This document shows positions 1-64,000 of a stretch of DNA of 64,000 bases, piece after piece (position 1 is the first letter of the stretch; each line of letters begins with the position of its first letter). This DNA comes from a virus: positions 62,001 through 126,000 of IMG/VR virus record IMGVR_UViG_3300023199_000051; one strand, given 5' to 3'. The notes beneath the pieces are model-generated. The model searched no databases, was not told the origin of the DNA, and saw only the letters and a list, made by a program, of their open reading frames with translations. Both the position numbers and the translations under genes were made by a program.

Positions 1-8
1 TGATCCGC

Positions 9-25
9 CTGCCCGAACCGGGCAG
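9..25 (-). terminator. Hairpin after the giant Nudix-kinase gene
   Basis: CTGCCC and GGGCAG pair around a 5-nt loop, 14 nt beyond the stop codon at 39-41. There is no U-tract after it on the minus strand, so it may be a weak or Rho-assisted terminator. Confidence 0.3.
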
Positions 26-38
26 ATCTCCGCCCCAT

Positions 39-3000
39 TCACAGCCCTTCGAGCTTGCCGACCCGCTTGCACTGGTAGCAACCTGATGCACGCTTGCACC
101 GCACTCGGTTCCCCGCGTTCACTTGGACCTCGTTCAGCTTCTCACGGTGTCCCTGCTCGCAGGTCGTCCATACGCGAAGGGGCAGCGCTTCGAGTCGCCC
201 GACATCGGCGCCGGCACTCTTGGACACGCCAAGGTCGATGATCTTCCAGTTGCCCTCGGCGTCCTGCATCACGTTGCCGCCGTGCAGATCGCCCCACTGC
301 ACACCGACTTCGTTGTGTAGCGCCTCGATGGTCGAGATCACGCGCTTGTACTGCTGGAGCTGATCGCTGTCGAGCATGGCTCGGGCCCAGCCATCCAGGT
401 TCTCCAGGGCCTCATCCAGCTCGGGATCTTGCCTGTCCCATCCACGGGTGAGGAGGATAGCAGCCAGGGACCCGGCTGCGGATGAGCCCAGGAAGTCCTC
501 GGCTCTCCAGTCCAGCGGCTTCAGCTTCTGCTGTACGATGGCCCACAGCGGCTCGCCGTCAGGCATGGGAGTCAGCGCGTAGACGCAGTCGATGCGGGCC
601 AGTGCGGGTAGCTCGGTCCAGTCTTCGTGATCGAGGACCACTTGTGCAGCAGCTGCCTCACTCCAGTCCGTTGTGAGCTTCACGACCTTGTCGGGATCAT
701 TCGTCAGGTCGTAGACGCAGCCGTAGGTTCCACACCCGAGGTGCTTGTCTCCAAGCGGGTAGCCGTGCTTGGCGAGGATGCTCTTGGCCGCGCGCTCCAG
801 CCGGGGCCACTGCGCGCGTCGCAGGTAGGCGCTGGTCGACACGACGTCATCCCCATCACCAGAGACGCGGATGCGATCGCCCCCTGCAACGCAGGCTACG
901 GCACCAGCGGGCAGCCGCTCGATGGCACGCTGTACACCACGCTGCTGCCCCACGCGGTCTTCTGCCTCGCTGAACTTGCGGAAGGTCACCTCAACGGGGC
1001 CTTCGAGCGACCAGTCCCATTCCCAGTCCCGGGTGCCGCTTCCGAAGGCGAAGCCCGTGTCGAAGGTGACGCCGAGCCGGCGCAGCAGCTGCTCGACCTC
1101 GAAGAGGGTGCCCAGCTGCTCGCGGGTGAGGTTGGGCCCGAAGCTGATACCGACATCGACCGGACGTCCACGGTCATCATGTGCGTGACCACGCCCCGAC
1201 TGCTCGGCATCCAGCAGCATCTCGGCGAGCCTGCCCTTGAGCCGCTTCTGTGCACCCCGACGCGCCTTGTGCTCAGTCCTGCCTCGGGCGACCATGTTGC
1301 CGTGCTGGTCATACACCACCGTGTACTTGCGCGTAGCGCCTACGCGGTAGCCTGGCGGTAGTTGCGGCTTCAGAGCGCTCTCGATGGAAGACTGCGGCAC
1401 GCGGAGCGCAGCAACCTGGTCTGTCACGAGCGTCGAAGCGTCGATGACGATCTCACCAGGCCGCGGGTCGACGGGCGGCACCATGCTGGCAAATGGGTAC
1501 GGGCTGCCTTGCGGTGGGAGCACGAACACGAGCTGCTGTTCAGTCTGTGGGTTCATCAGGGCCACGAAACCGCGGGAGTGCGGCGGCGGCTCCACGCGCA
1601 CGTTGAGGAGCTTGAAGCCCACCAGCGGCGGCTTTCGACCCTGCACGCGCTCGATCAAGTCTGACAGGTAGCCCTGCTGTGTCTTCGTGAGCAGATCGAC
1701 AGAGCCAGTCCCTACAGCCGCTCTCATGCGGGGGGTTGGGCTTGTCCCCGATGTCCCTCCGTACTCAGCTTCCAGGTAGTCGAGCCAGCGGTCCGGGAAG
1801 ATGGCCGTTGGGGAGGGGACACTCTTCCTGGGAGCCTTGGGCCGCTGCCGTGCCTTGCTTGTCGCGCCGCCTGGTAGCCCCTCCGCGTAGGCTGCGTACC
1901 TCAGTCGCTTCTTCACAGGCCGTACGACGACACCGACTGCGATGGGAGACGATCGGTGTCGCCAGATCGCATTGAGCGTGCTGGCACGCTTTCGCCACTG
2001 CACTTCGTCCAGCTCCATCCCACCAAAGCCGTGCTCGGCAAGGTGCCGGCTCCACTGGCTGTTGGTGGCGAAGTCGGTGATGAGCTGTGTGACCCACTTC
2101 GTCGCTCCTGGCGGTGCGAGTGCGTCTGCATGAATCCGCTGGAAGCGTGCGGACGTGAGCGATGGCTTGTACTCGCCGGCATCCTCCCCCGGAGCCACTA
2201 CTGCGGCGGGCACGTGATCCAAGACAGGAAGCTGGTAGCCGGAGAGCTGCTTGCGGGCGTCCTGCACGGGGATGAACCCGGCCCAGTCCACCTCGTGCGG
2301 GGAGCGTAGGTTGTCCTCGGAGACCTCATCGGGCAGGTCGAGGCGCGAGGCATCCACCACCCAGTAGGTCACCTTCTTGGAGCCGTCTGCCTTGTAGACT
2401 TCGTAGGGGCCCTTGAACCCTTCCGCTTCCATGTCGAGACCCGCCTCCTCGAAGGTCTCCCGGATGGCGGCCTGCATCGCAGACTCGCTTTCCTCGACGT
2501 GGCCCTTGGGGATGGAGAAGCCCTTGCGCCAGGATCCGCCCGTAGGGTGCACCACCAGGATCTCACCGGGCCGCACGATGGCCAGCCCCGCCGAGTGGAT
2601 GACAGGAGCCGTGCGAGGTAGCTCCCCTCCTTCCTCGAACCGGTGCTTCGCTTCGGTGGCGAGCTTGTACAGAGGCGTGTCGGGGCTGTCGCCGTGCACG
2701 TCCTCCAGGTGGTCCATCCACCGCCCAGCGGCCCTCAGTGCATCCTCCTCGTCTCCGAAGCCAGCTGCGACTTCCTGGGGGATGAAGCTCGGTCCGATGG
2801 CGTAGGCCACCTCGAAGGTGTGGTCGGCGACCTCATACACCACACCCACACGAACGCGGGTGTCGTCCTCGAACACCCAGGCATGCACGACGCTGTCGTC
2901 GTAGGCAGCCGGTTCGAGCTTGCCGCGCCCCTTGTACTGGAAGCTCGGAGACAGCTGGTGGGCAGCGCTCTGGTTGTCCGCTGTCGAGCGATACCCGACG

Positions 3001-6000
3001 CGGTCCTCCTTGATGATCTCCAGCAGGATGCGGAACCAGCGGCTGTCCGAGGCAGGGCGCCCCTCGGCTTCGAGCTGTGCAATGTCGGCTGCGATCTGCG
3101 AGTAGGGCTCACCCTCACCCGCCTTGCCACGCACCCATGTGATCACGTCGCGTGCAATGTCTCCCGAGCTGCGCACCGGCAGGGACTCGGTGAACGAGGC
3201 AGCAGCAGCACGCGCAGCTGGAAGTGGCCGAGCAGTGTGCAGGTTCTCGGTGGCCGGCAGCGCTGGAAGGTTGATGGCCCTTAGTGCCTTGATCAGCTTC
3301 TTTGTGTCACGCTTCTCATCACCCTGCTCGTACTCAACGCGGTCCGACAAGACATCGAGTGTATTGTTGATAGGACCGCTGCTGGAGTAGAGGTAGCGTA
3401 GTGCCTCAGGCGTAAGAGGGATGATCCATCTGCGGTTCCTCTCTTCCGCATCCTCCATCGCTGCGACAAAGGCCTGCTTACCTTTGCTGCTGTGCTCGTG
3501 GAGAGTGTCGACCTCCAGCATAGTCCACTCGTCATAGACGTTGTCTGGCACCTTCAGGGACAGCGGCACCTGGGCTTCGTCGCCGTGCAGCCAGGAATGA
3601 ATCTCTCTGCGGACATCCGCAGAGACCTCCTTGGCACTCCTGTCGTTGTAGGGCACCGACGATGGCTTTCGGCCACGGCCTCCACGCATGACCACCCCGC
3701 CAAACGTGACGCCGCTGCTTTCCAGCCAGATGTCCATGACCGCGCCGTTCTTGAACCGCAGGTAGAGCTGTCGACGGTGCTTGTTCCGCCCGGTGCCCTT
3801 GTAGTTCTGCCGGATGCTCTTGATGCCCAGCCGCTTCTTGTACTTCTTGATCGCCTTCGAGAGCTGTCCCGTGTACTCCGCAGAGCCCACCTTGGTACTG
3901 ACTTTCCCCTGGCTCGGCACCTGCTCAAGTGGCACAATACCGAAGGTCCCCACCCAGTAGCTGCTCGGTGACACATCATAGGCAGCGTTGTCAGGGAGGT
4001 AGGCATTAATGCCGACCCGATGCGCATGGCCCTTCAGCTCAACAGGGGACACCACGATGGCGACCGCCCTGTGTAGCTGTCCGCCATGCCGCAGACCAGG
4101 CTTCACGTTCGCGATGCGCCTGATACCAATTCGGTCAGGCGAACGTGGGACTGCTATGCGGAGCCCCTGGTGGGGCTGGTCGGTGATGGTGTAGGTCCGC
4201 TTTGTCGAGCCGGGGCCTCCTCTGTCTTTCATCTTGAAGGACACCCCTCGAACCAGCTTCTCGTTGGCCTTCTCGAAGGCTGGCGCTGCAGTCGTTGCGG
4301 TTCCGGTGCCCTTGAAGCTGTCGAAGCCATGTGGTAGTGAACCCTGCTCCTCTGAAGCACGGTCAGTGAGCCACTGGACGTAGTCGAGCATGGTCTTGGT
4401 GGTGACGTTGTCATCGTCGTAGAAGGAACCATCCGGCCCCTCCAGCACACGCTGGCCACGCCGTTCCTTCACGCGCCAGCCCTCTGCAACGAGGTCACGG
4501 GCGTGCTGCTTGCGCGTCTTGAAGACGCCGGAGAGCCCGATCTGCTTGTTCAGGATCTTGATGATGCGCCCGCGCTTCATCGGGCTGAACTGGTCTGCAA
4601 ACCCGTCGGTGTCTTCTTCAGCAGCTATCTCGGCGGCTTCCGCTGCCTTTCTTGCTTGCTCTGCTGCCTCTCTGCCCTCTGCCCGCTTGGTGATCGCGTC
4701 GGCTCCCTGCAGCTGGTCCCACAGCTCGGTCAGCGTCCAGACCACCAAGCGCTGCTGCCCCGCATCGACGCCATACACACCTTCTGGCCTGCGGAGGTGA
4801 GGCGGGAAGTCTTTGGCCTCGGCATTGGCCTGCGGGTACCACTGGCTCACACTGTACTCGACGTCCCCACGCTGCCAGCTTGTTCCGACAGGGATCGCAG
4901 GCGGCTCGGGCATGGGGAGCTGCTTCTTGGTCGCTGCAAAGTCTCCTGCAGCTGCCTTGGCGGCATCCTTCGTCGTGAAGTGCACCGAGGAGTCCCCCGT
5001 CGGCCACGCACCCACAGACGGCAGTGTCTTGAGGCCTCCGTCCCGAGTCAGGTAGTGCCGGTTGTCGGGCCCCTCTGGCACCGCCTCGGATGCGAACAGC
5101 ACTCGGACCATGTACACGTTCGAGTTGGCTGCCTTGGCCCAGGCCCGCGCAACCTGAAAGCCGAGTCCGCCTTCTGGCGTGAAGATGACAGCGGTGTCCC
5201 CTCCATGCCAATCAAGCGTCAAGCTTGCCGGTTCGCGCTCCTCGATGAGGTCGAGCACGTTGTACCGTCGAGCCGCTTCGCGCCAGTCCTGCTCGTGCAT
5301 CAGGTACAGAGGCTCCCGCACCTTGTCCTCGACCCAGGTGCCATCATCGCGCTGAAAATCCACTACCCACTTGCGCTTGGGGAAGTCCCCCTCACGCTGG
5401 GTGTCGGGACCGAGACCGCGGAGCCGGTGGGGGAGCTTCTTGGTGCTGTACTCGGTGGGCCCGTACTTCTTCTTCATCTTGAAGGTAGGTGTGACGAGCT
5501 GCTCGGGCGTCAGGTGGGGATCTTCAGCCTCTTCCCCTCCTCCCGGCTCGGGCGGGGGCGGTCCCGCCTCCCAACCGAACAGCGGCCCCCACCCGTGGTC
5601 GATGACCTCCTGCTTCAGTCGGTCTGGCGGGGTCTGCTTCCGCGCCCAGCGCTTGCCGTTCCACCCGTAGCGCATCTTCTTGCCGCTGACGGTGGCGTGG
5701 ATGTTGTGCCAGGTGGCGCGGCGCCCCTTCGCACCTTCGACGACGCGCACCTTGCCGTAGACGGGCGACTCCCAGCTGCTCTCCCGATCACTGGAGCCGC
5801 TTGGTTCGGTGCGAGGCTTCGGCGGTGATGGCTGTCCGTACACGATGGCCTTGACTGTGGTCACTGGGTCAAGGGCATCACGCCAGCGACGCTCCAGGTT
5901 CCCGCCAGGGATGTACAGGGTCAGCGAGGCCGGCATGCGGGTCTCGTCGTAGGTCGGCTCCTCGGTCTGGTGGAGGCCCATGCCCCCCTTACCCATGCCG

Positions 6001-9000
6001 ATGCGGGCCTTGGTCACCTTGAAGCGGTGCACGGTCTCGGCCTTGTACCGCCACAGCAGGGGCACTTCGTCGATCATGACCCGCACTTCCTTCTGGCCGC
6101 GCAGCTTGTCGGGGTACTTCGTGTAGTAGGCGTGTACGGCATCAGCCCACCGCGTGAAGGCGGCCTCGGTTGGCGCCTCCGACTTGAGCACGAGCTGCCC
6201 ACGCCCCAGCTTGCGCTTGCCTGGAGGCACAGCGTGGATGTAGCTGCCTCGGCTCGTGATGGTGATGATCTGCCACCCAGCCTGCACCAAGCCTTGTTCG
6301 AGCAGCACTTCATTGGACAGCTTGTAGCCGTACTCGCCCCGCGGAACCTTCTTCGACGTACTCTTGCCGTAGCTCGACAGCTGTACGGTGACGGGCACGA
6401 GCTTCGGCAGCGGTGGGCGCTCTTCGGTGGAGGGTTCTGCAGCCGGAGGCTCAGGCGGTGGAGGCGGCTCGGGATCAGCAGTCTTCGGCTCCGGAGGCGG
6501 CTCGGGCGTCTCTCCGATCAGCACTCCGCGGTTGTCCTCGAACCACTTGACGACGTGCTGAAGTACCTGCTCCAGGCCCTCCAGCCCCGTCCTGCGCGAG
6601 GTGTACTTCCGGAAGTCCGGCGCGTCCCAGGTGTCGTGGACGACAGCCTGTGCGGTCAGCTTGCCCACTGGATCCGCATCCTTCTTCCACTCCGAGCCCC
6701 GCTTGTCGGACGCCGAGATGTAGATGCGGTAGTTGGGCGCGTTCTCCTTGATCCCTCCGGGGGCCTTCTCACCCCCCCGCAGCCGGAAGAACTGGACGTT
6801 GACGCTCTGTCCACCGAGGATGGAGCGCTTGTAGACCTCCAAGTAGTAGTCCTCGAACAGCGGCTGCAGCTTCGACCGCAAGAACGTCGCTGCTCGATCG
6901 GCTGCGGTCTGCCCGGGCTCCGGGACCAGTGCAGGTCCGTCATCCGGCTCGGCGGCCGGCGACATCAGCTTGCGGAGTGCCATGGCATCGTCGGAGATGC
7001 CAAGCTGGCGCAGCAGGTACTCCTTCCACAGGCGCCCCCAGAGTACGGAGTGCTTCATCGCATGTGTCAGGGCTCCCTTGCGGGTGCTCTCCTGGACCTT
7101 CACCCAGGTCTCGGGATCTGTCCCTTCACGGGTGATACGCGCAATCCAGTAGTTGTAGCGCTTGTCCACACTGGCCTGGAAGGGAGAGGCGTGCGGCGGG
7201 AGCATGTCGTGCGTATTCTTGCGCAGCCACTTGTCCGCCTTCTTCGGCGACCACCGCTTGTCGGGGACCTCGGGGATAGGCAGGGAAGGCACACGGGGCA
7301 ACCCCTCCTTGTCCTTGGTGAGGGGGCCCGTCATGGCCCATTTGTTCGCGAGGAACAGCGCCTGCTTGGCCGTCATGCCCCGCTCGGCCAGCCACCCGGC
7401 GATGAGCATCTTGGGGAAGGTGGACAGGGCCGCATCTACGTCCTGCGCGCGGGGCAGCATGCTGCTCAGGATGGCGCGAACGCCCCTGTATGCTAGTGGG
7501 ATGGCCTGCTTCAGGGTCGCCTCGTCGGGCACGATGCCGTACTGCGACAGCAGGATGGGGGTGGCGGGCCTCGGAGGCTGTGCGGGCTCTGGAGGTGGTA
7601 CGGGCTCCCCCGGCTCCAGCGGCACATCGGGCACACCGAACATGCCCATCTGCCCGGGACCTGGCGGCGGGGGCGGCAGCGCCTCGCAGCCCACACGACC
7701 GCAGATCATGCGGTACTGGGTCCCGACGGCCTCCCAGACACGGCGGCGTGCCTCGGCGATGGCCTCCGGGTCAGGGCCCGCATCAAGCCACTGCCACTCT
7801 GCGGGGCTGCCCCCCTTACCCGAGGTGATGCTTCCCTTGTGCAGCTGATCCATGGCGTCGTCAAGGATCTCCGCGGCCTGTTCTTCGCCCCCTCTCCGTT
7901 CGGCCTCCTCGGCCCGCTCCAGCTCGTCCCACGCCCAAGAGGTCAGGTCCTTGACCAGCTCATCGAGGGTGTCCTTGCGCAGCGACGTGGCCAGATCCTC
8001 TGCGCGCTCGTACGACCTGTCGATGTCAGCTGCGCGGCCCGGTGCGGCGCGTTTGAGATCGTCCGCCAGCTTCTTGTACAGGTACAGCAGATCGGCATAC
8101 GTGACCGGCTCTTCACCAGTCCTCTCCGTGTACTCTGTGTACTCCTTGGCACCATCGAACAGCGCTCCGAGCTGGGCGATGTCAAGCCGATCAACCCCGT
8201 CCGGGTCGTACCCGATGTCCTCCATCAACCCTTCGAGGAACCGGGAGACCTTACCGTCGGCAGCGGGGGCGGACTGCGCTTCGTCGTACAGCGCCTTCGC
8301 GATGGCCCGGCGCCGGTCTTCATGGCCCGCCTCAAAGTAGGACTCTGCTGCGGCGTGCAGGTGCTGTGGACCCTCTGACACCACGTCTATCACGGCATTG
8401 TCAACCTCATCGTCCGCAACCACCAGGAAGCTGTCGAAGGGGTTGACCTGTGCAGCCTGTACGATCTTGCTGTCCAGGAGCAGCTTGGACAGGACGTAGC
8501 GTGCAAGAGGAGTCGTGGCTTCACCAGAGAGTGGCGCCTCTCCTGGGCTGATGTCTCCCACTGCGTACAGCGCATCGACGAAGGACGTGTCGCCCGGAAG
8601 CGTGTCCCAGAAGTCGTAGACGTAGCGGTACTCACCTGGCTGCAGCACACGCTCAACATTGTCGGACCACGGGCCGTGTTCTGTGGCCTCACGGGCTTGC
8701 TCCACGATCTCGCGAGCGCGCGCGGCATCGACCTCGACAGGCTCTGCGGCCCTTGCACCCTGCTGCCACAGCTCCAGCTCGGCGAAGCCTTTGCCTGTGA
8801 AGGGCCCCTCGGGGATGAGGGTGAAGTAATCGCTGTCCAGCGCAATGCGCGTCGAAGCGCCCGTCTTGGTCTGCTGAACAATGAGATGGTCTCCGACCTG
8901 GCGCTTGATCTCGACCTGGTTGCCTTTGTACTGACCGAGGCGTCCGACAAGATCATCGGTCCCCTCTAGGAGAACTTCGGCCAGCGCCTGCTGCCCCTGC

Positions 9001-9116
9001 TCGGTGTGTAGCCACGTCCAGGCCTTCTTCGCGTCAGGCAGCGTGGACTGCACGGAGGCCAGCCAGCTTACGAAGGAAGCGCGGTCTTGCTCGATCGATT
9101 CGGTTAGCTGAGCCAC
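39..9116 (-). CDS. Giant multidomain protein with Nudix hydrolase and C-terminal kinase-like domain
   Basis: 3025 aa. The GTG start at 9116 overlaps the upstream stop (TAGTG) and follows a GGGGGGAAG ribosome site, which is why the longer frame to 9212 was not used. Proline-rich linkers near residues 475-515, 867-904 and 1182-1199 divide it into modules. A complete Nudix box (GX5EX7REUXEEXGU) lies near residues 2205-2227 inside a fold of about 130 aa. The C-terminus looks like a protein kinase: glycine loop GCGTYG near 2792, VVK lysine, catalytic loop WGDLHGGN near 2940 and IDLG in place of DFG. A Cys-rich tail (CEQGH, CK, CYQC) follows. Most of residues 1-2150 is unrecognised. Its size, modularity and position suggest a virion-carried or early host-takeover protein (inference). 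The Nudix call is firm; kinase activity is likely but unproven. Confidence 0.85.
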   Translation of the reverse strand: MAQLTESIEQDRASFVSWLASVQSTLPDAKKAWTWLHTEQGQQALAEVLLEGTDDLVGRLGQYKGNQVEIKRQVGDHLIVQQTKTGASTRIALDSDYFTLIPEGPFTGKGFAELELWQQGARAAEPVEVDAARAREIVEQAREATEHGPWSDNVERVLQPGEYRYVYDFWDTLPGDTSFVDALYAVGDISPGEAPLSGEATTPLARYVLSKLLLDSKIVQAAQVNPFDSFLVVADDEVDNAVIDVVSEGPQHLHAAAESYFEAGHEDRRRAIAKALYDEAQSAPAADGKVSRFLEGLMEDIGYDPDGVDRLDIAQLGALFDGAKEYTEYTERTGEEPVTYADLLYLYKKLADDLKRAAPGRAADIDRSYERAEDLATSLRKDTLDELVKDLTSWAWDELERAEEAERRGGEEQAAEILDDAMDQLHKGSITSGKGGSPAEWQWLDAGPDPEAIAEARRRVWEAVGTQYRMICGRVGCEALPPPPPGPGQMGMFGVPDVPLEPGEPVPPPEPAQPPRPATPILLSQYGIVPDEATLKQAIPLAYRGVRAILSSMLPRAQDVDAALSTFPKMLIAGWLAERGMTAKQALFLANKWAMTGPLTKDKEGLPRVPSLPIPEVPDKRWSPKKADKWLRKNTHDMLPPHASPFQASVDKRYNYWIARITREGTDPETWVKVQESTRKGALTHAMKHSVLWGRLWKEYLLRQLGISDDAMALRKLMSPAAEPDDGPALVPEPGQTAADRAATFLRSKLQPLFEDYYLEVYKRSILGGQSVNVQFFRLRGGEKAPGGIKENAPNYRIYISASDKRGSEWKKDADPVGKLTAQAVVHDTWDAPDFRKYTSRRTGLEGLEQVLQHVVKWFEDNRGVLIGETPEPPPEPKTADPEPPPPPEPPAAEPSTEERPPLPKLVPVTVQLSSYGKSTSKKVPRGEYGYKLSNEVLLEQGLVQAGWQIITITSRGSYIHAVPPGKRKLGRGQLVLKSEAPTEAAFTRWADAVHAYYTKYPDKLRGQKEVRVMIDEVPLLWRYKAETVHRFKVTKARIGMGKGGMGLHQTEEPTYDETRMPASLTLYIPGGNLERRWRDALDPVTTVKAIVYGQPSPPKPRTEPSGSSDRESSWESPVYGKVRVVEGAKGRRATWHNIHATVSGKKMRYGWNGKRWARKQTPPDRLKQEVIDHGWGPLFGWEAGPPPPEPGGGEEAEDPHLTPEQLVTPTFKMKKKYGPTEYSTKKLPHRLRGLGPDTQREGDFPKRKWVVDFQRDDGTWVEDKVREPLYLMHEQDWREAARRYNVLDLIEEREPASLTLDWHGGDTAVIFTPEGGLGFQVARAWAKAANSNVYMVRVLFASEAVPEGPDNRHYLTRDGGLKTLPSVGAWPTGDSSVHFTTKDAAKAAAGDFAATKKQLPMPEPPAIPVGTSWQRGDVEYSVSQWYPQANAEAKDFPPHLRRPEGVYGVDAGQQRLVVWTLTELWDQLQGADAITKRAEGREAAEQARKAAEAAEIAAEEDTDGFADQFSPMKRGRIIKILNKQIGLSGVFKTRKQHARDLVAEGWRVKERRGQRVLEGPDGSFYDDDNVTTKTMLDYVQWLTDRASEEQGSLPHGFDSFKGTGTATTAAPAFEKANEKLVRGVSFKMKDRGGPGSTKRTYTITDQPHQGLRIAVPRSPDRIGIRRIANVKPGLRHGGQLHRAVAIVVSPVELKGHAHRVGINAYLPDNAAYDVSPSSYWVGTFGIVPLEQVPSQGKVSTKVGSAEYTGQLSKAIKKYKKRLGIKSIRQNYKGTGRNKHRRQLYLRFKNGAVMDIWLESSGVTFGGVVMRGGRGRKPSSVPYNDRSAKEVSADVRREIHSWLHGDEAQVPLSLKVPDNVYDEWTMLEVDTLHEHSSKGKQAFVAAMEDAEERNRRWIIPLTPEALRYLYSSSGPINNTLDVLSDRVEYEQGDEKRDTKKLIKALRAINLPALPATENLHTARPLPAARAAAASFTESLPVRSSGDIARDVITWVRGKAGEGEPYSQIAADIAQLEAEGRPASDSRWFRILLEIIKEDRVGYRSTADNQSAAHQLSPSFQYKGRGKLEPAAYDDSVVHAWVFEDDTRVRVGVVYEVADHTFEVAYAIGPSFIPQEVAAGFGDEEDALRAAGRWMDHLEDVHGDSPDTPLYKLATEAKHRFEEGGELPRTAPVIHSAGLAIVRPGEILVVHPTGGSWRKGFSIPKGHVEESESAMQAAIRETFEEAGLDMEAEGFKGPYEVYKADGSKKVTYWVVDASRLDLPDEVSEDNLRSPHEVDWAGFIPVQDARKQLSGYQLPVLDHVPAAVVAPGEDAGEYKPSLTSARFQRIHADALAPPGATKWVTQLITDFATNSQWSRHLAEHGFGGMELDEVQWRKRASTLNAIWRHRSSPIAVGVVVRPVKKRLRYAAYAEGLPGGATSKARQRPKAPRKSVPSPTAIFPDRWLDYLEAEYGGTSGTSPTPRMRAAVGTGSVDLLTKTQQGYLSDLIERVQGRKPPLVGFKLLNVRVEPPPHSRGFVALMNPQTEQQLVFVLPPQGSPYPFASMVPPVDPRPGEIVIDASTLVTDQVAALRVPQSSIESALKPQLPPGYRVGATRKYTVVYDQHGNMVARGRTEHKARRGAQKRLKGRLAEMLLDAEQSGRGHAHDDRGRPVDVGISFGPNLTREQLGTLFEVEQLLRRLGVTFDTGFAFGSGTRDWEWDWSLEGPVEVTFRKFSEAEDRVGQQRGVQRAIERLPAGAVACVAGGDRIRVSGDGDDVVSTSAYLRRAQWPRLERAAKSILAKHGYPLGDKHLGCGTYGCVYDLTNDPDKVVKLTTDWSEAAAAQVVLDHEDWTELPALARIDCVYALTPMPDGEPLWAIVQQKLKPLDWRAEDFLGSSAAGSLAAILLTRGWDRQDPELDEALENLDGWARAMLDSDQLQQYKRVISTIEALHNEVGVQWGDLHGGNVMQDAEGNWKIIDLGVSKSAGADVGRLEALPLRVWTTCEQGHREKLNEVQVNAGNRVRCKRASGCYQCKRVGKLEGL

Positions 9117-9649
9117 TACTTCCCCCCGAAGAATGCTGCGTATCCCAGCATCCCCACAACGGCACCTCCGACCAGGAGGGCCCCCATCTTCGCGGTGTCC
9201 CCCTCCCACCATGACGGCTCGTACCCTTCCTCCTCCGCCTGCGGATGCCTCCGCCCGAACAAGGGCCGCTTGTTGCCAAAGAGCTTCAGCTTGGTCTTGC
9301 TCTTCGCCACAGGTGCGAAGTCGTCATTCTCATCGAGCTGCCCGATCAGTACACGCTTGCGTGCTGCGCGGAACCGACGACGCACCTTCGACACCCGAAT
9401 GCCGCGGCGCTCGGCGTCCTCTTCCATGAGCGCATCCAGCTCCCGCGAGCACTGGCCCTCCAGGTCGGGACCTGGGTTCTTGAGCACGTTGGCCATGTCT
9501 TCGAGGTCGTACTCGCCAGGCCGGTTGAGCCCCACGTACTCGACGTACCGATTGCACGCCGAGGGCCGGTGGCTCACCGGTGTGATCTCAGGAGCAAGGG
9601 CGCCGGAGGTAGCGGCGGGATAGTAGGATGGATGGGCAAATGGTTGCAC
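9116..9649 (-). CDS. C-terminally membrane-anchored hypothetical protein
   Basis: 177 aa, unrecognised. The N-terminal third is Pro-rich, the middle is strongly basic (VRRRFRAARKRV) and the C-terminus has one hydrophobic segment (MGALLVGGAVVGMLGYAAFF) ending in GGK. This basic-plus-tail-anchor design recurs in the 173-aa protein at 49219-49740, which suggests a virion or host-membrane protein. Its stop overlaps the GTG start of the giant gene by one base, so the two are co-transcribed. The GTG start at 9649 is uncertain: it leaves 13 bp to the divergent gene at 9663 and has no Shine-Dalgarno site. ATG at 9496 is an alternative. Confidence 0.7.
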   Translation of the reverse strand: MQPFAHPSYYPAATSGALAPEITPVSHRPSACNRYVEYVGLNRPGEYDLEDMANVLKNPGPDLEGQCSRELDALMEEDAERRGIRVSKVRRRFRAARKRVLIGQLDENDDFAPVAKSKTKLKLFGNKRPLFGRRHPQAEEEGYEPSWWEGDTAKMGALLVGGAVVGMLGYAAFFGGK

Positions 9650-9662
9650 AGGAGGCTCGCTT

Positions 9663-12600
9663 ATGGCTGCACAGGATCATAGCCGGTTGAGGCGTCGAGC
9701 ACCGATCGACATGGATGATGCTCCCGGTGACCTGCCGGAGCGCGGCGTCGTCGAGCCTCTGTCGCTGGCCGATGCTGCTCGGACTTACCGGGCGCTGGGC
9801 ACCCTTGGCCGGAAGATCCTGCCCTACCTCGAACAAGCCCGAGACGTCGTGTGCACACCGGTCGGGCGCCGCACTGTGATCAAGTCGCTGGACTACGTGT
9901 GCGCCACGCAAGCCAAGTCCCGTGTCAGCCGCAAGGCCCTCAGGGTCGAGCCCAAACTCGTCGAGAGACTGGCTACCACCATCGAGCGGTCACCCTGTGG
10001 CTGCGGCGTGTCGCCTGCGCAGCAGAAGCGTGCCGTGGAGTACCTGCACGCGCTGTCGCAGACCATCGAGCCGGTCCCTATCGGTGGCGGTGAGACGATC
10101 TACTCCGGCGAGATGGGCGTCGATGCAGCCGCCATGTGGCAGATGATGACCCAGGACCTGTACGGCGACAACGACCTCGTTGCGCTAGCGGTCCGCGAGG
10201 CCCTGCAGAACAGCTCCGACGCCGTCAACACGGCACAGCGTTCGCGCGGGGAGCACGGCATCACGCCGGGTGAAGGGTACTTCGCTGTCACCTGGGAGGA
10301 AGACGAGGGTGGTGAGACAGGCACGCTGACCTTCGAGGACAACGGCGTCGGGATGAACCAGGACATTCTCATCAACAAGTTCCTGGTGCTTGGCGCCACC
10401 GGCAAGGGCGAGGACGTGGAGAGTGTGGGCGGCTTCGGGGTCGCCAAGGCCGTCATCCTCGGCGTGACCCCGACAGGGCGGTGGGAGGTTCACACCCGCG
10501 ATCTGGGCGCCAAGCCCATTCCGGGTTCGATGTCCTACGACGTCTACCGCATGCCCTACCGACAAGGCACCAAGATCGTCTGCTACGACGTCCCCACCAA
10601 GGACATGTACAGCCGCGTGTTCAGCGCCTGGTACGCGGTCGAGCAGCGCATCAAGGCCATCCTCGCCTTCAGTGACACTGGCCGCATCGACCTGCTGTAC
10701 AACGGGCTGCCCGTGACCACGAGCTTTCCACGTCGCCGCGGCTTCCACCTGAAGTACGCCGACCTCGACTGGGGTGATGGCAATGAGGTCACCGTCAAGC
10801 GCTACCGCCGCACGGCAGGGACAGGTTCTGGCAACTTCTACGTCCGGCTGGTCACAGGCAGCGGCGTGGGCGAGTCGAGCCTCATCCAGTTCACAGAGGG
10901 TCCAGGCGGTGACACGATCATGAAGTCGGACATCGTCATCGACATCCGCACGACCAACCGGCCCCGCGACACCGAGTACCCCCTCAATGCCAGCCGCGAC
11001 CGCTTCAAGAGTGCGTCGAGTGCTAGCTGGGCCTTCCGTCAGCTCAAGGAGACGTTCATCCGCGAGTCGGCCAGCGCCGATGAAGATCGGGAGTATGACA
11101 CGCTGCTTCCAGACTCATCCGACCCCAAGGAGCGGAAGGGAGCGGAGCAGTTCGGTGCGGCTATGCGGAAGGTGATGGAGGACGATGACTTCAAGGCGAT
11201 GTACGACGAGGTCATGGGCGTCGCCTCCGAGTTCTACGAAGAGCAGCAAGAGGTGAAACAGGAGCCAGACGTCTCCAAGGGAGAGCGTCAGGTACCCGTA
11301 CCTGGGGAGAAGAAGCCGGATCCCTATGCAGGCTGGCGGCAAGTGCAGCGTGCCATTCCGAAGACGGCCGAAGAGGCCGACACGACTGAAGGGCGCAGGA
11401 AGCTCGGTGAGGCCATCGAGGTGGTCCTCACTGACATCGAAGGTGGGAAGCCGGGGCAGCTCGTGTGGGGTGACACCAAGGATGCCCTCACGAGCTTGCA
11501 GGCTGGAGGCAGCATCAACGACTGGCAAGCCAAGGCGCTGCTCGATGCCTTCGACAAGGCCCCTGACATCCAGGCCAAGGACAAGGACCAGGTCGGTACG
11601 AGCAACGTAGCGACCAGCATGACGCTGTCCGAGCTGGGCAAGCGGGTCAGCGATCTTGTACAGCGCAATCCAGCTGTGCCCGCCTACGTCAAGGAGGAGG
11701 TGAAGAAGAAGGCAAGCAAGGTCAACCCGTTCGGCACGGCAGGTGCGGTCAAGATCAGCCGTCAGAACTACGACAAGCGCAAGGCCCGGCGCTTCCTGAA
11801 GAAGGCTGCGAAGTACATCCCCATGCTCGTGCTGTGGGACATCACGCTACGCATGATCGCGCAGGAGGGTGGCGTTCAGATCCCCTTCCGCCCCGGCTTT
11901 GTCCTCGACGACACCGTGCGGGGTGTGTGCGCCTCGGAAGGCGAAGCGGGCAGCTACGAGTTTCGCAACTACGTGATGGTTCATCCTGACCGCCTCAAGG
12001 AGACCGTCAAGGCCCACAAGAACCACCCGAACGCCATCGCCACCTACCTACACACGGTCGCGTGCCACGAGATCGCACACCTCCCCCGCATCGGGCAGGG
12101 CCACAACGAGAGCTTCGTCGTTGCTCGCGAAGACCTGGCCTTTGGCACGGCACACCTGCTGCCCGCCATCGAGAAGGCAGTCGTCAAGACGCTCAAGCTC
12201 GACCCCAAGCCAAGCAAGGCGCTGCGGAAGAAGCTCAATGCTGCCCGCCGTGAAGGCCGCAAGCAGGGTCGTGACCAGTATCGCGACAAGGTCAAGAAGC
12301 TGCGGAAGCAGCTCCGAGAGCTAGAGGCCGATGCTGCCAAGGACGACAGGGACGTGGACAAGCTGCTCGACGAGTACGAGGACATTCGCCAGGACCGGGA
12401 TCGCCTCAAGCGCATCGTCGAGAGTCGACAGGAGGCTACTGGCGCGCTGGTGGCACGCCTCAACGCCCTGGTCGACTACCACGACTTCCGCGCGTGGCTC
12501 AAGCAGAGCGGCACTCCGTTCCTACCAGAAGGGACCAGCGCTCTCGACTTCCTGGACTGGCTCGATCAGCACCCTCGTATGGCAGCTGATGCCTTCTTGG

Positions 12601-12734
12601 AGACGTCCGGCGTCGAACAGCTCCGCGTTCAGATGCGCACTGATCCTCGCATGCCCGAGGAGTACCAGAAGATCATCGAGGAGGGCGGGCAGAAGTCCAC
12701 GCTGACACACAAGTTCATCCCCGACCTCCAGTGA
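9663..12734 (+). CDS. GHKL (Bergerat-fold) ATPase fused to a zincin-type metallopeptidase-like domain
   Basis: 1023 aa, ATG start 7 nt after a GGAGG site. Residues about 170-265 hold the GHKL ATP-binding motifs: N-box REALQNSSDA (178-187), G1 DNGVGM (226-231) and G2 GGFGVAKA (256-263), as in Hsp90, MutL, MORC and histidine kinases. Around residue 802 is HEIAH followed by H814, a zincin HExxH with a likely third ligand, resembling SprT-like metallopeptidases. A charged coiled coil follows (about 855-935). The fusion suggests an ATP-driven clamp or remodeller coupled to proteolysis or metal binding. It heads a plus-strand pair with the HExxH membrane protein downstream. Role unknown; cf. GHKL ATPases in anti-phage systems and topoisomerases. 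Confidence 0.85.
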   Translation: MAAQDHSRLRRRAPIDMDDAPGDLPERGVVEPLSLADAARTYRALGTLGRKILPYLEQARDVVCTPVGRRTVIKSLDYVCATQAKSRVSRKALRVEPKLVERLATTIERSPCGCGVSPAQQKRAVEYLHALSQTIEPVPIGGGETIYSGEMGVDAAAMWQMMTQDLYGDNDLVALAVREALQNSSDAVNTAQRSRGEHGITPGEGYFAVTWEEDEGGETGTLTFEDNGVGMNQDILINKFLVLGATGKGEDVESVGGFGVAKAVILGVTPTGRWEVHTRDLGAKPIPGSMSYDVYRMPYRQGTKIVCYDVPTKDMYSRVFSAWYAVEQRIKAILAFSDTGRIDLLYNGLPVTTSFPRRRGFHLKYADLDWGDGNEVTVKRYRRTAGTGSGNFYVRLVTGSGVGESSLIQFTEGPGGDTIMKSDIVIDIRTTNRPRDTEYPLNASRDRFKSASSASWAFRQLKETFIRESASADEDREYDTLLPDSSDPKERKGAEQFGAAMRKVMEDDDFKAMYDEVMGVASEFYEEQQEVKQEPDVSKGERQVPVPGEKKPDPYAGWRQVQRAIPKTAEEADTTEGRRKLGEAIEVVLTDIEGGKPGQLVWGDTKDALTSLQAGGSINDWQAKALLDAFDKAPDIQAKDKDQVGTSNVATSMTLSELGKRVSDLVQRNPAVPAYVKEEVKKKASKVNPFGTAGAVKISRQNYDKRKARRFLKKAAKYIPMLVLWDITLRMIAQEGGVQIPFRPGFVLDDTVRGVCASEGEAGSYEFRNYVMVHPDRLKETVKAHKNHPNAIATYLHTVACHEIAHLPRIGQGHNESFVVAREDLAFGTAHLLPAIEKAVVKTLKLDPKPSKALRKKLNAARREGRKQGRDQYRDKVKKLRKQLRELEADAAKDDRDVDKLLDEYEDIRQDRDRLKRIVESRQEATGALVARLNALVDYHDFRAWLKQSGTPFLPEGTSALDFLDWLDQHPRMAADAFLETSGVEQLRVQMRTDPRMPEEYQKIIEEGGQKSTLTHKFIPDLQ

Positions 12735-12752
12735 TCCCAGGAGTCTACTCCT

Positions 12753-13259
12753 ATGCTGCCCTTCTACAGGGTGATCGTCGCCCCTCGTTTCCTGGGACTG
12801 CTCTCCGAGCTGGCCCCGATCAGCATCGGCAACATCACCATCTGGCCTTTCGTCATCGTCCGCGACTCCATGGGAGAAGTTGAGGAGCGGCATGAAGCCA
12901 TCCACGTCCTCCAGCAGGGAGAGTGTGCCGTGCTGGTTGTCCTGGCTTTGCTCGCCGCAGCTGCCCTGACCACCCCCCTGCTCCTGTTCCTGCTCCCCTT
13001 CCTGCTGCCTGCCGGATGGCCGCTGTACGCGCCGCTGTACTACAGCTCCTACGCCATTGCATGGCTGTGGTACTCGAAGTCATGGAAGACGCGAGCTGCA
13101 GACCTCCAGAACCGCTGGGGCCTACGGCGCAAGCCCAACACCCGCGGCAAGGTGGCCTACCTGTCCATCCCCTTCGAGCAAGAGGCGTATGCCAACGAGG
13201 ACAGCAAGTCCTACCTCGACAAACGCCCCCTGCTTGCCTGGGTGCGATTCTCTGTCTAG
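12753..13259 (+). CDS. Membrane protein with HExxH metallopeptidase-like motif
   Basis: 168 aa. Residues 47-51 read HEAIH (HExxH), just before two or three hydrophobic segments (about 59-90 and 95-112). A conserved-looking FEQEAYANE near residue 141 could supply the third zinc ligand, as in small integral membrane peptidases. It sits 18 bp behind the GHKL-zincin gene and is probably co-transcribed, so two HExxH proteins are paired. AGGAGT precedes the ATG. Peptidase activity is inferred from the motif alone; substrate unknown. Confidence 0.75.
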   Translation: MLPFYRVIVAPRFLGLLSELAPISIGNITIWPFVIVRDSMGEVEERHEAIHVLQQGECAVLVVLALLAAAALTTPLLLFLLPFLLPAGWPLYAPLYYSSYAIAWLWYSKSWKTRAADLQNRWGLRRKPNTRGKVAYLSIPFEQEAYANEDSKSYLDKRPLLAWVRFSV

Positions 13260-13263
13260 CAGC

Positions 13264-13587
13264 TCATCCTGCATCCTCAGTCTGTCGGGCCTTCCGGTGG
13301 GCACTGAGCACTCGCCGCATTTCTGGCTTGCTACGCGACACCGTGCGGATTTGATGGCTCCGATCGAGTAGCACATTGCTGCCCTGCTTCGCGCAGTGAT
13401 CGGTCTCGCCATTGTCCCACCACACCCGATCTCCGGCTGCGAGAGGGCACATGCCGTCAGACGTCCACTTCTTCCAACGCACGACGACGCCGCGGTAGTC
13501 GTGCCCGCCACCTGCATCACCCAGCTCTACAACACGCATGGTGCGGTAGTTGGTCTGGCCTGCCTTCCAGCAAAGGTCATCTGGCAC
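13264..13587 (-). CDS. Small hypothetical protein
   Basis: 107 aa, unrecognised. I chose GTG at 13587 because AGGAGG lies 8 nt before it; an upstream start at 13644 has no such site. The protein starts VPDDLCWKAGQTNYRT and contains several Trp and Cys residues (VVRWKKWTSDGMC, GDRVWWDNGETDHC) with a basic C-terminus, like a small beta-rich (SH3 or OB) domain. It converges on the HExxH membrane gene with a 4-bp gap. Confidence 0.6.
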   Translation of the reverse strand: MPDDLCWKAGQTNYRTMRVVELGDAGGGHDYRGVVVRWKKWTSDGMCPLAAGDRVWWDNGETDHCAKQGSNVLLDRSHQIRTVSRSKPEMRRVLSAHRKARQTEDAG

Positions 13588-13650
13588 CGCACGCCTCCTG
13601 GCTCTCAGAGCACTACACCATGAGACTGTAGCGTGTCGTGCCACAAGATG

Positions 13651-14244
13651 CTAGGCAGCGCCTACGAACTGCTGCCAGTCTTCGGGGAGCCCTTGCTTCT
13701 GCAGGATGATGCGCAAGCTCTCGCGCGCATTTGGCTGTGACGGTCGCTGGGGCAGGAAGCCGGCCTCTTCAGGTGTCTTGTCTCCCTTGGCGTGGTTGCA
13801 CGGCTTGCAGGCCGTCACCACGTTGTCCCAGCCCGTGACCGGTACCTTGTGCCCACTCCACGGCAGCTTGACCAGCACGCGACGCTCAGTGCCGCGACGG
13901 ACCTCGAAGCTCCGCGAGCGCGGCACGACGTGGTCGAGGGTGAGCTTGTGGGTTGCTGGAGAGCCGTCACGCCGCAGGGGCCGGATCCCGCAGTACACGC
14001 AGGCGTACCGGTCGCGGGCGAAGACGTTGGCACGCTTGTAGCGCACCCGGCCACCATCGCTGACATACTCCTTGACGGCCACGACGCTGGGCCACGCCAT
14101 CTCGAAGTTTGCCGAGCGAATGACCTTGCCAGCTGCTTCGCAGATCACGTTGACCTTCTCGGCGAGGATCAGGCACACAGCCCGCTCCCACGACACGACG
14201 TGGAGCGGTGCGAAGTCGGCGTTGAGTACGAGTACGGAGTCCAT
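13651..14244 (-). CDS. HNH endonuclease
   Basis: 197 aa; ATG at 14244, just after the tRNA array. It matches the bacterial/phage HNH family that begins with a VLNADFAPLHVVSW-type segment. Catalytic region: CVYCG with the later CKPC forming a zinc knuckle, LDHVVPRSR as the core HNH His motif, WDNVVTACKPCNHAKGD as the NxxxxC..CN..K element. Such enzymes act as free-standing homing nucleases or packaging nicking enzymes; next to tRNAs a homing role is attractive, but no insertion target is visible. Family is well supported, role is not. Confidence 0.9.
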   Translation of the reverse strand: MDSVLVLNADFAPLHVVSWERAVCLILAEKVNVICEAAGKVIRSANFEMAWPSVVAVKEYVSDGGRVRYKRANVFARDRYACVYCGIRPLRRDGSPATHKLTLDHVVPRSRSFEVRRGTERRVLVKLPWSGHKVPVTGWDNVVTACKPCNHAKGDKTPEEAGFLPQRPSQPNARESLRIILQKQGLPEDWQQFVGAA

Positions 14245-14298
14245 GACGATCGTCCCTGCCGGAGAATCTACATCGCGTGTGCATGGTCTGCAACAAAG

Positions 14299-14374
14299 TG
14301 GCGCCCTCGGCAGGGCTCGAACCTGCACCCGTCGGCTTAGGAGGCCGCCGCTCCTCCAGTTGAGCTTCGAGGGC
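14299..14374 (-). tRNA. tRNA-Arg (CCT)
   Basis: 7-bp acceptor GCCCTCG/CGAGGGC, T-loop TTCGAGC, anticodon loop CTCCTAA, encoded CCA. Last gene of the leftward array. Confidence 0.92.
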
Positions 14375-14378
14375 ATTG

Positions 14379-14455
14379 TGGAGCGCCCAGGGGGACTCGA
14401 ACCCGCCAACGCACGGCTTAGAACACCGGTGCTCATCCAGTTGAGCTTCAGGCGC
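14379..14455 (-). tRNA. tRNA-Arg (TCT)
   Basis: Acceptor GCGCCTG/TGGGCGC, T-loop TTCGAGT, anticodon loop GTTCTAA, encoded CCA; reads AGA/AGG. Confidence 0.9.
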
Positions 14456-14460
14456 ATGTA

Positions 14461-14537
14461 TGGAGCTGCCGGCGGGAGTCGAACCCGCACCTCCAGGGAT
14501 GAAAACCCCGGCGACCTTCCAGTGGTTCCACGGCAGC
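14461..14537 (-). tRNA. tRNA-Glu (TTC)
   Basis: Acceptor GCTGCCG/CGGCAGC, anticodon loop TTTTCAT, T-loop TTCGACT, encoded CCA. Confidence 0.9.
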
Positions 14538-14543
14538 GTGAAG

Positions 14544-14618
14544 TGGTGCGCAGACAGGGACTCGAACCCTGGACAGCCCCCATGTAAAGGGGGATCCTCA
14601 CCGTTCGGACTTCTGCGC
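14544..14618 (-). tRNA. tRNA-Val (TAC)
   Basis: Acceptor GCGCAGA/TCTGCGC, anticodon stem CCCCC/GGGGG with loop TTTACAT, encoded CCA. Confidence 0.92.
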
Positions 14619-14621
14619 AGA

Positions 14622-14697
14622 TGGTGGAGCCAGTGAGAATCGAACTCACCACAGCTTGCTTGCAAGGCAGGCTCGCCCCCTTGGAACATGTGACCCC
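14622..14697 (-). tRNA. tRNA-Ala (TGC)
   Basis: Acceptor GGGGTCA/TGGCTCC, anticodon loop CTTGCAA, T-stem GTGAG/CTCAC, encoded CCA. Confidence 0.9.
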
Positions 14698-14704
14698 ATC
14701 GCAG

Positions 14705-14780
14705 TGGAGTGGGTGACGGGAGTCGAACCCGCCTGGGCCGGCTTGGAAGGCCGGTACCTCACCATCGAGGAGACACCCAC
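14705..14780 (-). tRNA. tRNA-Gly (TCC)
   Basis: Acceptor GTGGGTG/CACCCAC, anticodon stem CCGGC/GCCGG with loop CTTCCAA, encoded CCA. Confidence 0.92.
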
Positions 14781-14782
14781 AT

Positions 14783-14831
14783 TGGAAGGTTCGAAGACAG
14801 CCTCTTCGACGGACACTCTGGCTACCCTTCC
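14783..14831 (-). pseudogene. Possible tRNA remnant
   Basis: A 49-nt piece between two tRNA genes has terminal arms GGAAGG/CCTTCC, an internal hairpin (TCGAAGA/TCTTCGA) and a T-loop-like TTCGAAC, but no room for D and anticodon arms. It may be a decayed tRNA or just a processing hairpin. Confidence 0.25.
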
Positions 14832-14841
14832 TCTCGCCATC

Positions 14842-14909
14842 TGGAGCCCCGCCGGACATCGAAGTCCGCATGGCGGGATACAACGCCGCACTAGGCGCCT
14901 GCACGGGGC
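14842..14909 (-). tRNA. Atypical tRNA, possibly Tyr (GTA)
   Basis: 68 nt with encoded CCA. Acceptor GCCCCGT/GCGGGGC and T-stem CGGAC/GTCCG pair well, but the T-loop is 6 nt (TTCGAT), positions 8-9 are absent, the D-stem is 3 bp, and the anticodon arm has 4 bp (GGCG/CGCC) with an 8-nt loop TTGTATCC. If U33 is the second T the anticodon is GTA. No standard Tyr tRNA exists in the array, so this may fill the gap, or it may be degenerate. Confidence 0.5.
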
Positions 14910-14910
14910 A

Positions 14911-14988
14911 TGGTGTGAGGAGGTGGGACTTGAACCCACAGCGCACCTCTTCAGCGAGGCTGCCCCTCCCTGCTGGCACCCTCCTCAC
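14911..14988 (-). tRNA. Atypical tRNA with 8-bp acceptor stem, identity unclear
   Basis: 78 nt with encoded CCA. All stems pair: 8-bp acceptor GTGAGGAG/CTCCTCAC, D-stem TGCC/GGCA, anticodon stem GCCTC/GAGGT, T-stem GTGGG/CCCAC with loop TTCAAGT. The anticodon loop has only 6 nt (GCTGAA) and base 26 is missing. An 8+5 acceptor-T branch is typical of tRNA-Sec and allo-tRNAs, but there is no UCA anticodon or long variable arm. GAA after T33 would be Phe; unresolved. Confidence 0.55.
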
Positions 14989-14997
14989 ATTGATAGG

Positions 14998-15073
14998 TGG
15001 CTGGGGCGGCGGGAATCGAACCCGCGGTGACCGGGACCAAAATCCGGTGCCTTACCGACTTGGCTACACCCCA
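14998..15073 (-). tRNA. tRNA-Gln (TTG)
   Basis: Acceptor TGGGGTG/CGCCCCA, anticodon stem CCGGA/CCCGG with loop TTTTGGT, encoded CCA; close to the bacterial Gln consensus. Confidence 0.92.
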
Positions 15074-15077
15074 GCAA

Positions 15078-15148
15078 TGGAGGCGGCGCCCGGAGTCGAA
15101 CCGGGACGGCTGAGGTTGCAACCCAGCCTCCGGCCGCCGGTCACCGCC
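15078..15148 (-). tRNA. tRNA-Cys (GCA)
   Basis: 71 nt. Acceptor GGCGGTG/CGCCGCC, anticodon stem CTGGG/CTCAG with loop TTGCAAC, encoded CCA. Confidence 0.9.
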
Positions 15149-15155
15149 CATCAAG

Positions 15156-15231
15156 TGGCTGCCCCTTCAGGGATCGAACCTGAGTCTCTCGGTTCAGAGC
15201 CGAGTATCCATGCCAGCTGGACCAAGGGGCA
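15156..15231 (-). tRNA. tRNA-Gln (CTG)
   Basis: Acceptor TGCCCCT/AGGGGCA, anticodon stem CTCGG/CCGAG with loop CTCTGAA, encoded CCA. Confidence 0.92.
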
Positions 15232-15234
15232 ATG

Positions 15235-15310
15235 TGGTTGAGGCCCTGGGAGTTGAACCCAGCACGCTGCACTTATCAGGCGCGGCAGAGCTACCGGCAT
15301 CTCGACCTCA
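15235..15310 (-). tRNA. tRNA-Ile (GAT)
   Basis: Acceptor TGAGGTC/GGCCTCA, anticodon loop CTGATAA, T-loop TTCAACT, encoded CCA. Confidence 0.88.
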
Positions 15311-15311
15311 A

Positions 15312-15389
15312 TGGCGCCTCGTCTGGGACTCGAACCCAGCACCTCTCGATTAACAGTCGAGCGCTTCGAACCAGTTGAGCTTCCGAGGC
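15312..15389 (-). tRNA. tRNA-Asn (GTT)
   Basis: Acceptor GCCTCGG/ACGAGGC, anticodon stem CTCGA/TCGAG with loop CTGTTAA, encoded CCA. Confidence 0.92.
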
Positions 15390-15393
15390 AAGA

Positions 15394-15468
15394 TGGTACT
15401 GCCGGCGGGATTCGAACCCGCACCTCCCCGGCTGAGAACCGAGTGACCTTCCTGTAGTCGACGGCAGC
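15394..15468 (-). tRNA. tRNA-Glu (CTC)
   Basis: Acceptor GCTGCCG/CGGCAGT, anticodon loop TTCTCAG, T-loop TTCGAAT, encoded CCA. The next 77 nt (15469-15545) hold no recognisable tRNA. Confidence 0.9.
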
Positions 15469-15545
15469 GTGTGGACGAGGCAGTTTTTGCAGCCGGCTAC
15501 TGCCCCCGACGACACGTCCCGTGCCGGGTCTTCTGCAGACCAAGA

Positions 15546-15620
15546 TGGTAGCGCGGGTTGGAGTTGAACCAACGAACTGAGGGGTATGAACCCTCCGTGC
15601 GACCGTCGCACCGCCGCGCA
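15546..15620 (-). tRNA. tRNA-Met (CAT), initiator-like
   Basis: Anticodon stem GAGGG/CCCTC gives the three stacked G:C pairs typical of initiator tRNA, loop TTCATAC, and bases 1 and 72 do not pair (T/T), also an initiator trait. The T11:A24 pair is elongator-like. Encoded CCA. Confidence 0.85.
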
Positions 15621-15626
15621 TCAAAG

Positions 15627-15702
15627 TGGTCGGGGTAGCAGGAGTCGAACCTACCGCTTCTTGCTCCCAAAGCAAGCGTCGCACCAACGCGACTCTACCC
15701 CG
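15627..15702 (-). tRNA. tRNA-Pro (TGG)
   Basis: Acceptor CGGGGTA/TACCCCG, anticodon stem CTTGC/GCAAG with loop TTTGGGA, encoded CCA. Confidence 0.92.
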
Positions 15703-15709
15703 AGTGAGG

Positions 15710-15787
15710 TGGCGGGAATGACGGGGCTCGAACCCGCTGACTCCGACGTGACAGGCCGGTGCATCGTCCAACTTCTGCTCCATCCCC
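15710..15787 (-). tRNA. tRNA-Asp (GTC)
   Basis: Acceptor GGGGATG/CATTCCC, anticodon loop CTGTCAC, encoded CCA. Confidence 0.9.
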
Positions 15788-15788
15788 A

Positions 15789-15866
15789 TGGGGTGAATGA
15801 CGGGTCTCGAACCCGCTACCTCGCGGCCCACAACCGCACGCTTCGACCACTTCAGCCTCATCCACC
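15789..15866 (-). tRNA. tRNA-His (GTG)
   Basis: Carries the His-specific extra 5' G (G-1) opposite C73; acceptor GTGGATG/CATTCAC, anticodon loop TTGTGGG, encoded CCA. Confidence 0.92.
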
Positions 15867-15867
15867 A

Positions 15868-15943
15868 TGGCACCCTCAGCGGGGATCGAACCCGCAACCT
15901 CTGCCTTCGGAGGGCAGCGCTCATCCTGTTGAGCTTCGAGGGT
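15868..15943 (-). tRNA. tRNA-Arg (CCG)
   Basis: Acceptor ACCCTCG/TGAGGGT, anticodon stem CTGCC/GGCAG with loop CTCCGAA, encoded CCA. A perfect 8-bp hairpin (GAGAGGGC/GCCCTCTC) sits at 15947-15968 before it. Confidence 0.92.
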
Positions 15944-16003
15944 GCAGAGAGGGCTGGTAGGCCCTCTCGCAGACCATACGTATGCACGATGTCAAAGAAG
16001 AAA

Positions 16004-16079
16004 TGGCTGGGGTGGTGGGACTCGAACCCACAGCCGCTCGATTCGTAGTCGAGTGCTCATCCAGTTGAGCTTCACCCCA
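16004..16079 (-). tRNA. tRNA-Arg (ACG)
   Basis: Acceptor TGGGGTG/CACCCCA, anticodon stem CTCGA/TCGAG with loop CTACGAA, encoded CCA; needs A34-to-I editing to read CGN. First tRNA of block 2. Confidence 0.92.
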
Positions 16080-16104
16080 TCAGGTGGACCGTAGCCCACA
16101 AACG

Positions 16105-16142
16105 ACGAAGCCCCCGAGGCCGTGAGGCGCCGGGGGCTTCGT
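16105..16142 (-). terminator. GC-rich hairpin ahead of tRNA block 2
   Basis: 12-bp arms ACGAAGCCCCCG and CGGGGGCTTCGT around a 14-nt loop. On the minus strand it is followed by TCGTTTG, a poor U-tract. It lies between the promoter at 16322-16350 and the first tRNA of block 2, so it could end a short leader RNA, act as an attenuator or be a processing site. A near copy lies at 17014-17053. Confidence 0.5.
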
Positions 16143-16315
16143 TGAGGCTGTGTCTGTTCGACGGCTACCTCATGCCACCCCCGGCTGCGGGCTCGTTCGG
16201 GATCTGATGATCCGCGACTCGCCGCACCACGCATGTACCCGTACCTTCGGGCCTGGCGGCTCGCTGGGATCTGGGGGTGGTTGGGAAGGTGAGCATGGAA
16301 GGTGTACCTCTGTCT
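16143..16315 (-). ncRNA. Candidate leader or small RNA before tRNA block 2
   Basis: No gene is visible between tRNA blocks. A sigma70-like promoter (16322-16350, minus) would start RNA near 16315, and the strong hairpin at 16105-16142 could end it, giving a transcript of about 210 nt. The equivalent arrangement occurs before block 1. Whether it is a stable RNA or only the pre-tRNA leader cannot be told from sequence. Confidence 0.3.
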
Positions 16316-16321
16316 GCCTCA

Positions 16322-16350
16322 GGTCTACTGGACCTGGCCGCTGCCGTCAA
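16322..16350 (-). promoter_or_regulatory. Sigma70-like promoter for tRNA block 2
   Basis: Minus strand: TTGACG (16345-16350), 17-nt spacer, TAGACC (16322-16327). It faces the second tRNA block. Confidence 0.5.
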
Positions 16351-16363
16351 GAAAAAGGTGAAA

Positions 16364-16452
16364 TGGAGGAGAGTAGAGGAGTCGAACCCCCACGCGCGGA
16401 GCGCACCCCCAGCTTTCGAGGCTGGTCGCCGGCCTTCCCAGCGGTACTCTCC
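16364..16452 (-). tRNA. tRNA-Ser (CGA)
   Basis: 89 nt with long variable arm. Acceptor GGAGAGT/ACTCTCC, anticodon stem CCAGC/GCTGG with loop CTCGAAA, encoded CCA. Last gene of block 1. Confidence 0.92.
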
Positions 16453-16455
16453 AGG

Positions 16456-16544
16456 TGGAGGAGAGAGGCGGAATCGAACCGCACGGCTTGTCACCGCGCA
16501 CCGGGTAGCAACCGGCCCCCCGCACCAGCTAGGGGTCTCTCTCC
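16456..16544 (-). tRNA. tRNA-Ser (GCT)
   Basis: 89 nt with long variable arm. Acceptor GGAGAGA/TCTCTCC, anticodon loop TTGCTAC, encoded CCA. Confidence 0.9.
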
Positions 16545-16550
16545 ATGAAG

Positions 16551-16626
16551 TGGCAGGCGCGGTGGGACTCGAACCCACAGCCGGCGGGTTTGGAATCCGC
16601 TGCTCGGCCAGTTGAGCTTCACGCCT
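16551..16626 (-). tRNA. tRNA-Trp (CCA)
   Basis: Acceptor AGGCGTG/CGCGCCT, anticodon loop TTCCAAA, discriminator G, encoded CCA. Confidence 0.9.
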
Positions 16627-16631
16627 TCAAG

Positions 16632-16718
16632 TGGTGCTCGGGGCGGGGGTCGAACCCGCACGGGATTGCTCCCACCAGGGCCTAAACCTGGCGCGTCTTC
16701 CGCTTCCGCCACCCGAGC
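16632..16718 (-). tRNA. tRNA-Leu (TAG)
   Basis: 87 nt with long variable arm. Acceptor GCTCGGG/CCCGAGC, anticodon stem CCAGG/CCTGG with loop TTTAGGC, encoded CCA. Confidence 0.92.
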
Positions 16719-16723
16719 AAGGG

Positions 16724-16799
16724 TGGTGGGCTGTCTGGGGATCGAACCCAGCGCCTCCAGATTAAGAGTCTGGTGCATCGCCAATGATGCTTACAGCCC
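16724..16799 (-). tRNA. tRNA-Lys (CTT)
   Basis: Acceptor GGGCTGT/ACAGCCC, anticodon stem CCAGA/TCTGG with loop CTCTTAA, encoded CCA. Confidence 0.92.
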
Positions 16800-16804
16800 G
16801 CAAG

Positions 16805-16880
16805 TGGTGGCACCGGTAGGAATCGAACCCACGTCTCCTGGTCTTCAGCCAGGCGCTTGAACCGTCTCAGCTACGGTGCC
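16805..16880 (-). tRNA. tRNA-Phe (GAA)
   Basis: Acceptor GGCACCG/CGGTGCC, anticodon stem CCTGG/CCAGG with loop CTGAAGA, encoded CCA. Confidence 0.92.
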
Positions 16881-16881
16881 A

Positions 16882-16970
16882 TGGTGGTCCTGGTGGGAGT
16901 CGAACCCACACGAGGGTTGCCCCTCACCGGAGCTTGAAACCGGCGCGTACTCCTGTTTCGCCACAGGACC
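16882..16970 (-). tRNA. tRNA-Leu (CAA)
   Basis: 89 nt with long variable arm. Acceptor GGTCCTG/CAGGACC, anticodon loop TTCAAGC, encoded CCA. First tRNA of the array. Confidence 0.9.
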
Positions 16971-17013
16971 TTGAACAACAGCGATGTCAATGAGCACGGG
17001 GCACCCTGCAACA

Positions 17014-17053
17014 ACGAAGCCCCCTCCGGCCGGGTGGCGGGAGGGGGCTTCGT
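17014..17053 (-). terminator. GC-rich hairpin ahead of tRNA block 1
   Basis: 14-bp arms ACGAAGCCCCCTCC and GGAGGGGGCTTCGT, followed on the minus strand by TGTTG. Same core as the hairpin at 16105-16142. With the promoter at 17165-17193 it would delimit an RNA of about 145 nt before tRNA-Leu (CAA). Confidence 0.5.
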
Positions 17054-17164
17054 AGACGACAGTGTGCGACGCTACCGAGACCCCTCCGAGCCAGGCTTCA
17101 GCCAAGACAGCGTAAAGCTGCTGGTGAGTGAGCTGGGAAGGGTGAGCAAGTGTGTCATGGTGGT

Positions 17165-17193
17165 GATGTAGCAGATGCAGGGTGTGGTGTCAA
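17165..17193 (-). promoter_or_regulatory. Sigma70-like promoter for tRNA block 1
   Basis: Minus strand: consensus TTGACA (17188-17193), 17-nt spacer, TACATC (17165-17170), directed at the tRNA array. Confidence 0.6.
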
Positions 17194-17206
17194 CACTGAG
17201 GCGTGA

Positions 17207-17287
17207 CGCCCCCCGAGGACTACTCGTGAGTGCTCGGGGGGCGCTGGGTATCGCCGAGCATCAGGTGTGTCTCCCCACCTGATGCTC
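17207..17287 (-). terminator. Two tandem hairpins behind the membrane gene cluster
   Basis: After the stop of the gene at 17365 a transcript meets a 12-bp hairpin (arms 17256-17267 and 17276-17287, GAGCATCAGGTG) and then an 11-bp GC hairpin (arms 17207-17217 and 17233-17243, CGCCCCCCGAG). No U-tract is seen. Together they probably end the leftward membrane/lysis operon before the tRNA promoter. The remainder of 16971-17364 shows nothing else. Confidence 0.5.
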
Positions 17288-17364
17288 GATTCTCTCTGCG
17301 CAGCTTTCATGCGCGCCCAGGGCATAGCGTCCCTCTCAGGTGCGTGCAAGGCCCGATCCCCAGA

Positions 17365-18201
17365 CTACGGCGTCAGCTCGGTCTCCGTGCTTCCGGGAGC
17401 TTGCCGACCGCTGGCTTCGAGCACTCTCGTGTGGCCCAGGTCCAGCTTCTCGGCGTCGAACTCCAGGTAGACCCGGTTGATCTCTGCTAGGTCTTCGTCG
17501 ATGGTGCGTAGGTATTGCTGCGGCCCTCGGGGGTCGGATGAGACCCCCTGGAGCATGAAAGACCTGATGCTCCGAGACAGGTTGTCGTGCGCGATGTACA
17601 GCGCGTGGTTCTCTTCGATGTTGTCGCTGATCTTGAGGACGGCGGGGAGGCTGCCGAAGAAGCCGCTGCACACAAGGAGGCCCATGAAGGTCGACTTGGC
17701 CGGTGCCGGGAGCCCCTGCCAGCCGGACATGCCCGTGAGGACCAAGAAGGGGGCCGTCAGCGTCCCAGTCAGAAAGGCAGTTGCGATGAATCCGAAGTAC
17801 CGGATCTGGAAGTAGCGCATGAGCCAGAAGTGGTATTCAGCGCGGGATGCAGCGACTGTCAGCTGCTCGGTGAGGCGCTGGCAGATCAGCGCCGCTCGCG
17901 GAGAACATCCTGCCTGCGTGCTGCATGCATTCGGGCCGACTTCAGGACAGCTCAGCGTCGTCAGGCATGGTGTGAGGTGGTCGAGCCCGGCGAGGTCGAG
18001 AGGACTACGCTCCGACCACCACGCGACGGTGTAGTAGTCCGCGTACATCGAAGTGGCGTGGAAGAGCCCGTGGGCTGTGAGACAGACCAGCAGGAAGGGG
18101 ATGATGGTCGGTGCATGCTCCATGCACCATGTACCTAGCTGCGCGGTCTCCTGGGCAAGTCTCCTGCGCAGGCCAAGCCCGCCTCGCTCATCCCTGTGCA
18201 C
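17365..18201 (-). CDS. Multi-pass membrane protein
   Basis: 278 aa, unrecognised. GTG at 18201 was chosen because GAGAGGAG lies just ahead, overlapping the end of the upstream gene. Hydrophobic segments near residues 27-50 (TIIPFLLVCLTAHGLF) and two around 125-185 (FIATAFLTGTLTAPFLVLTG, STFMGLLVCSGFFGSLPAVL) flank a Cys-rich loop (CLTTLSC, C..C, CQ), which suggests disulphides in the periplasm. The C-terminal 80 aa are charged and soluble. Last gene of a four-gene membrane cluster. Confidence 0.75.
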   Translation of the reverse strand: MHRDERGGLGLRRRLAQETAQLGTWCMEHAPTIIPFLLVCLTAHGLFHATSMYADYYTVAWWSERSPLDLAGLDHLTPCLTTLSCPEVGPNACSTQAGCSPRAALICQRLTEQLTVAASRAEYHFWLMRYFQIRYFGFIATAFLTGTLTAPFLVLTGMSGWQGLPAPAKSTFMGLLVCSGFFGSLPAVLKISDNIEENHALYIAHDNLSRSIRSFMLQGVSSDPRGPQQYLRTIDEDLAEINRVYLEFDAEKLDLGHTRVLEASGRQAPGSTETELTP

Positions 18202-18205
18202 ACCT

Positions 18206-18628
18206 TCACTCCTCTCCCCGTGCGGCCTTTCTGGCACCACTGTCGCCGCTCACGACCAGCTCGGGCAGGTACTTCTTGAGCACGTAGTTGTAGATGCGAG
18301 GCGACATGAAACCGGCAACCGCACCGAGCCCCACACCGATGACCACCGGGAAGTCGGGGAAGATGTCAGCGTGAGCGCCAGCAAGCCCGCCCAGCACAGG
18401 CTGGGAGAACTCCATGGATGCCTTGGCCCACGCGCTGTCGAAGAAGCTGACCCCTCTCTTCGTGAGCACCTTGACAGCGTTCTTGATGCTGGTGATCACA
18501 GCGATATTCGCGAACGCGATGAGCACGAAGGTCAGGATGACCACGGGGGTGATGAAGTCCGACCAGGTCGGGTCTGACATGAGCTGCTGCACAGCTGCCT
18601 CTCCTGTGGTCGTGGTCTCGGGGTCCAT
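18206..18628 (-). CDS. Small membrane protein, holin-like
   Basis: 140 aa; ATG at 18628 after AGGAG. Hydrophobic segments at about residues 27-52 (PVVILTFVLIAFANIAVI) and 100-120 (VVIGVGLGAVAGFMSPRIY), with a charged C-terminus. Size and topology fit a phage holin, and the neighbours are single-TM proteins with coiled-coil or periplasmic parts, but no sequence signature of a holin family was recognised and no lysozyme is adjacent. Confidence 0.7.
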   Translation of the reverse strand: MDPETTTTGEAAVQQLMSDPTWSDFITPVVILTFVLIAFANIAVITSIKNAVKVLTKRGVSFFDSAWAKASMEFSQPVLGGLAGAHADIFPDFPVVIGVGLGAVAGFMSPRIYNYVLKKYLPELVVSGDSGARKAARGEE

Positions 18629-18660
18629 GTTGTACTCCTGGTGGTGGGTAGCCGCCCCTG

Positions 18661-19128
18661 TCACGGCGCGGTGTGGGGTTCCTGCTCGTCTGCCCCTTCT
18701 CCGTGATCAGGCGTCGTCTTCCTGTCATGCACATCTTCCCGTTGTCCACGGGGAGCGGTCAGGATCCGCTGCACGTCTCGGCATGCTTCCTTGTCCCCCG
18801 TCAGGCATCGCTGGTGCCGAACCTCTACGGTCGTTCTCGGGTAGATGTCTCCGAGATGCATGAGGAGCTGCGTCGACTTGTCATTGAGGCTGTCAGCACG
18901 CAGCGCGGTGTCGGCTCCCGCCGAGTCGGCTACGCCGGAACTCGTCACATCAGAGCGCGCCTCCGATTCGATGCGTGGCTGCATGACGAGGTCTGCCCGC
19001 ACACTGCCAGCTGACCCCACGAAGATGAGGCTACACAGCAGCACTGCGAATGAGACGGAGAGGACAGCCCAGGTGAGGAGGCTGCTGTTCTGTGGCTCTG
19101 GGCGGAGAGTCGAGGTCTCGGTCGTCAT
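18661..19128 (-). CDS. Single-TM protein, possible spanin-type component
   Basis: 155 aa. One N-terminal hydrophobic segment (residues about 17-38, LLTWAVLSVSFAVLLCSLIF), then a soluble, probably periplasmic domain with Cys-containing RCLTGDKEACRDVQ and a disordered charged tail. Its ATG overlaps the stop of the previous gene (ATGA). N-in single-TM proteins next to holin-like genes can be inner-membrane spanins (family knowledge); no direct homology was seen. Confidence 0.7.
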   Translation of the reverse strand: MTTETSTLRPEPQNSSLLTWAVLSVSFAVLLCSLIFVGSAGSVRADLVMQPRIESEARSDVTSSGVADSAGADTALRADSLNDKSTQLLMHLGDIYPRTTVEVRHQRCLTGDKEACRDVQRILTAPRGQREDVHDRKTTPDHGEGADEQEPHTAP

Positions 19129-19433
19129 GGTCCTTGCTCCGTACGTGCACGTCTCATGATCTCGATAGCGTCATCCACCTTCGCTTCCACCCGATCGACA
19201 TCCCGTTGTACGGTCTGCAGCTCCAGCCGAAGCACTGCAATGTCCGTGCGCGTGGAGTCGTAGAAGCGCCACGCACCGAAGATAGCGGCGAGCGCTACCG
19301 CGGTCACGACGCCGCTGATGATCTGCCGCCAGTCGAAGGGACCCGGAGGGGATGACACAGGAGGCATGTACCCATGATCGGTAGGGCCTTCCAAGGCTGG
19401 TGTAGGCGGCTCTGTTGGTGGTAGCTGAGACAC
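19125..19433 (-). CDS. Single-TM coiled-coil protein
   Basis: 102 aa, GTG start 2 bp after the stop of the DarB-like gene. Pro-rich N-terminus, one TM segment (IISGVVTAVALAAIFGAWRF, about residues 38-57), then a heptad-like helix (VLRLELQTVQRDVDRVEAKVDDAIEIM). Similar small TM plus coiled-coil proteins accompany phage lysis or antiholin functions. The reading frame is translationally coupled on both sides. Confidence 0.7.
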   Translation of the reverse strand: MSQLPPTEPPTPALEGPTDHGYMPPVSSPPGPFDWRQIISGVVTAVALAAIFGAWRFYDSTRTDIAVLRLELQTVQRDVDRVEAKVDDAIEIMRRARTEQGP

Positions 19434-19435
19434 AA

Positions 19436-22400
19436 CTACACCCCCGACGCTGGCGCTTCGCGCACTTCTTGCTTGAGCTTGCTGCGCCGCTTCATCTCCG
19501 TGAAGGCCGAGCCAAGCGCAAGATCCCGCCTGCTGTATGAAAACCAGCGACGTGCGAGGCTGGTGAGCCTGTTGCTGTCTTGAGTCTGAGACAGAGGCCG
19601 CAGGGTAAGATCTCGACTATCGACGCCGAAGGTGTCGATGGCGCGTGCCCGATCACGTCGGAGGGCTTCGGTGATGCTCCCCCAGCGGTCGGCCGGCACG
19701 ACCAGCTCGAAGTCCTGTTCGAGGAGATCCTTGAGCTGCAACAAGCCCCTCTCGCCTGCGGCACGTTGCGTGTCCCTCACGATGCGTCTCAGCTGGGACC
19801 CGCTCAACAGCACGAGCAGGTCATCCGCTCTGCGCCGCAGAGGGAGGAAACCGATGTAGCTGCTGACGAGCGCACCGACGATTCGCGTGGTGACACCGAA
19901 GCCTTTGATGTTTCTGAAGGCGTTGCGCAGGATGGCCGGCCACAGATCAGGGCCGAGCCGGTCCACCACGACCTTGCTCATGGCTGGTACCTGTGGCCCG
20001 CGCATGATCTCGCCGTTGCCAAGGATGGCCTGTCTCTCCTCGGCATCGTCCCATCCGCCGCATACTTCAAGAGGTACCTTCTCGACGTGGCCCTCCATCC
20101 CCGTCTTCGTGGAGCCGATCAGAGCTGACGGGTGCTTGGCGTGCTCGACCATGGCCGAACCGTACTTTCGGTACGAGAAGAAGGTCCCCTTCGGGTCCAC
20201 CTTCAGCACCTCTACGCGCTTCGGGTTGCTGTGGAGTGCGCCATCCACAGAGCTGGTGCTGCGCAAGCACACCCGGTCGCCAGCACGGAGGATCATGCCC
20301 GTCTTGAAGTTGAAGTAGATGGCGGTCTTCTTGACCTCTTCGAGGACCGTTGCCATCCGGGGCCAGATGTCCTCACCGTACGTCTTCTCGATGGTGGCTG
20401 CGTCGCGATCTGCGGACTCCAGCCGCGCTTCGTAGAGAGCGGTGTCATCGGCCCGCTTGGCAGCGCGGGCCTCGTGGTACTTCTCAGCGAGCCGAACGAA
20501 GGCGCGGCGTGCCCGCTTACGGCGCTTGATCTTGAGGCGTTCGGCCTTCGTCTCCCTGTACTCCTCGACCTTGATGCGTGCTTCGCTCTCATCGGAGGCG
20601 AAGATCCAAATCAGCAGCTCCATGCGGTCGACCCGCATGCCCGCTGCCGGGTTGTTCATCTCGGTCACCGAGTCATCCCACAGAGACTCCATCCAGCCCT
20701 GCTTGCCCATGACCATGTTGAGCTTGAAGCCATCGAAGCTCTTGGAGGTGATGTAGTACCAGACGTTGACGAGCTGGTAGCTGTTGCCCTGGCGCACCCC
20801 GCGTCCGTTGCGCTGCTGGATGGTGGCTGCCTCCCAGGGGAGCGTCATGTGGTGAATGGCGCAGGTCCGTGCCTGCAGGTTCAGCCCCTCGGCCATCGCA
20901 CCGCTGGTGCCGATCACGACGTCGTACTTGGGCTCCAGCGCTTCTTGGATGACTGCGCCAGTCTGCTCGTCGATGATGGCTGATCGGCCGTTGAAGCCGT
21001 CTGCGATGACCAAGCGCTCCCCCTTCGACTGCTCCCCTGTGATGAAGGCGATGCGATCTCGGGGGATGCGCGTGTTGGCGACAATGGCGTCGACCATCCA
21101 CTCGTGCGTGTCCGTGTAGTCACTGAAGATGATGTGGCCGCAGGCCGGGTTGACCAGGATCTTCTCGACCAGTGCCATGTACTTTGGAGGGTACGTCCCC
21201 TTGGCGGCGTACTTGGCAGCAATGCGCCCAATGCCCACCTCGGTGAGGATGTCGAGCTTGGTCTGCAGGCTCGCCATCTTCTCACTCGACAGCCCCTTCT
21301 TGGACGGTCGCCTCTTCCGCTTCCCTTCCTGGTAGTCATCCCACTGCTGGTTGATCTTGCGGGCTTTGGCCAGGACCTCCTGCGTCTTGTAGATGTCCTC
21401 CCGCAACAGGCGCACGTCGAAGGCAGACTTCGATAGCATGTCCATCTGCCTGAGGATGATGCCGCCGACCTGAGCCGATTCACCCGCTCCCTGTGCTCGT
21501 TCCTTCTCCTCTGCGAGGAGGTCCTTGATGACTTCTTTGACTGTGTCCACGACGTGGCGCTGCTCGTCGTCCATGTCCACCACAACCTGCACGTTGCCTG
21601 TGTTGCCCACACGGGGGACCTTCTGGGCGAAGACCTCCATGCCGGGGTCGTTGGTGAGCTTGCGGTCGGTGTGAGCGAGGATGATGTCGCGAAGCTCATC
21701 GAGGTGCAGGAACTCGGTGACAGCCAGCTGATCGACAACCTCGTTGGTGGCCGGGTCACCAGATGGCTCGACCTCAAGTCCGCAGTACCGATCGATGAAC
21801 TCTTCGGCGTTGCGCACGCGGCGCTGGCTCCAGACGTTCCTGGAGACCAGTGACATCAGGTTGTAGACCTCCAGTGGGCTGTTCTTCAGCGGCGTTGCGG
21901 TCAGCAGGCACACACCGGAGTCATCGTGGTTGCCGAGCAGGTACTGGCACTTGAGGAACATGTCCCAGGCGCGGATGGTGATGCCCGAGCCAGAGCCCAT
22001 GAACTCGATCTTGTCCTCACCGACGCGCCGCTCGGCGAACCACAGGTTCTTGAAGTTGTGTGCTTCGTCGACCACCAAGAAATCGCACCGCAGCTCTTCC
22101 CAGGTGATCATCGGAGGTACAGGCACAGGCCCGTCGTAGTCCGGCGGTGGGAAGCGCTCTTCCAGGACCGCGACGATCTCCTTCTTCTTCATCTTGCGCG
22201 GCTTGCCGGTCGACGTCGTCTCGGTCGGGTGATGCTCCAGGTCGAGTCCCTTCCGCTTGGCAAAGGCGATCAGCTCGGCCTTGCGCTGGCTCTTCGACCA
22301 CTCCCGAGGCGGCTTGCGTCGTGGCCGGAAGGGCTTGGTCTCCCTGACGTTCTCCAAGTCCTGACGCACCTGCTCGATGATGTTGTCCGACGGCGCCTTC

Positions 22401-25400
22401 AGATCCTCACTCCACCCCTTGATCTGGCGTTCAAGATCCTTGATCTTCTTGTCTAGCTTCTTGATGTCTGGGTGATCCTCGTCGAGGTAGCGGATGTCCT
22501 CTTGCCTCTCCTCTCGACGCTCGGCAAGCTCCTCCTGAGCGTTGTCGATGCGCCGTTGTGTCAGCCTGCGGTCTGCCGCTTCGAGTCCGAGCTTGTACTG
22601 GAACCAGAAGACCTGGCTTAGGATGTCGTGGATGGAGCTGTCCTCCATGGCCACGTCGTCGAGGAAGTTGCTGTAGGGGACCATCAAGAGGTCGTAGTCC
22701 CCCTGTGCAAAGCGGTTCCACTTCACGCGCCGCTCATCAGCTGTGTCGTCTCGTGGCGCTCCAGACGTGGAGGGTGTGATGCCGATGACGCCGATACGGT
22801 AGTCTGGCAGCAGCTTGCGCGCTTCGCTGTACCAGGTAGGCAGCACGCTGTTCGGAGACACGATGATGGGCCGCTGCACCTTGCCGTCCTGCCGGAGCTT
22901 CGCAGCTGCGGCCAGAGCCGTAAACGTGTTGTGCAGGATGAGGCCGCCCGCACCTCCGACATAGTTCTTGTCGTCGTAGGCGCCTGCATCAACTTCGATG
23001 TCGTAGACAAAGCCTCCCACCTGCCCCTGCTCTACGGACGCAACACGCTCGAAGCAGAACCCGGAGTCGACTAGCGCTTCAAGGCGGTTTGCGGCATCAA
23101 GCAGACGATCCCCGCAGAGCACCAGCGACTCATGTGTCTGCTGGTTGCGCCAGTTGCTCGATGCTGCGTACCGCGCAATCCCAAGCTCGGAGGCTTCCGC
23201 CCGCCACTGCTGCACGAGACCCTGCGCGCGTTCCACCGAGATCGTCTCGACTCCGGCCTTGGGTACATTGCCGTGACCGTAGAGCCAGGCACGCCGGAAT
23301 CCGGCCTCCAGCAGCTCGTCCACCAGATCGCGGATGGGGATCCCCACGTTCGGGTTTCGGGTCTTTGACACCAGCTTGCCGAGGGCAGCCTGCTTGTAGT
23401 CGACGCCGAAGCCGACGTGCTTGTGGAAAGCTACGGCGTCCTCACCACTGAACGTGATCCGCCAGTAGTCGTTGTGTTCGTAGCCCTTGACCCGCTTGTA
23501 CTTCAGCGACGATCGGACGCCGAAGCGCAGCAGCATGTACTGTACCTGCTCCAGCAGCAAGCGTGATGCAGACAGCACCTCAACGACATCACCCGTGCAG
23601 GACCCCTCAGCGTCGAAGAAGGCACGAGTCAGCGTTGCGAGCAGATCGTCAGGGAGCAGAGGCAGCCAGGGAGGCAGCTCACGGCCCGCGGAGAGCACTC
23701 CCCACTTGAAGCCCAGGGCTTCCGCCTCCTGCCGGTATGCCTTGGAGCTGATCTCCAGGTAGGGCACGTACTTTCCGTCAGCGGGCGTGCGGATGTGACC
23801 CGAGGTGGAGTCGGGGTAGCACCGCCGGAAGCGAGCTTGCAGGTCTTCCAGGAGTCCGGGCAAGAGCTTCTGCGTGATGGTCGTTGTGTGGCTCGTCTGG
23901 ACGCTCGGGCTTGCTTCGCGGTCGTGCCCCTCCGCAACCTGCCAGACCATCAGGAGGGCCAGATCTTCAAGCCGCTGCGGGTCGAGGTGCGCTACCTGGG
24001 CCGGAAGAGCGGGAGGGGGTGTCAGCCGCTTGGGCACCGCCAACCAGTCTCCCGCTTCGATCTCCCCGGTCGGCACCCACGTGACACAGCCATCACGTAC
24101 GACAGGCAGCGGGTGGGCGCTGGTGGGCTCTACGCGGCATCCGCGGGTGGTCTCCAGGACACGCAGAGCCTCGTGATCCGAGATGCGCTGTCGGTATAGA
24201 CGACGCACGGGGCGCCAGGAGGCGGCACCGTCTTGCCCGTGCGCAAGCACCTTCAAATCAGCAGGAGGTAGGAGCACCAGCTCATCCTCTGGCCCTTCCA
24301 GGTGGTCTCCGAATAGGGAGCCGATGGTGACCAGGCCCGTGTTGCAGGCGAGGAGTGTGTCCTTCTCGACGCACTTGCCCAGACCGACATCGAATGCAAG
24401 GATTCCACCCCGCTTATCTGCGACCATACGAGCTCCAGAGTTCTGGTGGGGGTGCAGTATGTAGGTAGGTGCCATCCGCGCGATGTCAATTGGGCTGTCA
24501 TCGTACTCGGGGGGCACGAAACCCCGGTAGAGCCGGTTGTAGCGATCTTCGACCAACTGCCGCCACTCCAGCTGCCCCGCGAGCCAGGAGGCGAACGCCG
24601 TCTCCAGCTCCTGATCAGCCTGCATCCTTGCTTCCATGTCGGCCGTCTCGTAGCGCCTCGTCTTCTTCGGGGCTGTCTCGTCCGGGTCCGTCATCTCCAG
24701 CTGGCGGTTGTAGTAGCCCAGGAAGAAGAGCAGCCACTTGTGCTGCAGCGCCTCCCCTCTGCGGCCTCGGTCGAGGGAGTCGTTCGTCCTTGCACGCAGC
24801 ACGCCGCTCTCTTCGAACAGCTCGATGTTGGGGTGGCCACCCAACTCCTCCTGGAGCGTGTCATTGACGAAGTCTTGGAGTAGCTGGTACGGCTTAGCCG
24901 CATCGTCAAAGACGAGGTAGCCGGCCCGGATGTTCGGGTCGATATCCGACAGCGTCTTCGGATCGATCGTGGTGAGCAGCGCCTTCTTCTGCGCTTCCAG
25001 CTTCTGCCGCACATCGAAGGCCACCTCGCCGGCCAGCAGCGCGTTGACGGCATCGAGGCGCTTGTAGAGGGCGCCTGTGAGGTACTGCTCCAATCGGTAG
25101 TAGCTGTATGAGCCATCGGACTGCAGCTCGATCGCCACATCCGACCTTGCCACTAGCACCTCGAACGCCCCTACCGCCGAGTGGTGGCGCTCCAGATCCT
25201 TCTCGGTGCACACGCCGTTGTGCTTGCTGTACCAGGTAACGATCTCGGTGACGGGAGATCCCGCATGGGGAGCGTTAGACTCTCGCACGGCCAGCTTCTG
25301 CGTGAGCATGGGTACAAGCTGCCCCGCCTTGCTGACGGCTGCGAGCAGCGGAGCGACCATGTCCCGGTACCCGATCAGCTCCTCGATGTCATGCGGGTTG

Positions 25401-26989
25401 CCGTGTTGCCCGAGGAACTGTTCGATGTCGGCCCGCAGCTCTTGCCGCCCCGCTTCAGCCTTGTCGGGGTTGGAGACCGCTACAGCCCGGAAGCGCCCCA
25501 GTCGCACGGCCAGCGCAGCTGCCTGCTGCACGACACCCGCGCCAGCGCTTCCGATCTGGACAAGCGCACGCTGTGCAGCACGCTGCACGTCTTGTGGTGT
25601 GATGGACGGGTCCGGCTCGTCGGGGAGGTCGACGGGTGCGGGGACCGGGGTGAGGGTTGTGTCTTCTGCCTCTTCTTCTGGTGTACTCTCTCGCCACTCC
25701 CGGATGGCATGGAACATGCCCTCGGTCAGCGGCCTGTCCACCATGTTCGCAACACGTTGCGGATCGAACAGCCCCTTGAGGATCGGACCATAGCGCCCCT
25801 TACCCCAGTGGCCCATGATGTTCTTCTGCCCGTCTTCCATCTCCAGGTAGTCACCTGCAATGATGCGCCGATCCTCCACGGTCAGCGACCGCTTGTAGGT
25901 GTCGGGGAGTCTCACCCAGGCATGGATGACGAAGTTGACCGTGGAGACGTTCGGGAAGACCGACTGCGGCACCAGCACACCGCCGGCAAAGTGGCACTTG
26001 TCGAAGAGGTGCTTGCGCATCTTGACGTGCTCGCGGTCCTCGCCTGTGACCTGGCCCATGGGCGTGATGGTGACCATGACGCCGCCGGGGGACAGCATGT
26101 CGGCACATCGCGCAGTGAAGTAGTTGTCGGGCTTGCGCCACTGCTTCCCGCCTGGGTCCTGCTTGCGGTGCTGCGCTGGACGTTCTTTGCCGTAGGGTGG
26201 GTTGGTGAGGATGAGATCGAAGCTGCGGCCCTCCTTCGAGGCCCGCGATGCGAATGCCTCGAACTCGGAGGGAAACACCTGTGCATTGCTGTACATGGCT
26301 TGCAGGAACTGGACGAGGAGCTTGTCATTCTCAACGGCTGTCCAGGCCACCCCCTCATCAACAGGGGTCGTGCGCATGAAGCGTCCGATGCCGGCCGCAG
26401 GTTCCAGCGCTGTCTGCAGCTTCACTGGAGCGATCTTCCGTGCAAGCGCCCACATGGCCCGGCACACATTCAGGCCCGTGAAATACTGGTTGGCAAGCCC
26501 GTAGAAGAGGTTGGTGGTGGGGACCTCCCACCCCTCCTCGCCAGGGGCGAGCTGCCGAGCGCGTCGGAACTGCGCAATCCCTTCTACGTACTCGGGGGAG
26601 AAGAGCACAGGGTCCTCGGGGAGCAGGCTGACCTTGATCCCGCCCCACCCGCTGAACGCCATGATGGACGCTCGCTCTTCTGGCGTGGGGACACTGCGTT
26701 GGGCCCCTTGCATCTGACGCAGTGCTCGTAGGGCACTGAGGTTGGCCTTGCGGCGCTTCGGCTCGGACCAGGCTTCGTAGTCTTCTCCTGGTGGTGGCGG
26801 CTCCAAGGGCCCCGTGTCAACAGGCAGCAGTCCCGCCACTTCCTGGAAGAGAGCCAGGCCGGTGTCGTAGTCCTTCCGCAGGTAGGCCGCGTATTCGTTG
26901 GCAGTCAACCCAGGTGCGACGTACTGATCCAGCTGCCCCAGCCAGGCAATGAAGTCATCGAATTGCTGGCGTGCGTCGACATCGGCCAC
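19436..26989 (-). CDS. DarB-like N6-adenine methyltransferase-SNF2 helicase fusion, intein-containing precursor
   Basis: 2517 aa precursor, about 2035 after splicing; GTG start behind AGGAGG. N-terminal FSGWGGI and LEPAAGIGRF (SAM-binding motif I, about residue 194), then NPPYG (262) mark an N6-adenine methyltransferase. The helicase has P-loop DVGLGK-T (interrupted by the intein after residue 872), DEAH (about 1638), TATPLKNS (about 1695) and QRNGRGVRQG (about 2060). The architecture matches phage P1 DarB and large plasmid methylase-helicases; DarB is packaged in P1 heads and shields incoming DNA from type I restriction. Here it sits downstream of the putative structural operon, which fits a virion-carried anti-restriction role (inference). 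Confidence 0.92.
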   Translation of the reverse strand: MADVDARQQFDDFIAWLGQLDQYVAPGLTANEYAAYLRKDYDTGLALFQEVAGLLPVDTGPLEPPPPGEDYEAWSEPKRRKANLSALRALRQMQGAQRSVPTPEERASIMAFSGWGGIKVSLLPEDPVLFSPEYVEGIAQFRRARQLAPGEEGWEVPTTNLFYGLANQYFTGLNVCRAMWALARKIAPVKLQTALEPAAGIGRFMRTTPVDEGVAWTAVENDKLLVQFLQAMYSNAQVFPSEFEAFASRASKEGRSFDLILTNPPYGKERPAQHRKQDPGGKQWRKPDNYFTARCADMLSPGGVMVTITPMGQVTGEDREHVKMRKHLFDKCHFAGGVLVPQSVFPNVSTVNFVIHAWVRLPDTYKRSLTVEDRRIIAGDYLEMEDGQKNIMGHWGKGRYGPILKGLFDPQRVANMVDRPLTEGMFHAIREWRESTPEEEAEDTTLTPVPAPVDLPDEPDPSITPQDVQRAAQRALVQIGSAGAGVVQQAAALAVRLGRFRAVAVSNPDKAEAGRQELRADIEQFLGQHGNPHDIEELIGYRDMVAPLLAAVSKAGQLVPMLTQKLAVRESNAPHAGSPVTEIVTWYSKHNGVCTEKDLERHHSAVGAFEVLVARSDVAIELQSDGSYSYYRLEQYLTGALYKRLDAVNALLAGEVAFDVRQKLEAQKKALLTTIDPKTLSDIDPNIRAGYLVFDDAAKPYQLLQDFVNDTLQEELGGHPNIELFEESGVLRARTNDSLDRGRRGEALQHKWLLFFLGYYNRQLEMTDPDETAPKKTRRYETADMEARMQADQELETAFASWLAGQLEWRQLVEDRYNRLYRGFVPPEYDDSPIDIARMAPTYILHPHQNSGARMVADKRGGILAFDVGLGKCVEKDTLLACNTGLVTIGSLFGDHLEGPEDELVLLPPADLKVLAHGQDGAASWRPVRRLYRQRISDHEALRVLETTRGCRVEPTSAHPLPVVRDGCVTWVPTGEIEAGDWLAVPKRLTPPPALPAQVAHLDPQRLEDLALLMVWQVAEGHDREASPSVQTSHTTTITQKLLPGLLEDLQARFRRCYPDSTSGHIRTPADGKYVPYLEISSKAYRQEAEALGFKWGVLSAGRELPPWLPLLPDDLLATLTRAFFDAEGSCTGDVVEVLSASRLLLEQVQYMLLRFGVRSSLKYKRVKGYEHNDYWRITFSGEDAVAFHKHVGFGVDYKQAALGKLVSKTRNPNVGIPIRDLVDELLEAGFRRAWLYGHGNVPKAGVETISVERAQGLVQQWRAEASELGIARYAASSNWRNQQTHESLVLCGDRLLDAANRLEALVDSGFCFERVASVEQGQVGGFVYDIEVDAGAYDDKNYVGGAGGLILHNTFTALAAAAKLRQDGKVQRPIIVSPNSVLPTWYSEARKLLPDYRIGVIGITPSTSGAPRDDTADERRVKWNRFAQGDYDLLMVPYSNFLDDVAMEDSSIHDILSQVFWFQYKLGLEAADRRLTQRRIDNAQEELAERREERQEDIRYLDEDHPDIKKLDKKIKDLERQIKGWSEDLKAPSDNIIEQVRQDLENVRETKPFRPRRKPPREWSKSQRKAELIAFAKRKGLDLEHHPTETTSTGKPRKMKKKEIVAVLEERFPPPDYDGPVPVPPMITWEELRCDFLVVDEAHNFKNLWFAERRVGEDKIEFMGSGSGITIRAWDMFLKCQYLLGNHDDSGVCLLTATPLKNSPLEVYNLMSLVSRNVWSQRRVRNAEEFIDRYCGLEVEPSGDPATNEVVDQLAVTEFLHLDELRDIILAHTDRKLTNDPGMEVFAQKVPRVGNTGNVQVVVDMDDEQRHVVDTVKEVIKDLLAEEKERAQGAGESAQVGGIILRQMDMLSKSAFDVRLLREDIYKTQEVLAKARKINQQWDDYQEGKRKRRPSKKGLSSEKMASLQTKLDILTEVGIGRIAAKYAAKGTYPPKYMALVEKILVNPACGHIIFSDYTDTHEWMVDAIVANTRIPRDRIAFITGEQSKGERLVIADGFNGRSAIIDEQTGAVIQEALEPKYDVVIGTSGAMAEGLNLQARTCAIHHMTLPWEAATIQQRNGRGVRQGNSYQLVNVWYYITSKSFDGFKLNMVMGKQGWMESLWDDSVTEMNNPAAGMRVDRMELLIWIFASDESEARIKVEEYRETKAERLKIKRRKRARRAFVRLAEKYHEARAAKRADDTALYEARLESADRDAATIEKTYGEDIWPRMATVLEEVKKTAIYFNFKTGMILRAGDRVCLRSTSSVDGALHSNPKRVEVLKVDPKGTFFSYRKYGSAMVEHAKHPSALIGSTKTGMEGHVEKVPLEVCGGWDDAEERQAILGNGEIMRGPQVPAMSKVVVDRLGPDLWPAILRNAFRNIKGFGVTTRIVGALVSSYIGFLPLRRRADDLLVLLSGSQLRRIVRDTQRAAGERGLLQLKDLLEQDFELVVPADRWGSITEALRRDRARAIDTFGVDSRDLTLRPLSQTQDSNRLTSLARRWFSYSRRDLALGSAFTEMKRRSKLKQEVREAPASGV
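22928..24373 (-). mobile_element. Intein with LAGLIDADG-type homing endonuclease in the helicase P-loop
   Basis: 482 residues (873-1354 of the precursor). It starts with Cys (CVEKDTLLACNTG) right after GLGK and ends in LILHN, followed by Thr as +1 nucleophile, restoring DVGLGK-TFTALAA. The C-terminal block VYDIEVDAG...NYVGGAGG is typical Hint. An internal DDLLATLTRAFFDAEGS (about intein residues 240-256) is a LAGLIDADG dodecapeptide. Splicing and, perhaps, homing appear intact. Confidence 0.93.
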
Positions 26990-27006
26990 GTCTCACCCTC
27001 CTGGCC

Positions 27007-27330
27007 TCACACCGCCTGGCGCCACTGGGTGATGAGCTTCCGCATGAGCGCGCGCCCTTCTTCATAGGAGATGGGGACGCTGATCTCGGTGATGAACCCA
27101 TCCTTGGGTACCCAGCCGTCCTTGGTGAGCTTGCGGTAGACCTTGTCCACCATGGGAGCACCGAGCGCTTCTACGAGCTGGTTGGCCGACACCATCCCCA
27201 TGCCCTCCACGTTGATGACAGGTGTGTCTGCGTCTGCAGCACCTGCCTTCTTGGTGAGGGTGGCGACGAACTTCGGAGCGTAGCGCTGCGTCCACAGCGC
27301 CTTGGCTTCTTCTCGGTACGGATCTGCCAT
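27007..27330 (-). CDS. Hypothetical protein
   Basis: 107 aa, unrecognised. ATG at 27330 after GGAGGG; a TTG one codon upstream is less likely. Mixed alpha/beta composition with no membrane segment; contains NVEGMGMVSANQLVEALGAPMVDKVYRKL, which reads like a small helical domain. It lies 17 bp before the DarB-like gene and is probably co-transcribed, so it could be a chaperone or packaging partner (speculative). Confidence 0.7.
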   Translation of the reverse strand: MADPYREEAKALWTQRYAPKFVATLTKKAGAADADTPVINVEGMGMVSANQLVEALGAPMVDKVYRKLTKDGWVPKDGFITEISVPISYEEGRALMRKLITQWRQAV

Positions 27331-27362
27331 CAAGCCCTCCTACAGGGAGACATCGTATCCCA

Positions 27363-28793
27363 CTACTCGATGGTGATCATGCTGGCGATGTCAGCCAGCG
27401 ACAGCGCGCCTCCAGCTGGCTGCGCAGCCCCTGCCGGTGCGGGAGGTGGCTTGGGCTTGCGCGACTTGCGCTTCGACTTCGGCCGCCGCGACCTTCGCGT
27501 CGACTTGCGCTTCGACTTCCTGCGCGTTGGCTTCGGAGGTGGTTCTTCTTCGGCCACTTCGACCGCCTTCATGGCTCGGTTGAACACGCCCCTGACCTTG
27601 CTGGTCAGCCTGGCCTTCGACATGGACCGCTTGAGAGCGCCGCGACCGCGACCGCTCTTGCTGCCCAGGTAGGCGGCAGCCTTCGTCTCGTTCTTGCCGC
27701 CATCGGTGGCATCGAGGTAGGCCTGCACGGCCGGCGTGTGCTTCTTCGTCTTGCGCGTCTTCGTCTTGCGCTTCTTCGTCTTGCGCTTCTTCGTCTTGCG
27801 CTTCTTCTTCGGCGGCTCTGGTGCGGCCTCGGCCTTCTTGAAGAGCGCCTTGAGCTTGTTGTGCTCCGTGCGCTTGAGCCGCGCTGCAGCCGATCGCTTG
27901 AGCGCTGTGATGCGAGCACCGGAGAGCTTGGCCACGTAGGCCTCTGCTGTGCCTCGGATGACGGCGTTGAGGTACTTCCCCAGCGCTGTCTTCTTCCCTG
28001 GCTCCTTGCCCTTCTTCGTGAACGGCGTGTACTTGTTGGCCTTCTTCGCCTTGGACTTCTTGGCCTGGCGCTTCGTCTTGCGCTTCTTCGCCTTCTTGCC
28101 CGCAGCCTTCTTCACACGGGCCAGCACTTGCGCTTCGGTGCGCTGCTTGCGCGCGACACCCTTGGGCTTCTCGTAGACGGGCGGAAAGCTGCCCAGCCGC
28201 TTGGCACCACGGCCGTTGCCGACAATGAGGCCTGCGACGACCTCGAAGTCCTTGGACGTAGCGACGTACTTCTTTCCGACACGGACGCCGATCTTCGTCA
28301 GCTCCAGGGCGCCGTTACGGGCCTTGAGTCCGACCCTGTTGTTCTTGATGGCGGTCAGCAGGTCCGCCCAGCTGTTGCGGGCCGTGAGAGCCCGGAGACG
28401 CTTCTTGGCGCTCTTGCCTCCAGCAGCTGCCTTGCCTCGGACGATGGTGCCGTTGGCCTTCTTGATGTAGCCGCGCGGCAGCTCACGACACCGCGGGCCC
28501 AGCAGGCCAGACTTCGGTTCGATGTCGATCGAATCCATCGATCCGTCGAGGGCGTAGACGGCTCGGTCGCCACCACCTGTCTGATCGGTGAAGGTAGCAT
28601 CGACGATGAAGCCGGCCTCGTGGGCAGTCTGGATGTCCTCCTTGAGGACCTTCTGCGCCTCGCCCTTCTTGAGGAAGGTGACCTCGTTGGTCTCCTTCCC
28701 CAGCTCCGAGGTGAGCCGCCACTTCCAGCGCTTCTTGCCCTTGTACTGCCCCCGGTAAGGGGAGAGGGTGAGGATGATCTTGCGAGCAGCCAT
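27363..28793 (-). CDS. Lys/Arg-rich histone-like protein
   Basis: 476 aa, strongly basic. A folded N-terminus of about 230 aa (MAARKIILTLSPYRGQ) is followed by Lys-rich stretches: repeated KRKTK units near residues 345-360 and a C-terminal tail with RKSKRK and RRPKSKRK ending in PPPAPAG. Between the tails is a short helical unit (TPAVQAYLDATDGGKNETKA). This composition is like histone H1, or core proteins that condense DNA in virions. ATG preceded by GGAGA. Likely binds genomic DNA; not homologous to a family I can name. Confidence 0.8.
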   Translation of the reverse strand: MAARKIILTLSPYRGQYKGKKRWKWRLTSELGKETNEVTFLKKGEAQKVLKEDIQTAHEAGFIVDATFTDQTGGGDRAVYALDGSMDSIDIEPKSGLLGPRCRELPRGYIKKANGTIVRGKAAAGGKSAKKRLRALTARNSWADLLTAIKNNRVGLKARNGALELTKIGVRVGKKYVATSKDFEVVAGLIVGNGRGAKRLGSFPPVYEKPKGVARKQRTEAQVLARVKKAAGKKAKKRKTKRQAKKSKAKKANKYTPFTKKGKEPGKKTALGKYLNAVIRGTAEAYVAKLSGARITALKRSAAARLKRTEHNKLKALFKKAEAAPEPPKKKRKTKKRKTKKRKTKTRKTKKHTPAVQAYLDATDGGKNETKAAAYLGSKSGRGRGALKRSMSKARLTSKVRGVFNRAMKAVEVAEEEPPPKPTRRKSKRKSTRRSRRPKSKRKSRKPKPPPAPAGAAQPAGGALSLADIASMITIE

Positions 28794-28872
28794 GTGGTGT
28801 CTCCGGTTGAGAGGTGGCCAAGGGGCGTAGAGGAGAGGGGACTCGGTACGAACGCCGAGTCCCTACGCCTCC

Positions 28873-29886
28873 CTACCGAGGCATCGGCAGCTTCTTCGCT
28901 CCGGTCTTGGTCCTGGCCTTCTTCTTCTGCGCGTCGGAGAACTTGCCCCACTTCTTCTTCGCCTTCGTCATGGCGACCTTGTGGGACACGCCCTTCTTCG
29001 CCTTGACAGCCGCCACGTAGTTGTTCCACTGCTTGAGGGCAGGTGGCAGCTTGCGCTTGCCGCTCTTCTTCTTCTTGCGGCTCTTGCTCTTGCTCTTGCC
29101 AGTCAGGCTCGGCAGCGATGTCTTGGACGAGCGGCGCTTCGTTGTCTTGCGCTTGCGGGTCGACTTGCGCTTCGAGGAGCCCTTGACCATGCTTCCGGCT
29201 GCCTTGGCAGCCTTGATGGTCGTGATCTTGCCTCCCTTCTTCGCCCGCTTCCAGGTCGCGCTGACTTGCTTCCGGGTGGCTCCCTTGGCGTACGCTGCCT
29301 TGGAGAAGGCGGCGTAGCGCTTCTGGCCTGCGCTGCGCCCGCTGCGCTTGCTGCTCGACTTGCGCTTCGAGGTCTTCTTCTTGCTGCTCGACTTGCGCTT
29401 CGAGGTCTTCTTCTTCGGCAGGAGGCTCGACGCGGCGCCCTTGCCGCTCTTGTACTTCGCGTACTTCTTGCCGGCCTGCTTCTGGGTGTAGCCGCGCTTG
29501 GCCGCCATGGACCAGAACTTCGGCCACGACATCTTGCGCCCGCTGCCGCTGGTCTTCTTCTTGGACTTGCGCTTGCTGGACTTGCGCTTGCTGGACTTGC
29601 GCTTGCTCTTCGGGATCGACAGCGCCTCCGTCGTTGGCGCGCATCCCTTGACGGGTGTGTACTTGGTCTTGCTGACCACGTTGCCCTTCGCGTCCTTGAT
29701 GACAGCGGTGACGATGTAGTTCTCCGCCAGGAAGAGCTTGATGGACTTGGTCAGCTCGCGCTGGCACGACTTCTGGGACTTGCAGATCTGGGCTTCGTAT
29801 CCCGACCGAATCTCGTAGCCGGTCCGGCTGCCCTTGCTGTTGAATCGTGGGCCAGCGTAGATGGTGGCGGACTTGCGACGGGCCAT
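28873..29886 (-). CDS. Histone-like basic protein with three HMG/YABBY-like repeats
   Basis: 337 aa, strongly basic. After an N-terminal domain of about 95 aa come three spaced copies of a W/Y-rich helical motif: MSWPKFWSMAAKRGYTQKQA, KRYAAFSKAAYAKGATRKQV and KQWNNYVAAVKAKKGVSHKV, each followed by more basic residues and separated by linkers made of SKRKSSKRKS or TSKRKSSSKK units. The third copy resembles the HMG/YABBY-like boxes of eukaryotic and giant-virus DNA-binding proteins. It probably compacts or coats DNA. It is preceded by a 37-bp palindrome (29965-30001). Confidence 0.8.
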   Translation of the reverse strand: MARRKSATIYAGPRFNSKGSRTGYEIRSGYEAQICKSQKSCQRELTKSIKLFLAENYIVTAVIKDAKGNVVSKTKYTPVKGCAPTTEALSIPKSKRKSSKRKSSKRKSKKKTSGSGRKMSWPKFWSMAAKRGYTQKQAGKKYAKYKSGKGAASSLLPKKKTSKRKSSSKKKTSKRKSSSKRSGRSAGQKRYAAFSKAAYAKGATRKQVSATWKRAKKGGKITTIKAAKAAGSMVKGSSKRKSTRKRKTTKRRSSKTSLPSLTGKSKSKSRKKKKSGKRKLPPALKQWNNYVAAVKAKKGVSHKVAMTKAKKKWGKFSDAQKKKARTKTGAKKLPMPR

Positions 29887-29964
29887 GTGGTGCCTCCGGC
29901 ATCAGAAACAGAGTAGTAGGTGCCGGAAGCATAGCGTGGGCACTGAGCCAAAGCAAGCGATAAG

Positions 29965-30001
29965 CCGCGTAGTATGCGCCTTTTGGGCTCATACTACGCG
30001 G
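29965..30001 (-). terminator. 37-bp interrupted palindrome between structural genes
   Basis: 12-bp arms CCGCGTAGTATG and CATACTACGCGG enclose GCCTTTTGGGC. It starts 20 nt beyond the stop of the gene at 30021 and lies 80 nt before the next start. As RNA it forms a long hairpin followed by CUUAUCGCUUGCUUU, so termination is likely; the core also recurs in other control regions. Confidence 0.55.
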
Positions 30002-30020
30002 TGCACAATGCACCTTGCCT

Positions 30021-30896
30021 CTACCTCTGGGTGAGGTCCTGGAACACCTTGTGCGCCTCGCGGATGACGTGCGCGACGGCTGCTCCAAGCTGCTCAGGCG
30101 GCGCCTCTACCTGGGAGAGGATGTCCGGCTCGGGGTCCTCTTCGTCTCCAGCCAGGATCACTGCGACGCGGTAGCCGCCGTTGGTCTCCAAGGTGATGCC
30201 GATGTCCACGCCGGGCACAGCTTCTTGCGCAGCGGCGTGCAGATCGAGCCCCAGCTCGTCGAGAGCGCTGCCGAGATCACCCCCTTGCTGCGGAGCGCCG
30301 CCCGGCTGCGGTTGGCCCATGCGCTGAGGCTGAGCGCCCAGCTGAGGCGGACGCCCGGCAGCACCTTGCGGAGCTGCAGGCGTTCCCCCCTTACGCATCA
30401 TGGCACCCAGCATCCCCATCGGGTTGCCACTGCCGCCCATGCCACCCATCATACTCATCATGTTGGCACCTGGACCGCCCCCCGGACTGCCGCCTGGAGC
30501 GGGACCGGGCATACCACCTGGGGCACGACCGGGCATGCCGCTCATCTGCGGCGACGGCGCAGCAGAGGGGGTCCCTACTGGGATCGGCCGGCCTGCACCC
30601 GCGTCGAGGGGAGGCCCCACGAAGGGGAGGCCCGAGCTACCTGCAGCTGGGGGTGCCTGCGGTGGGGCCTGATGCCCATGCTGCTGGGGCGCAGTTACTT
30701 GCGGATGGACGTGAGGTGGCAACTTCGGTGCACCTTGCTGCGGTGCACCTGTGACTGCCTCACCGAGGATCGCGCCCACCTGTGCGAAGTCCACATCCTC
30801 GCCGCGGGCCATCTTGCCCAGCTGGTCGAGCAATGCTCCGCTGTTGGCGCCGATTCTCTCGGCGTTCGATTGACTGAGTTCTGGAAGGTCGGACAT
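30021..30896 (-). CDS. Disordered Pro/Gly/Gln/Met-rich protein with folded C-terminus
   Basis: 291 aa. Residues 1-50 are helical and acidic, residues 50-205 are low-complexity (PPQAPP, GGMPGPAPGG, MMSMMGGMGG), and the last 80 aa (DLGSALDELGLDLHAAAQEAVPGVDIGI) look folded. ATG with GAGAGG upstream. Similar disordered linkers occur in the 583-aa protein at the head of this operon, so it may be a scaffold or tegument-type virion component. No family recognised. Confidence 0.75.
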   Translation of the reverse strand: MSDLPELSQSNAERIGANSGALLDQLGKMARGEDVDFAQVGAILGEAVTGAPQQGAPKLPPHVHPQVTAPQQHGHQAPPQAPPAAGSSGLPFVGPPLDAGAGRPIPVGTPSAAPSPQMSGMPGRAPGGMPGPAPGGSPGGGPGANMMSMMGGMGGSGNPMGMLGAMMRKGGTPAAPQGAAGRPPQLGAQPQRMGQPQPGGAPQQGGDLGSALDELGLDLHAAAQEAVPGVDIGITLETNGGYRVAVILAGDEEDPEPDILSQVEAPPEQLGAAVAHVIREAHKVFQDLTQR

Positions 30897-30931
30897 CGGA
30901 TACCTCTCAATGAGGGTTCAAGACAGGCCCG

Positions 30932-31183
30932 CTACTCGGGCTCGATGATGGAGAACACGTTGACTGGCGGGGTTCCACGCTGAGGGCGCTCTTCGCTCTC
31001 CAGCAACCCCTCGTCGACCAGCGTCCGGCAGATTCGCCGGACGTAGCTTTCCTCCATTCCCAGCTCGGCAGCCATCGCGCCAGCGCTGGGAATGAGTAGC
31101 TTCTCGGATCGGAGCAGGTTTGCGATGCGTACGCCGGTGACGACGCCAGATCGCCTGGTTCGTTTCTTTCGGCCTTGGGCCAT
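30932..31183 (-). CDS. Small winged-helix DNA-binding protein
   Basis: 83 aa; ATG at 31183 behind GAAGAGG. After a basic N-terminus (QGRKKRTRRSG) comes a winged helix-turn-helix: IANLLRSEKLLIPSAGAMAA, then ELGMEESYVRRICRTLVDEG as the turn and recognition helix, and a wing (LLESEERPQRG..VFSI). This resembles MarR/GntR-type or replication initiator wHTH domains. As the only obvious regulator in the structural operon it may control late transcription or autoregulate. Confidence 0.8.
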   Translation of the reverse strand: MAQGRKKRTRRSGVVTGVRIANLLRSEKLLIPSAGAMAAELGMEESYVRRICRTLVDEGLLESEERPQRGTPPVNVFSIIEPE

Positions 31184-31199
31184 GAACACCCTCTTCGCT

Positions 31200-31919
31200 T
31201 CAACGGTTCGTGAAGATGTCCCCTACTTCCTGCATGATCTTGGCGGCGCGTCCCACGGCGTCTCTGGCGTCGGTGATGACGTCAGACCATGGAAGCTCTG
31301 GAGTGTTCGTGTTGGTGTCTGGCTCGGTGATGTTTTGCACCACGTCGCGAGTGTACTCTACCCGATTCCGGGTGTTTTGCACCCGTTGTCCTAGAGGTTG
31401 AAGGACCTCCAAGGCCGCATCCGCAACTTCTAGCAGGTCGTCAGCTTTGGCTGGGACGCAGTTACTAGCAGCTTCATCGCTGAGCAGAAGGACAGCAGCA
31501 GCCTCATCAAGCTCTCGCTCCGTGTCAGGATCTTCACGATCCTCATTGCGGCGATCTAGCATCAGGAGTGACAGCGAGCGGGCAAACCGGAGCGAGCTGA
31601 CACGCTGTAGGTACTGGTGCCCAGTGAACGAGGAGCGTGGGAGCAGCTCGGGGCGCCTCCCGAGACGACGCAGCAGGTACCGCCACTGCCGTACCAGGCC
31701 AGCTTGTGGCCCCCCGGCCTGCGATGCGATGGTCGTGTCCAGTGCGAGCAGAGCTGCGGTGTAGTCGTCCTTGAGATCAGGACCACCTGCCTCATCCCAC
31801 AGCTCCTGCGCGACTCGGATTCGATCCGACCAGTCAACGAACCCCGCTTCTTCAGCTTTCCGAGCGGTGAGCGTGAAGGCATACCGGATCTTCATGTTGA
31901 GGCCGGGCTCGTAGCTCAC
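31200..31919 (-). CDS. Hypothetical protein, mostly helical
   Basis: 239 aa, unrecognised. GTG start behind AGGAG, 12 bp after the upstream stop. Predominantly alpha-helical and charged (RIRVAQELWDEAGG, ERELDEAAAVLLLSDEAA), ending in a long probable helix (DVITDARDAVGRAAKIMQEV). Contains an Arg-rich RQWRYLLRRLGRRP. No membrane segment or catalytic motif. Confidence 0.75.
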   Translation of the reverse strand: MSYEPGLNMKIRYAFTLTARKAEEAGFVDWSDRIRVAQELWDEAGGPDLKDDYTAALLALDTTIASQAGGPQAGLVRQWRYLLRRLGRRPELLPRSSFTGHQYLQRVSSLRFARSLSLLMLDRRNEDREDPDTERELDEAAAVLLLSDEAASNCVPAKADDLLEVADAALEVLQPLGQRVQNTRNRVEYTRDVVQNITEPDTNTNTPELPWSDVITDARDAVGRAAKIMQEVGDIFTNR

Positions 31920-31931
31920 TGGTGCTCCTAT

Positions 31932-33347
31932 CTACAGGTGCACCTGGTAGCCATCACTGTCGATGAACACTGCTCCTGCTTCGTCGGTAGGATCATCGTA
32001 GTCCATCGCGTACTCGGCATCCTCCTCGATGACCATGTTGTCGTTGCCGTCGAAGCCCTGGACGATGATCGACTCGCCCGGCTTGATGGCAGTCTTGAAG
32101 GGGCCTTCCTTGAGGCGCTTGCGGAGCTTGATCATCTTGGCGACACCAGAGCCAGCCTTGACGGCTAGTGGAATGAGGGCGCCTGATGCATCCTCCTCGA
32201 CCGGGTCGAGCTTCCAGGCAGGCTCCTCAGCGGTCCCCACGTTGGTCACCTTGACCGGGTACCCTCGCTTGACACGCAGCTCGACAGCTGGCGCAAGCTC
32301 CTGCGTGACCCAGGGCTTGCGGAACAGCTTGACGAGCCCTTCCCCGACGCCCCCCGAGTCCTTGATCTTCTCCCCGAGCTTCTGGAACATCTTGCCCTTG
32401 AACAGGCCCTTGCGCTCACTCGTGTTCTTGCTCTGCCGCTTGGACTTCTTCCGAAAGAGGCGCTTGAGGAAGCCGACTGCCTCTTCGTCTTCAGCATCTG
32501 CTGCGATGTAGCCCTCATCGTCAACGTCCAGTCCTCCGATGACGCCGTCCACATAGGTCTCCGGCAGCGTGCCATCCTCTAGGCCCTCGGTGACCAGGTA
32601 CTCCAGCTCTTCGGGTGTGATGGCACCTGCGCGGAACAGAGGCTTGCGATGTTCCTTCTTCCAACCGCGCCACTGCCGACGCAGGCCCTTCCTCTTCTGC
32701 CTGCTCTTGCGCCTCTTCCGTGCCTTGCGGCGCTTCTTACGGAGCCTCTTCCCGCGCCGCTGGAGACGCTTGATCTTCTTGGGCTTGCCGGGCTTGCGTG
32801 CTGGTCTCTGCATGGCACCGCCGCCGCGCGTGGGCCTCTGCATGGCAGCGTCACCACCGCGTGTAGGCCGCTGCATGGCACCATCCATGGAGCGCCGCTG
32901 CTTGAGCTTCTTCGGTTGGTTGGCGCTACGGGACGGCCTCTGCATGGCACCGTCCAGGGATCGCCTCTGGTCGAGCTTCCTCGGGCCCCTCCTACCACGC
33001 GGGGAGTGCGGGCCATCGAGGTGCCTCCCACCGAGGCGCTTGCCGCCAAACCGCCGTCGCTGAGGCCGCTGCATCGCACCACCGTCACGAGGGTCCCTCG
33101 GCACCTCGTAGGTCTCCCAGGCATACTGCTGCTCGCCTGGGATCACCTCTTCGATGATCTCCTCCTCGACGTACTGCGGCTGCCGTGGCTGCGAAGGGTA
33201 GAAGAAGGAAGATCTAGCAGCTGGCTTCGGCTTCGGAGCACATCCATGGAGCTTGCCCGTCTTCAGGAGGCAGTCTCGCTCGGCTTGCGTCTTGGCACGA
33301 GCCAGCATGGCAGGGTTGACTTGGCCGATGGTGATGCGGTCGCTCAT
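31932..33347 (-). CDS. Basic protein with five AMQRP repeats and an acidic-GF-basic module
   Basis: 471 aa; ATG at 33347 (GAGAG upstream; an earlier in-frame start lacks support). Residues about 85-185 carry five copies of [GD][GA]AMQRP spaced 10-40 aa apart, then a Lys/Arg block (RRGKRLRKKRRKARKRRKSR). The middle has an acidic patch and EEAVGFLKRLFRKKSKR, a variant of the module shared with the proteins at 38654, 37760 and 39651. The C-terminal 130 aa look beta-rich. Probably a DNA-contacting virion core protein. Confidence 0.8.
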   Translation of the reverse strand: MSDRITIGQVNPAMLARAKTQAERDCLLKTGKLHGCAPKPKPAARSSFFYPSQPRQPQYVEEEIIEEVIPGEQQYAWETYEVPRDPRDGGAMQRPQRRRFGGKRLGGRHLDGPHSPRGRRGPRKLDQRRSLDGAMQRPSRSANQPKKLKQRRSMDGAMQRPTRGGDAAMQRPTRGGGAMQRPARKPGKPKKIKRLQRRGKRLRKKRRKARKRRKSRQKRKGLRRQWRGWKKEHRKPLFRAGAITPEELEYLVTEGLEDGTLPETYVDGVIGGLDVDDEGYIAADAEDEEAVGFLKRLFRKKSKRQSKNTSERKGLFKGKMFQKLGEKIKDSGGVGEGLVKLFRKPWVTQELAPAVELRVKRGYPVKVTNVGTAEEPAWKLDPVEEDASGALIPLAVKAGSGVAKMIKLRKRLKEGPFKTAIKPGESIIVQGFDGNDNMVIEEDAEYAMDYDDPTDEAGAVFIDSDGYQVHL

Positions 33348-33402
33348 GGTGTGGTGCTCTCGGATCGTGGTGTGCGGGCAGGGGTGAGCTGCCATCTACA
33401 AC

Positions 33403-33780
33403 CTAGCATCCACAACCGTTCGTGCCGAATCCATCAGCGAAGCCGCCCCGGTTGGCGTAGCGCCAGCCGTGGCGCCAGGTCCGGTAGAGCGGACCACCTG
33501 GTAGGTAAGGTCGGCGGGTGTGGTGAGGTTGCTCATATGCGACGTAGTGGTTGGAGGGGACATTGACAGGCAGCTTCATCCCCAGGATCTGCGCTGGGTT
33601 CGATCGCTTCACGTACACAGGCACGCTGAGGTGCCTGGTGAGCATGATCCCCTCACCCGGCTCGGGGTCGGTGAGGTACACCACCAACCGCTGCCTTCCG
33701 ATGCCCACAGCTGTGAGGCGCGGGTCATCGGCATAGGCCTCGATGAGCAGGTCACGGGCGTCGGCAAGTGTGCGGCTCAT
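33403..33780 (-). CDS. Hypothetical protein with Cys-rich end
   Basis: 125 aa. ATG overlaps the stop of the upstream gene (ATGA). Folded N-terminal half (TLADARDLLIEAYADDPR, LVVYLTDPEPGEG) and an aromatic, Arg/Gly-rich end (HTRRPYLPGG, RTWRHGWRYANRGG) finishing GTNGCGC. The last part resembles surface-exposed virion peptides. Unrecognised. Confidence 0.7.
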   Translation of the reverse strand: MSRTLADARDLLIEAYADDPRLTAVGIGRQRLVVYLTDPEPGEGIMLTRHLSVPVYVKRSNPAQILGMKLPVNVPSNHYVAYEQPHHTRRPYLPGGPLYRTWRHGWRYANRGGFADGFGTNGCGC

Positions 33781-34334
33781 CCCGAGAAGTCTCCGAAGGC
33801 ACCACGAAAAGCGAAAGTGTTGCGGGGTGCCCCGAAGGGTGTTCGTGGGGGCAGGTAGTCCGGCGGGAAGTCAGTGTAGGCGTGACGCTGGCCGCTGCGC
33901 CATGGGACAGCTCGTGTCTGAGGCTCATGGAGCTTCTTGTTGAGGAAGCCGCTGATACGAGGCTTTCTGTTGATGCCGAAGTAGGGCATTAGCGCAGGCC
34001 GGTAGGGGCCGCCCTCAGGCTCTGGCTCGTTGTATGGCTTGCTGGCCCAGGGAGGCACCATGAAGGCGGGGACGGGCACCTGCGGAGCGAACTTGGTAGG
34101 CGCCAAGCCTTCCCCACGCGTCCCATGCGTCCATGCCAGCCGCACCCTGCGGCCCAGCACCGGATCAGTGGCGCTGATGGGGGCCTTGCGGAGCCACACG
34201 GGGACGTAGCTTCGGATCTTGTCCTGGTAGGTCCGCACCCCACCAGGGTCACGGGACTCACCAGCCCGTAGCGCCTTGGCAAACAAGCGGTACTGGTGGA
34301 TGGGGATGGAGTTGACCCACCCGACAACACTCAC
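33777..34334 (-). CDS. Hypothetical structural-operon protein
   Basis: 185 aa; GTG at 34334 overlaps the upstream stop (GTGA), excluding the longer frame. N-terminal VSVVGWVNSIPIHQYRLFAK looks beta-strand rich; the second half is Pro, Arg and aromatic-rich (VPAFMVPPWASKPYNEPEPE, DFPPDYLPPRTPFGAPR) and probably extended. Middle member of a run of overlapping small genes, so expression is coupled. Confidence 0.75.
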   Translation of the reverse strand: MSVVGWVNSIPIHQYRLFAKALRAGESRDPGGVRTYQDKIRSYVPVWLRKAPISATDPVLGRRVRLAWTHGTRGEGLAPTKFAPQVPVPAFMVPPWASKPYNEPEPEGGPYRPALMPYFGINRKPRISGFLNKKLHEPQTRAVPWRSGQRHAYTDFPPDYLPPRTPFGAPRNTFAFRGAFGDFSG

Positions 34335-34618
34335 CGTAGCCCCCACTTCCAAGGACGCACCTGCTGCACGGCCTGCTTGCGCACGACCATGAAGCCTCTG
34401 AAGGTCAAGGGGAGTGAGGCATGGCTGACTCCCTTGACATAGACGATGAGGCACGGTCCGGTGAACATGGCATTGCGCCGGCCGTGGTTGCTGCGCTCTG
34501 CGATCACCTTGACGACGCCAGGGTACTTCGACCGCAAGCGCCCGTGGAGCACTTGAGCTGCCTGCCGTGCCTTCCTCAGCTCGATGTCAGGCATCGAGAA
34601 GGTCATGCCTGGAAACAT
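34331..34618 (-). CDS. Small basic protein
   Basis: 95 aa; ATG preceded by AGGAGG. Pattern of alternating helix and strand (IELRKARQAAQVLHGRL, VVKVIAERSNHGRRN, CLIVYVKGVSHASLPL, FMVVRKQAVQQV) suggests a compact alpha/beta domain. Basic. Overlaps the next gene by four bases. Unrecognised. Confidence 0.75.
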   Translation of the reverse strand: MFPGMTFSMPDIELRKARQAAQVLHGRLRSKYPGVVKVIAERSNHGRRNAMFTGPCLIVYVKGVSHASLPLTFRGFMVVRKQAVQQVRPWKWGLR

Positions 34619-34660
34619 CGGTACCTCCTATGAACACCTAGTGGAGAGAGGAGGAAGCAA

Positions 34661-35101
34661 TCACGCCCAATAGGGCGATGGCTCGATGCTGGTGAAGCCC
34701 TGCTGGGAGAGCACGTCCTCGGCCACCTGTGGGTTGCCTGTGAACATGACGCCGAGCCTGTCGGGGCCGCTGGCAAGCGCCACCTGGACACCAGCCCCCC
34801 GTGCTGCCATCTCGGCCTTGCTAGCCTTGCCCCACACATCGTTGTGGGTGTCGGGGGGGAACACGACCAGTGCGTGCTCTCCCTCCAGGATCTCGGTCTG
34901 GACAGACGGGACGCCTGCTCGCTTCATGTCGCCTGCGTAGCGGGCAGCTGCGGCACGGGCCGAGCCGAGCGCGCCGACGCCGTCGACCTTGGGGGACGCG
35001 GGGACACCCCCCCGGAACGAGTCGAGCCAGGACAGGCCCGCAATAGCGGCGACTCCGGTGAGGGCAAGGACGACGCCTTGCTCGGTGTTGGTCTTGAACA
35101 T
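34661..35101 (-). CDS. N-terminally membrane-anchored protein
   Basis: 146 aa; ATG at 35101 behind TGGAG. One TM segment near residues 9-28 (GVVLALTGVAAIAGLSWLDS), then an alpha/beta domain (SARAAAARYAGDMKRAG, EHALVVFPPDTHNDVWGKAS, GAGVQVALASGPDRLGVMFT). Frequent single-TM proteins in this operon point to a lipid-containing virion or membrane assembly site (inference). Confidence 0.8.
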   Translation of the reverse strand: MFKTNTEQGVVLALTGVAAIAGLSWLDSFRGGVPASPKVDGVGALGSARAAAARYAGDMKRAGVPSVQTEILEGEHALVVFPPDTHNDVWGKASKAEMAARGAGVQVALASGPDRLGVMFTGNPQVAEDVLSQQGFTSIEPSPYWA

Positions 35102-35120
35102 GGTGAACTCCAGTTGTTGT

Positions 35121-36071
35121 CTACAGGGCGCGGCCCTGAGCACGTCTCTTCTTTGCGTAGTTGAGGTACCAGTCTGGGACGGGCATCCCCAAGCGTACCG
35201 ATGGATCATCGTACACGGGGGCATCGAACTTCGGCCCTCCGAGGTACCCGTCGACACGAACGAGGGCATGGAACAGTCGTCCGCCCTTCTTGCCACCTGC
35301 GAACTGTTCGGGCTTCTCGATGGGGCGCGTGTCCACATGCGCATCGAATCCCTGCAGCATCAGCTCCCCAGCGCGGTAGGCTGCCAAGCCTTCGCAGTCA
35401 TCCTGACCCTGCGACAGGATCTCCTCAGCGTCCCACCACTTCTCGGGGGTGCCTTCTGTGCTGTACTTGACGTTGGTCTTGTACAGCGGAGGGAGCCCCT
35501 GGGTCTCGATACGCCTGGCGTTGTGGCGTGCGATGGCGTCTCCGATCTCCCGAACCGGGAGCGCCTTGTCATCGTCGAGGGACAGGTACATGTACTCGGT
35601 CACGCGGCCCTTGGTCGGCTGCGTGGTTGCACCGACTACGCCAGGACGGTAGTCGGCAGGCCGCCCGAACTGCACAGACGGATCGTCGAGCACGACCGAT
35701 GGGCTGCGCGCTGAGCCACCTACGATGGTGGCCACCTGAGGGACACCACTGACCAGTGCAACGACTGCCTTGGCGCCCTTGGCTCGCTCCTCGGCCGCCC
35801 TCCACGCAGCCAAGGTGCCCGCTGAGGCCTTCCCCGTGCGAAGAGCGGTGAGTGAATCACGCCACACAGGCGCTTCATCATAGGCGAGCGAGACGTCGTC
35901 CAGGTTCGGGACCTTTCCTTCTTGGATGGAACGAACGTTGCGGGTGATGAGCCCGTTCATCACGTCTGCGAGTGCTTTCTCCCCCCCGTGCAGGGTGAGG
36001 AGCACACGCATGCGCCCTGCCTTCTGCGGAAGGGGAGGGAGTGTTCCGATGATGTCTGCTGGATTGGCCAC
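35121..36071 (-). CDS. Transglutaminase-like cysteine protein
   Basis: 316 aa, GTG start. Residues about 190-300 show the transglutaminase-like Cys-His-Asp layout: GQDDCEGLAAYRAGELM (C226), LFHALVRV (H268) and VYDDPSVRLGM (D288/289). The family includes peptidases and amide-crosslinking enzymes; in a structural operon it could mature or cross-link virion proteins. N-terminal 150 aa are unrecognised, with two similar DDPSV..G segments (129-136, 288-295). Fold well supported; activity inferred. Confidence 0.82.
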   Translation of the reverse strand: MANPADIIGTLPPLPQKAGRMRVLLTLHGGEKALADVMNGLITRNVRSIQEGKVPNLDDVSLAYDEAPVWRDSLTALRTGKASAGTLAAWRAAEERAKGAKAVVALVSGVPQVATIVGGSARSPSVVLDDPSVQFGRPADYRPGVVGATTQPTKGRVTEYMYLSLDDDKALPVREIGDAIARHNARRIETQGLPPLYKTNVKYSTEGTPEKWWDAEEILSQGQDDCEGLAAYRAGELMLQGFDAHVDTRPIEKPEQFAGGKKGGRLFHALVRVDGYLGGPKFDAPVYDDPSVRLGMPVPDWYLNYAKKRRAQGRAL

Positions 36072-36077
36072 CGCGAT

Positions 36078-36761
36078 CTACCCCTTCACGGCGCCGCCAC
36101 CAAGGGCGCCAATGATGTGACCGCCGGGGTTGTCGTAGGCGAAGCCACGACGACTCTGGCCGGGGAGGCCGCTGCGGAGCAAGCCGCTGTCATAGGGTGC
36201 TGCACCCCACTCGGCCTGTCCAGGGCCAGCAGGGGCCTCCCAGGCCATCGGGCGCTCCTCGTCGAGGTCGGCCGGGTCAAGGCCCAGGTGTGCCAGTTCG
36301 GCATCCAGCTCGCTCTCCAGGTAGTCGAGGTCGTCGTCGCTGAAGTTGTTCTCGGGATCGCTGAAGCGGTGACCGCCGAAGCCCGGAACGCCGAAGGAAC
36401 CGACACCTGCCATGTGGGCGTAGCCGGCCTCGGCATCATCCAGCTCGGCCTCGAAGTCGTCCAGCTCTTCATCGCTCATGTCGCTGAACATGCCGGAGTC
36501 AATGCCGCCTCCACCACCGAGCAGCTCGGCGATGCCTCCACCAAAAGATGGACCGAACAGCGGCAGCCTCACCTTGCCTTCTTCGGGGGCCTCGATGCGC
36601 TTGGCTGCCTTCTCGGCCGTGCTCGTGATGCGGCTGCCGAAGGCCTTGCCAAGGCGTCCGAAGGCGCGGCCGAATGCGCGCTTCTTCTTGCGCTTCTTCT
36701 TGCTCTTCTCCTCTGGCTCCTTGGCGGCGCCGATGAGGCCCATGTGGATAGGGATGTGCAT
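36078..36761 (-). CDS. Protein with basic N-terminus and acidic middle
   Basis: 227 aa; ATG behind AGGAG. Residues 8-55 are extremely basic (KSKKKRKKKRAFGRAFGRLG), followed by a Gly-rich hydrophobic part (LFGPSFGGGIAELLGGGGG) and an acidic helix region (DEELDDFEAELDDAEAG, DDDLDYLESELDAELAH). The charge split resembles scaffold or core proteins that bridge DNA and capsid. Glycine-rich C-terminus. Unrecognised. Confidence 0.75.
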   Translation of the reverse strand: MHIPIHMGLIGAAKEPEEKSKKKRKKKRAFGRAFGRLGKAFGSRITSTAEKAAKRIEAPEEGKVRLPLFGPSFGGGIAELLGGGGGIDSGMFSDMSDEELDDFEAELDDAEAGYAHMAGVGSFGVPGFGGHRFSDPENNFSDDDLDYLESELDAELAHLGLDPADLDEERPMAWEAPAGPGQAEWGAAPYDSGLLRSGLPGQSRRGFAYDNPGGHIIGALGGGAVKG

Positions 36762-36788
36762 GTCGATCTCCTGGGGGTGAGTAGTGGC

Positions 36789-37535
36789 CTACCCGGTGCA
36801 CTCGTAGAGGACGATGTGGGTCTGGGGGGCGGCCCCAGTGGGACTGAGTGTGTAGTCCAGGTTCGGGATCCGCTTGATCTCCCCCGAACGTGGGACAGTG
36901 AGGACTTCATCGTATGCGACGACGCCGCCTGGCCCATAGCCTCGGATGCGAGGTGGCGGCGAGCCAGCTCCTGGGCTGAACACCTCGAAGGTGTCGCAGA
37001 AGGGAGGCACCGACAGATCGGTCTCCCCGGTAAGTGCATCGACGCCGCCAAAGAACTGCTGGTCCTTCCAGTCCGAGAGGCCTGCTGTGAACTCATCGAT
37101 CTGGTAGTGGGCTTCCAGCTCGAAGTTGTTGGGATTGAGCGCCAGTACGCGGATGCTGCGACCTGGTGCGTAGATGACGGCTGACTGGTTCGTGGTCGTG
37201 AAGCATCGGCGTACGATGCGCTCGTTCTCCATCTTCGCGAGCACAGTGAAGCGCAGTCCCGCACCCGATCGAGTGGGGTCATTGCCTTCCGGGTCCTGAC
37301 AGCTGAGTGTGACCTTCCAGCGGCGGATGATGTTGATCTCGCCGTTGTCGACCAGGACGACAGGGTCCACGAGCCCTGATCCGGGAGGAGAAGCAGCAAA
37401 CCCAGCACGTGCAGGGACAGCCTTGAAGTCTCCGATGCGGTAGCCACGGCCCATGGCCGGATCCCATCGGGAGTAGGGCTGCAGACCACCGTGCTCGATC
37501 TCGTTGACCAGTCGTCGGTCTTCACGGCTGTGCAC
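36789..37535 (-). CDS. Beta-rich protein, candidate second capsid or spike component
   Basis: 248 aa from GTG 37535; the start is uncertain because the frame stays open into a palindrome-rich tract. Almost all predicted strand: EINIIRRWKVTLSC, LRFTVLAKMENERIVRR, SAVIYAPGRSIRVLALN, FELEAHYQIDEF, GEIKRIPNLDYTLSP. No helix-rich or catalytic motif. Lies directly behind the beta-rich 238-aa protein; two adjacent beta-rich proteins could be a paired single jelly-roll capsid, but this is a hypothesis only. Confidence 0.7.
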   Translation of the reverse strand: MHSREDRRLVNEIEHGGLQPYSRWDPAMGRGYRIGDFKAVPARAGFAASPPGSGLVDPVVLVDNGEINIIRRWKVTLSCQDPEGNDPTRSGAGLRFTVLAKMENERIVRRCFTTTNQSAVIYAPGRSIRVLALNPNNFELEAHYQIDEFTAGLSDWKDQQFFGGVDALTGETDLSVPPFCDTFEVFSPGAGSPPPRIRGYGPGGVVAYDEVLTVPRSGEIKRIPNLDYTLSPTGAAPQTHIVLYECTG

Positions 37536-37581
37536 GGAGGCGCTTCTACCTGCACGACTACGGTGACTCAAAACGCACCTC

Positions 37582-37740
37582 GGCCCCTGGGACCCCGTGG
37601 TGAAGTGGGAACCAAGTCCCCACGTCACGGGGCCGCAGGGGCCAGGCGTGCGCACCGATCGGTGCGCACAGTGTGACAGCGGAAGCTATCACGGTAGCGC
37701 CGTAGCTACGGGGCAGCGGTTGCTACCCCACAGGCGTAAC
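37582..37740. repeat. Run of consecutive palindromes between two candidate capsid genes
   Basis: A nested inverted repeat (GGCCCCTG 37582-37589 with CAGGGGCC 37636-37643; CCCCGTG 37593-37599 with CACGGGG 37626-37632), a perfect 22-bp palindrome (37648-37669, core CACCGATCGGTG), an imperfect pair GTGACAGC/GCTATCAC (37672-37694) and GGTAGC/GCTACC around GTAGCTAC (to 37738). This is the main non-coding content of 37536-37759. Confidence 0.85.
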
Positions 37741-37759
37741 CCTCGGTAGAGGGCCGCGC

Positions 37760-38476
37760 CTAGTAGCCGTAGCCGGGAGCCGAGAAGCCCTGCGTCGCGG
37801 CGGTCAGGAGCATGTGCTCCATCCAGCGCTGCATCGCGTAGGGGTTCAGCTCGTCGGCGATGATGCCGCCGCTGACCGTCCGCGGGGCACCCGTGGCGAT
37901 GTTCGCCAGGTTGACCCGGAAGGTCTGGCCGGTCAGCGCGAGACGCCGCCCGAACGAGATCCCGAAGCGGGTGCTGTCGCTGGCGAACATCGACAAGGGG
38001 GTTCCCTTCGAACCCACGTTGACCGGCAAGCCGGCGACCGTGATGCCCGTCACGAGAACTTCGGCGGGGACGTCGGCGTCGAGCACCAGGCTCTTCCCCC
38101 ACAGGTTCCGGTTGATGGTGTCGTCGATGTAGCCAGTCGACGAGGCTGGGATCTCGACACTGCCGAGGCCGTTGTACTGGTTCTCCTGGATCATCCCGGC
38201 CGCGGCTGCGGCCTGGTAGACGTCTGCGGGTGCTGCTCCTTGATTGGGCATCGGTTCCTCCTGGGGGGGTGGTGCGAGGCGGGCCTGACGGCGCTCCAGA
38301 CGGTCGATCTTGCGAGAGGTGCGGCGGAGCCGCGCCTTCTTGCCGAACGGCCACAGGAGACCAGACTCGTCTTCTTCGTCGTCGTAGTCCATCTCTTCCA
38401 CGTCGGCGGGGTCCACGTAGACCTCGCCGGTCGCTTCGTCGAGCTTCACGGGGACTGCGCCAATGACAGTGGACAT
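37760..38476 (-). CDS. Candidate major capsid-type protein
   Basis: 238 aa. N-terminal 75 aa: acidic patch (YDDEEDESGLLWPFG) then an Arg-rich helix (KARLRRTSRKIDRLERRQARL) and a Pro/Gln linker. The remaining 160 aa look like a beta domain: GSVEIPASSTGYIDDT, SLVLDADVPAEVLVTGITV, FGISFGRRLALTGQTFRVNL, with C-terminal helix YAMQRWMEHMLLTA. A removable charged N-terminus plus compact beta domain is common in capsid proteins, and its ribosome site sits in a hairpin (38478-38493). No sequence match to a named capsid family. Confidence 0.7.
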   Translation of the reverse strand: MSTVIGAVPVKLDEATGEVYVDPADVEEMDYDDEEDESGLLWPFGKKARLRRTSRKIDRLERRQARLAPPPQEEPMPNQGAAPADVYQAAAAAGMIQENQYNGLGSVEIPASSTGYIDDTINRNLWGKSLVLDADVPAEVLVTGITVAGLPVNVGSKGTPLSMFASDSTRFGISFGRRLALTGQTFRVNLANIATGAPRTVSGGIIADELNPYAMQRWMEHMLLTAATQGFSAPGYGY

Positions 38477-38477
38477 G

Positions 38478-38493
38478 GAAAACTCCGGTTTTC
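38478..38493 (-). promoter_or_regulatory. Hairpin over the ribosome site of the candidate capsid gene
   Basis: On the minus strand GAAAAC-CGGA-GTTTTC forms a 6-bp hairpin that ends 2 nt before the ATG at 38476; the loop and first stem base hold the CGGAG ribosome site. This suggests translational control. Confidence 0.5.
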
Positions 38494-38558
38494 TTGAGTG
38501 GTGCTGGGTGGTGGTGTGCGCTGATTCGCCAGAGCGGCGTCTCAGGGCGCCCTGCTTC

Positions 38559-38574
38559 GAGCCCCGAAGGGCTC
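38559..38574 (-). terminator. Hairpin between structural genes
   Basis: GAGCCC-CGAA-GGGCTC, a 6-bp GC stem with a stable tetraloop, 80 nt after the stop at 38654. No U-tract; possible partial terminator or processing site. Confidence 0.4.
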
Positions 38575-38653
38575 TCGGCGGGGTGTCAGCGGCTCAAAGG
38601 CTGCTGAACGTGTGGTGAACTGGTGAAAGATCTTGCCCTTGCGGGCAGCTGCT

Positions 38654-39328
38654 CTACAGAGCGAGCTGACGGCGGTAGCGGGGTCGGACGGCGTACAGGG
38701 GGACCTGGACCATCTGGGGCTCCTGCTGGGCGTCGTCGTACCCGAGCTTGTGCTGGAGGCGTCCGCGACGGCTGCGCAGGCGGGACAGCTTGCGCCCGAT
38801 GCGCTGGATGCGCTGGCGACGGCCGAACAGGCCTGACTCGTCCTCCTCCTCCTCATCGTCGTAGTCCTCGTCGAGGGCGCCGAGCACGACACCCTGGGAG
38901 GTGGCTGCGCTGGCAGCCGGGGCGCTCTCGCCCTTCTCGCCCCACTTGGCGCCCATCTCGTAGCTGTACTCGTGGACCCAGGAGCCCAGGGTACCGAGGG
39001 AGACGTTCACCGCGTGGCTCGACCACTTGGACTTCGGCCACCAGAGACCGGCGACCAGGCCGGCGACACCGGTGACGATCCGCGCGTCGGTCTTGATGAC
39101 GGGGATCTTGAGGTCCTTGCCCTGCGCTGCTCGCCATGCGGACGCACCGGACCAGACGGCGCCGGAGCCGAGCAGCTCGCCTGCGACGACTGCGCTCTCC
39201 TTGGCGGCCTTGGTGCGCGCCTTGGCGACGGTGGACCGCGACCGCGATCGGCCGCTGGACTTGCGCTTGCGCTTGCTCTTGCGCTTGCGAGGGCGAGCCT
39301 TGGATGCAGATGGTGGGGTGATGGCCAT
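38654..39328 (-). CDS. Basic protein with hydrophobic centre and acidic-GLF-basic module
   Basis: 224 aa; ATG behind GGAGG. Basic N-terminus (RPRKRKSKRKRKSSGRSRSR), a central moderately hydrophobic part (RIVTGVAGLVAGLWWPKS), then DEEEEDESGLFGRRQRIQRI followed by an Arg-rich amphipathic helix (GRKLSRLRSRRGRLQHKLG). The last element is nearly the same as in the next gene downstream, the candidate capsid protein. Unrecognised; probably a virion protein. Confidence 0.78.
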   Translation of the reverse strand: MAITPPSASKARPRKRKSKRKRKSSGRSRSRSTVAKARTKAAKESAVVAGELLGSGAVWSGASAWRAAQGKDLKIPVIKTDARIVTGVAGLVAGLWWPKSKWSSHAVNVSLGTLGSWVHEYSYEMGAKWGEKGESAPAASAATSQGVVLGALDEDYDDEEEEDESGLFGRRQRIQRIGRKLSRLRSRRGRLQHKLGYDDAQQEPQMVQVPLYAVRPRYRRQLAL

Positions 39329-39406
39329 GGAAGCGACCTCCGTGTTTCGATGCCTAAAGCGTATCGAAGGGTGACAGGTTGTGCAAGCAGGAAAAAGAAG
39401 TTTCCA

Positions 39407-39462
39407 GGCCCACTATGGGCCTTATGTGCCCCTACTCACAAGTAGGTCCGGCGAAAGTGCCG
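39407..39462. repeat. Three small palindromes upstream of the 224-aa gene
   Basis: GGCCCACTATGGGCC (39407-39421), CCTACT-CACA-AGTAGG (39431-39446) and CGGC-GCCG (39449-39462) lie in a row in the 320-bp gap 39329-39650. They may terminate the 644-aa gene or bind a regulator. No convincing gene was found in this gap. Confidence 0.6.
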
Positions 39463-39650
39463 GGAGACCCTATATGGGCCAGTTGATGTCGAACCCCTTG
39501 CCGAACCGTGGGAGGCCCGTTCGGGATCCTGAACGCCATGGTTCGTCTGGACGCCGAAGCATCGACGAGAGGGCGTATGAAGCTCTGGACTGCTGCAGGA
39601 TTGGCCGCGGGTATGCGAGTCCTTCCTGGAGCATGCGGTCGAGGGGTCGC

Positions 39651-41585
39651 TCAAAGCGCCCTCCGCGACACCGCGCCGAGGTTGTCCTGGAACGCCCCCG
39701 TGTCGGCGTGAGAAGCAGGATCAGCATCTGAGTAGCCTCCGGTCTGGACGCCCATCAGGCGAGGGCCATAGCTGGAAGGGGCGCCGAAGCTCTGCGAGCT
39801 TCCGTAGCTCTGCGGGCTTCCGTAGCCGCTCTGCCCGTACCGGGCCTCGGCCTCGCGGGCCTTGTGCTGAGCGGTGATGGCCTGCAAGAAGGCCACCGTC
39901 TTTGCCTGCTGTCCCAGGTTGGGATCATAGGAGGGTTGCCGTTCCCGGATGATGGTTCGGCGGATGACCTGAGGCCGGCCTCGACCGATGGGAATGCGGC
40001 GACGCCTGCGCACCATGCGACGACGCCTGCGCGCCATGCGGGTAGGCGGCCTCGACGAGCGCACTGCTGGGGGAGGAGCTACACGCCGCGGACGCCTGGG
40101 CTTGCCCTGGGCCTTTGCGAGCAGGCCTCGGATCTGGCGGGCGAGGGTCTGCAGGCGTGCCTTCTTCTTGATGCGGCGCACTCTCTGCAGCTTGCGCTCG
40201 ATGCGGTCGAGTGCCTTCTCCAGCTTGCCCACGAGCTTGGGCTTGATGCGTCCCTTGCGGCGGAGCTGGCGCTCGGCACGCTTGATCATCTTGCCGGGAC
40301 CGAACAGGGTGATGGCCCGTCCGCCCCGCGGTGCCGATGCCTCTTCACCTGCACGGTCGAGCAGCGACTTGATCTGTGCTGCCAGACGCTGCATCTTCTG
40401 ACGCTTCTTCGGCCGGCGGGCGTTCTTGGCCTTGAAGGACACCCGGCCGTAGATGCGCTGGATGCGCGCAAGCAGCTTGGGCTTGATGCGTCCCTTGCGA
40501 CGGAGCTGGCGCTCGGCACGCCGGAGGGCCTTCTTCTTGTTGGGAGCCAGGAGGGCGAGGACCCCACCGCCGAGGAGGAAAGGAAGGATGCCGATCTCGT
40601 CGAGGTCGTCGTCGCCCTCGTAGGTGTAGCCCATCTCTTCGAGCCTGGCCTTGAGACGGCGGATGCGCTTGAGCATGCGGCCGATACGGCGCCTGATGCT
40701 GCGTGCACGCTTGGCCGGTGTCCGCTTGAACAGCCTGCCCAGCTTCTTGAACAGCCCGACCGTGTCGTCGTAGCCAGCCGTGGAGACATCGGGGTCGTCG
40801 TCGGGGATCGTGACTGCGACACCAGCCGGGTCGTCGGTGAAGTAGAAGAGGTACCAGCCACCCTTCGAGGGCTCGACCCGGTAGAAGGTGTTGCGGTTGC
40901 GCGCGATCTTGCGAGCCTTCAGCGCGGCCTCGATGCGGTCGTTCTCGCTGGGGAGGTGAAGCATCCATCCATCACCGGTTGCTTCGCCGGCCGCGGCCCA
41001 GTGCTTGCCGACCGGGATGCGGCTGTCTGCAGCCCACTTCGCGAGGGTGCCCGACGACTTGACGACGGCCTTGCCTTGCTTGCTCCCCCTGATGACGGCC
41101 TTCCTGCCGATGGCGAGCTTCGGCTTCTTGATCCTGATCTTGGGGAGCTTGAGCTTGAACTTGCCGACTTCGTGCTCCACCATCGCGCCGACCAGGATGG
41201 GGTTGCCATCAGCGGAGAAGCCAGCATCGCGGGCAGCCGCAGTCTGGTAGCTGTGCGGCTCCCAAGCTGAACCACCCCAGTTGGGGCCTTCCCACGGATC
41301 CTGAGCGGGCGCATCGTCACCGAACCCTGCCATGACCGGATTTCCATCTCGGGAAGACGCACGGCTCTCTGCAGCGTTGGACAGGACGTTCGGTTCCCAG
41401 GCCGAGCCGGCCCAGATGGGATCCGACCAAGGGTCAGAGAAGACGGCACCGCTCATGTCGTAGTCGGCGTCGTCGAAGGCGCCCACCATGAGCCCTCCGC
41501 TCTCTACGTCCGGCTCCGTCTTGCGGAGTACGTGCTTCTTGTGAGCAGGGGCAGGGCACTTCGGGGTCTTTTCGTGGGTCGCCAA
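39651..41585 (-). CDS. Large basic repeat protein of the structural operon
   Basis: 644 aa, TTG start behind GGAGG. N-terminus has tandem units with DPW..P.W.GSAWEP followed by DGNP..(M/V).G (residues about 30-135). The middle holds the acidic-GLF-basic module (AGYDDTVGLFKKLGRLFKR) and a hydrophobic segment (IGILPFLLGGGVLALLAP, about residue 345). Two copies of RAERQLRRKGRIKPKL follow, then Arg-rich tracts (MARRRRRMVRRRRRIP) and a Ser/Tyr/Gly-rich C-terminus. Likely a multivalent nucleic acid or membrane-binding virion protein. Confidence 0.8.
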   Translation of the reverse strand: MATHEKTPKCPAPAHKKHVLRKTEPDVESGGLMVGAFDDADYDMSGAVFSDPWSDPIWAGSAWEPNVLSNAAESRASSRDGNPVMAGFGDDAPAQDPWEGPNWGGSAWEPHSYQTAAARDAGFSADGNPILVGAMVEHEVGKFKLKLPKIRIKKPKLAIGRKAVIRGSKQGKAVVKSSGTLAKWAADSRIPVGKHWAAAGEATGDGWMLHLPSENDRIEAALKARKIARNRNTFYRVEPSKGGWYLFYFTDDPAGVAVTIPDDDPDVSTAGYDDTVGLFKKLGRLFKRTPAKRARSIRRRIGRMLKRIRRLKARLEEMGYTYEGDDDLDEIGILPFLLGGGVLALLAPNKKKALRRAERQLRRKGRIKPKLLARIQRIYGRVSFKAKNARRPKKRQKMQRLAAQIKSLLDRAGEEASAPRGGRAITLFGPGKMIKRAERQLRRKGRIKPKLVGKLEKALDRIERKLQRVRRIKKKARLQTLARQIRGLLAKAQGKPRRPRRVAPPPAVRSSRPPTRMARRRRRMVRRRRRIPIGRGRPQVIRRTIIRERQPSYDPNLGQQAKTVAFLQAITAQHKAREAEARYGQSGYGSPQSYGSSQSFGAPSSYGPRLMGVQTGGYSDADPASHADTGAFQDNLGAVSRRAL

Positions 41586-41660
41586 GGAGGCCTCCAGAGG
41601 GCAGCGCGCTTGCTGGGAGGCTATCGGGGGCCGTTAGGGCGCGTCCAGTCCCAAAAGGCT

Positions 41661-41678
41661 CATACAAACCCGTGTATG
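41661..41678. repeat. CATACA/TGTATG inverted repeat with adjacent CCCAAAAGGC motif
   Basis: Arms CATACA (41661-41666) and TGTATG (41673-41678), directly next to CCCAAAAGGC (41650-41659). Located between the 147-aa gene and the 644-aa gene; see the shared-motif finding. Confidence 0.5.
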
Positions 41679-41722
41679 GCTTAGGATGCCCTGAACATCG
41701 ACACCCTTGTCTGGACTCTATG

Positions 41723-42166
41723 TCACCCTGCTCCATCCGCAGGCCACGACAGCGACACGCACTCGGGCTTCTTGGTCTTCTCGCTCGGACTGATGATCCT
41801 TGATGCCTTCTGCGTGTCGTCCCTGGTCACTTCTACTTGGTCCGGTGGAGCCCCCAGCCGACGGGCTGTCGCTTCCATTACCTGACGGAACAGGGACAGC
41901 ACTCTCGCGGGCGCGTTGGGGGCAAGGATTCCAGTGATGGTCTTGTGCGAGGGCTTGGGCTTCGTGATCGCCGCACCATCTCTCAGTCTCGCATGCGGGC
42001 GCACGATCATGTACCCCGTGTAGGTGAACATCCCGTAGGGCGTCGGGACCATGTTCACCCCTTCAGGCTTGCTGTAGTTGTCCACCCACTGAAACGATCT
42101 CTTGAGCTTGCTGGCCAGCTCTCTGGAGAGGCGCTGTACGATCTCACGGTCTGTGCGCTCACTCAC
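41723..42166 (-). CDS. Hypothetical protein
   Basis: 147 aa, GTG start overlapping the upstream stop (GTGA). Alternates helix and strand: DREIVQRLSRELASKLKRSF, YGMFTYTGYMIVRPHA, ARVLSLFRQVMEATARRLG. Charged, soluble, slightly basic. No motif recognised; tight coupling to the 583-aa gene suggests a partner of that protein. Confidence 0.75.
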   Translation of the reverse strand: MSERTDREIVQRLSRELASKLKRSFQWVDNYSKPEGVNMVPTPYGMFTYTGYMIVRPHARLRDGAAITKPKPSHKTITGILAPNAPARVLSLFRQVMEATARRLGAPPDQVEVTRDDTQKASRIISPSEKTKKPECVSLSWPADGAG

Positions 42167-43914
42167 GATTCGCCCTCGCTCTTCTCGTTGTCCTCGTCCG
42201 AGGAGGTGTCCGAGCTGCTTGGGGGCTCATCATCCTCTCCATCAAGGGCGCCCTCTTCCAGGCGTGCTTCGGCCTCTTGGTAGATTGCTCGCTGCTTCGC
42301 CAGCTCTTCTCGCGTGATCGTACCCGTCTCGACGTCATGTTCTTCGACTGCATCCGCAAGCTCCTCGGTGAGGCGGATGGCGAAGTTGCGGTCTGACTTC
42401 ACAGTAGCATTGAGGACTGCACGACGTTGCTCTGGTGCCATGAAGCGCAGGAGCACTGCAGCTTGGCTGGGATCGATGTTGGCGGGGTTGAAACCACCAC
42501 CGGGGTGCTGTGGTGGAGCCTGTTGCGGTGGAGCCTGCTGCGGTGGAGCCTGTTGCGGTGGAGCCTGTTGCGGTGAAGCCTGCTGCTGCGCTGTGCGGTG
42601 AGCCCCACCCCCAGATGGCGGGGCGCCCGGCACCCCATTCCACCCCGGCCGGCCTCCTCCATTAGCAGGCTTGTGCTGCTGTGGAGGCGGCTGCTGCTGT
42701 TGTCCGCCTCCCCCCTCCTCGGACAGTCCCTTCAGGACCTTGTCAATCACCATGTCCGCAGCAGCACCAACGCGGTCCTGCACCCCCTCGGGCAGCGCAC
42801 CGTCATCGCCCGTGCTCAACGCGCGGCGGCGACGTGCTGTTCGGCGTGCTGCATCTGCAGCTTCTCGGAGCCGCTTCGCTTCTGCCTCGTTCGCCTGGCG
42901 TTCTTGCTCGCGGGCCTGGCGCTCAGCTTGCAGCTGCTCGGCGAGTGCTTGGTTGTCCTGCTGCGTGCGGTTGGCCTCGGACTCCAGGCGGTCCAGCCGT
43001 GCTCGCAGCTCGCGGTGCTGAGCATCGGCCTTTGCATTGGCGTGGTTGACCTGCAGCTTCGCAATCCGATCTGAGGACTTGTCCAGGGATTCGCGGTAGT
43101 TCTCACCCTCTGCTTTGCTCGCGCGCACGGACTCGCGATGGACATTGATCACTTCGCTCATCAGGCCGTCGAGACGGTTCACCAGAAAGCGGTTCTCGCC
43201 GAGGATGGTGTTGATGGTGTGGAGGTACACCTGATCACGTGCGCTGATCCCCTTGTCGATGGCTTCCGGGTCGATGTGAAGCCCAGATCCTGGGATGGAC
43301 CCCTCCCGTGCGGGACTTGTGAAGGAGGGGGACGCCAAAGTTCGTGGCCCTGGGCCCCGAGCACCAGTAGCCGCTCCAGGCACCGGGGGAGGGTTGTTCC
43401 CGTACTGCTGCAGCGGGCTTGGTGAGGGCGCGCGTGTCATGTTGCGCGTGAAGTTCTGCACGCACGTGCCCGCGCGCTTCCATGTCACCTCCTCGACAAG
43501 GTCGTCCTCGTCAAAGTCATCCTCGAAGTCGGGAATGGACAGGTCGTCGTCATCCCCGTCGTCCTCGTCCTCCTCATCGATCGAGGGCGCCTTGAGGATT
43601 GTCGCATCAAGCTTCACCGTGATCGAAGTGCGGTCAGCATCCACGCTGTTGAGCAGCTCCGCGAGAGTCCGGTTGACCATCCGAATCGCGTCTTCTTCCT
43701 CATAGTTGAAGACCTCCACGCGGTACTTGGTCAGTGGCAGGTTCTGCATCGACCCCGCGTAGAAGCGAATCGCGTGCGGGAAGTCTGCTTCTTCGACCTC
43801 CTCTTCGGTGGTCAGTCCTCGGGGGTACAGGGTGCGAACCCAGCGGTTCACATCCTGCCAGTTGCCGTTCCAGTCATCGAGCATGTGTAGGCCACTCCAG
43901 GTGTCAGGGAGCAT
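42163..43914 (-). CDS. Coiled-coil protein with QQAPP tandem repeat
   Basis: 583 aa from ATG 43914 (GGAGG upstream; a TTG at 43968 would overlap a palindrome). First gene of the leftward structural operon. N-terminal 110 aa fold unknown; then a very acidic stretch (EDEDDGDDDDLSIPDFEDDF), a long charged coiled coil (about residues 270-365) with many Gln and Arg, a low-complexity region with QQAPP repeated about five times, a conserved-looking helical unit (FMAPEQRRAVLNATV) and an acidic tail. Scaffold-like; unrecognised. Confidence 0.78.
   Translation of the reverse strand: MLPDTWSGLHMLDDWNGNWQDVNRWVRTLYPRGLTTEEEVEEADFPHAIRFYAGSMQNLPLTKYRVEVFNYEEEDAIRMVNRTLAELLNSVDADRTSITVKLDATILKAPSIDEEDEDDGDDDDLSIPDFEDDFDEDDLVEEVTWKRAGTCVQNFTRNMTRAPSPSPLQQYGNNPPPVPGAATGARGPGPRTLASPSFTSPAREGSIPGSGLHIDPEAIDKGISARDQVYLHTINTILGENRFLVNRLDGLMSEVINVHRESVRASKAEGENYRESLDKSSDRIAKLQVNHANAKADAQHRELRARLDRLESEANRTQQDNQALAEQLQAERQAREQERQANEAEAKRLREAADAARRTARRRRALSTGDDGALPEGVQDRVGAAADMVIDKVLKGLSEEGGGGQQQQPPPQQHKPANGGGRPGWNGVPGAPPSGGGAHRTAQQQASPQQAPPQQAPPQQAPPQQAPPQHPGGGFNPANIDPSQAAVLLRFMAPEQRRAVLNATVKSDRNFAIRLTEELADAVEEHDVETGTITREELAKQRAIYQEAEARLEEGALDGEDDEPPSSSDTSSDEDNEKSEGES
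42506..42590 (-). repeat. 15-bp tandem repeat inside the coiled-coil gene
   Basis: About five copies of a 15-bp unit (TGTTGCGGTGGAGCC on the plus strand, few mismatches) encode the QQAPP array. Prone to copy-number change by slippage. Confidence 0.85.
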
Positions 43915-43961
43915 AAGCCTCCAGCTACGTGTGTTCAAGGCCCATAGCACGTTCCGCCACT

Positions 43962-44088
43962 GGAACAATCAGCAGCAAATGCCGCTGATTGTCCCAGGCC
44001 CAAAGGGGGGGTGTCGCTTGTACAAGCGGTAGGCACAAATCCCGTTTTCTACATGGAACAATCAGCACCTGGATGCGCCTATTGTTCC
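43962..44088. repeat. Two inverted repeats sharing GGAACAATCAGC
   Basis: GGAACAATCAGC (43962-43973) faces GCTGATTGTCCC (43983-43994); GGAACAAT (44055-44062) faces ATTGTTCC (44081-44088). GGAACAATCAGC itself occurs in both. Confidence 0.85.
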
Positions 44089-44416
44089 TGCTATAGGTTT
44101 AATCGGACCCTTTGGCCGAAGGGTGCTCTCCGGTGCCGACCCTTTGGCCCTAAGACCCCCCCTGCGGCAAAAAAACCACGTGACCCTTGGGCCAAAGGGT
44201 ATGCGGAAAAAGTGCCACAGGGGTTTCTCGCCTACTGAGTACAACGTCCCAGAACAAAGGGGGTTTGTATCGGGACGTTTATGATCGGGACCCTCAACCA
44301 CCCCCTCAACCCTGTGCTAAATGACACACAGACCCCCCCTTTGGCCCTAAGACCCCCCTGCGGCAAAAAAACCACGTGACCCTTTGCCCAAAAGGTCCAC
44401 CTCGCTTGTACAAGCG
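44015..44416. repeat. Two copies of palindrome CGCTTGTACAAGCG
   Basis: Identical 14-bp perfect palindromes at 44015-44028 and 44403-44416, 375 bp apart, flanking most of the other repeats in the region. Likely sites of a dimeric DNA-binding protein. Confidence 0.85.
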
Positions 44417-44516
44417 ACCCCCACCCTTTGGCCGAAGGGTCCACCTCCAAGATCACACTCAGGCCCAAAGGTCGATGGTCCAGGATCTGGCGCCCCCCAC
44501 CCTTTGGCCGAAGGGC
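44107..44516. repeat. Three copies of ACCCTTTGGCCGAAGGGY
   Basis: Near-palindromic 18-mers at 44107-44124, 44423-44440 and 44499-44516; half sites (CCTTTGGCCC, GGGCCAAAGGGT) occur between them. Confidence 0.88.
44141..44382. repeat. 45-bp direct repeat
   Basis: 44141-44186 and 44338-44382 are the same apart from one C in a C-run. Each contains GGCCCTAAGAC, a C6-7 run, TGCGGC, A7 and CCACGTGACCC. Confidence 0.9.
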
Positions 44517-44673
44517 AGTCTCCGTGATCCGATCCTCTTGATCCTGCTACAGGTGGTGAGGGTGAGATGTGAACCGATCCGCTACTTGCCTTTTGGACCT
44601 CTACCTAGTACCAAAGTCGTACGTGTTGAGGGGGTAGACCCCTCCATAAGCACTTGCTAGCTATGGGAAGCCC

Positions 44674-45852
44674 TTGAACTACGCAGAAGCAATCGTTGAG
44701 CTGCGAAGCGAGATTCCCCTGCACACCCTCTGCGAAGAGGTGCAGTGGCGCGACGTAGTGTTGCCCGACGACCCCCAGGACTCAGTTCTCCTACGTGTAC
44801 GCGCGCGCGATAGAATAAGGCACCTGTCCACGCCCCAGCAGAAAGCGGCTGTGTACGTGCTTCGTCTGTGGGCAGGGTCGGCCGCGACGCATGAGACACC
44901 CTTCCTGGTGGCTCTTCCGGGACGACGAGATCCCGTGTCTCGAACCTGGGCAAGGGGTTTGTGTACCCTCTGCGATGGCCGCGTCGTGCTCACCAACGAC
45001 ACCATCCAGATCGCACGTCTCTACGCGGATGCGTTGATTCAGACTCACCCAGGGTGGGACCAGCGCCGCCGAGAGCGAGAAGCACTTCGCTTGCTTCCCA
45101 TGCTCGGGGAGCTTGAGCCTGACCGGCAAGATCCCAGCTGGCGTAGGTACCGGGAGGTCTACCGCCTCCGCCCTCTCCAGGCTGAGGTGAGAGTGCCTGA
45201 TCCCACTTCGCACACGAGGAGCGAGGAGGAAGATGAGGCTGGTGAGTACGACTGGGAAGAGGACAGACCGTCGGATGAACCCCAGGCCGATGTGGGCTTG
45301 CTGCCTCCTCCTCCGGTAGAGGTCCAGCCCCTCCCTGCCGCTGAAGAGATGCCAGCCGGAGTCGTGGTGCCCTTGCTGCCCTACCTCACCGGGCTTCGTC
45401 CGGCGCCAGGTGAAGGCACCCCTTACTTCCTCGACCTCAGTGAGGAAGTAGCGCAGGCCATGATCTCCCTGTGGGGGTACTCAAAGACGAGCTGGCGAGA
45501 TGCGTTCTACCTGCGGCGTGGAGACATACACGTCGACGGCCCTCACTGGGCGCTACCCTCACACCGGGGCGTGCTGAAGCATGAAGACCCCAGCGAGTGG
45601 GAGCCCCCTGGCACAAGCTGGTCCGAGAAGACCTGGACCCGCATTCGATGTCTCAGGCCGGAAGAGGAGCCGCTGATTCGGGCTGTCCTCCACCACTTTG
45701 CGGGGGATCAGCCTACCGACTTCGTGATCAGCATTCCCGGTAAGAACCGAGGACGCGTCGCCGAGAAGGTAGCAGCTCGTATTGCTGAGGACTTCGGGCT
45801 CTCTGTGAGTCGCGGGAAGGGCGGTCGCCGGAAGAAGAAGTCACGGACATGA
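44674..45852 (+). CDS. Possible recombinase-fold protein
   Basis: 392 aa, TTG start with GGGAAG upstream (start uncertain). N-terminal 170 aa helical, then an acidic Pro-rich linker (about 175-230) and a C-terminal domain with SWRDAFYLRRGDIHVDG, RGVLKHEDPSEW and PGKNRGRVAEKVAARIAEDF, ending in RKKKS. The LRRGDI element and spacing are reminiscent of the catalytic domain of tyrosine recombinases, but the active-site residues are not evident. Overlaps the next gene (ATGA); the two are probably partners. Confidence 0.7.
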   Translation: MNYAEAIVELRSEIPLHTLCEEVQWRDVVLPDDPQDSVLLRVRARDRIRHLSTPQQKAAVYVLRLWAGSAATHETPFLVALPGRRDPVSRTWARGLCTLCDGRVVLTNDTIQIARLYADALIQTHPGWDQRRREREALRLLPMLGELEPDRQDPSWRRYREVYRLRPLQAEVRVPDPTSHTRSEEEDEAGEYDWEEDRPSDEPQADVGLLPPPPVEVQPLPAAEEMPAGVVVPLLPYLTGLRPAPGEGTPYFLDLSEEVAQAMISLWGYSKTSWRDAFYLRRGDIHVDGPHWALPSHRGVLKHEDPSEWEPPGTSWSEKTWTRIRCLRPEEEPLIRAVLHHFAGDQPTDFVISIPGKNRGRVAEKVAARIAEDFGLSVSRGKGGRRKKKSRT

Positions 45853-46637
45853 GCCGACGACCAAAGAGAGCACCCATCCGTGAACGGCTGCGCCGCATGA
45901 GGCGAGCAGCCCCCATCTCTACCGAGTTCGACGAGCTGGGGGAGGACTTCCTCACGTACCTCCGCACTCGATGGTCAGCCAGCTCTATCAAGGCCTTCAA
46001 CCGACTGCTGCGGGACATGCTCACCTACGTGCGGCCCTTCGACGACCAGCAGGCCTTTGCGGACTACCACGGCTCGCTACAGCCTGGCTCGACTCGGACC
46101 ACCTTCCGCGTAGCGTGGCGCATCTTCTGTGACTACGGAGAAGAGAAAGGCTTGTTCCCAGCTCCCTTGGACATCCCCAACCCCAGAGGCGGGCGGCGTC
46201 GGAAGGGATCCCGCATCGCCTCCTGGTGGGAGGGCTATCTGACAGTCGTGCCCGAAGCGGTTGAAGAGGACATCGGCGCGCTGGCTGCCTTTGCCATCCT
46301 GCACCGGAAGGAGAACAAGACACGGCGCAAGGCACGCGCTTACCCCAGCCCCAAGGCGCTTGGCGCTGTGCGCTGGGAGCATGTCAACATCCGGGGTGAC
46401 TCGGTGCGGCTGAACACTGTGCTCGACCGCAACCCGCTGTCCTACTACCGCAAGTACCCGACGGCGCAGGCTGCCATCGTGAAGCGCCTGCGGAAGTGGG
46501 CCACGCCAGAAGGAGAGCAGCACCCGCCTCCAAGGACACCTCTGGTGCCCATGCGGAAGGGAGGGAGCACCCCTATGACAGCTGGCCACATGCGGCATCT
46601 AGCGAAGAAGTACATCAAGGAGAATGGAGGAGGGTAG
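45849..46637 (+). CDS. Tyrosine recombinase-like protein lacking the C-terminal Tyr
   Basis: 262 aa. Residues 25-110 resemble the SAM-like core-binding domain of phage integrases (FLTYLRTRWSASSIKAFNRL, RDMLTYVRP). The second part has ALGAVRWEHVNIRGDSVRL, like the LRWxDID element, and TAGHMRHLAKKYIKENG, like box II (LRHxxATxxLENG). The frame then stops, before the position of the nucleophilic tyrosine, and the first catalytic Arg (GLRxxE) is not seen. Either a DNA-binding derivative or a partner of the upstream protein. Moderate confidence in fold. Confidence 0.72.
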   Translation: MSRRPKRAPIRERLRRMRRAAPISTEFDELGEDFLTYLRTRWSASSIKAFNRLLRDMLTYVRPFDDQQAFADYHGSLQPGSTRTTFRVAWRIFCDYGEEKGLFPAPLDIPNPRGGRRRKGSRIASWWEGYLTVVPEAVEEDIGALAAFAILHRKENKTRRKARAYPSPKALGAVRWEHVNIRGDSVRLNTVLDRNPLSYYRKYPTAQAAIVKRLRKWATPEGEQHPPPRTPLVPMRKGGSTPMTAGHMRHLAKKYIKENGGG

Positions 46638-46715
46638 TAGGCTACGGGCCTTTTGGGCGCAGACGCGCGAGGCATTCTCTGTTAGGATGTATCCTCGACG
46701 TCGGGAGTCACCACC

Positions 46716-48299
46716 ATGGCCAAGCAAGACGGTCTTCGCAGCGACATCGTACGGGTACACTCTCACGGGGTAGACGACTTGCCAGTGGGCTGTGGTCCCG
46801 ACAAGGTCCTGGGGTGGGAGTGTGTTCAGGACGGCGGACTGTTCCTGGCCCCCAATGAGTTCTACATCGACACGACTGCGCCAGACGCTGCCGGCTCTCG
46901 CCACGTCTCCACCGTAGCCATCGCCCTGTCCCGCGCCGACTCCCTGGTCGGGGCAGCCACCGACCTGGTGTTCCGCTTCCGAGAGGGCCAGACTCACACC
47001 TGGGCCGCGGCAGCCACCATCCCCATCGACCGCAACATCTACTGCCTCGCGGCTGGTCAGCGTCAGGGCGAGAACGATGTACCAGCAGTGGGAGTCCTCA
47101 CCTTCGATGCAGCTGGGGTCACCTTCCCAGCCGCTGCTGCTGACCGCGCTTTCGGTGTCCGCGGCCTGCGCGTCTCTGGAGATGTCACCTTCGAGGAGGA
47201 CTGGAACGCGAAGTTCGAGCGGTGCACCTTTGCACTCCTCACTGCTACCCTCACCGACAATGGCAATGCGGACCCGCCTACCTTGACCATCGCGGAGTGC
47301 ACCGACACGGGCACGAGCAGTGCAACACAGCACCCCCTGGAGGTCCGCGCTACGGTGACCGGCGGTGGTATCGGCACAGTCAGCCTCAACCGGTCCGAGC
47401 TGTCTGCGCAGATCACAGCAGCAGGCCACGATGCCCCATGGTTCCAGCTAGCAGGCTGCAGGTTGGTCATCGACAACTGTTTCCTGAGCACGAACCACGA
47501 CTCTGGCTCGGACATCGGGGCTATCGACTCGGCAAGCGCAGCGTCCGATGTCTCCTTCGTCACCCGCGGTACCACGTGGGCGGCGACTGCCGACTCTGGC
47601 GGGCAGGGTCTCTTCAGCTCCTCTGGGGTCGGCGCCATCGGCATTACGCTGGTTGGCCTGGAGATCGCCAGCGCACACACTATTCCCATTGCTGGCGGCA
47701 AGGAACCTGTCGACTTTGAGGCCGGCGCTGTGACACTCACACCGCTGGTCAGTGCAGACGTCAAGTACACCATCTCTGAGGGGGCTACGCCACGGGCGTT
47801 CCCAACCGACATTCCTCTAGGCACTGAACTCCTCTACGTTCCCTCTGGGGCTGTCAACCTGCAAGGACCAGGGCCTCAGTCAGCAGGGCTGCTCACAGGC
47901 GACATCGTCACAGCTAGCCTCTTCCAGCACGACTTCGGTCAGTGGTGGGATGCTTCGACTACGGATGCCACACCGACGCTGATGACCAGCGAGACGATAG
48001 GGCCTCCGGGCCACAACAGCATCAACACCTGCGGGTACGTGGCCAAGTTCACTGGACATGATGGTGCCGGAAGTCAGTTCACAGCTGAGGTACGCGGCAC
48101 GGTGGAGGTCGGTGGAGCCGGCGCGCTCACCAAGGTGGGTGTCGAGAGTATCGACACCATCCATGACACCATCGGAGGGGGCGGCCTTGTCGGTGTCACC
48201 GTAGCTGTGTCAGGAGGTACGACCCTGGTGCCTCAAGTGACAGGTGTTGCAGCCACCACCATCGCATGGCGCTGCTACATGACCCTTCTGGAGACCTGA
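46716..48299 (+). CDS. Beta-rich fibre or receptor-binding protein
   Basis: 527 aa; ATG behind GGGAG. Repetitive strands rich in Thr, Ser, Ala and Gly (RGLRVSGDVTFEEDWNAKFE, SGVGAIGITLVGLEIASAH) are typical of right-handed beta-helix fibres. The last 110 aa form a separate beta domain ending in TTIAWRCYMTLLET, which aligns by eye with the small protein at 48773. Likely a host-recognition fibre or spike. First of three co-directional genes. Confidence 0.78.
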   Translation: MAKQDGLRSDIVRVHSHGVDDLPVGCGPDKVLGWECVQDGGLFLAPNEFYIDTTAPDAAGSRHVSTVAIALSRADSLVGAATDLVFRFREGQTHTWAAAATIPIDRNIYCLAAGQRQGENDVPAVGVLTFDAAGVTFPAAAADRAFGVRGLRVSGDVTFEEDWNAKFERCTFALLTATLTDNGNADPPTLTIAECTDTGTSSATQHPLEVRATVTGGGIGTVSLNRSELSAQITAAGHDAPWFQLAGCRLVIDNCFLSTNHDSGSDIGAIDSASAASDVSFVTRGTTWAATADSGGQGLFSSSGVGAIGITLVGLEIASAHTIPIAGGKEPVDFEAGAVTLTPLVSADVKYTISEGATPRAFPTDIPLGTELLYVPSGAVNLQGPGPQSAGLLTGDIVTASLFQHDFGQWWDASTTDATPTLMTSETIGPPGHNSINTCGYVAKFTGHDGAGSQFTAEVRGTVEVGGAGALTKVGVESIDTIHDTIGGGGLVGVTVAVSGGTTLVPQVTGVAATTIAWRCYMTLLET

Positions 48300-48742
48300 T
48301 GTTGCTCACGATTACCGTCCGACCTCCACCCTTGGCGCGTGGCCTTGACGCCACGTCGGACACCTACAAGGTCGAAGTACCCCTCGCGGCTGCTTCTCAC
48401 GCAGCCAAGAAGGCAGACAGCAGCGACGCTGCGAAGGCCGGTGGCCGTGTCAGCTTCTGCTTGGGGTTCAACCTCGGGGCGCCTAAGCTGACTCAGGCAG
48501 TCGCAGCGCTGGCAGCCATGGACCACAGCGGCTTCCGGGTAAAGGTGGTGCCAGATGGCTCGGCCTCGTTCGTATTCCATGGGGACCGCGTTGTGAAGAT
48601 CAACAGCGGCGACAGGGGCTACACAGCGCAGATCTTCGCCACGGCCTCTTCGAGTGCCGCTGCCTACGTGGAAGACGACTTGGATGAGCTGCAAGCCTTC
48701 GCGTCCGCCTTCGAGCAGAGATGGTGGAACCACCTTCAGTAG
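48299..48742 (+). CDS. Hypothetical protein in fibre operon
   Basis: 147 aa; ATG at 48299 overlaps the upstream stop (TGATG) with CTGGAG ahead. Alpha/beta composition: LLTITVRPPPLARGLD at the N-terminus, FRVKVVPDGSASFVFHGDRV, and an acidic-aromatic C-terminus (DDLDELQAFASAFEQRWWNH). Coupled to the fibre gene; could be a chaperone or adaptor. Unrecognised. Confidence 0.72.
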   Translation: MLLTITVRPPPLARGLDATSDTYKVEVPLAAASHAAKKADSSDAAKAGGRVSFCLGFNLGAPKLTQAVAALAAMDHSGFRVKVVPDGSASFVFHGDRVVKINSGDRGYTAQIFATASSSAAAYVEDDLDELQAFASAFEQRWWNHLQ

Positions 48743-48772
48743 CCTACACACCACCTCAGCTGAGAGGCAGCC

Positions 48773-49213
48773 ATGAAGTCCATCCAGAACAGCAGCGGCC
48801 AGCGCGTCGGTGCCACTGCCACCTACACCCAGGAGACCACTGACGCAACGGCGAACGTCGTTATGGACCTGGAGAGTGGGTCCATGCCAGCGCTGGCTAC
48901 TGAAGTAGGTGTAGGCAGCACGGAAGCAGCCGTGCTCGTCGCCGACCTCATCGGCATCAACGAGGGGGTAAACAAAGTGTCAGCATTTCGCTTGACGGCC
49001 ATTGTGAAAGGGGACGGTGCTGGTGCCTGGGCCCCGGTCGGTGCTGCCAGCGCCACCGTGGCGGACGAGATCGGCGGTGGCGGAGCTGTGAGTGGCAACA
49101 TTCATGTGGATGCTAGCGGACGTCCGATTGTCCGTGTGACCGGAGACGCTGACACCAACATCAAGTGGCGTGCTTCAATGCGTGCCACAGCCATCAGCCA
49201 GGCCGCTGTGTAG
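48773..49213 (+). CDS. Small spike-like protein related to the fibre C-terminus
   Basis: 146 aa, beta-rich. Shares with the C-terminal domain of the upstream fibre gene the order TTDAT, GDGAG, an IGGGG turn and a final TNIKWRASMRAT (fibre: TTIAWRCYMTLL). Probably a stand-alone copy of the same domain, e.g. a decorating or spike protein. GAGAGG ahead of the ATG. Converges on the next gene with a 5-bp gap. Confidence 0.75.
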   Translation: MKSIQNSSGQRVGATATYTQETTDATANVVMDLESGSMPALATEVGVGSTEAAVLVADLIGINEGVNKVSAFRLTAIVKGDGAGAWAPVGAASATVADEIGGGGAVSGNIHVDASGRPIVRVTGDADTNIKWRASMRATAISQAAV

Positions 49214-49218
49214 TCTGG

Positions 49219-49740
49219 CTACTTCTTCGACTTCGACTGCAGCTTCTCGATGATCTTCATCAGGAGCATGCCGCCAGCTACCCCGGCCACGAGCACGACG
49301 AGGATCATGAGGCCGGAGCCCTTGAGGGTCGACACGACACGCTTGAGCTTGGTCTCGGCGGCCGGCGACAAGTCGACTTCATGCTTGAGGATCGCACCGC
49401 TGCGAGGTTCCTGGTAGCCGCCGATCTGAGTCTGCGAACCGGCACCCTGGCTGATAGGAACCAGCGCGTACCCAGGTGGAATGGCAGGAGGTTCGCTCTG
49501 AGGGGAGAAGAATACCTGCTCGGCACGGTCTTGCGACTGCGGCGGGAAGCGCCACGTCTGCCCCGAGTAGGCGAGGTGGCTTCCAGAGGAGGCGCCAGGG
49601 ACGTTGTCGAGTACACGACCGCCGTAGGTGTGACCTTGCCCGGTGATGGGGCCCCTGCGCAGCCTCCTCCGTCCCGAGGGCCGACGCCGTAGTCGGCGGA
49701 TACGGCCCAAGACGACCCGATCGCTGCGTCGTTGCGTCAC
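49219..49740 (-). CDS. Basic protein with C-terminal membrane anchor
   Basis: 173 aa, GTG behind AGGAG. Arg-rich N-terminus (GRIRRLRRRPSGRRRLRRG), disordered middle with Ser, Gln and Pro, and one TM segment at the C-terminus (GLMILVVLVAGVAGGMLLM) followed by a lysine tail (KSKK). The same layout as the 177-aa protein at 9116-9649. Fits a virion membrane protein with nucleic-acid-facing N-terminus. Confidence 0.78.
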   Translation of the reverse strand: MTQRRSDRVVLGRIRRLRRRPSGRRRLRRGPITGQGHTYGGRVLDNVPGASSGSHLAYSGQTWRFPPQSQDRAEQVFFSPQSEPPAIPPGYALVPISQGAGSQTQIGGYQEPRSGAILKHEVDLSPAAETKLKRVVSTLKGSGLMILVVLVAGVAGGMLLMKIIEKLQSKSKK

Positions 49741-49768
49741 AGAAGACTCCTGCTGGTAGCTACGCGCC

Positions 49769-50119
49769 CTAGTCTAACGTGTCCGACGGCACCGCGTCCC
49801 CTAGAAGAAGGCGCCCGGTCTCAGCCGCTCGCTTGGTGGCCCACGACACAGCTGTGCAGGACAGCATCTTTCGGGCTGAAGGCTGGAGATCATCAAGTGT
49901 CAGGGGTGCCCACTCGCTGTAGTCCAGGGAGTCCGTGCTGACGGCGTACACCCAGCCATGCTGGGTGTGATAGTGCACCGACACCGTGGTTCCGTAGTCG
50001 ATGACATCACCAAGCAGGCGTGGGAGCTGTCTTGGATGGAGATCGCACAGCGCGTCTTGTAGGGCTGCAGTGAGGACGCGCTTGAGGCGCATCGGCCCAG
50101 GTCGGGTAGCTACGGACAT
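49769..50119 (-). CDS. Hypothetical protein
   Basis: 116 aa; ATG 5 nt after the stop of the ATPase gene with GAGAAGG as ribosome site, so co-transcribed. Contains RVLTAALQDALCDLHPRQLP, VSVHYHTQHGWVYAVSTDS and a helical C-terminus. No domain recognised. Confidence 0.72.
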   Translation of the reverse strand: MSVATRPGPMRLKRVLTAALQDALCDLHPRQLPRLLGDVIDYGTTVSVHYHTQHGWVYAVSTDSLDYSEWAPLTLDDLQPSARKMLSCTAVSWATKRAAETGRLLLGDAVPSDTLD

Positions 50120-50123
50120 ACCG

Positions 50124-51467
50124 CTAGACCTTCTCGGCGTCCTTGTTGTTGGCCGGGTTCGGCTTCTGGGGGCCCGCGATCTGGTACATGGTCGTCGTGC
50201 CTGCGGCGACCTGCTTGATCATCCCCTGCTCCAGCAGCGTCTCGATGACGGGACGCACCCGCTTCACGAGCACCTTGGCATCCTTCGAGATCGTGCCGAC
50301 CGAGCAAGGCTGCTGCTTGCTGACGATGTTGAGCACACGGCGGCGGAGCAGCATCTCGGGCGACTGCGCCAGGTTCTCCTGGATGTTGAGGACGCTGGTC
50401 ATGTGCAGGTGCACGATGCGCTCCGCGTTGATCACGTCTTCGAGTGTGATCTGAATTGTAGGGCGTTCGAGTGGATCCGGTGGGGGTGCATCCTCCGACA
50501 GGTTGTTGACGTACGTGCACACGCCGAGCAACAAACTCACCTTGGCCATCATCGTCGGGGCACGAGCGATGACACCCCGCGATTCATCATCGGCATCCAT
50601 CTCGTGGAGTGCGACGTGGTCGATCTGCCGAGCGCGGTTCTCGAAGTGCTGCTGTGCCTTGTCAGTGAAGTAGCTCTCCCCGCCTGGGCTGTACTCGTAC
50701 AGGCGAAAGAGGTGGTCGATCATGCGCTGCTTGCCATCAGGATCCGGTGTGAGGTTGAGCTTGAAGGTGTCCCGCTTGCCGCAGAAGAGCATCCACCGAG
50801 CGAAGAAACCCGCGGTGAGGTCTTGCGGCTCCAGGTACCGCTCCAGGTACCCCGGTGCGCATGCTGCGAGGATGGACAGGTTGTGGTCCTCGATCTCCGT
50901 CTCGCGGTAGGCCGTGATGCGCGACAAGGGCTCTCCGTCGTAGGCGTCGGTGTAGGACTGCTTGACGGCGTTGAGGTAGTTGCGCCCGTGCGCCTGAGAC
51001 AGGAAGCGTGAGAACTCGGGCTCGGGGATGATCTGCTGGCTCTGCCTCTCCAGGGAACGGAGCAGCCCCTCGTGGGAACCAGGGCTGAGGCCTACGCGGT
51101 CGGGGCACACCTTCCGCAGCAGCTTGAGCCCCATCTTCATCGTGGTCGACTTGCGGTTGATGACCGAGTCCCCGACGAGCATGGTGTAGAGGTTGGGACT
51201 CAGCTCGCCGCCGGGCCAGATGACACCGAGGCCCGGTGAGCAGCAGACGCTCACTAGGGACAGCGCGACGCCAAGGTGGTACACGGTGGGCGCGTCGGTT
51301 CTGGTGGAAGCCCACTCCACATACTCATGGATGAACCCGCTGCTGGGCAGGATGGCGCGTACGGTGGCGTTGGGGACGATGAAGGAGGAGGCAGGATCAG
51401 AGGCGGCCACAGGGGCTCCTGTGTATGGGGGGTGTTCCGGTGGTGGTGCTGAAGGGGCGAGAGACAT
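50124..51467 (-). CDS. DUF3987-like ATPase, probably replication-related
   Basis: 447 aa. NLYTMLVGDSVINRKSTTMK is a P-loop-like segment (about residue 95) of the kind seen in DUF3987/primase-associated helicases, where the GxxGK is degenerate (RKST). PEPEFSRFLSQ and ILAACAPGYLERYL fit the same family, and the C-terminus ends in a wHTH-like part (TISKDAKVLVKRVRPVIETL). ATG 51467 was preferred because the promoter at 51486-51514 would exclude GTG 51509. Divergent from the helicase at 51660, sharing a control region. Confidence 0.78.
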   Translation of the reverse strand: MSLAPSAPPPEHPPYTGAPVAASDPASSFIVPNATVRAILPSSGFIHEYVEWASTRTDAPTVYHLGVALSLVSVCCSPGLGVIWPGGELSPNLYTMLVGDSVINRKSTTMKMGLKLLRKVCPDRVGLSPGSHEGLLRSLERQSQQIIPEPEFSRFLSQAHGRNYLNAVKQSYTDAYDGEPLSRITAYRETEIEDHNLSILAACAPGYLERYLEPQDLTAGFFARWMLFCGKRDTFKLNLTPDPDGKQRMIDHLFRLYEYSPGGESYFTDKAQQHFENRARQIDHVALHEMDADDESRGVIARAPTMMAKVSLLLGVCTYVNNLSEDAPPPDPLERPTIQITLEDVINAERIVHLHMTSVLNIQENLAQSPEMLLRRRVLNIVSKQQPCSVGTISKDAKVLVKRVRPVIETLLEQGMIKQVAAGTTTMYQIAGPQKPNPANNKDAEKV

Positions 51468-51485
51468 CTCCCCAGGACAGCCTGA

Positions 51486-51514
51486 CGACTTTACCCCTGC
51501 GACTGACACATGAC
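51486..51514 (-). promoter_or_regulatory. Promoter of the DUF3987-like gene
   Basis: Minus strand: TTGTCA (51509-51514), 17-nt spacer, TAAAGT (51486-51491). The -35 box overlaps TGACACATGACA (51502-51513). Confidence 0.6.
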
Positions 51515-51607
51515 AAGAAAGTCGATGGAAGGCAGTTGGTGACGGGGATCGTGGTGATCCTCACCCCAGACTTATCCGGCTGGAGGCGGCTGCACAGGAT
51601 CTCCACA

Positions 51608-51636
51608 TTGACACATGACACCGTGTCTTCTATACC
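51608..51636 (+). promoter_or_regulatory. Promoter of the DEAH helicase gene
   Basis: Perfect TTGACA (51608-51613), 17-nt spacer, TATACC (51631-51636); RNA would start near 51643, 17 nt before the GTG. The -35 box lies in a second TGACACATGACA (51609-51620). Confidence 0.75.
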
Positions 51637-51659
51637 CGTAGTGGACCTGGACGACGACT

Positions 51660-54600
51660 GTGCGTGGACTGCAATACCGATTCGACCTGCGTGCGCCTCT
51701 GGTGGACTGGGCCGCCGAGGCCGTGGGAGCCATCCCCGGCTGCAAGGCGACCAAGGCATCGAGCAGCGACACTCCTTACCTGACGGCCTCTGTGTCAGCC
51801 GGGTGGCTGGTACAGCAGCAGCTCGAAGAGTGGGGTGTGCCGCACAGCTGTGAGCTGAAGGTCAAGAAGGCGCCAACGGTTCCCTTCGACCAGCTCGCTG
51901 TCGCACCAGAAGACTTGGAGGAGCTGAAGCCAGCATGGGCCGCCAAGGTCAAGGACTTCCAGCGTCGCGGCCTGGAGTTCCTGCAGCGCCGCCTCGGTGG
52001 ACTGGCGAAGTGGCCCTGCCTGACAGGTGACGCTGAACTGGTTGTCAACCGCGCGGGACGAGGCTTCCGAATGCGGCTGGACGACCTGGTCCACAAGGCC
52101 AACGGAGGGAAGACCAGGGGGAGGGCTTGGGACCTTGGCATACCTACACAGGTGCGCTGCATGGATGATCAAGGCACCATCATCTCAGGCGGGCTGTTGC
52201 GGGCCTTCAAGTCGGGGTCCAAGGAGGTCTTCGAGATCACTGTAGAAGATTCTGATGGGCGGCAACGCAGCTTGAAAACTACTATGGGCCACCGTTTCCT
52301 TACACCGGATGGGGAGAAGCGCCTGCGGGAGCTGGAAGCTGGCCACGAGGTCTACATCGTCGGAGCGAGGAAGAGGAAGCCGCGCGGTAAGCAGGCCGAA
52401 GGCACGCGCAAGAAGTACCTGGTGGTGTCAGCCGTTCACCACCACCCCCACGCTACTTCATGGATGCGACACCGGAAGAACCGCCCGAACCCCTACAAGG
52501 AGTCGCGCGTTCCTCTCCATCGCATCGTGTACGAAGCCCATCTCAGCGGAATCACTACGGAGCAGTTCATTGCGCGAGTGAAGGCGAACGAGCTGGAAGG
52601 ACTCACCTTCGTGGACCCTAGTGTCCATGATGTGCACTACATTGACGGTGATGCAGAAAACAACAGCATCAACAACTTGGAGCTGCTACCCGTTGGTGAT
52701 CACCAGCAGCATCATGCCCAAGAAGGTGCCTGGCGCCGTGTGCTGCCCAAAGCCGTACCGGCCCGTGTGCTTTCCATCGAGCCGAAGGGCATCCAGCCCA
52801 CCTACGACTTGATGATGGCAGGACCGCACCACAACTACGCTGCTAACGACTTCATCGTGCACAACTGCGGAGCAGGAAAGACGTTCCTGGGCATCCTGTT
52901 CAGCTTGTCCTACCCAGGCCGGACCATCATCGTCACAAGGGCATCAACGACGCACCAGTGGGCGGGGCAGTTTCGCAAGTTCTGCCAGGACGGCGCGGTC
53001 AAGGTAGCCGTGCTCGACGGCACGAGAGGGTTCAGGGCCAAGCGAGCACCGAAGCAGACATACACATCGTGGGTCCGCATGCACTTCGAGGCGGAGTCTC
53101 CGGGCCGCATTGCGAGTCTCCGAGAGCAGCGGTCGGAGAGCGGACGGCGCAAGGCCATCACCAAGGCGTTTCGGCGCGTGCTTCGGGCCTTGTTCGAGGC
53201 CGGTCCAGAAGGATGCGCTGTGCGGGATCTACCGGGGTCAAGCGGTGCCGTGAGGAATGCCCTGTCCCGGTTTGAAGATGCGGGCCTGGTCGAGAGGCAC
53301 GACAAGCCAGACAATTCCGCCTGGAAGCCGTGGGTGGTGCGCAGCACCTTCACGGACCGGATCATTTCCTGGCACGATGGCTACGAGGGCCCCATGCTCA
53401 AGTCTGGCGAGGTGACATCGCTGTCCCTCATCGAGCAGGCGGAAGATGCGAAGCCCGCTAAGCGTGCCCACGCGCGAGCGCTGCTCCTCGCGCACAGCAA
53501 CCTCGACCGCAAGCTCATCGCAGATCGGTGCGGCATGAGCCTTGACGGGGTGCTTGATGTTCTAGGCGAGCGAGCAGCAGAAGCGAACGCTGAGATGCGT
53601 GAAGGAGTGCTGGACATCGAGGATGATACTGACGCCGTCGTAGTCGGGTGGCCCGTGCTCACAGCCAGGCGACGCGCGCTCATCAACTGGGGGAAGCAGG
53701 ATGAAGCGCCCCTCACAGTCATCCTCGACGAGAGCCACAACGCCAAGCAGTGGAGCCGCTGGCGTGCAGTCGACGAACCTGACGGGTCGGTGAGCTGGGA
53801 GCCGAAGAGCAACACATCGGCATCTGCCCTCCTGATCTGCGGAGAAGCTGAACGGGTGCTGTGCCTCACGGCAACACCGCAACCCGATCGGACCCGAGAC
53901 CTCTGGGCACAGCTCGATCTCATCGATCCGTGGTCCTTCGGCAAGTTCCGGGTCTACGCGATGCGCTATTGCGGTGCGATGTACAACGAGTACGGCATCG
54001 ACAGCCGCGGCAGTAGCAACCAGGAGGAGCTGCACAAGCGGCTCGGCTTCTACTTCCACATCGTCACCGAGGAGGAGGCCAAGCGCGAGCTGCCGCCCCT
54101 CACGCGCGACATGGTGTGGCTGCCACCGGCCGAGCTGGCTTCGGTCCGCGTCTCCAAGCAGCGATGGATGGCTGCCAAGCGGAGAGGTGCCACCGCACTG
54201 CTGGAGCTGAAGCTGTGCGTCACAGCCGCTATGAAGCACCCGTGGCTGGTGAAGCGTGTCAAGGACTGCATCCTCGATGAAGAGAAAGTCGTGCTGTTCA
54301 GCGGCCGGCGCAACGACGCTGAGAACCTGCTGGTAGCTGTGCAGGGCATGGTAGCGGCTGAGCGCAAGAAGAAGAGGCACGACAGCACTTACGACGACTT
54401 TGAGGTCTGGATGGCGCATGGTGGACAGTCGAACAAGGAGCGTGCCGAGATCCTGAAAGCCTACATCGCACACGACGGGCCGGGGCTCATCATTGGGACC
54501 ATCGACGCTTGGGGGGAAGCCATCGACGGCCTGCAGAGCACGAACCGGGCACTGATCTCCATGCTGCCTTGGAACCACGGCAAGCTCATCCAGCTCGAAG

Positions 54601-54860
54601 GCCGCTTCGACCGCTTGGGGGGCAAGGTGGCCACTACGCTGGAGTACGTGATCGCCGAGATGACGGTCGACGAAGACGTGCTCGACCACGTGGTAGTGAA
54701 GGCGGAAGATGCGGGGGAAGTGCTCGGTGATGGAGAGCTGATCGAGATGAGCGCAGTCCTCGACGGCGTCCAAGACGAAGAAGAGATACTCAAAGGCTTC
54801 GCCGCCAAGCTGCTCGCCGCTGAGAAGAAGCGCAAAGAGAAGAGGGAGCAAGCAGCATGA
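51660..54860 (+). CDS. DEAH-box SF2 helicase, intein-containing precursor
   Basis: 1066 aa precursor, 783 after splicing; GTG start. The P-loop is restored by splicing as LAKWP-CGAGKTFLGI. Further motifs: LDESH (about residue 690, DExH), CLTATPQPDR (about 735) and QLEGRFDRLGG (about 980), all typical of SF2 helicases of the phage UvsW/XPB-like type. A large insert between motifs I and II contains a wHTH-like stretch (RDLPGSSGAVRNALSRFED). Very likely acts in replication or recombination at the start of the early region. Confidence 0.9.
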   Translation: MRGLQYRFDLRAPLVDWAAEAVGAIPGCKATKASSSDTPYLTASVSAGWLVQQQLEEWGVPHSCELKVKKAPTVPFDQLAVAPEDLEELKPAWAAKVKDFQRRGLEFLQRRLGGLAKWPCLTGDAELVVNRAGRGFRMRLDDLVHKANGGKTRGRAWDLGIPTQVRCMDDQGTIISGGLLRAFKSGSKEVFEITVEDSDGRQRSLKTTMGHRFLTPDGEKRLRELEAGHEVYIVGARKRKPRGKQAEGTRKKYLVVSAVHHHPHATSWMRHRKNRPNPYKESRVPLHRIVYEAHLSGITTEQFIARVKANELEGLTFVDPSVHDVHYIDGDAENNSINNLELLPVGDHQQHHAQEGAWRRVLPKAVPARVLSIEPKGIQPTYDLMMAGPHHNYAANDFIVHNCGAGKTFLGILFSLSYPGRTIIVTRASTTHQWAGQFRKFCQDGAVKVAVLDGTRGFRAKRAPKQTYTSWVRMHFEAESPGRIASLREQRSESGRRKAITKAFRRVLRALFEAGPEGCAVRDLPGSSGAVRNALSRFEDAGLVERHDKPDNSAWKPWVVRSTFTDRIISWHDGYEGPMLKSGEVTSLSLIEQAEDAKPAKRAHARALLLAHSNLDRKLIADRCGMSLDGVLDVLGERAAEANAEMREGVLDIEDDTDAVVVGWPVLTARRRALINWGKQDEAPLTVILDESHNAKQWSRWRAVDEPDGSVSWEPKSNTSASALLICGEAERVLCLTATPQPDRTRDLWAQLDLIDPWSFGKFRVYAMRYCGAMYNEYGIDSRGSSNQEELHKRLGFYFHIVTEEEAKRELPPLTRDMVWLPPAELASVRVSKQRWMAAKRRGATALLELKLCVTAAMKHPWLVKRVKDCILDEEKVVLFSGRRNDAENLLVAVQGMVAAERKKKRHDSTYDDFEVWMAHGGQSNKERAEILKAYIAHDGPGLIIGTIDAWGEAIDGLQSTNRALISMLPWNHGKLIQLEGRFDRLGGKVATTLEYVIAEMTVDEDVLDHVVVKAEDAGEVLGDGELIEMSAVLDGVQDEEEILKGFAAKLLAAEKKRKEKREQAA
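52017..52865 (+). mobile_element. Intein with HNH-type homing endonuclease in the helicase P-loop
   Basis: 283 residues (120-402). Begins CLTGDAELVV, ends FIVHN, followed by Cys of CGAGKT. Block B is TTMGHRFLTPDG. A central VPLHRIVYEAHLSG and HYIDGDAENNSINNLELL with QQHH form an HNH-type nuclease (DGDxxNNxxxNL). Unrelated to the LAGLIDADG intein at 22928 but inserted at the equivalent point of another helicase. Confidence 0.93.
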
Positions 54861-54970
54861 GACATCTCCTCCACAAGCACGTCTGCCTGTACCGCATCGA
54901 CATCGGCTTAGGGCTCGTCGCCTTCACCCTCTTCTACACTGCGGCTGAGGTGTACTGTGCCACGCCCTGA
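54857..54970 (+). CDS. Very small membrane protein
   Basis: 37 aa. ATG overlaps the helicase stop (ATGA) and the end overlaps the next gene. Hydrophobic second half (IGLGLVAFTLFYTAAEVY) could span a membrane. Supported mainly by its tight coupling on both sides. Confidence 0.45.
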   Translation: MRHLLHKHVCLYRIDIGLGLVAFTLFYTAAEVYCATP

Positions 54971-55604
54971 CATCGACCTTGACGATCCGCACTATCCCGA
55001 GCCCCAGGTCATTCCGATGGGTGCTGGGCGCTGCCACGTCGACAATGGAGCTGTAACCATCTGGGTAGCTGGTGCGGACGAGGGCATCGAGGTGGTCGAG
55101 GGAGACCTCATCGAGGCCTGCATCACCGAGCTGGTGGACAGTGAAGAGGACGTGCGTCGTCGCTACCGCGCCATGAAGCACGGCCCTCGCCCAGAAAAGC
55201 CGCGAGCTGAGTGGCTGGGCGGTTGGATGTCCTGTGCCTTCGACCCCCCGCTCGACAAGCCCCACTTCATGGCGGCTCGCGCACGGTACTACCAGGTGCT
55301 CCAGACAGGCATGTGGTTGCGGCGTGTAGGATCTGGGTGTGCGCTGCGCCAGCTTGACATCCCCGAGCTGGAGAAGGGCACATGCTGGGGCCCCGTCCGA
55401 GCAACCGACTTCCGAGGGACGCCCTGCTCTTGGATGCTGGGATACGTCTGGCAGATCCGCAAAGGCGTCTACCTACTGGCCGAGCCATACGAGCAGCTGC
55501 CAAGCGGCTTTCGCCACCACAACCTCTCAACAGGACCCTGGCGCTTCACCTTCGAGGGTGAGCCGGCCGTGACCACCTTCGAGACCATTCGGGAGCAGAC
55601 ATGA
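54957..55604 (+). CDS. Hypothetical protein
   Basis: 215 aa, GTG start with GAGG upstream. Acidic N-terminus (DIDLDDPHYPEPQ), then alpha/beta with several Trp and Cys (WLGGWMSCAFDPPLD, GTCWGPVRATDF, CSWMLGYVWQIRKGVYLLAE). No domain recognised. Early operon member between the helicase and zinc-ribbon genes; overlap with the next gene is 4 bp. Confidence 0.72.
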   Translation: MPRPDIDLDDPHYPEPQVIPMGAGRCHVDNGAVTIWVAGADEGIEVVEGDLIEACITELVDSEEDVRRRYRAMKHGPRPEKPRAEWLGGWMSCAFDPPLDKPHFMAARARYYQVLQTGMWLRRVGSGCALRQLDIPELEKGTCWGPVRATDFRGTPCSWMLGYVWQIRKGVYLLAEPYEQLPSGFRHHNLSTGPWRFTFEGEPAVTTFETIREQT

Positions 55605-55990
55605 GACGACGCCGACCCCCTGGCGCCACACCTATGCTCGGTGGGGGCCCCCCTCAGCGCTCCCTGCCACCTCCACTCTGCCCAGAGTGCGGGGCTGCCG
55701 CAAAGATAGCACCTGGCTCAGCCCGTGTAGGTACGCCGACCATCGCAGCGTGCTCCCAGTGTGGGATCACCTTCCAGGCCACGTTGACCTGGCAGCTGCC
55801 CGAGCGGGCAACAGCTGAGGCTGCACTCAAGCCTCAAGATAACGACTGCGACGACGGCACTCGGAAGGCGGTAGCAGCTATGATCAACGTGCTCGAAGGC
55901 CACGCACACTTCCACCCCCAGGATCGGATCAAGGGCTGCGTCGTGTGCCAAGCCATCATGAAGGGCGAAGCGGTTCTTCAGCAGCTGTAG
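55601..55990 (+). CDS. Zinc-ribbon protein
   Basis: 129 aa, ATG overlapping the upstream stop. CPEC and CSQC (residues about 27-30 and 52-55) make a four-Cys zinc ribbon. A second part has HAHFHPQDRIKGCVVC, which may be another metal site. Basic Pro-rich N-terminus. Probably binds nucleic acid or a protein partner. Confidence 0.75.
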   Translation: MRRRRPPGATPMLGGGPPQRSLPPPLCPECGAAAKIAPGSARVGTPTIAACSQCGITFQATLTWQLPERATAEAALKPQDNDCDDGTRKAVAAMINVLEGHAHFHPQDRIKGCVVCQAIMKGEAVLQQL

Positions 55991-56007
55991 CGATCAAGGA
56001 GAACACC

Positions 56008-56451
56008 ATGAAGATTGAAGAGGCACGTGCAGTGATGCAAGGAGCACTGCCAGGGTGGACCGTCGTCTGGGAAGGAGGACGCCTGTTGTACCGAGCTGCA
56101 GCTCCCAACTATGCAGAAACCGGGCTGGTGGTGGAGGGCTGCAACGTAGAGGACGTCGTCGCGCGCGTTCGGGCTGTAGAGGAGCGCCTCAGCGGAGAAG
56201 CAAGTGCTCCCATCGAGAAGGGCATTCCAACCAATGGGGGCGGCAAGCCGATCATGGGAACGCTGCCCGCCGACCCGGACGACACGGCCGAGCAGGTCCG
56301 GCGCACGGTCAGCCGCTCCCTGACGAGGAGCGATGCTGTGTCACAAGGCTTCACCGGAGAGACGTGCGTGAGGTGCGGCTCTATGGAGATGCAGAAGACC
56401 GGCACATGCTCTACATGCGTGGCCTGCGGTACTACATCAGGGTGCAGCTAG
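56008..56451 (+). CDS. Protein with class II ribonucleotide reductase-type C-terminal zinc tail
   Basis: 147 aa; ATG behind AAGGAG. The C-terminus CVRCGS-(6)-TGTCSTCVACGTTSGCS is nearly the same as the C-terminal Cys tail of B12-dependent (class II, NrdJ) ribonucleotide reductases and related enzymes (CxxCGS..xGxCxxCxxCGxxxGC). The catalytic part is absent here; residues 1-110 are a small alpha/beta domain of unknown type. May reuse the redox tail or hint at an NrdJ elsewhere in the element. Confidence 0.75.
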   Translation: MKIEEARAVMQGALPGWTVVWEGGRLLYRAAAPNYAETGLVVEGCNVEDVVARVRAVEERLSGEASAPIEKGIPTNGGGKPIMGTLPADPDDTAEQVRRTVSRSLTRSDAVSQGFTGETCVRCGSMEMQKTGTCSTCVACGTTSGCS

Positions 56452-56501
56452 CAGCGAAGCCATGCACGATTGTATCCATTCAACCTTGTCTATCAGTGGG
56501 T

Positions 56502-56516
56502 GTGCGCAGTACGCAC
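56502..56516. repeat. GTGCG/CGCAC inverted repeat upstream of the lipoprotein gene
   Basis: GTGCGCAGTACGCAC, symmetric around AGT, 40 nt before the start of the MopE-type gene; possible operator. Confidence 0.45.
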
Positions 56517-56555
56517 GGCGACAGTTTAAGTTGACGGTGTAGCCTGGAGGCATCT

Positions 56556-57623
56556 TTGCGACTCATCTTCTTCTCTGTGGTTCTGCTCGTCGGCAGTGCA
56601 TGCCGCGTCGACGACGGCGACTTCGACACCGGCACCCTCGACACGGCGTCCTTCGGGATTCCCGACGACACCGGCACCGACACCGGCACCGACGACACTG
56701 GCACCGACGTCCCGCTCGACACCATCGACGCCGACGGGGACGGCTACAGCCCAGCCGAAGGCGACTGCGATGACAGCAAGTCCGCGCTGAACCCGGCCGC
56801 GACGGACCAGGTGGGGGACGGCATCGACCAGAACTGCGACGGCGCGGACGGCTTCGACGGTGACGGTGACGGCTCTGCTTCTCCCGCTTCGGGTGGTGAC
56901 GACTGCGACGACGCCGAGCCCGCAAGCTACCCCAGCAACACCGAGGCGTGCTTCGACGGCATCGACAACGACTGCGACTTGAGCACCAAGGACGACGACT
57001 GCGACCAGGACGGAGCCGGCGCGGACGTCGACTGCGACGACAACGACCCGACCGTGCCAACCACCGAGATCCCGTACAACGGCATCGACGAGAACTGCTC
57101 GGGTTCGGACCTCACCGATGTGGACGGTGACGGCTTCGACGGTGACACCGGACCCGACTGCGACGACGACAACGAGGACGTCTACCCCGGAGCCTGGGAC
57201 GGCTGCAACGGCGTCGACGACGACTGCGACGGCGTGGTCGACGGCGGCACGAACCCCGACCCCGTGAGTCAGGCACCGGGCGTCAGCAGCATGACGGCCG
57301 TCGACGACCCCGTGAACGACGTGTGGGTGGTCACAATCGAGAGCTACGACGTGAACTTCGACCAGTCGTCCGTCGAGCTGTGGTGGTACACGGGGTGGCA
57401 GAGTGCTGGTGGTACCGACGTCCCTATCACTGCCAATGCCACCTACGCGCTGCCCGCCGACACCGTGAGCATGGACGTGTGCGCCATCGTCATCGAGATC
57501 CCGTACGACTGCGCGGAGGATGTGGCTGGCACAGTGATCACGCTGCATGATCTGCGAGATGCGGATGGGAACGTGTATAGCGGGCCGAAGTGGGCAAACG
57601 TCACGCGGCCGGAGGGGTGCTGA
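56556..57623 (+). CDS. Predicted lipoprotein with MopE-type metal-binding repeats
   Basis: 355 aa, TTG start behind GGAGG. Signal peptide with possible lipobox (VVLLVGSAC), a Thr/Asp-rich linker, then several Asp/Cys units (DADGDGYSPAEGDCDD, DGIDQNCDG, GIDNDCD, GVDDDCDG) of the putative metal-binding (MopE) repeat, common in Myxococcota surface proteins. The last 120 aa are a beta domain with two Cys. A secreted, calcium- or copper-binding-like protein is unusual in a virus and suggests acquisition from its host; it may alter the host surface (superinfection exclusion, inference). Confidence 0.85.
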   Translation: MRLIFFSVVLLVGSACRVDDGDFDTGTLDTASFGIPDDTGTDTGTDDTGTDVPLDTIDADGDGYSPAEGDCDDSKSALNPAATDQVGDGIDQNCDGADGFDGDGDGSASPASGGDDCDDAEPASYPSNTEACFDGIDNDCDLSTKDDDCDQDGAGADVDCDDNDPTVPTTEIPYNGIDENCSGSDLTDVDGDGFDGDTGPDCDDDNEDVYPGAWDGCNGVDDDCDGVVDGGTNPDPVSQAPGVSSMTAVDDPVNDVWVVTIESYDVNFDQSSVELWWYTGWQSAGGTDVPITANATYALPADTVSMDVCAIVIEIPYDCAEDVAGTVITLHDLRDADGNVYSGPKWANVTRPEGC

Positions 57624-57624
57624 C

Positions 57625-57969
57625 GTGCCCACGACGCGTGTCTGCCTCAAGACCCAGACCTTCGAGGTGTACATCGGGCGGAAGGAGTGGTGCCCTAGCG
57701 ACTGGGACGGCCCTGGTGCTGACGGCACCTTCGGCAATCCGGTGGGCACGGTAGACCGCTTCGAGGACTACTTCCACGGCCGGCTCCAGCGGGATCCGGC
57801 CTTCCGGGCTGAAGTCGAGGGGCTGCGAGGGAAGCACCTGGGGTGCTTCTGTCGGGCAGGCAAGCGCTGCCACGGTGACGTGATCATCGAGCACCTGGAT
57901 GGAGCTGAAAGCGCGAGCGACGAGGACGTGATTGCTGCCATGGCACGTCGCCTACGAGAGCAGGCGTGA
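57625..57969 (+). CDS. DUF4326 protein
   Basis: 114 aa, GTG behind GGAGGGG. Matches the DUF4326 pattern: VYIGR, FGNPVG, the L.GK.LGCFCRAGKRCHGDVI core, with CFC..(4)..CH as probable metal or catalytic site. Frequent in phages, function unknown. Follows the lipoprotein gene by one base. Confidence 0.85.
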   Translation: MPTTRVCLKTQTFEVYIGRKEWCPSDWDGPGADGTFGNPVGTVDRFEDYFHGRLQRDPAFRAEVEGLRGKHLGCFCRAGKRCHGDVIIEHLDGAESASDEDVIAAMARRLREQA

Positions 57970-57976
57970 AGGTCTG

Positions 57977-58005
57977 TTGCACGGTGTGCACACCTGCGCT
58001 ACGCT
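57977..58005 (+). promoter_or_regulatory. Promoter with palindromic operator
   Basis: TTGCAC (57977-57982), 17-nt spacer, TACGCT (58000-58005). The spacer begins with the perfect palindrome GGTGTGCACACC (57983-57994), a likely repressor site. Confidence 0.55.
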
Positions 58006-58059
58006 GAACAGGTACAGGCCTTCTACACCCGAAGAAGAACTACTGCAGGAGCTACCCAC

Positions 58060-59562
58060 ATGACTGCTACTGGTAAGTCCACGCCCCTCTCACCGGGCCC
58101 CGATCTCGGCAACCCGTGGTGGGCCCCCCAAGCCAGCTTGCCGCGGCCGTACACGGCTGTGCTGCTTCGCTGCAAGATACCAATCGGAGTGGAAGGGGCT
58201 CCTCAGGCAGAGTCTCGCCCTCAGGATGAAACAAGGCCCGTCACCGTGTGTTCGGTGGCCTACTTCGATGGCTCATGGAAGTCGCTGGCCTCATTCAAGG
58301 CTGTCACAGGCACCCCTGTTGCGTGGAAGCGGCTTCCATCTCCCGGCATGATCGTCTCCGGCTCGTACGGAGTGGGGTGGGAACCCCTCCAGTGGAAGCC
58401 GACTATGGGTGAGTGGGGCACATTCAGGAACCAGAGGTTCAGGGCCCAGAACCCCGACATCCAAGGCGTGCCGGGAGGCTGCCCCTTGGACTGGATGCCC
58501 TACTCCGGGACACCTCGGTCAGAGGACGCGGATCCTCAATGGTACACGGACTTCAGCGCTATCCCTACCTCTCAGTCTGAGGACCACTACGTTGAAGTGC
58601 TCTACAAGGACAAGGTCAACAGGGGCTTCGGGCGCTTCACCTGTTCTGAGGTCTGGGGCCGGAGCAAGAAGGCCCAAAAGACTGGAAGAGGCATCTGGCA
58701 CACCACTACTGTCGAGAGCGGCAGCTTCGTTCTTCTCGCCTGGAGGTTCGCCACGGCACGCAGTGCAGCCAAGGAAGTCGAGACCGTACCGACTTCAGAG
58801 CGCCGCAAGCCAGCTGGGATGCAGCCGAGCCCTCAAGAGGCGGAGGAGCCACGCGTGCTTACTGCGCCTCGACCGCCGGCCACCAGCTCTACCGCGAACG
58901 GCGCAGATCCGGGCATCCGGGAGCTGTACACGGCAACCTACCGCGCTTCGGTGCTGGAGCTGATCAACAACATGACGACGCAGAACGCAGCGCGGACATC
59001 GGCGCAGATCGCACGGTTGTCGATGGCGAACCGCAAGCTGCTGGCGCTGTTCGGGGAGCACACGTTCCCCGAAGAAGAGCTGATGTCCCCTAGAGAGCGG
59101 CGGCGACGGAAGCGCATGCAGACGTTCGGGAAGAAGTCGCGCGAGACCATGGGCGTCAAGGCGCTGCAGGAGATCATCGGCGCCGTTGCGCAGACCAGAA
59201 AGCCGGCAGAGCTTCAGACGCTGGTGCGCACGCTCAAGGACATGGATGACGCTGATGACGCCAGTGGCACCATGGCCGAAGCACGGAAGAAGATCGAAGG
59301 CCAGGTCAGCAAGCTCTCCGATGAGATCACGCGGGGCTCCTCCGAGACAGACGTGCGCAAGGTGGCCGACAGCGCCGCACGGGCGATGAGCAGAGGGCTC
59401 AGTCCAGACGAGCAGGAGCTGGGGGTCGGTATGTACATGTCTGGTAGTCAGGAAGGCGCCCTCGGAGCGGATACCTTCGGCAACGACCCCGAAGCGGATA
59501 CCTTCGGCAACGACCTCATCACCGCCGACCCCCTCGATGACGATCCTCTCTTGTCTTTCTAG
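58060..59562 (+). CDS. Protein with SSB-like acidic C-terminal tip
   Basis: 500 aa. The N-terminal 235 aa look beta-rich with many Trp (YFDGSWKSLASFKAV, GVGWEPLQWKPTMGEWGTF); the rest is helical (LYTATYRASVLELINNMTTQ). The end repeats ADTFGND twice and closes with DPLDDDPLLSF, resembling the acidic DDDIPF-type tip of single-stranded DNA-binding proteins that recruits partners. It heads a new early operon behind its own promoter, so an SSB or recombination mediator is plausible but not proven. Confidence 0.75.
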   Translation: MTATGKSTPLSPGPDLGNPWWAPQASLPRPYTAVLLRCKIPIGVEGAPQAESRPQDETRPVTVCSVAYFDGSWKSLASFKAVTGTPVAWKRLPSPGMIVSGSYGVGWEPLQWKPTMGEWGTFRNQRFRAQNPDIQGVPGGCPLDWMPYSGTPRSEDADPQWYTDFSAIPTSQSEDHYVEVLYKDKVNRGFGRFTCSEVWGRSKKAQKTGRGIWHTTTVESGSFVLLAWRFATARSAAKEVETVPTSERRKPAGMQPSPQEAEEPRVLTAPRPPATSSTANGADPGIRELYTATYRASVLELINNMTTQNAARTSAQIARLSMANRKLLALFGEHTFPEEELMSPRERRRRKRMQTFGKKSRETMGVKALQEIIGAVAQTRKPAELQTLVRTLKDMDDADDASGTMAEARKKIEGQVSKLSDEITRGSSETDVRKVADSAARAMSRGLSPDEQELGVGMYMSGSQEGALGADTFGNDPEADTFGNDLITADPLDDDPLLSF

Positions 59563-59571
59563 GAGACCCCT

Positions 59572-60606
59572 ATGGCAATCGACAACTGGCACATCCCTTC
59601 ATGGACAGGCGACTTCGAGCTGCAGCGCGTCGAGGGGGAGGACAGCAAGTGCAAGCTCGTGGTGGAGGATCCGACACCCGCCGAACAGGCCAAGCTCGGG
59701 AAGTTCCTACGCCGCTGCAGGCAATACAAGTGGATCGACGACCTGGCCGGCATCGCCAACGAGGGACGAACCGAGCTGAAGATCGGCAGCGGCATCGCCA
59801 AGTGCGGCAAGTACCTGGTCGATGAGACGATGCCGGATCGGGGACGCCTCACGGCCATCCGCAGCAAGAGCGGCACGCTGGTGCTCGTGACGACCAGCGA
59901 TGACCCCAACGAGGCCGAGAAGGTCGAGGAGGCAGCCAGTAAGCCAGAAGCCGAGACGGCCGTGACGGCGAAGCGTCCGACGAAGTGCTGCCCGCATCCC
60001 ATCGAAGGCCCTCTGGTGCGGTCATCGAAGGTGCTACGCAAGTTCTGCACACCGCGGCAGTGGTCAGACTGGTGCGAGAAGGGATGGCTCATCGCCTACG
60101 GGCACCTCTCGGGCCACGCCTACCGCATCGTGCACCGCCACCACCCAGCCGCTGCTGTCCAAGGGAAGATCTGCTGGGACCTCGACGACAGCCAAGTGCT
60201 GCACGCTCACGACAACAGCGTGCCTCCGGCTGAGGAGGTGCTGACCTTCAAGCTCATCCTGGAGAACATCGAGCCGTGGCTTCGGTGCCGTGCGACCGGG
60301 TTCGGGCCGAAGCGCTGGAAGCCCGCAAGCATCGGCTTCGTTGATCCTTCGGACACTGGGTTCCTCGAAGGTACCTGGGATGCAGGCATGATTGCAGGCC
60401 TCAGCGATGCTCTACAAGGCTTCCAGGCCGGCACACAGGTGAGGGAGGTACTGCAGGGACGACGTAGCTTCGGGGATATCGACCCCGACGCCCTGGAGAC
60501 GGCCGCACGTGACCTCGGCGGTCTGGTCGATCTGGTGCTTGGTGACCGAAGGCCAAGATGGAAGAGGGGCCCTGTGTACGCTCAAGGCGTGTACGAGTCG
60601 GAGTGA
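59572..60606 (+). CDS. Hypothetical early protein
   Basis: 344 aa; ATG behind AGGAGA. Two domains joined by an acidic linker (about 105-130): N-terminal FELQRVEGEDSKCKLVVEDP with basic helix, and a second domain with CCPHP, FCTPRQWSDWCEKG, YRIVHRHH and DLDDSQVLHAHDN that contains several Cys/His possibly binding metal. No family recognised. Follows the SSB-like gene by 9 bp. Confidence 0.75.
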   Translation: MAIDNWHIPSWTGDFELQRVEGEDSKCKLVVEDPTPAEQAKLGKFLRRCRQYKWIDDLAGIANEGRTELKIGSGIAKCGKYLVDETMPDRGRLTAIRSKSGTLVLVTTSDDPNEAEKVEEAASKPEAETAVTAKRPTKCCPHPIEGPLVRSSKVLRKFCTPRQWSDWCEKGWLIAYGHLSGHAYRIVHRHHPAAAVQGKICWDLDDSQVLHAHDNSVPPAEEVLTFKLILENIEPWLRCRATGFGPKRWKPASIGFVDPSDTGFLEGTWDAGMIAGLSDALQGFQAGTQVREVLQGRRSFGDIDPDALETAARDLGGLVDLVLGDRRPRWKRGPVYAQGVYESE

Positions 60607-60962
60607 TATTCTACGTTTTCTATGCGCTCATCGCCTCGTTCCTGGCAGCCGCTATGGGCACAGTGGTCTCCTTCCAGGTAACCAAGCACCGCCAGAACCT
60701 ACTCCAGCAGCAGCCAGCTGCTGGGGATCTGTGGAGGCTACGTGGCTGGGGTGTCGTGCAGATCATCGACGTGTACGACCATCCAACCGAGGGGGCCGAG
60801 GTGCAGCATGTCGCCTTCCAGGTTGAAGGGTCGCCCCGGTGGCACTGGATAGGACATGCTGCCTTTCAGGTGCATGCCGATCCTACCCCTTACATCGAGA
60901 CCCGTCACACACACCCATTCCGCCGTCGCATAGAGCGGCAGCGGAGGAGGCATGGACGATGA
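60603..60962 (+). CDS. Small single-TM protein
   Basis: 119 aa; GTG overlapping the upstream stop (GTGA). TM segment at residues 2-22 (IFYVFYALIASFLAAAMGTV), then a soluble beta domain (LRGWGVVQIIDVYDHPTEGA) and Arg-rich end (RRRIERQRRRHGR). Membrane anchored, unknown role in the early operon. Confidence 0.72.
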   Translation: MIFYVFYALIASFLAAAMGTVVSFQVTKHRQNLLQQQPAAGDLWRLRGWGVVQIIDVYDHPTEGAEVQHVAFQVEGSPRWHWIGHAAFQVHADPTPYIETRHTHPFRRRIERQRRRHGR

Positions 60963-61264
60963 GCAGTCCAGAGAGATTTGCCACGCATCGGCCACCTCGA
61001 CAGCTGTACAGCGAGGTGAGTGCGCCTCATGATGAGTACGGACTTGGAGAGGGGTCAAGCGGCGTGATCCGCTGCTCGACTGTCATGGGGCACACCGTCG
61101 CCGTGATCTCGTTCCCGCAAGGCAGCGGGAACACCTTGACACCCTTCTGCGTCGTCGTCCCTGGAGAGCGGGCCCTGCATCCGTTCTTCGTGACCACCTA
61201 CCACGGCCAGGTGACTGGCATCGACGGCGACTTGAGCAAACTCATGAACCTGCTGGAGAGCTAA
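60959..61264 (+). CDS. Small hypothetical protein
   Basis: 101 aa; ATG at 60959 overlaps the stop of the TM gene. Beta-rich core (TVAVISFPQGSGNTLTPFCV, HPFFVTTYHGQVTGIDGD). No membrane segment, no motif recognised. Confidence 0.7.
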   Translation: MSSPERFATHRPPRQLYSEVSAPHDEYGLGEGSSGVIRCSTVMGHTVAVISFPQGSGNTLTPFCVVVPGERALHPFFVTTYHGQVTGIDGDLSKLMNLLES

Positions 61265-62052
61265 TGGGGCGGAAGAGCGCAGCGAAGAAGAGGGCAAAGA
61301 AGCTACGGCGCAAGAAAAGGCGCAAGAAGCAGGCAAGGAGGAACGAGCCCTTCATCACGATTCGAGATCACGATGAGCTGGAAGGCTACGTCTACGTCCA
61401 CATCGGCATCCCCACCGAAGGCATGCCAGAGGCGGAGTACGAAGAACAGGGAGCACTTGACCGGCTGCGGCGGTTCATCATCATGTACCAGCGGGGCGTT
61501 GCCGGGGTTGGACCGACAGCGGACAAAGGGTGGCTGTTTGCGCCCGCTCATGGCGATTCAGAAGGGGCGTACTGGAAGCAGTGGCAGGCATCGACCCTGG
61601 CACACTTCACCATCCACCTTCCTCGCGCAGAAGGGGTCGAGAATGGCAAGCACACAGGGGATGCTTCAGCTAGTGCGCTGCACGACTTACTCAGGACCTA
61701 CTGGTACGTCGTCGACACCACAACTCCTGACCGCGTAGTCGAGGAGCTGAGCGAGGACGCTGGGAAGATGGTCAACCACTTCGCCTACGCCAATGGCTGG
61801 CGCTTTCAGTACAGTGCCGACGATCTACTCGAAGGGGGAGGGCAGCTTTGTCAGTTCTCTGCGCAACTCGTACCCGTCGGCCGCGGATCTGACGAGGAAG
61901 ACTGGCAGTTCCTCGGAGCTGTGATGGCGACACTTGGAGTGCCGGGGCCAGACGGCCCAGCACCAGGCGTCGAAGAGGTGAAGGCGCCCGATCTCGCCAA
62001 CGATCCTCCTGGGGACCGGCATCGCTGGATCTGGCGTGTAGTGGCAAGCTGA
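61264..62052 (+). CDS. Hypothetical protein with basic N-terminal tail
   Basis: 262 aa; ATG overlaps the upstream TAA. The first 28 aa are almost only Lys/Arg/Ala (KRAKKLRRKKRRKKQARRN), a nucleic-acid-binding tail. The rest is alpha/beta with Trp and His (GAYWKQWQASTLAHFTIHL, HDLLRTYWYVVDTTTPD). Unrecognised. Confidence 0.75.
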   Translation: MGRKSAAKKRAKKLRRKKRRKKQARRNEPFITIRDHDELEGYVYVHIGIPTEGMPEAEYEEQGALDRLRRFIIMYQRGVAGVGPTADKGWLFAPAHGDSEGAYWKQWQASTLAHFTIHLPRAEGVENGKHTGDASASALHDLLRTYWYVVDTTTPDRVVEELSEDAGKMVNHFAYANGWRFQYSADDLLEGGGQLCQFSAQLVPVGRGSDEEDWQFLGAVMATLGVPGPDGPAPGVEEVKAPDLANDPPGDRHRWIWRVVAS

Positions 62053-62065
62053 TGGAAAGTAGGAC

Positions 62066-62617
62066 ATGAGCAGCGCGGGCAACGACACCATCTTCATGGT
62101 CACCGGGCACCGACCTGCGGGCATCGGGGGCACCTACCAACGGCACCAATGGGTACGCACCCAGCTACGGGACATCCTCGCCAAGATGAAGGAGATGCAC
62201 GGCGGCAACCTGGTTGCGCTGATGGGGATGGCGCGGGGTGCTGACACCTGGTTCGGGCTCGAAGCGGTGAAGCTGGGAATCCGCTTGCACATTGACATCC
62301 CCTTCGAGGGACACGGGGACAAGCTCGGGGGCAGCGATCGTGAGGCCTACGACAAGCTCGTCGACTATGCAGAGCATGTAGAGGTGCTTGCTGGAGTTCC
62401 GGCTAGCTATGGCGAGATGGTCCTGCGCTTCCGAGCGAGGAACCAGCGTATGGTCGATCGGGCCCACTATGCAGTGGCTGTGTGGTCAGGCACACCGCGC
62501 GGGGGCACCGCCCACGCAGTCCGGCTCCTCAGAGAGAAAGGCACGATCACGCTGCACGTCCATCCTGGGATGCGCACTGTAACGATGCTCTCTGGAGTTT
62601 CGACACCAGCGACTTGA
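62066..62617 (+). CDS. SLOG-superfamily (DUF1273-like) protein
   Basis: 183 aa. VTGHRP at residues 12-17, GMARGADTWF (about 53-62), LHIDIPFEGH and RNQRMVDRAHYAVAVW with GGTAHAVRLL fit the DUF1273/YpsA-type SLOG Rossmann family, which binds nucleotides or related ligands and is linked to signalling, DNA uptake (DprA) or anti-phage systems. In this virus it could sense or degrade a nucleotide signal (inference). Confidence 0.85.
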   Translation: MSSAGNDTIFMVTGHRPAGIGGTYQRHQWVRTQLRDILAKMKEMHGGNLVALMGMARGADTWFGLEAVKLGIRLHIDIPFEGHGDKLGGSDREAYDKLVDYAEHVEVLAGVPASYGEMVLRFRARNQRMVDRAHYAVAVWSGTPRGGTAHAVRLLREKGTITLHVHPGMRTVTMLSGVSTPAT

Positions 62618-62659
62618 ACCTGTGCACGACATGCAATACAACGAAGGGGCACCGAAGAC

Positions 62660-62671
62660 TGACACATGACA
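62660..62671 (+). promoter_or_regulatory. Third copy of TGACACATGACA
   Basis: Same 12-mer as in the divergent control region at 51502-51620. Here CTGACA, a 17-nt spacer and AATACA (62682-62687) could form a promoter, although it would overlap the chosen start of the next gene. Confidence 0.45.
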
Positions 62672-62686
62672 GGGGGCCTCAAATAC

Positions 62687-64000
62687 ATGGGGGCGTACGG
62701 TTCAGAAGAAGGCGCCTCCAGCGGGCAGCCACCAAGAAGCGCAGACAATGGCCGCCTGGGGAGGAGGCCAGAGCAGAAGCCTGGGGAGGTTTCGCTAGAA
62801 GCACTCTTGGGGGCGCCCGCGAACCCCGTGTCGGAGCAGGGGCAGTCTGAAGAGACGACCCAGCAGCTGATCGAGCCGCTGCCGGAGATCAGAGGCAAGC
62901 AAGTGAGTGCCGGTGTCGACAGCTTCAGTGCCATGGTCGCGGACATGAAAGGGGCCGGCATGCAGGGGGCTGCACATCCTGTGAGCGCTCCGCAGAAGGC
63001 GCACGGAGCCGCCGAGAAGACGCGTGTTGTCGATGGAGCTGACCAGAAGACAACCGCCGAGCGAATGGCTGCGAGAAGACACCACAACCTCGACACGGTG
63101 GACATCAACAAGGTTGTCGAGCCCCTTGGGATGACGCTGTCACCTGACCAGGTACAGGCAGCACGCCTCCTCCTCAAGCAACTTCGACACGGCCGGGACC
63201 CGATCAGTGTGCTCACGGGCGCGGCCGGCACCGGAAAGACCACACTCATGCGTGCCATCATCTACCTTGTTCGGAAGGTACTCGGCCGCCCCGTGGGCTG
63301 CATGGCTCCGACAGGCAAAGCGGCGGCCCGGCTCCGTGCCCTTACAGGTGAGGACACGACCACCATCCATGGACGCTTGTATGGTGCACCGACCGAGCAC
63401 GGGATCTGCCCTGACAAGGAGTGCCGGAAGGCTTCGGAGGAGCTGGGGCTGTCTGCGGGCCAGCTCAAGAAGTTCGATCCCCCGCTTGACCGCTGGAAGT
63501 GCCCGCACTGCCAGTCGGAGTTCAAGCTCGGGAAGGACGACAAGCCCTACCCCTACGATGATCAGGGCGTCCTCATGGACAAGCCCACCGCGTTCGAGAT
63601 CGAGCTGAAGTTCCCGGAGACGAAGCCAGCCCTGTGCTCCCCATTCGAGGTGCTGATCTGCGATGAGGCCTCCATGGTCTCGACGAAGGTCCATGACGAC
63701 TTGGTGAAGAAGCTGCCCTCGACGGCTCGACTCATGTATGTCGGGGACAGCGAGCAGCTCCCCCCGATCACCAGGGACGACGATGCAGACATTTACGACC
63801 TGTGGGGGCCTGATTTCCGCACGCCGACAGCGCAGCTCAGCCAGGTACACCGCCAGGCGGCCGGAAGTCCCATCATCCAAGTGGCCACCAAGATCCGTGA
63901 GGGGTGTTCGCCTCACGGCATCTTCGAGACGCCCGGTGATCTCGAAGGGCGCTGGCGGTGTGACCGAAGGGGCACGCTAGATCGGGCAGCACGGTGGCTC
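62687..64000 (+). CDS. RecD2/Dda-like SF1B helicase, 3' end beyond the window
   Basis: At least 438 aa, open to the window edge. A disordered N-terminus of about 145 aa precedes a helicase core: GAAGTGKTTL (Walker A, about residue 178), MAPTGKAAARL (motif Ia), ICDEASM (motif II, about 325), VGDSEQLPPI (motif III) and SQVHRQ (motif IV), the RecD2/Dda set. Between Ia and II there is an insert with CPDKEC and KCPHC, a probable zinc site. Start uncertain: ATG 62687 has AGGGGG 10 nt upstream; ATG 62666 or GTG 62828 are alternatives. Confidence 0.85.
   Translation, partial: MGAYGSEEGASSGQPPRSADNGRLGRRPEQKPGEVSLEALLGAPANPVSEQGQSEETTQQLIEPLPEIRGKQVSAGVDSFSAMVADMKGAGMQGAAHPVSAPQKAHGAAEKTRVVDGADQKTTAERMAARRHHNLDTVDINKVVEPLGMTLSPDQVQAARLLLKQLRHGRDPISVLTGAAGTGKTTLMRAIIYLVRKVLGRPVGCMAPTGKAAARLRALTGEDTTTIHGRLYGAPTEHGICPDKECRKASEELGLSAGQLKKFDPPLDRWKCPHCQSEFKLGKDDKPYPYDDQGVLMDKPTAFEIELKFPETKPALCSPFEVLICDEASMVSTKVHDDLVKKLPSTARLMYVGDSEQLPPITRDDDADIYDLWGPDFRTPTAQLSQVHRQAAGSPIIQVATKIREGCSPHGIFETPGDLEGRWRCDRRGTLDRAARWL

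What the first reader, a model, noticed from the sequence alone, without database searches (positions are those of the whole stretch)
14781..14990. Two structurally atypical tRNAs and a possible remnant side by side
Between Gly (TCC) and Gln (TTG), one 68-nt gene has an 8-nt anticodon loop (possible GTA), 6-nt T-loop and missing positions 8-9; its neighbour has an 8-bp acceptor, 5-bp T-stem, no base 26 and a 6-nt anticodon loop. Both keep well-paired stems and an encoded CCA, so they do not look randomly decayed. A third, 49-nt tRNA-like piece precedes them. The 8+5 branch recalls tRNA-Sec and allo-tRNAs.
Basis: partly seen in the sequence, partly recalled or inferred. Interest (0 to 1): 0.72.

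Follow-up and report, generated by a model that had tools for sequence, protein, structure and literature searches.

The report
Two odd phage tRNA genes
Inside a row of 27 tRNA genes carried by an uncultured phage sit two genes that fold like tRNAs but have abnormal proportions; they are probably divergent phage tRNAs in an array whose tRNAs have, as a whole, lost a normally near-universal structural core, and they are not selenocysteine tRNAs or allo-tRNAs.

Summary
Both odd cloverleafs are in the sequence. B (minus strand, 14988-14911) has an 8-bp acceptor, 5-bp T stem and 6-nt anticodon loop, with 22/22 stem pairs; no shuffle of the gap matched its score (0/400, maximum 46 against 59). A (14909-14842) is weaker (7/400 shuffles match). 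Both end in encoded CCA and tile into a 27-gene array with the usual 1-9 nt spacers. The third piece is only a hairpin. No relative of A or B was found among roughly 75 phage arrays (about 1,250 cloverleafs), so they cannot be dated or tested by covariation. B fails tRNA-Sec and allo-tRNA membership: short variable loop, no UCA, 13 bp rather than 12. The context is more unusual than the pair. Across the array the U8-A14-A21 core triple is intact in 2/21 tRNAs, against 296/462 in 23 other phage arrays. An HNH gene directly downstream has homologues beside similarly relaxed arrays in Myxococcota genomes and another phage. The nearby tRNA-Ala belongs to a conserved non-canonical family found in about 60 viral loci. 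Best reading: divergent, structure-retaining phage tRNA genes; B is unlikely to decode normally and A is probably degrading. Function is unproven.

The parts
14911..14988 (-). Element B: atypical tRNA-like gene, acceptor 8 / D 4-10 / anticodon 5-6 / V 5 / T 5-7, encoded CCA
   Evidence: Cloverleaf scan score 59, 0/400 shuffles; 22/22 pairs; sub-threshold Rfam tRNA-Sec 25.8 bits
14842..14909 (-). Element A: short atypical tRNA-like gene, acceptor 7, no 8-9, D 3-9, anticodon 4-8 (UUGUAUCC, possible GUA), V 3, T 5-6, encoded CCA
   Evidence: Cloverleaf scan score 41, 7/400 shuffles; 19/19 pairs
14784..14832 (-).
   Evidence: z -1.12, 25/200 shuffles fold as well
14299..16970 (-). Array of 27 tRNA cloverleafs, all with encoded CCA, most spacers 1-9 nt; the only tRNAs found in the 178-kb record
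14622..14697 (-). Non-canonical tRNA-Ala(UGC), member of a conserved phage family with fixed D region AUGUNCCAAGGGGGCGA and G3:U70
   Evidence: 57 distinct sequences aligned with covarying stems; 60 IMG/VR copies; Rfam 21.4 bits, cut-off 29
15078..15148 (-). Odd tRNA-Cys (71 nt, reduced D arm, 6-nt anticodon loop in the best fit), related to tRNA-Cys of Myxococcota contig L124
   Evidence: 78% over 60 nt to L124
13654..14244 (-). HNH endonuclease gene directly downstream of the array
   Evidence: Pfam HNH; 42-45% identity to the gene directly downstream of the array in L124; homologues within arrays of L121 and L289 and between tRNA genes of Myxococcus phage Mx1

Best explanation
A and B are members of one polycistronic phage tRNA array, not stray sequence. 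They are tRNA genes that have diverged in proportions while keeping their helices, the elbow signals (GG in the D loop, UUC in the T loop) and an encoded CCA. Inferred mechanism: the operon is transcribed whole during infection and cut into tRNAs by host enzymes, supplying a phage-owned tRNA pool. In this array the D-arm core has become dispensable. B (13-bp acceptor-T branch, 6-nt loop with no normal U33-anchored triplet) is probably made and processed but does not read codons in the usual way; A (8-nt loop carrying GUA) is probably a tRNA on its way out. Shown: structure, position, CCA, excess over chance for B, the array-wide core loss, and linkage to an HNH gene. Inferred: transcription, processing, charging and any function.
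For: B exceeds all 400 shuffles of the gap, A all but 7. Both tile the array at spacings of 9 and 1 nt with CCA, as in 27/27 genes. Core relaxation in the rest of the array: U8 8/21, A21 2/21, full triple 2/21, against 390/462, 334/462 and 296/462 in 23 other phage arrays, while UUC and U33 are 21/21. Structurally odd neighbours have relatives elsewhere and so are not mere decay products: tRNA-Ala family with covariation, tRNA-Cys shared with L124. The phage genes read with the standard code.
Against: No homologue of A or B among roughly 75 phage arrays (about 1,250 cloverleafs) or by pattern scans, so nothing shows they are maintained by selection. A is only marginally above chance. B's most stable fold is not the cloverleaf. 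A young pseudogene would also still have paired stems. No expression data.
Confidence: 0.5

Rival explanations
1. Plain pseudogenes: two tRNA genes hit by a few recent indels in a fast-turnover phage array, still mostly paired because the damage is young.
For: Phage arrays contain annotated pseudo-tRNAs (phage ET08). A's departures are mostly losses or loop changes. Neither has relatives. tRNA-Tyr and tRNA-Thr are missing from the canonical set, and A carries a Tyr-type GUA.
Against: B's acceptor is longer on both strands and still paired, which random indels rarely give; all 22 stem positions pair; no shuffle reaches its score.
Confidence: 0.33
2. Nuclease-resistant or decoy tRNAs: abnormal anticodon loops and core make them poor substrates for, or traps of, host tRNA-targeting defence enzymes.
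For: Phage tRNAs are proposed to escape anticodon nucleases through loop mutations (PMC10264068). Both elements have non-standard loop sizes, and the whole array departs from the normal tRNA core.
Against: No host or nuclease is known here; no conservation of A or B; nearly all ordinary tRNAs of the array keep 7-nt loops.
Confidence: 0.1
3. A is a frameshift-suppressor-type tRNA reading a four-base codon with its 8-nt loop.
For: 8-nt loops occur in a few other phage-array tRNAs (3 of 547 and 6 of 709 cloverleafs in this fit); ARAGORN reads a four-base anticodon 'tatc' in one of them, in L070.
Against: U rather than purine after GUA, 4-bp anticodon stem, 6-nt T loop and no 8-9 linker; score only marginally above chance. 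Programmed frameshift sites were not looked for.
Confidence: 0.05
4. B is a selenocysteine tRNA, allo-tRNA or selC*-type tRNA used for recoding.
For: 8+5 acceptor-T branch; sub-threshold tRNA-Sec match.
Against: Short variable loop, 4-bp D stem, no UCA; the type-II tRNA-Ser genes of the same array score higher with the tRNA-Sec model (40.6 and 41.5 bits).
Confidence: 0.02

Closest known systems
Phage and plasmid tRNA arrays (tRNA array units, e.g. mycobacteria and mycobacteriophages, PMC5966550)
   Same: Dense polycistronic tRNA cluster of most isotypes linked to an HNH endonuclease gene
   Different: Array-wide loss of the U8-A14-A21 triple; two cloverleafs with non-standard proportions
Irregular tRNA-like polycistrons and allo-tRNAs from soil metagenomes and metatranscriptomes (Mukai 2017, as reviewed in PMC7609411)
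   Same: tRNA-like genes with unusual acceptor branches, some in polycistrons, some not usable for translation in E. coli
   Different: Allo-tRNAs are 8/4 or 9/3 (12 bp) with longer variable arm and SerRS identity; B is 8/5 with a 5-nt variable loop
Bacterial tRNA-Sec
   Same: 8-bp acceptor and 5-bp T stem (13 bp)
   Different: No long variable arm, no UCA, D stem 4 bp
Phage tRNAs with anticodon-loop mutations that are predicted to evade nucleases (PMC10264068)
   Same: Phage-encoded tRNAs with altered anticodon loops
   Different: Those are canonical tRNAs with altered loop bases; A and B change loop size and body

Membership tests
Bacterial tRNA-Sec | 13-bp acceptor-T branch as 8+5 | tested here: met
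   B 8/5, all pairs formed
Bacterial tRNA-Sec | Long (class II) variable arm | tested here: not met
   Variable loop of 5 nt
Bacterial tRNA-Sec | UCA anticodon in the usual case | tested here: not met
   Loop GCUGAA
Bacterial tRNA-Sec | Rfam RF01852 gathering score | tested here: not met
   25.8 bits against 47
Allo-tRNA | 12-bp branch as 8/4 or 9/3 | tested here: not met
   B best fits 8/5; its minimum-energy fold pairs 9+4, also 13 bp
Allo-tRNA | Longer variable arm with SerRS identity | tested here: not met
   5-nt variable loop; SerRS charging not testable here
Phage tRNA array member | Cloverleaf in series with other tRNAs, encoded CCA, short spacers | tested here: met
   27/27 CCA; spacers 9 and 1 nt on B's two sides
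Phage tRNA array member | Cloverleaf beyond chance | tested here: met
   B 0/400 shuffles; A 7/400, marginal
Functional decoding tRNA | 7-nt anticodon loop with U33 | tested here: not met
   6 nt in B, 8 nt in A
Functional decoding tRNA | Transcription, processing and aminoacylation | not testable with these tools
   Needs RNA from infected cells

The most novel reading that the evidence does not exclude
This array belongs to a class of HNH-linked phage and bacterial tRNA arrays whose tRNAs have dispensed with the near-universal U8-A14-A21 core, and A and B are specialised non-decoding members of it (for example traps for tRNA-targeting defence enzymes) with a body plan not described before.
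Probability: 0.12. Interest if true: 0.82.

Novelty: new variant of a known kind. Interest (0 to 1): 0.52.

Why it matters
Standard tRNA finders overlook or discount such genes, so the structural range of phage tRNAs is underestimated. The array offers a natural test of how much of the tRNA body is needed for translation during infection, and of whether phages reshape tRNAs to escape tRNA-cutting defences. The accompanying non-canonical tRNA-Ala family, with covariation across 57 distinct sequences, shows that at least some overlooked phage tRNAs are under selection.

Tried and rejected
Searching for phage relatives with the RIIA-like protein and DNA polymerase in IMG/VR: none; a DarB-like alignment gave only distant loci. 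Pattern and BLAST searches for A and B in IMG/VR, phages and plasmids: nothing beyond T-arm matches or chance. Alternative genetic code: rejected, long frames and standard stops, 60 genes. Assembly indel error as the cause: unlikely, frames up to 3,057 aa are open, but reads were not available. Origin of B from a short-variable tRNA-Leu like L343: best library match 57/81, reached by 1/300 partial shuffles but not corrected for choice of hit; left open. Third piece as tRNA remnant: no support. HNH homologues in Myxococcota as markers of more arrays: 20 regions read, none with an array, so the gene is often present without tRNAs. The cloverleaf scorer is my own, not a calibrated tool; thresholds were set by shuffles only.

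Full report
What the window is. The window is bases 62001-126000 of a 178,164-base virus record, about 63% G+C, with no close relative in GenBank phages (helicase, DNA polymerase; best protein identities about 20-35%) or found in IMG/VR. It carries a single tRNA array on the minus strand, 16970 to 14299; ARAGORN finds no other tRNA in the record. My cloverleaf scan finds 27 cloverleafs there, two of them the elements of the finding.

The observation. B's 22 pairs and A's 19 pairs all form. In 400 dinucleotide shuffles of the 217-base gap the best cloverleaf averaged 31 and never exceeded 46; B scores 59, A 41 (7 of 400 reach 41). All 27 genes end in CCA, and B and A sit 9 and 1 bases from their upstream neighbours, like the 1-9 base spacers elsewhere in the array. 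The third piece is a hairpin in a longer spacer; it folds no better than shuffles, and other long spacers of the array also hold hairpins (sequence).

How rare they are. The same scan on 27 other array-bearing loci gave 547 cloverleafs and on 48 more loci 709. None combines an 8-bp acceptor and 5-bp T stem with a non-7 anticodon loop. Eight-base anticodon loops alone occur in a few (3; 6). These loci were found through tRNA patterns, so they are not a random sample of phages.

The array as a whole. In tRNAs of standard length the array keeps UUC in the T loop and U33 in 21/21 but has U8 in 8/21, A21 in 2/21 and the full U8-A14-A21 triple in 2/21. In 23 other phage arrays (462 distinct tRNAs) the figures are 390, 334 and 296 (Fisher p 4e-6, 7e-9 and 6e-7). 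Genes of one array are related, so these p-values overstate independence, but no control array of 8 or more tRNAs in that set falls below 0.70 for U8. A further set of 43 loci with at least 6 scorable tRNAs contains low-U8 arrays: L355 and L289 (0.17 and 0.22), then L291 and L329 (0.43), L121 (0.44), L310 and L124 (0.50). L121, L124 and L355 are contigs of Myxococcota genomes; L289 is another viral contig. An HNH homologue is next to or within the array in L124, L121 and L289; none was detected in the short contig L355. The tRNA order of L124 resembles part of the window's (Ser gct, Ser cga, Arg acg, Arg ccg, His, Asp ... Gly tcc ... Ala ... Glu ttc). The HNH gene is also common in Myxococcota away from tRNA genes, so it is not a specific marker. 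A myxobacterial host is possible but not shown.

Odd neighbours that are conserved. The window's tRNA-Ala (14697-14622) belongs to a family with an invariant D region AUGUNCCAAGGGGGCGA, invariant G3:U70 and covarying acceptor, anticodon and T stems in 57 distinct sequences. The search pattern fixed the D region, so its invariance is by construction; the stems and G3:U70 were not in the pattern. ARAGORN of 60 copies in IMG/VR loci; Rfam did not reach its cut-off at the four loci tested or in the window. I found no description of it in the papers searched, which is not proof of absence. tRNA-Cys is odd too and has a relative in L124.

What A and B most likely are. The simplest account is divergent tRNA genes inside a phage operon whose D-arm core is relaxed. 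For B, paired extension of the acceptor on both strands and a score above every shuffle argue that its RNA fold has been kept; its 6-base loop cannot present a normal anticodon, so ordinary decoding is unlikely. A is nearer the noise and may be decaying; its GUA would fit the missing tRNA-Tyr, but bacterial tRNA-Tyr has a long variable arm (general knowledge) and A has 3 bases there. Both are singletons in everything searched, so neither selection nor decay can be demonstrated. B's cloverleaf is also not its minimum-energy fold.

Comparison with known systems. Bacterial tRNA-Sec shares only the 8+5 branch; allo-tRNAs are 12-bp with a longer variable arm (PMC7609411). The same review reports irregular tRNA-like polycistrons in soil metatranscriptomes, the nearest precedent. 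HNH-linked tRNA arrays are known from mycobacteria and their phages (PMC5966550). Loop changes that may evade nucleases are proposed for phage tRNAs (PMC10264068), and a decoy or resistant role for B remains possible but untested.

Limits. The cloverleaf score and tRNA numbering are my own scripts; 21-24 array tRNAs could be numbered depending on the version. No reads, expression data or metagenome scan were available.

Noticed in passing
window 14622-14697 (-); IMG/VR loci L285-L350, L105; L124, L355: Non-canonical tRNA-Ala(UGC) family with D region AUGUNCCAAGGGGGCGA, G3:U70 and covarying stems; ARAGORN of 60 viral copies.
   Followed up: partly
window 14299-16970 (-): Array-wide loss of the U8-A14-A21 core triple (2/21 intact) with T loop and U33 fully kept.
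   Followed up: partly
window 13654-14244 (-); L124, L121, L289, L264 (phage Mx1): HNH endonuclease next to or within tRNA arrays in Myxococcota contigs and phages, also common in Myxococcota without tRNAs.
   Followed up: partly
L007:9490-14448 (G000 134490-139451): DNA polymerase gene with two inserted regions that look like inteins, one with a LAGLIDADG match.
   Followed up: no
window 19436-26989 (-): 2,517-aa DarB-like methylase-helicase; homology to a Bordetella phage protein breaks between residues about 874 and 1352 at a helicase motif, a possible intein.
   Followed up: no
library of arrays, e.g. L056, L057, L060, L120, L131: Many array tRNA-Leu genes have a short variable loop: 76 of 124 Leu calls are 79 nt or shorter.
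   Followed up: no
L069, L085, L107, L098: Array cloverleafs whose T loop reads GGCAGCA in place of UUCRANY.
   Followed up: no
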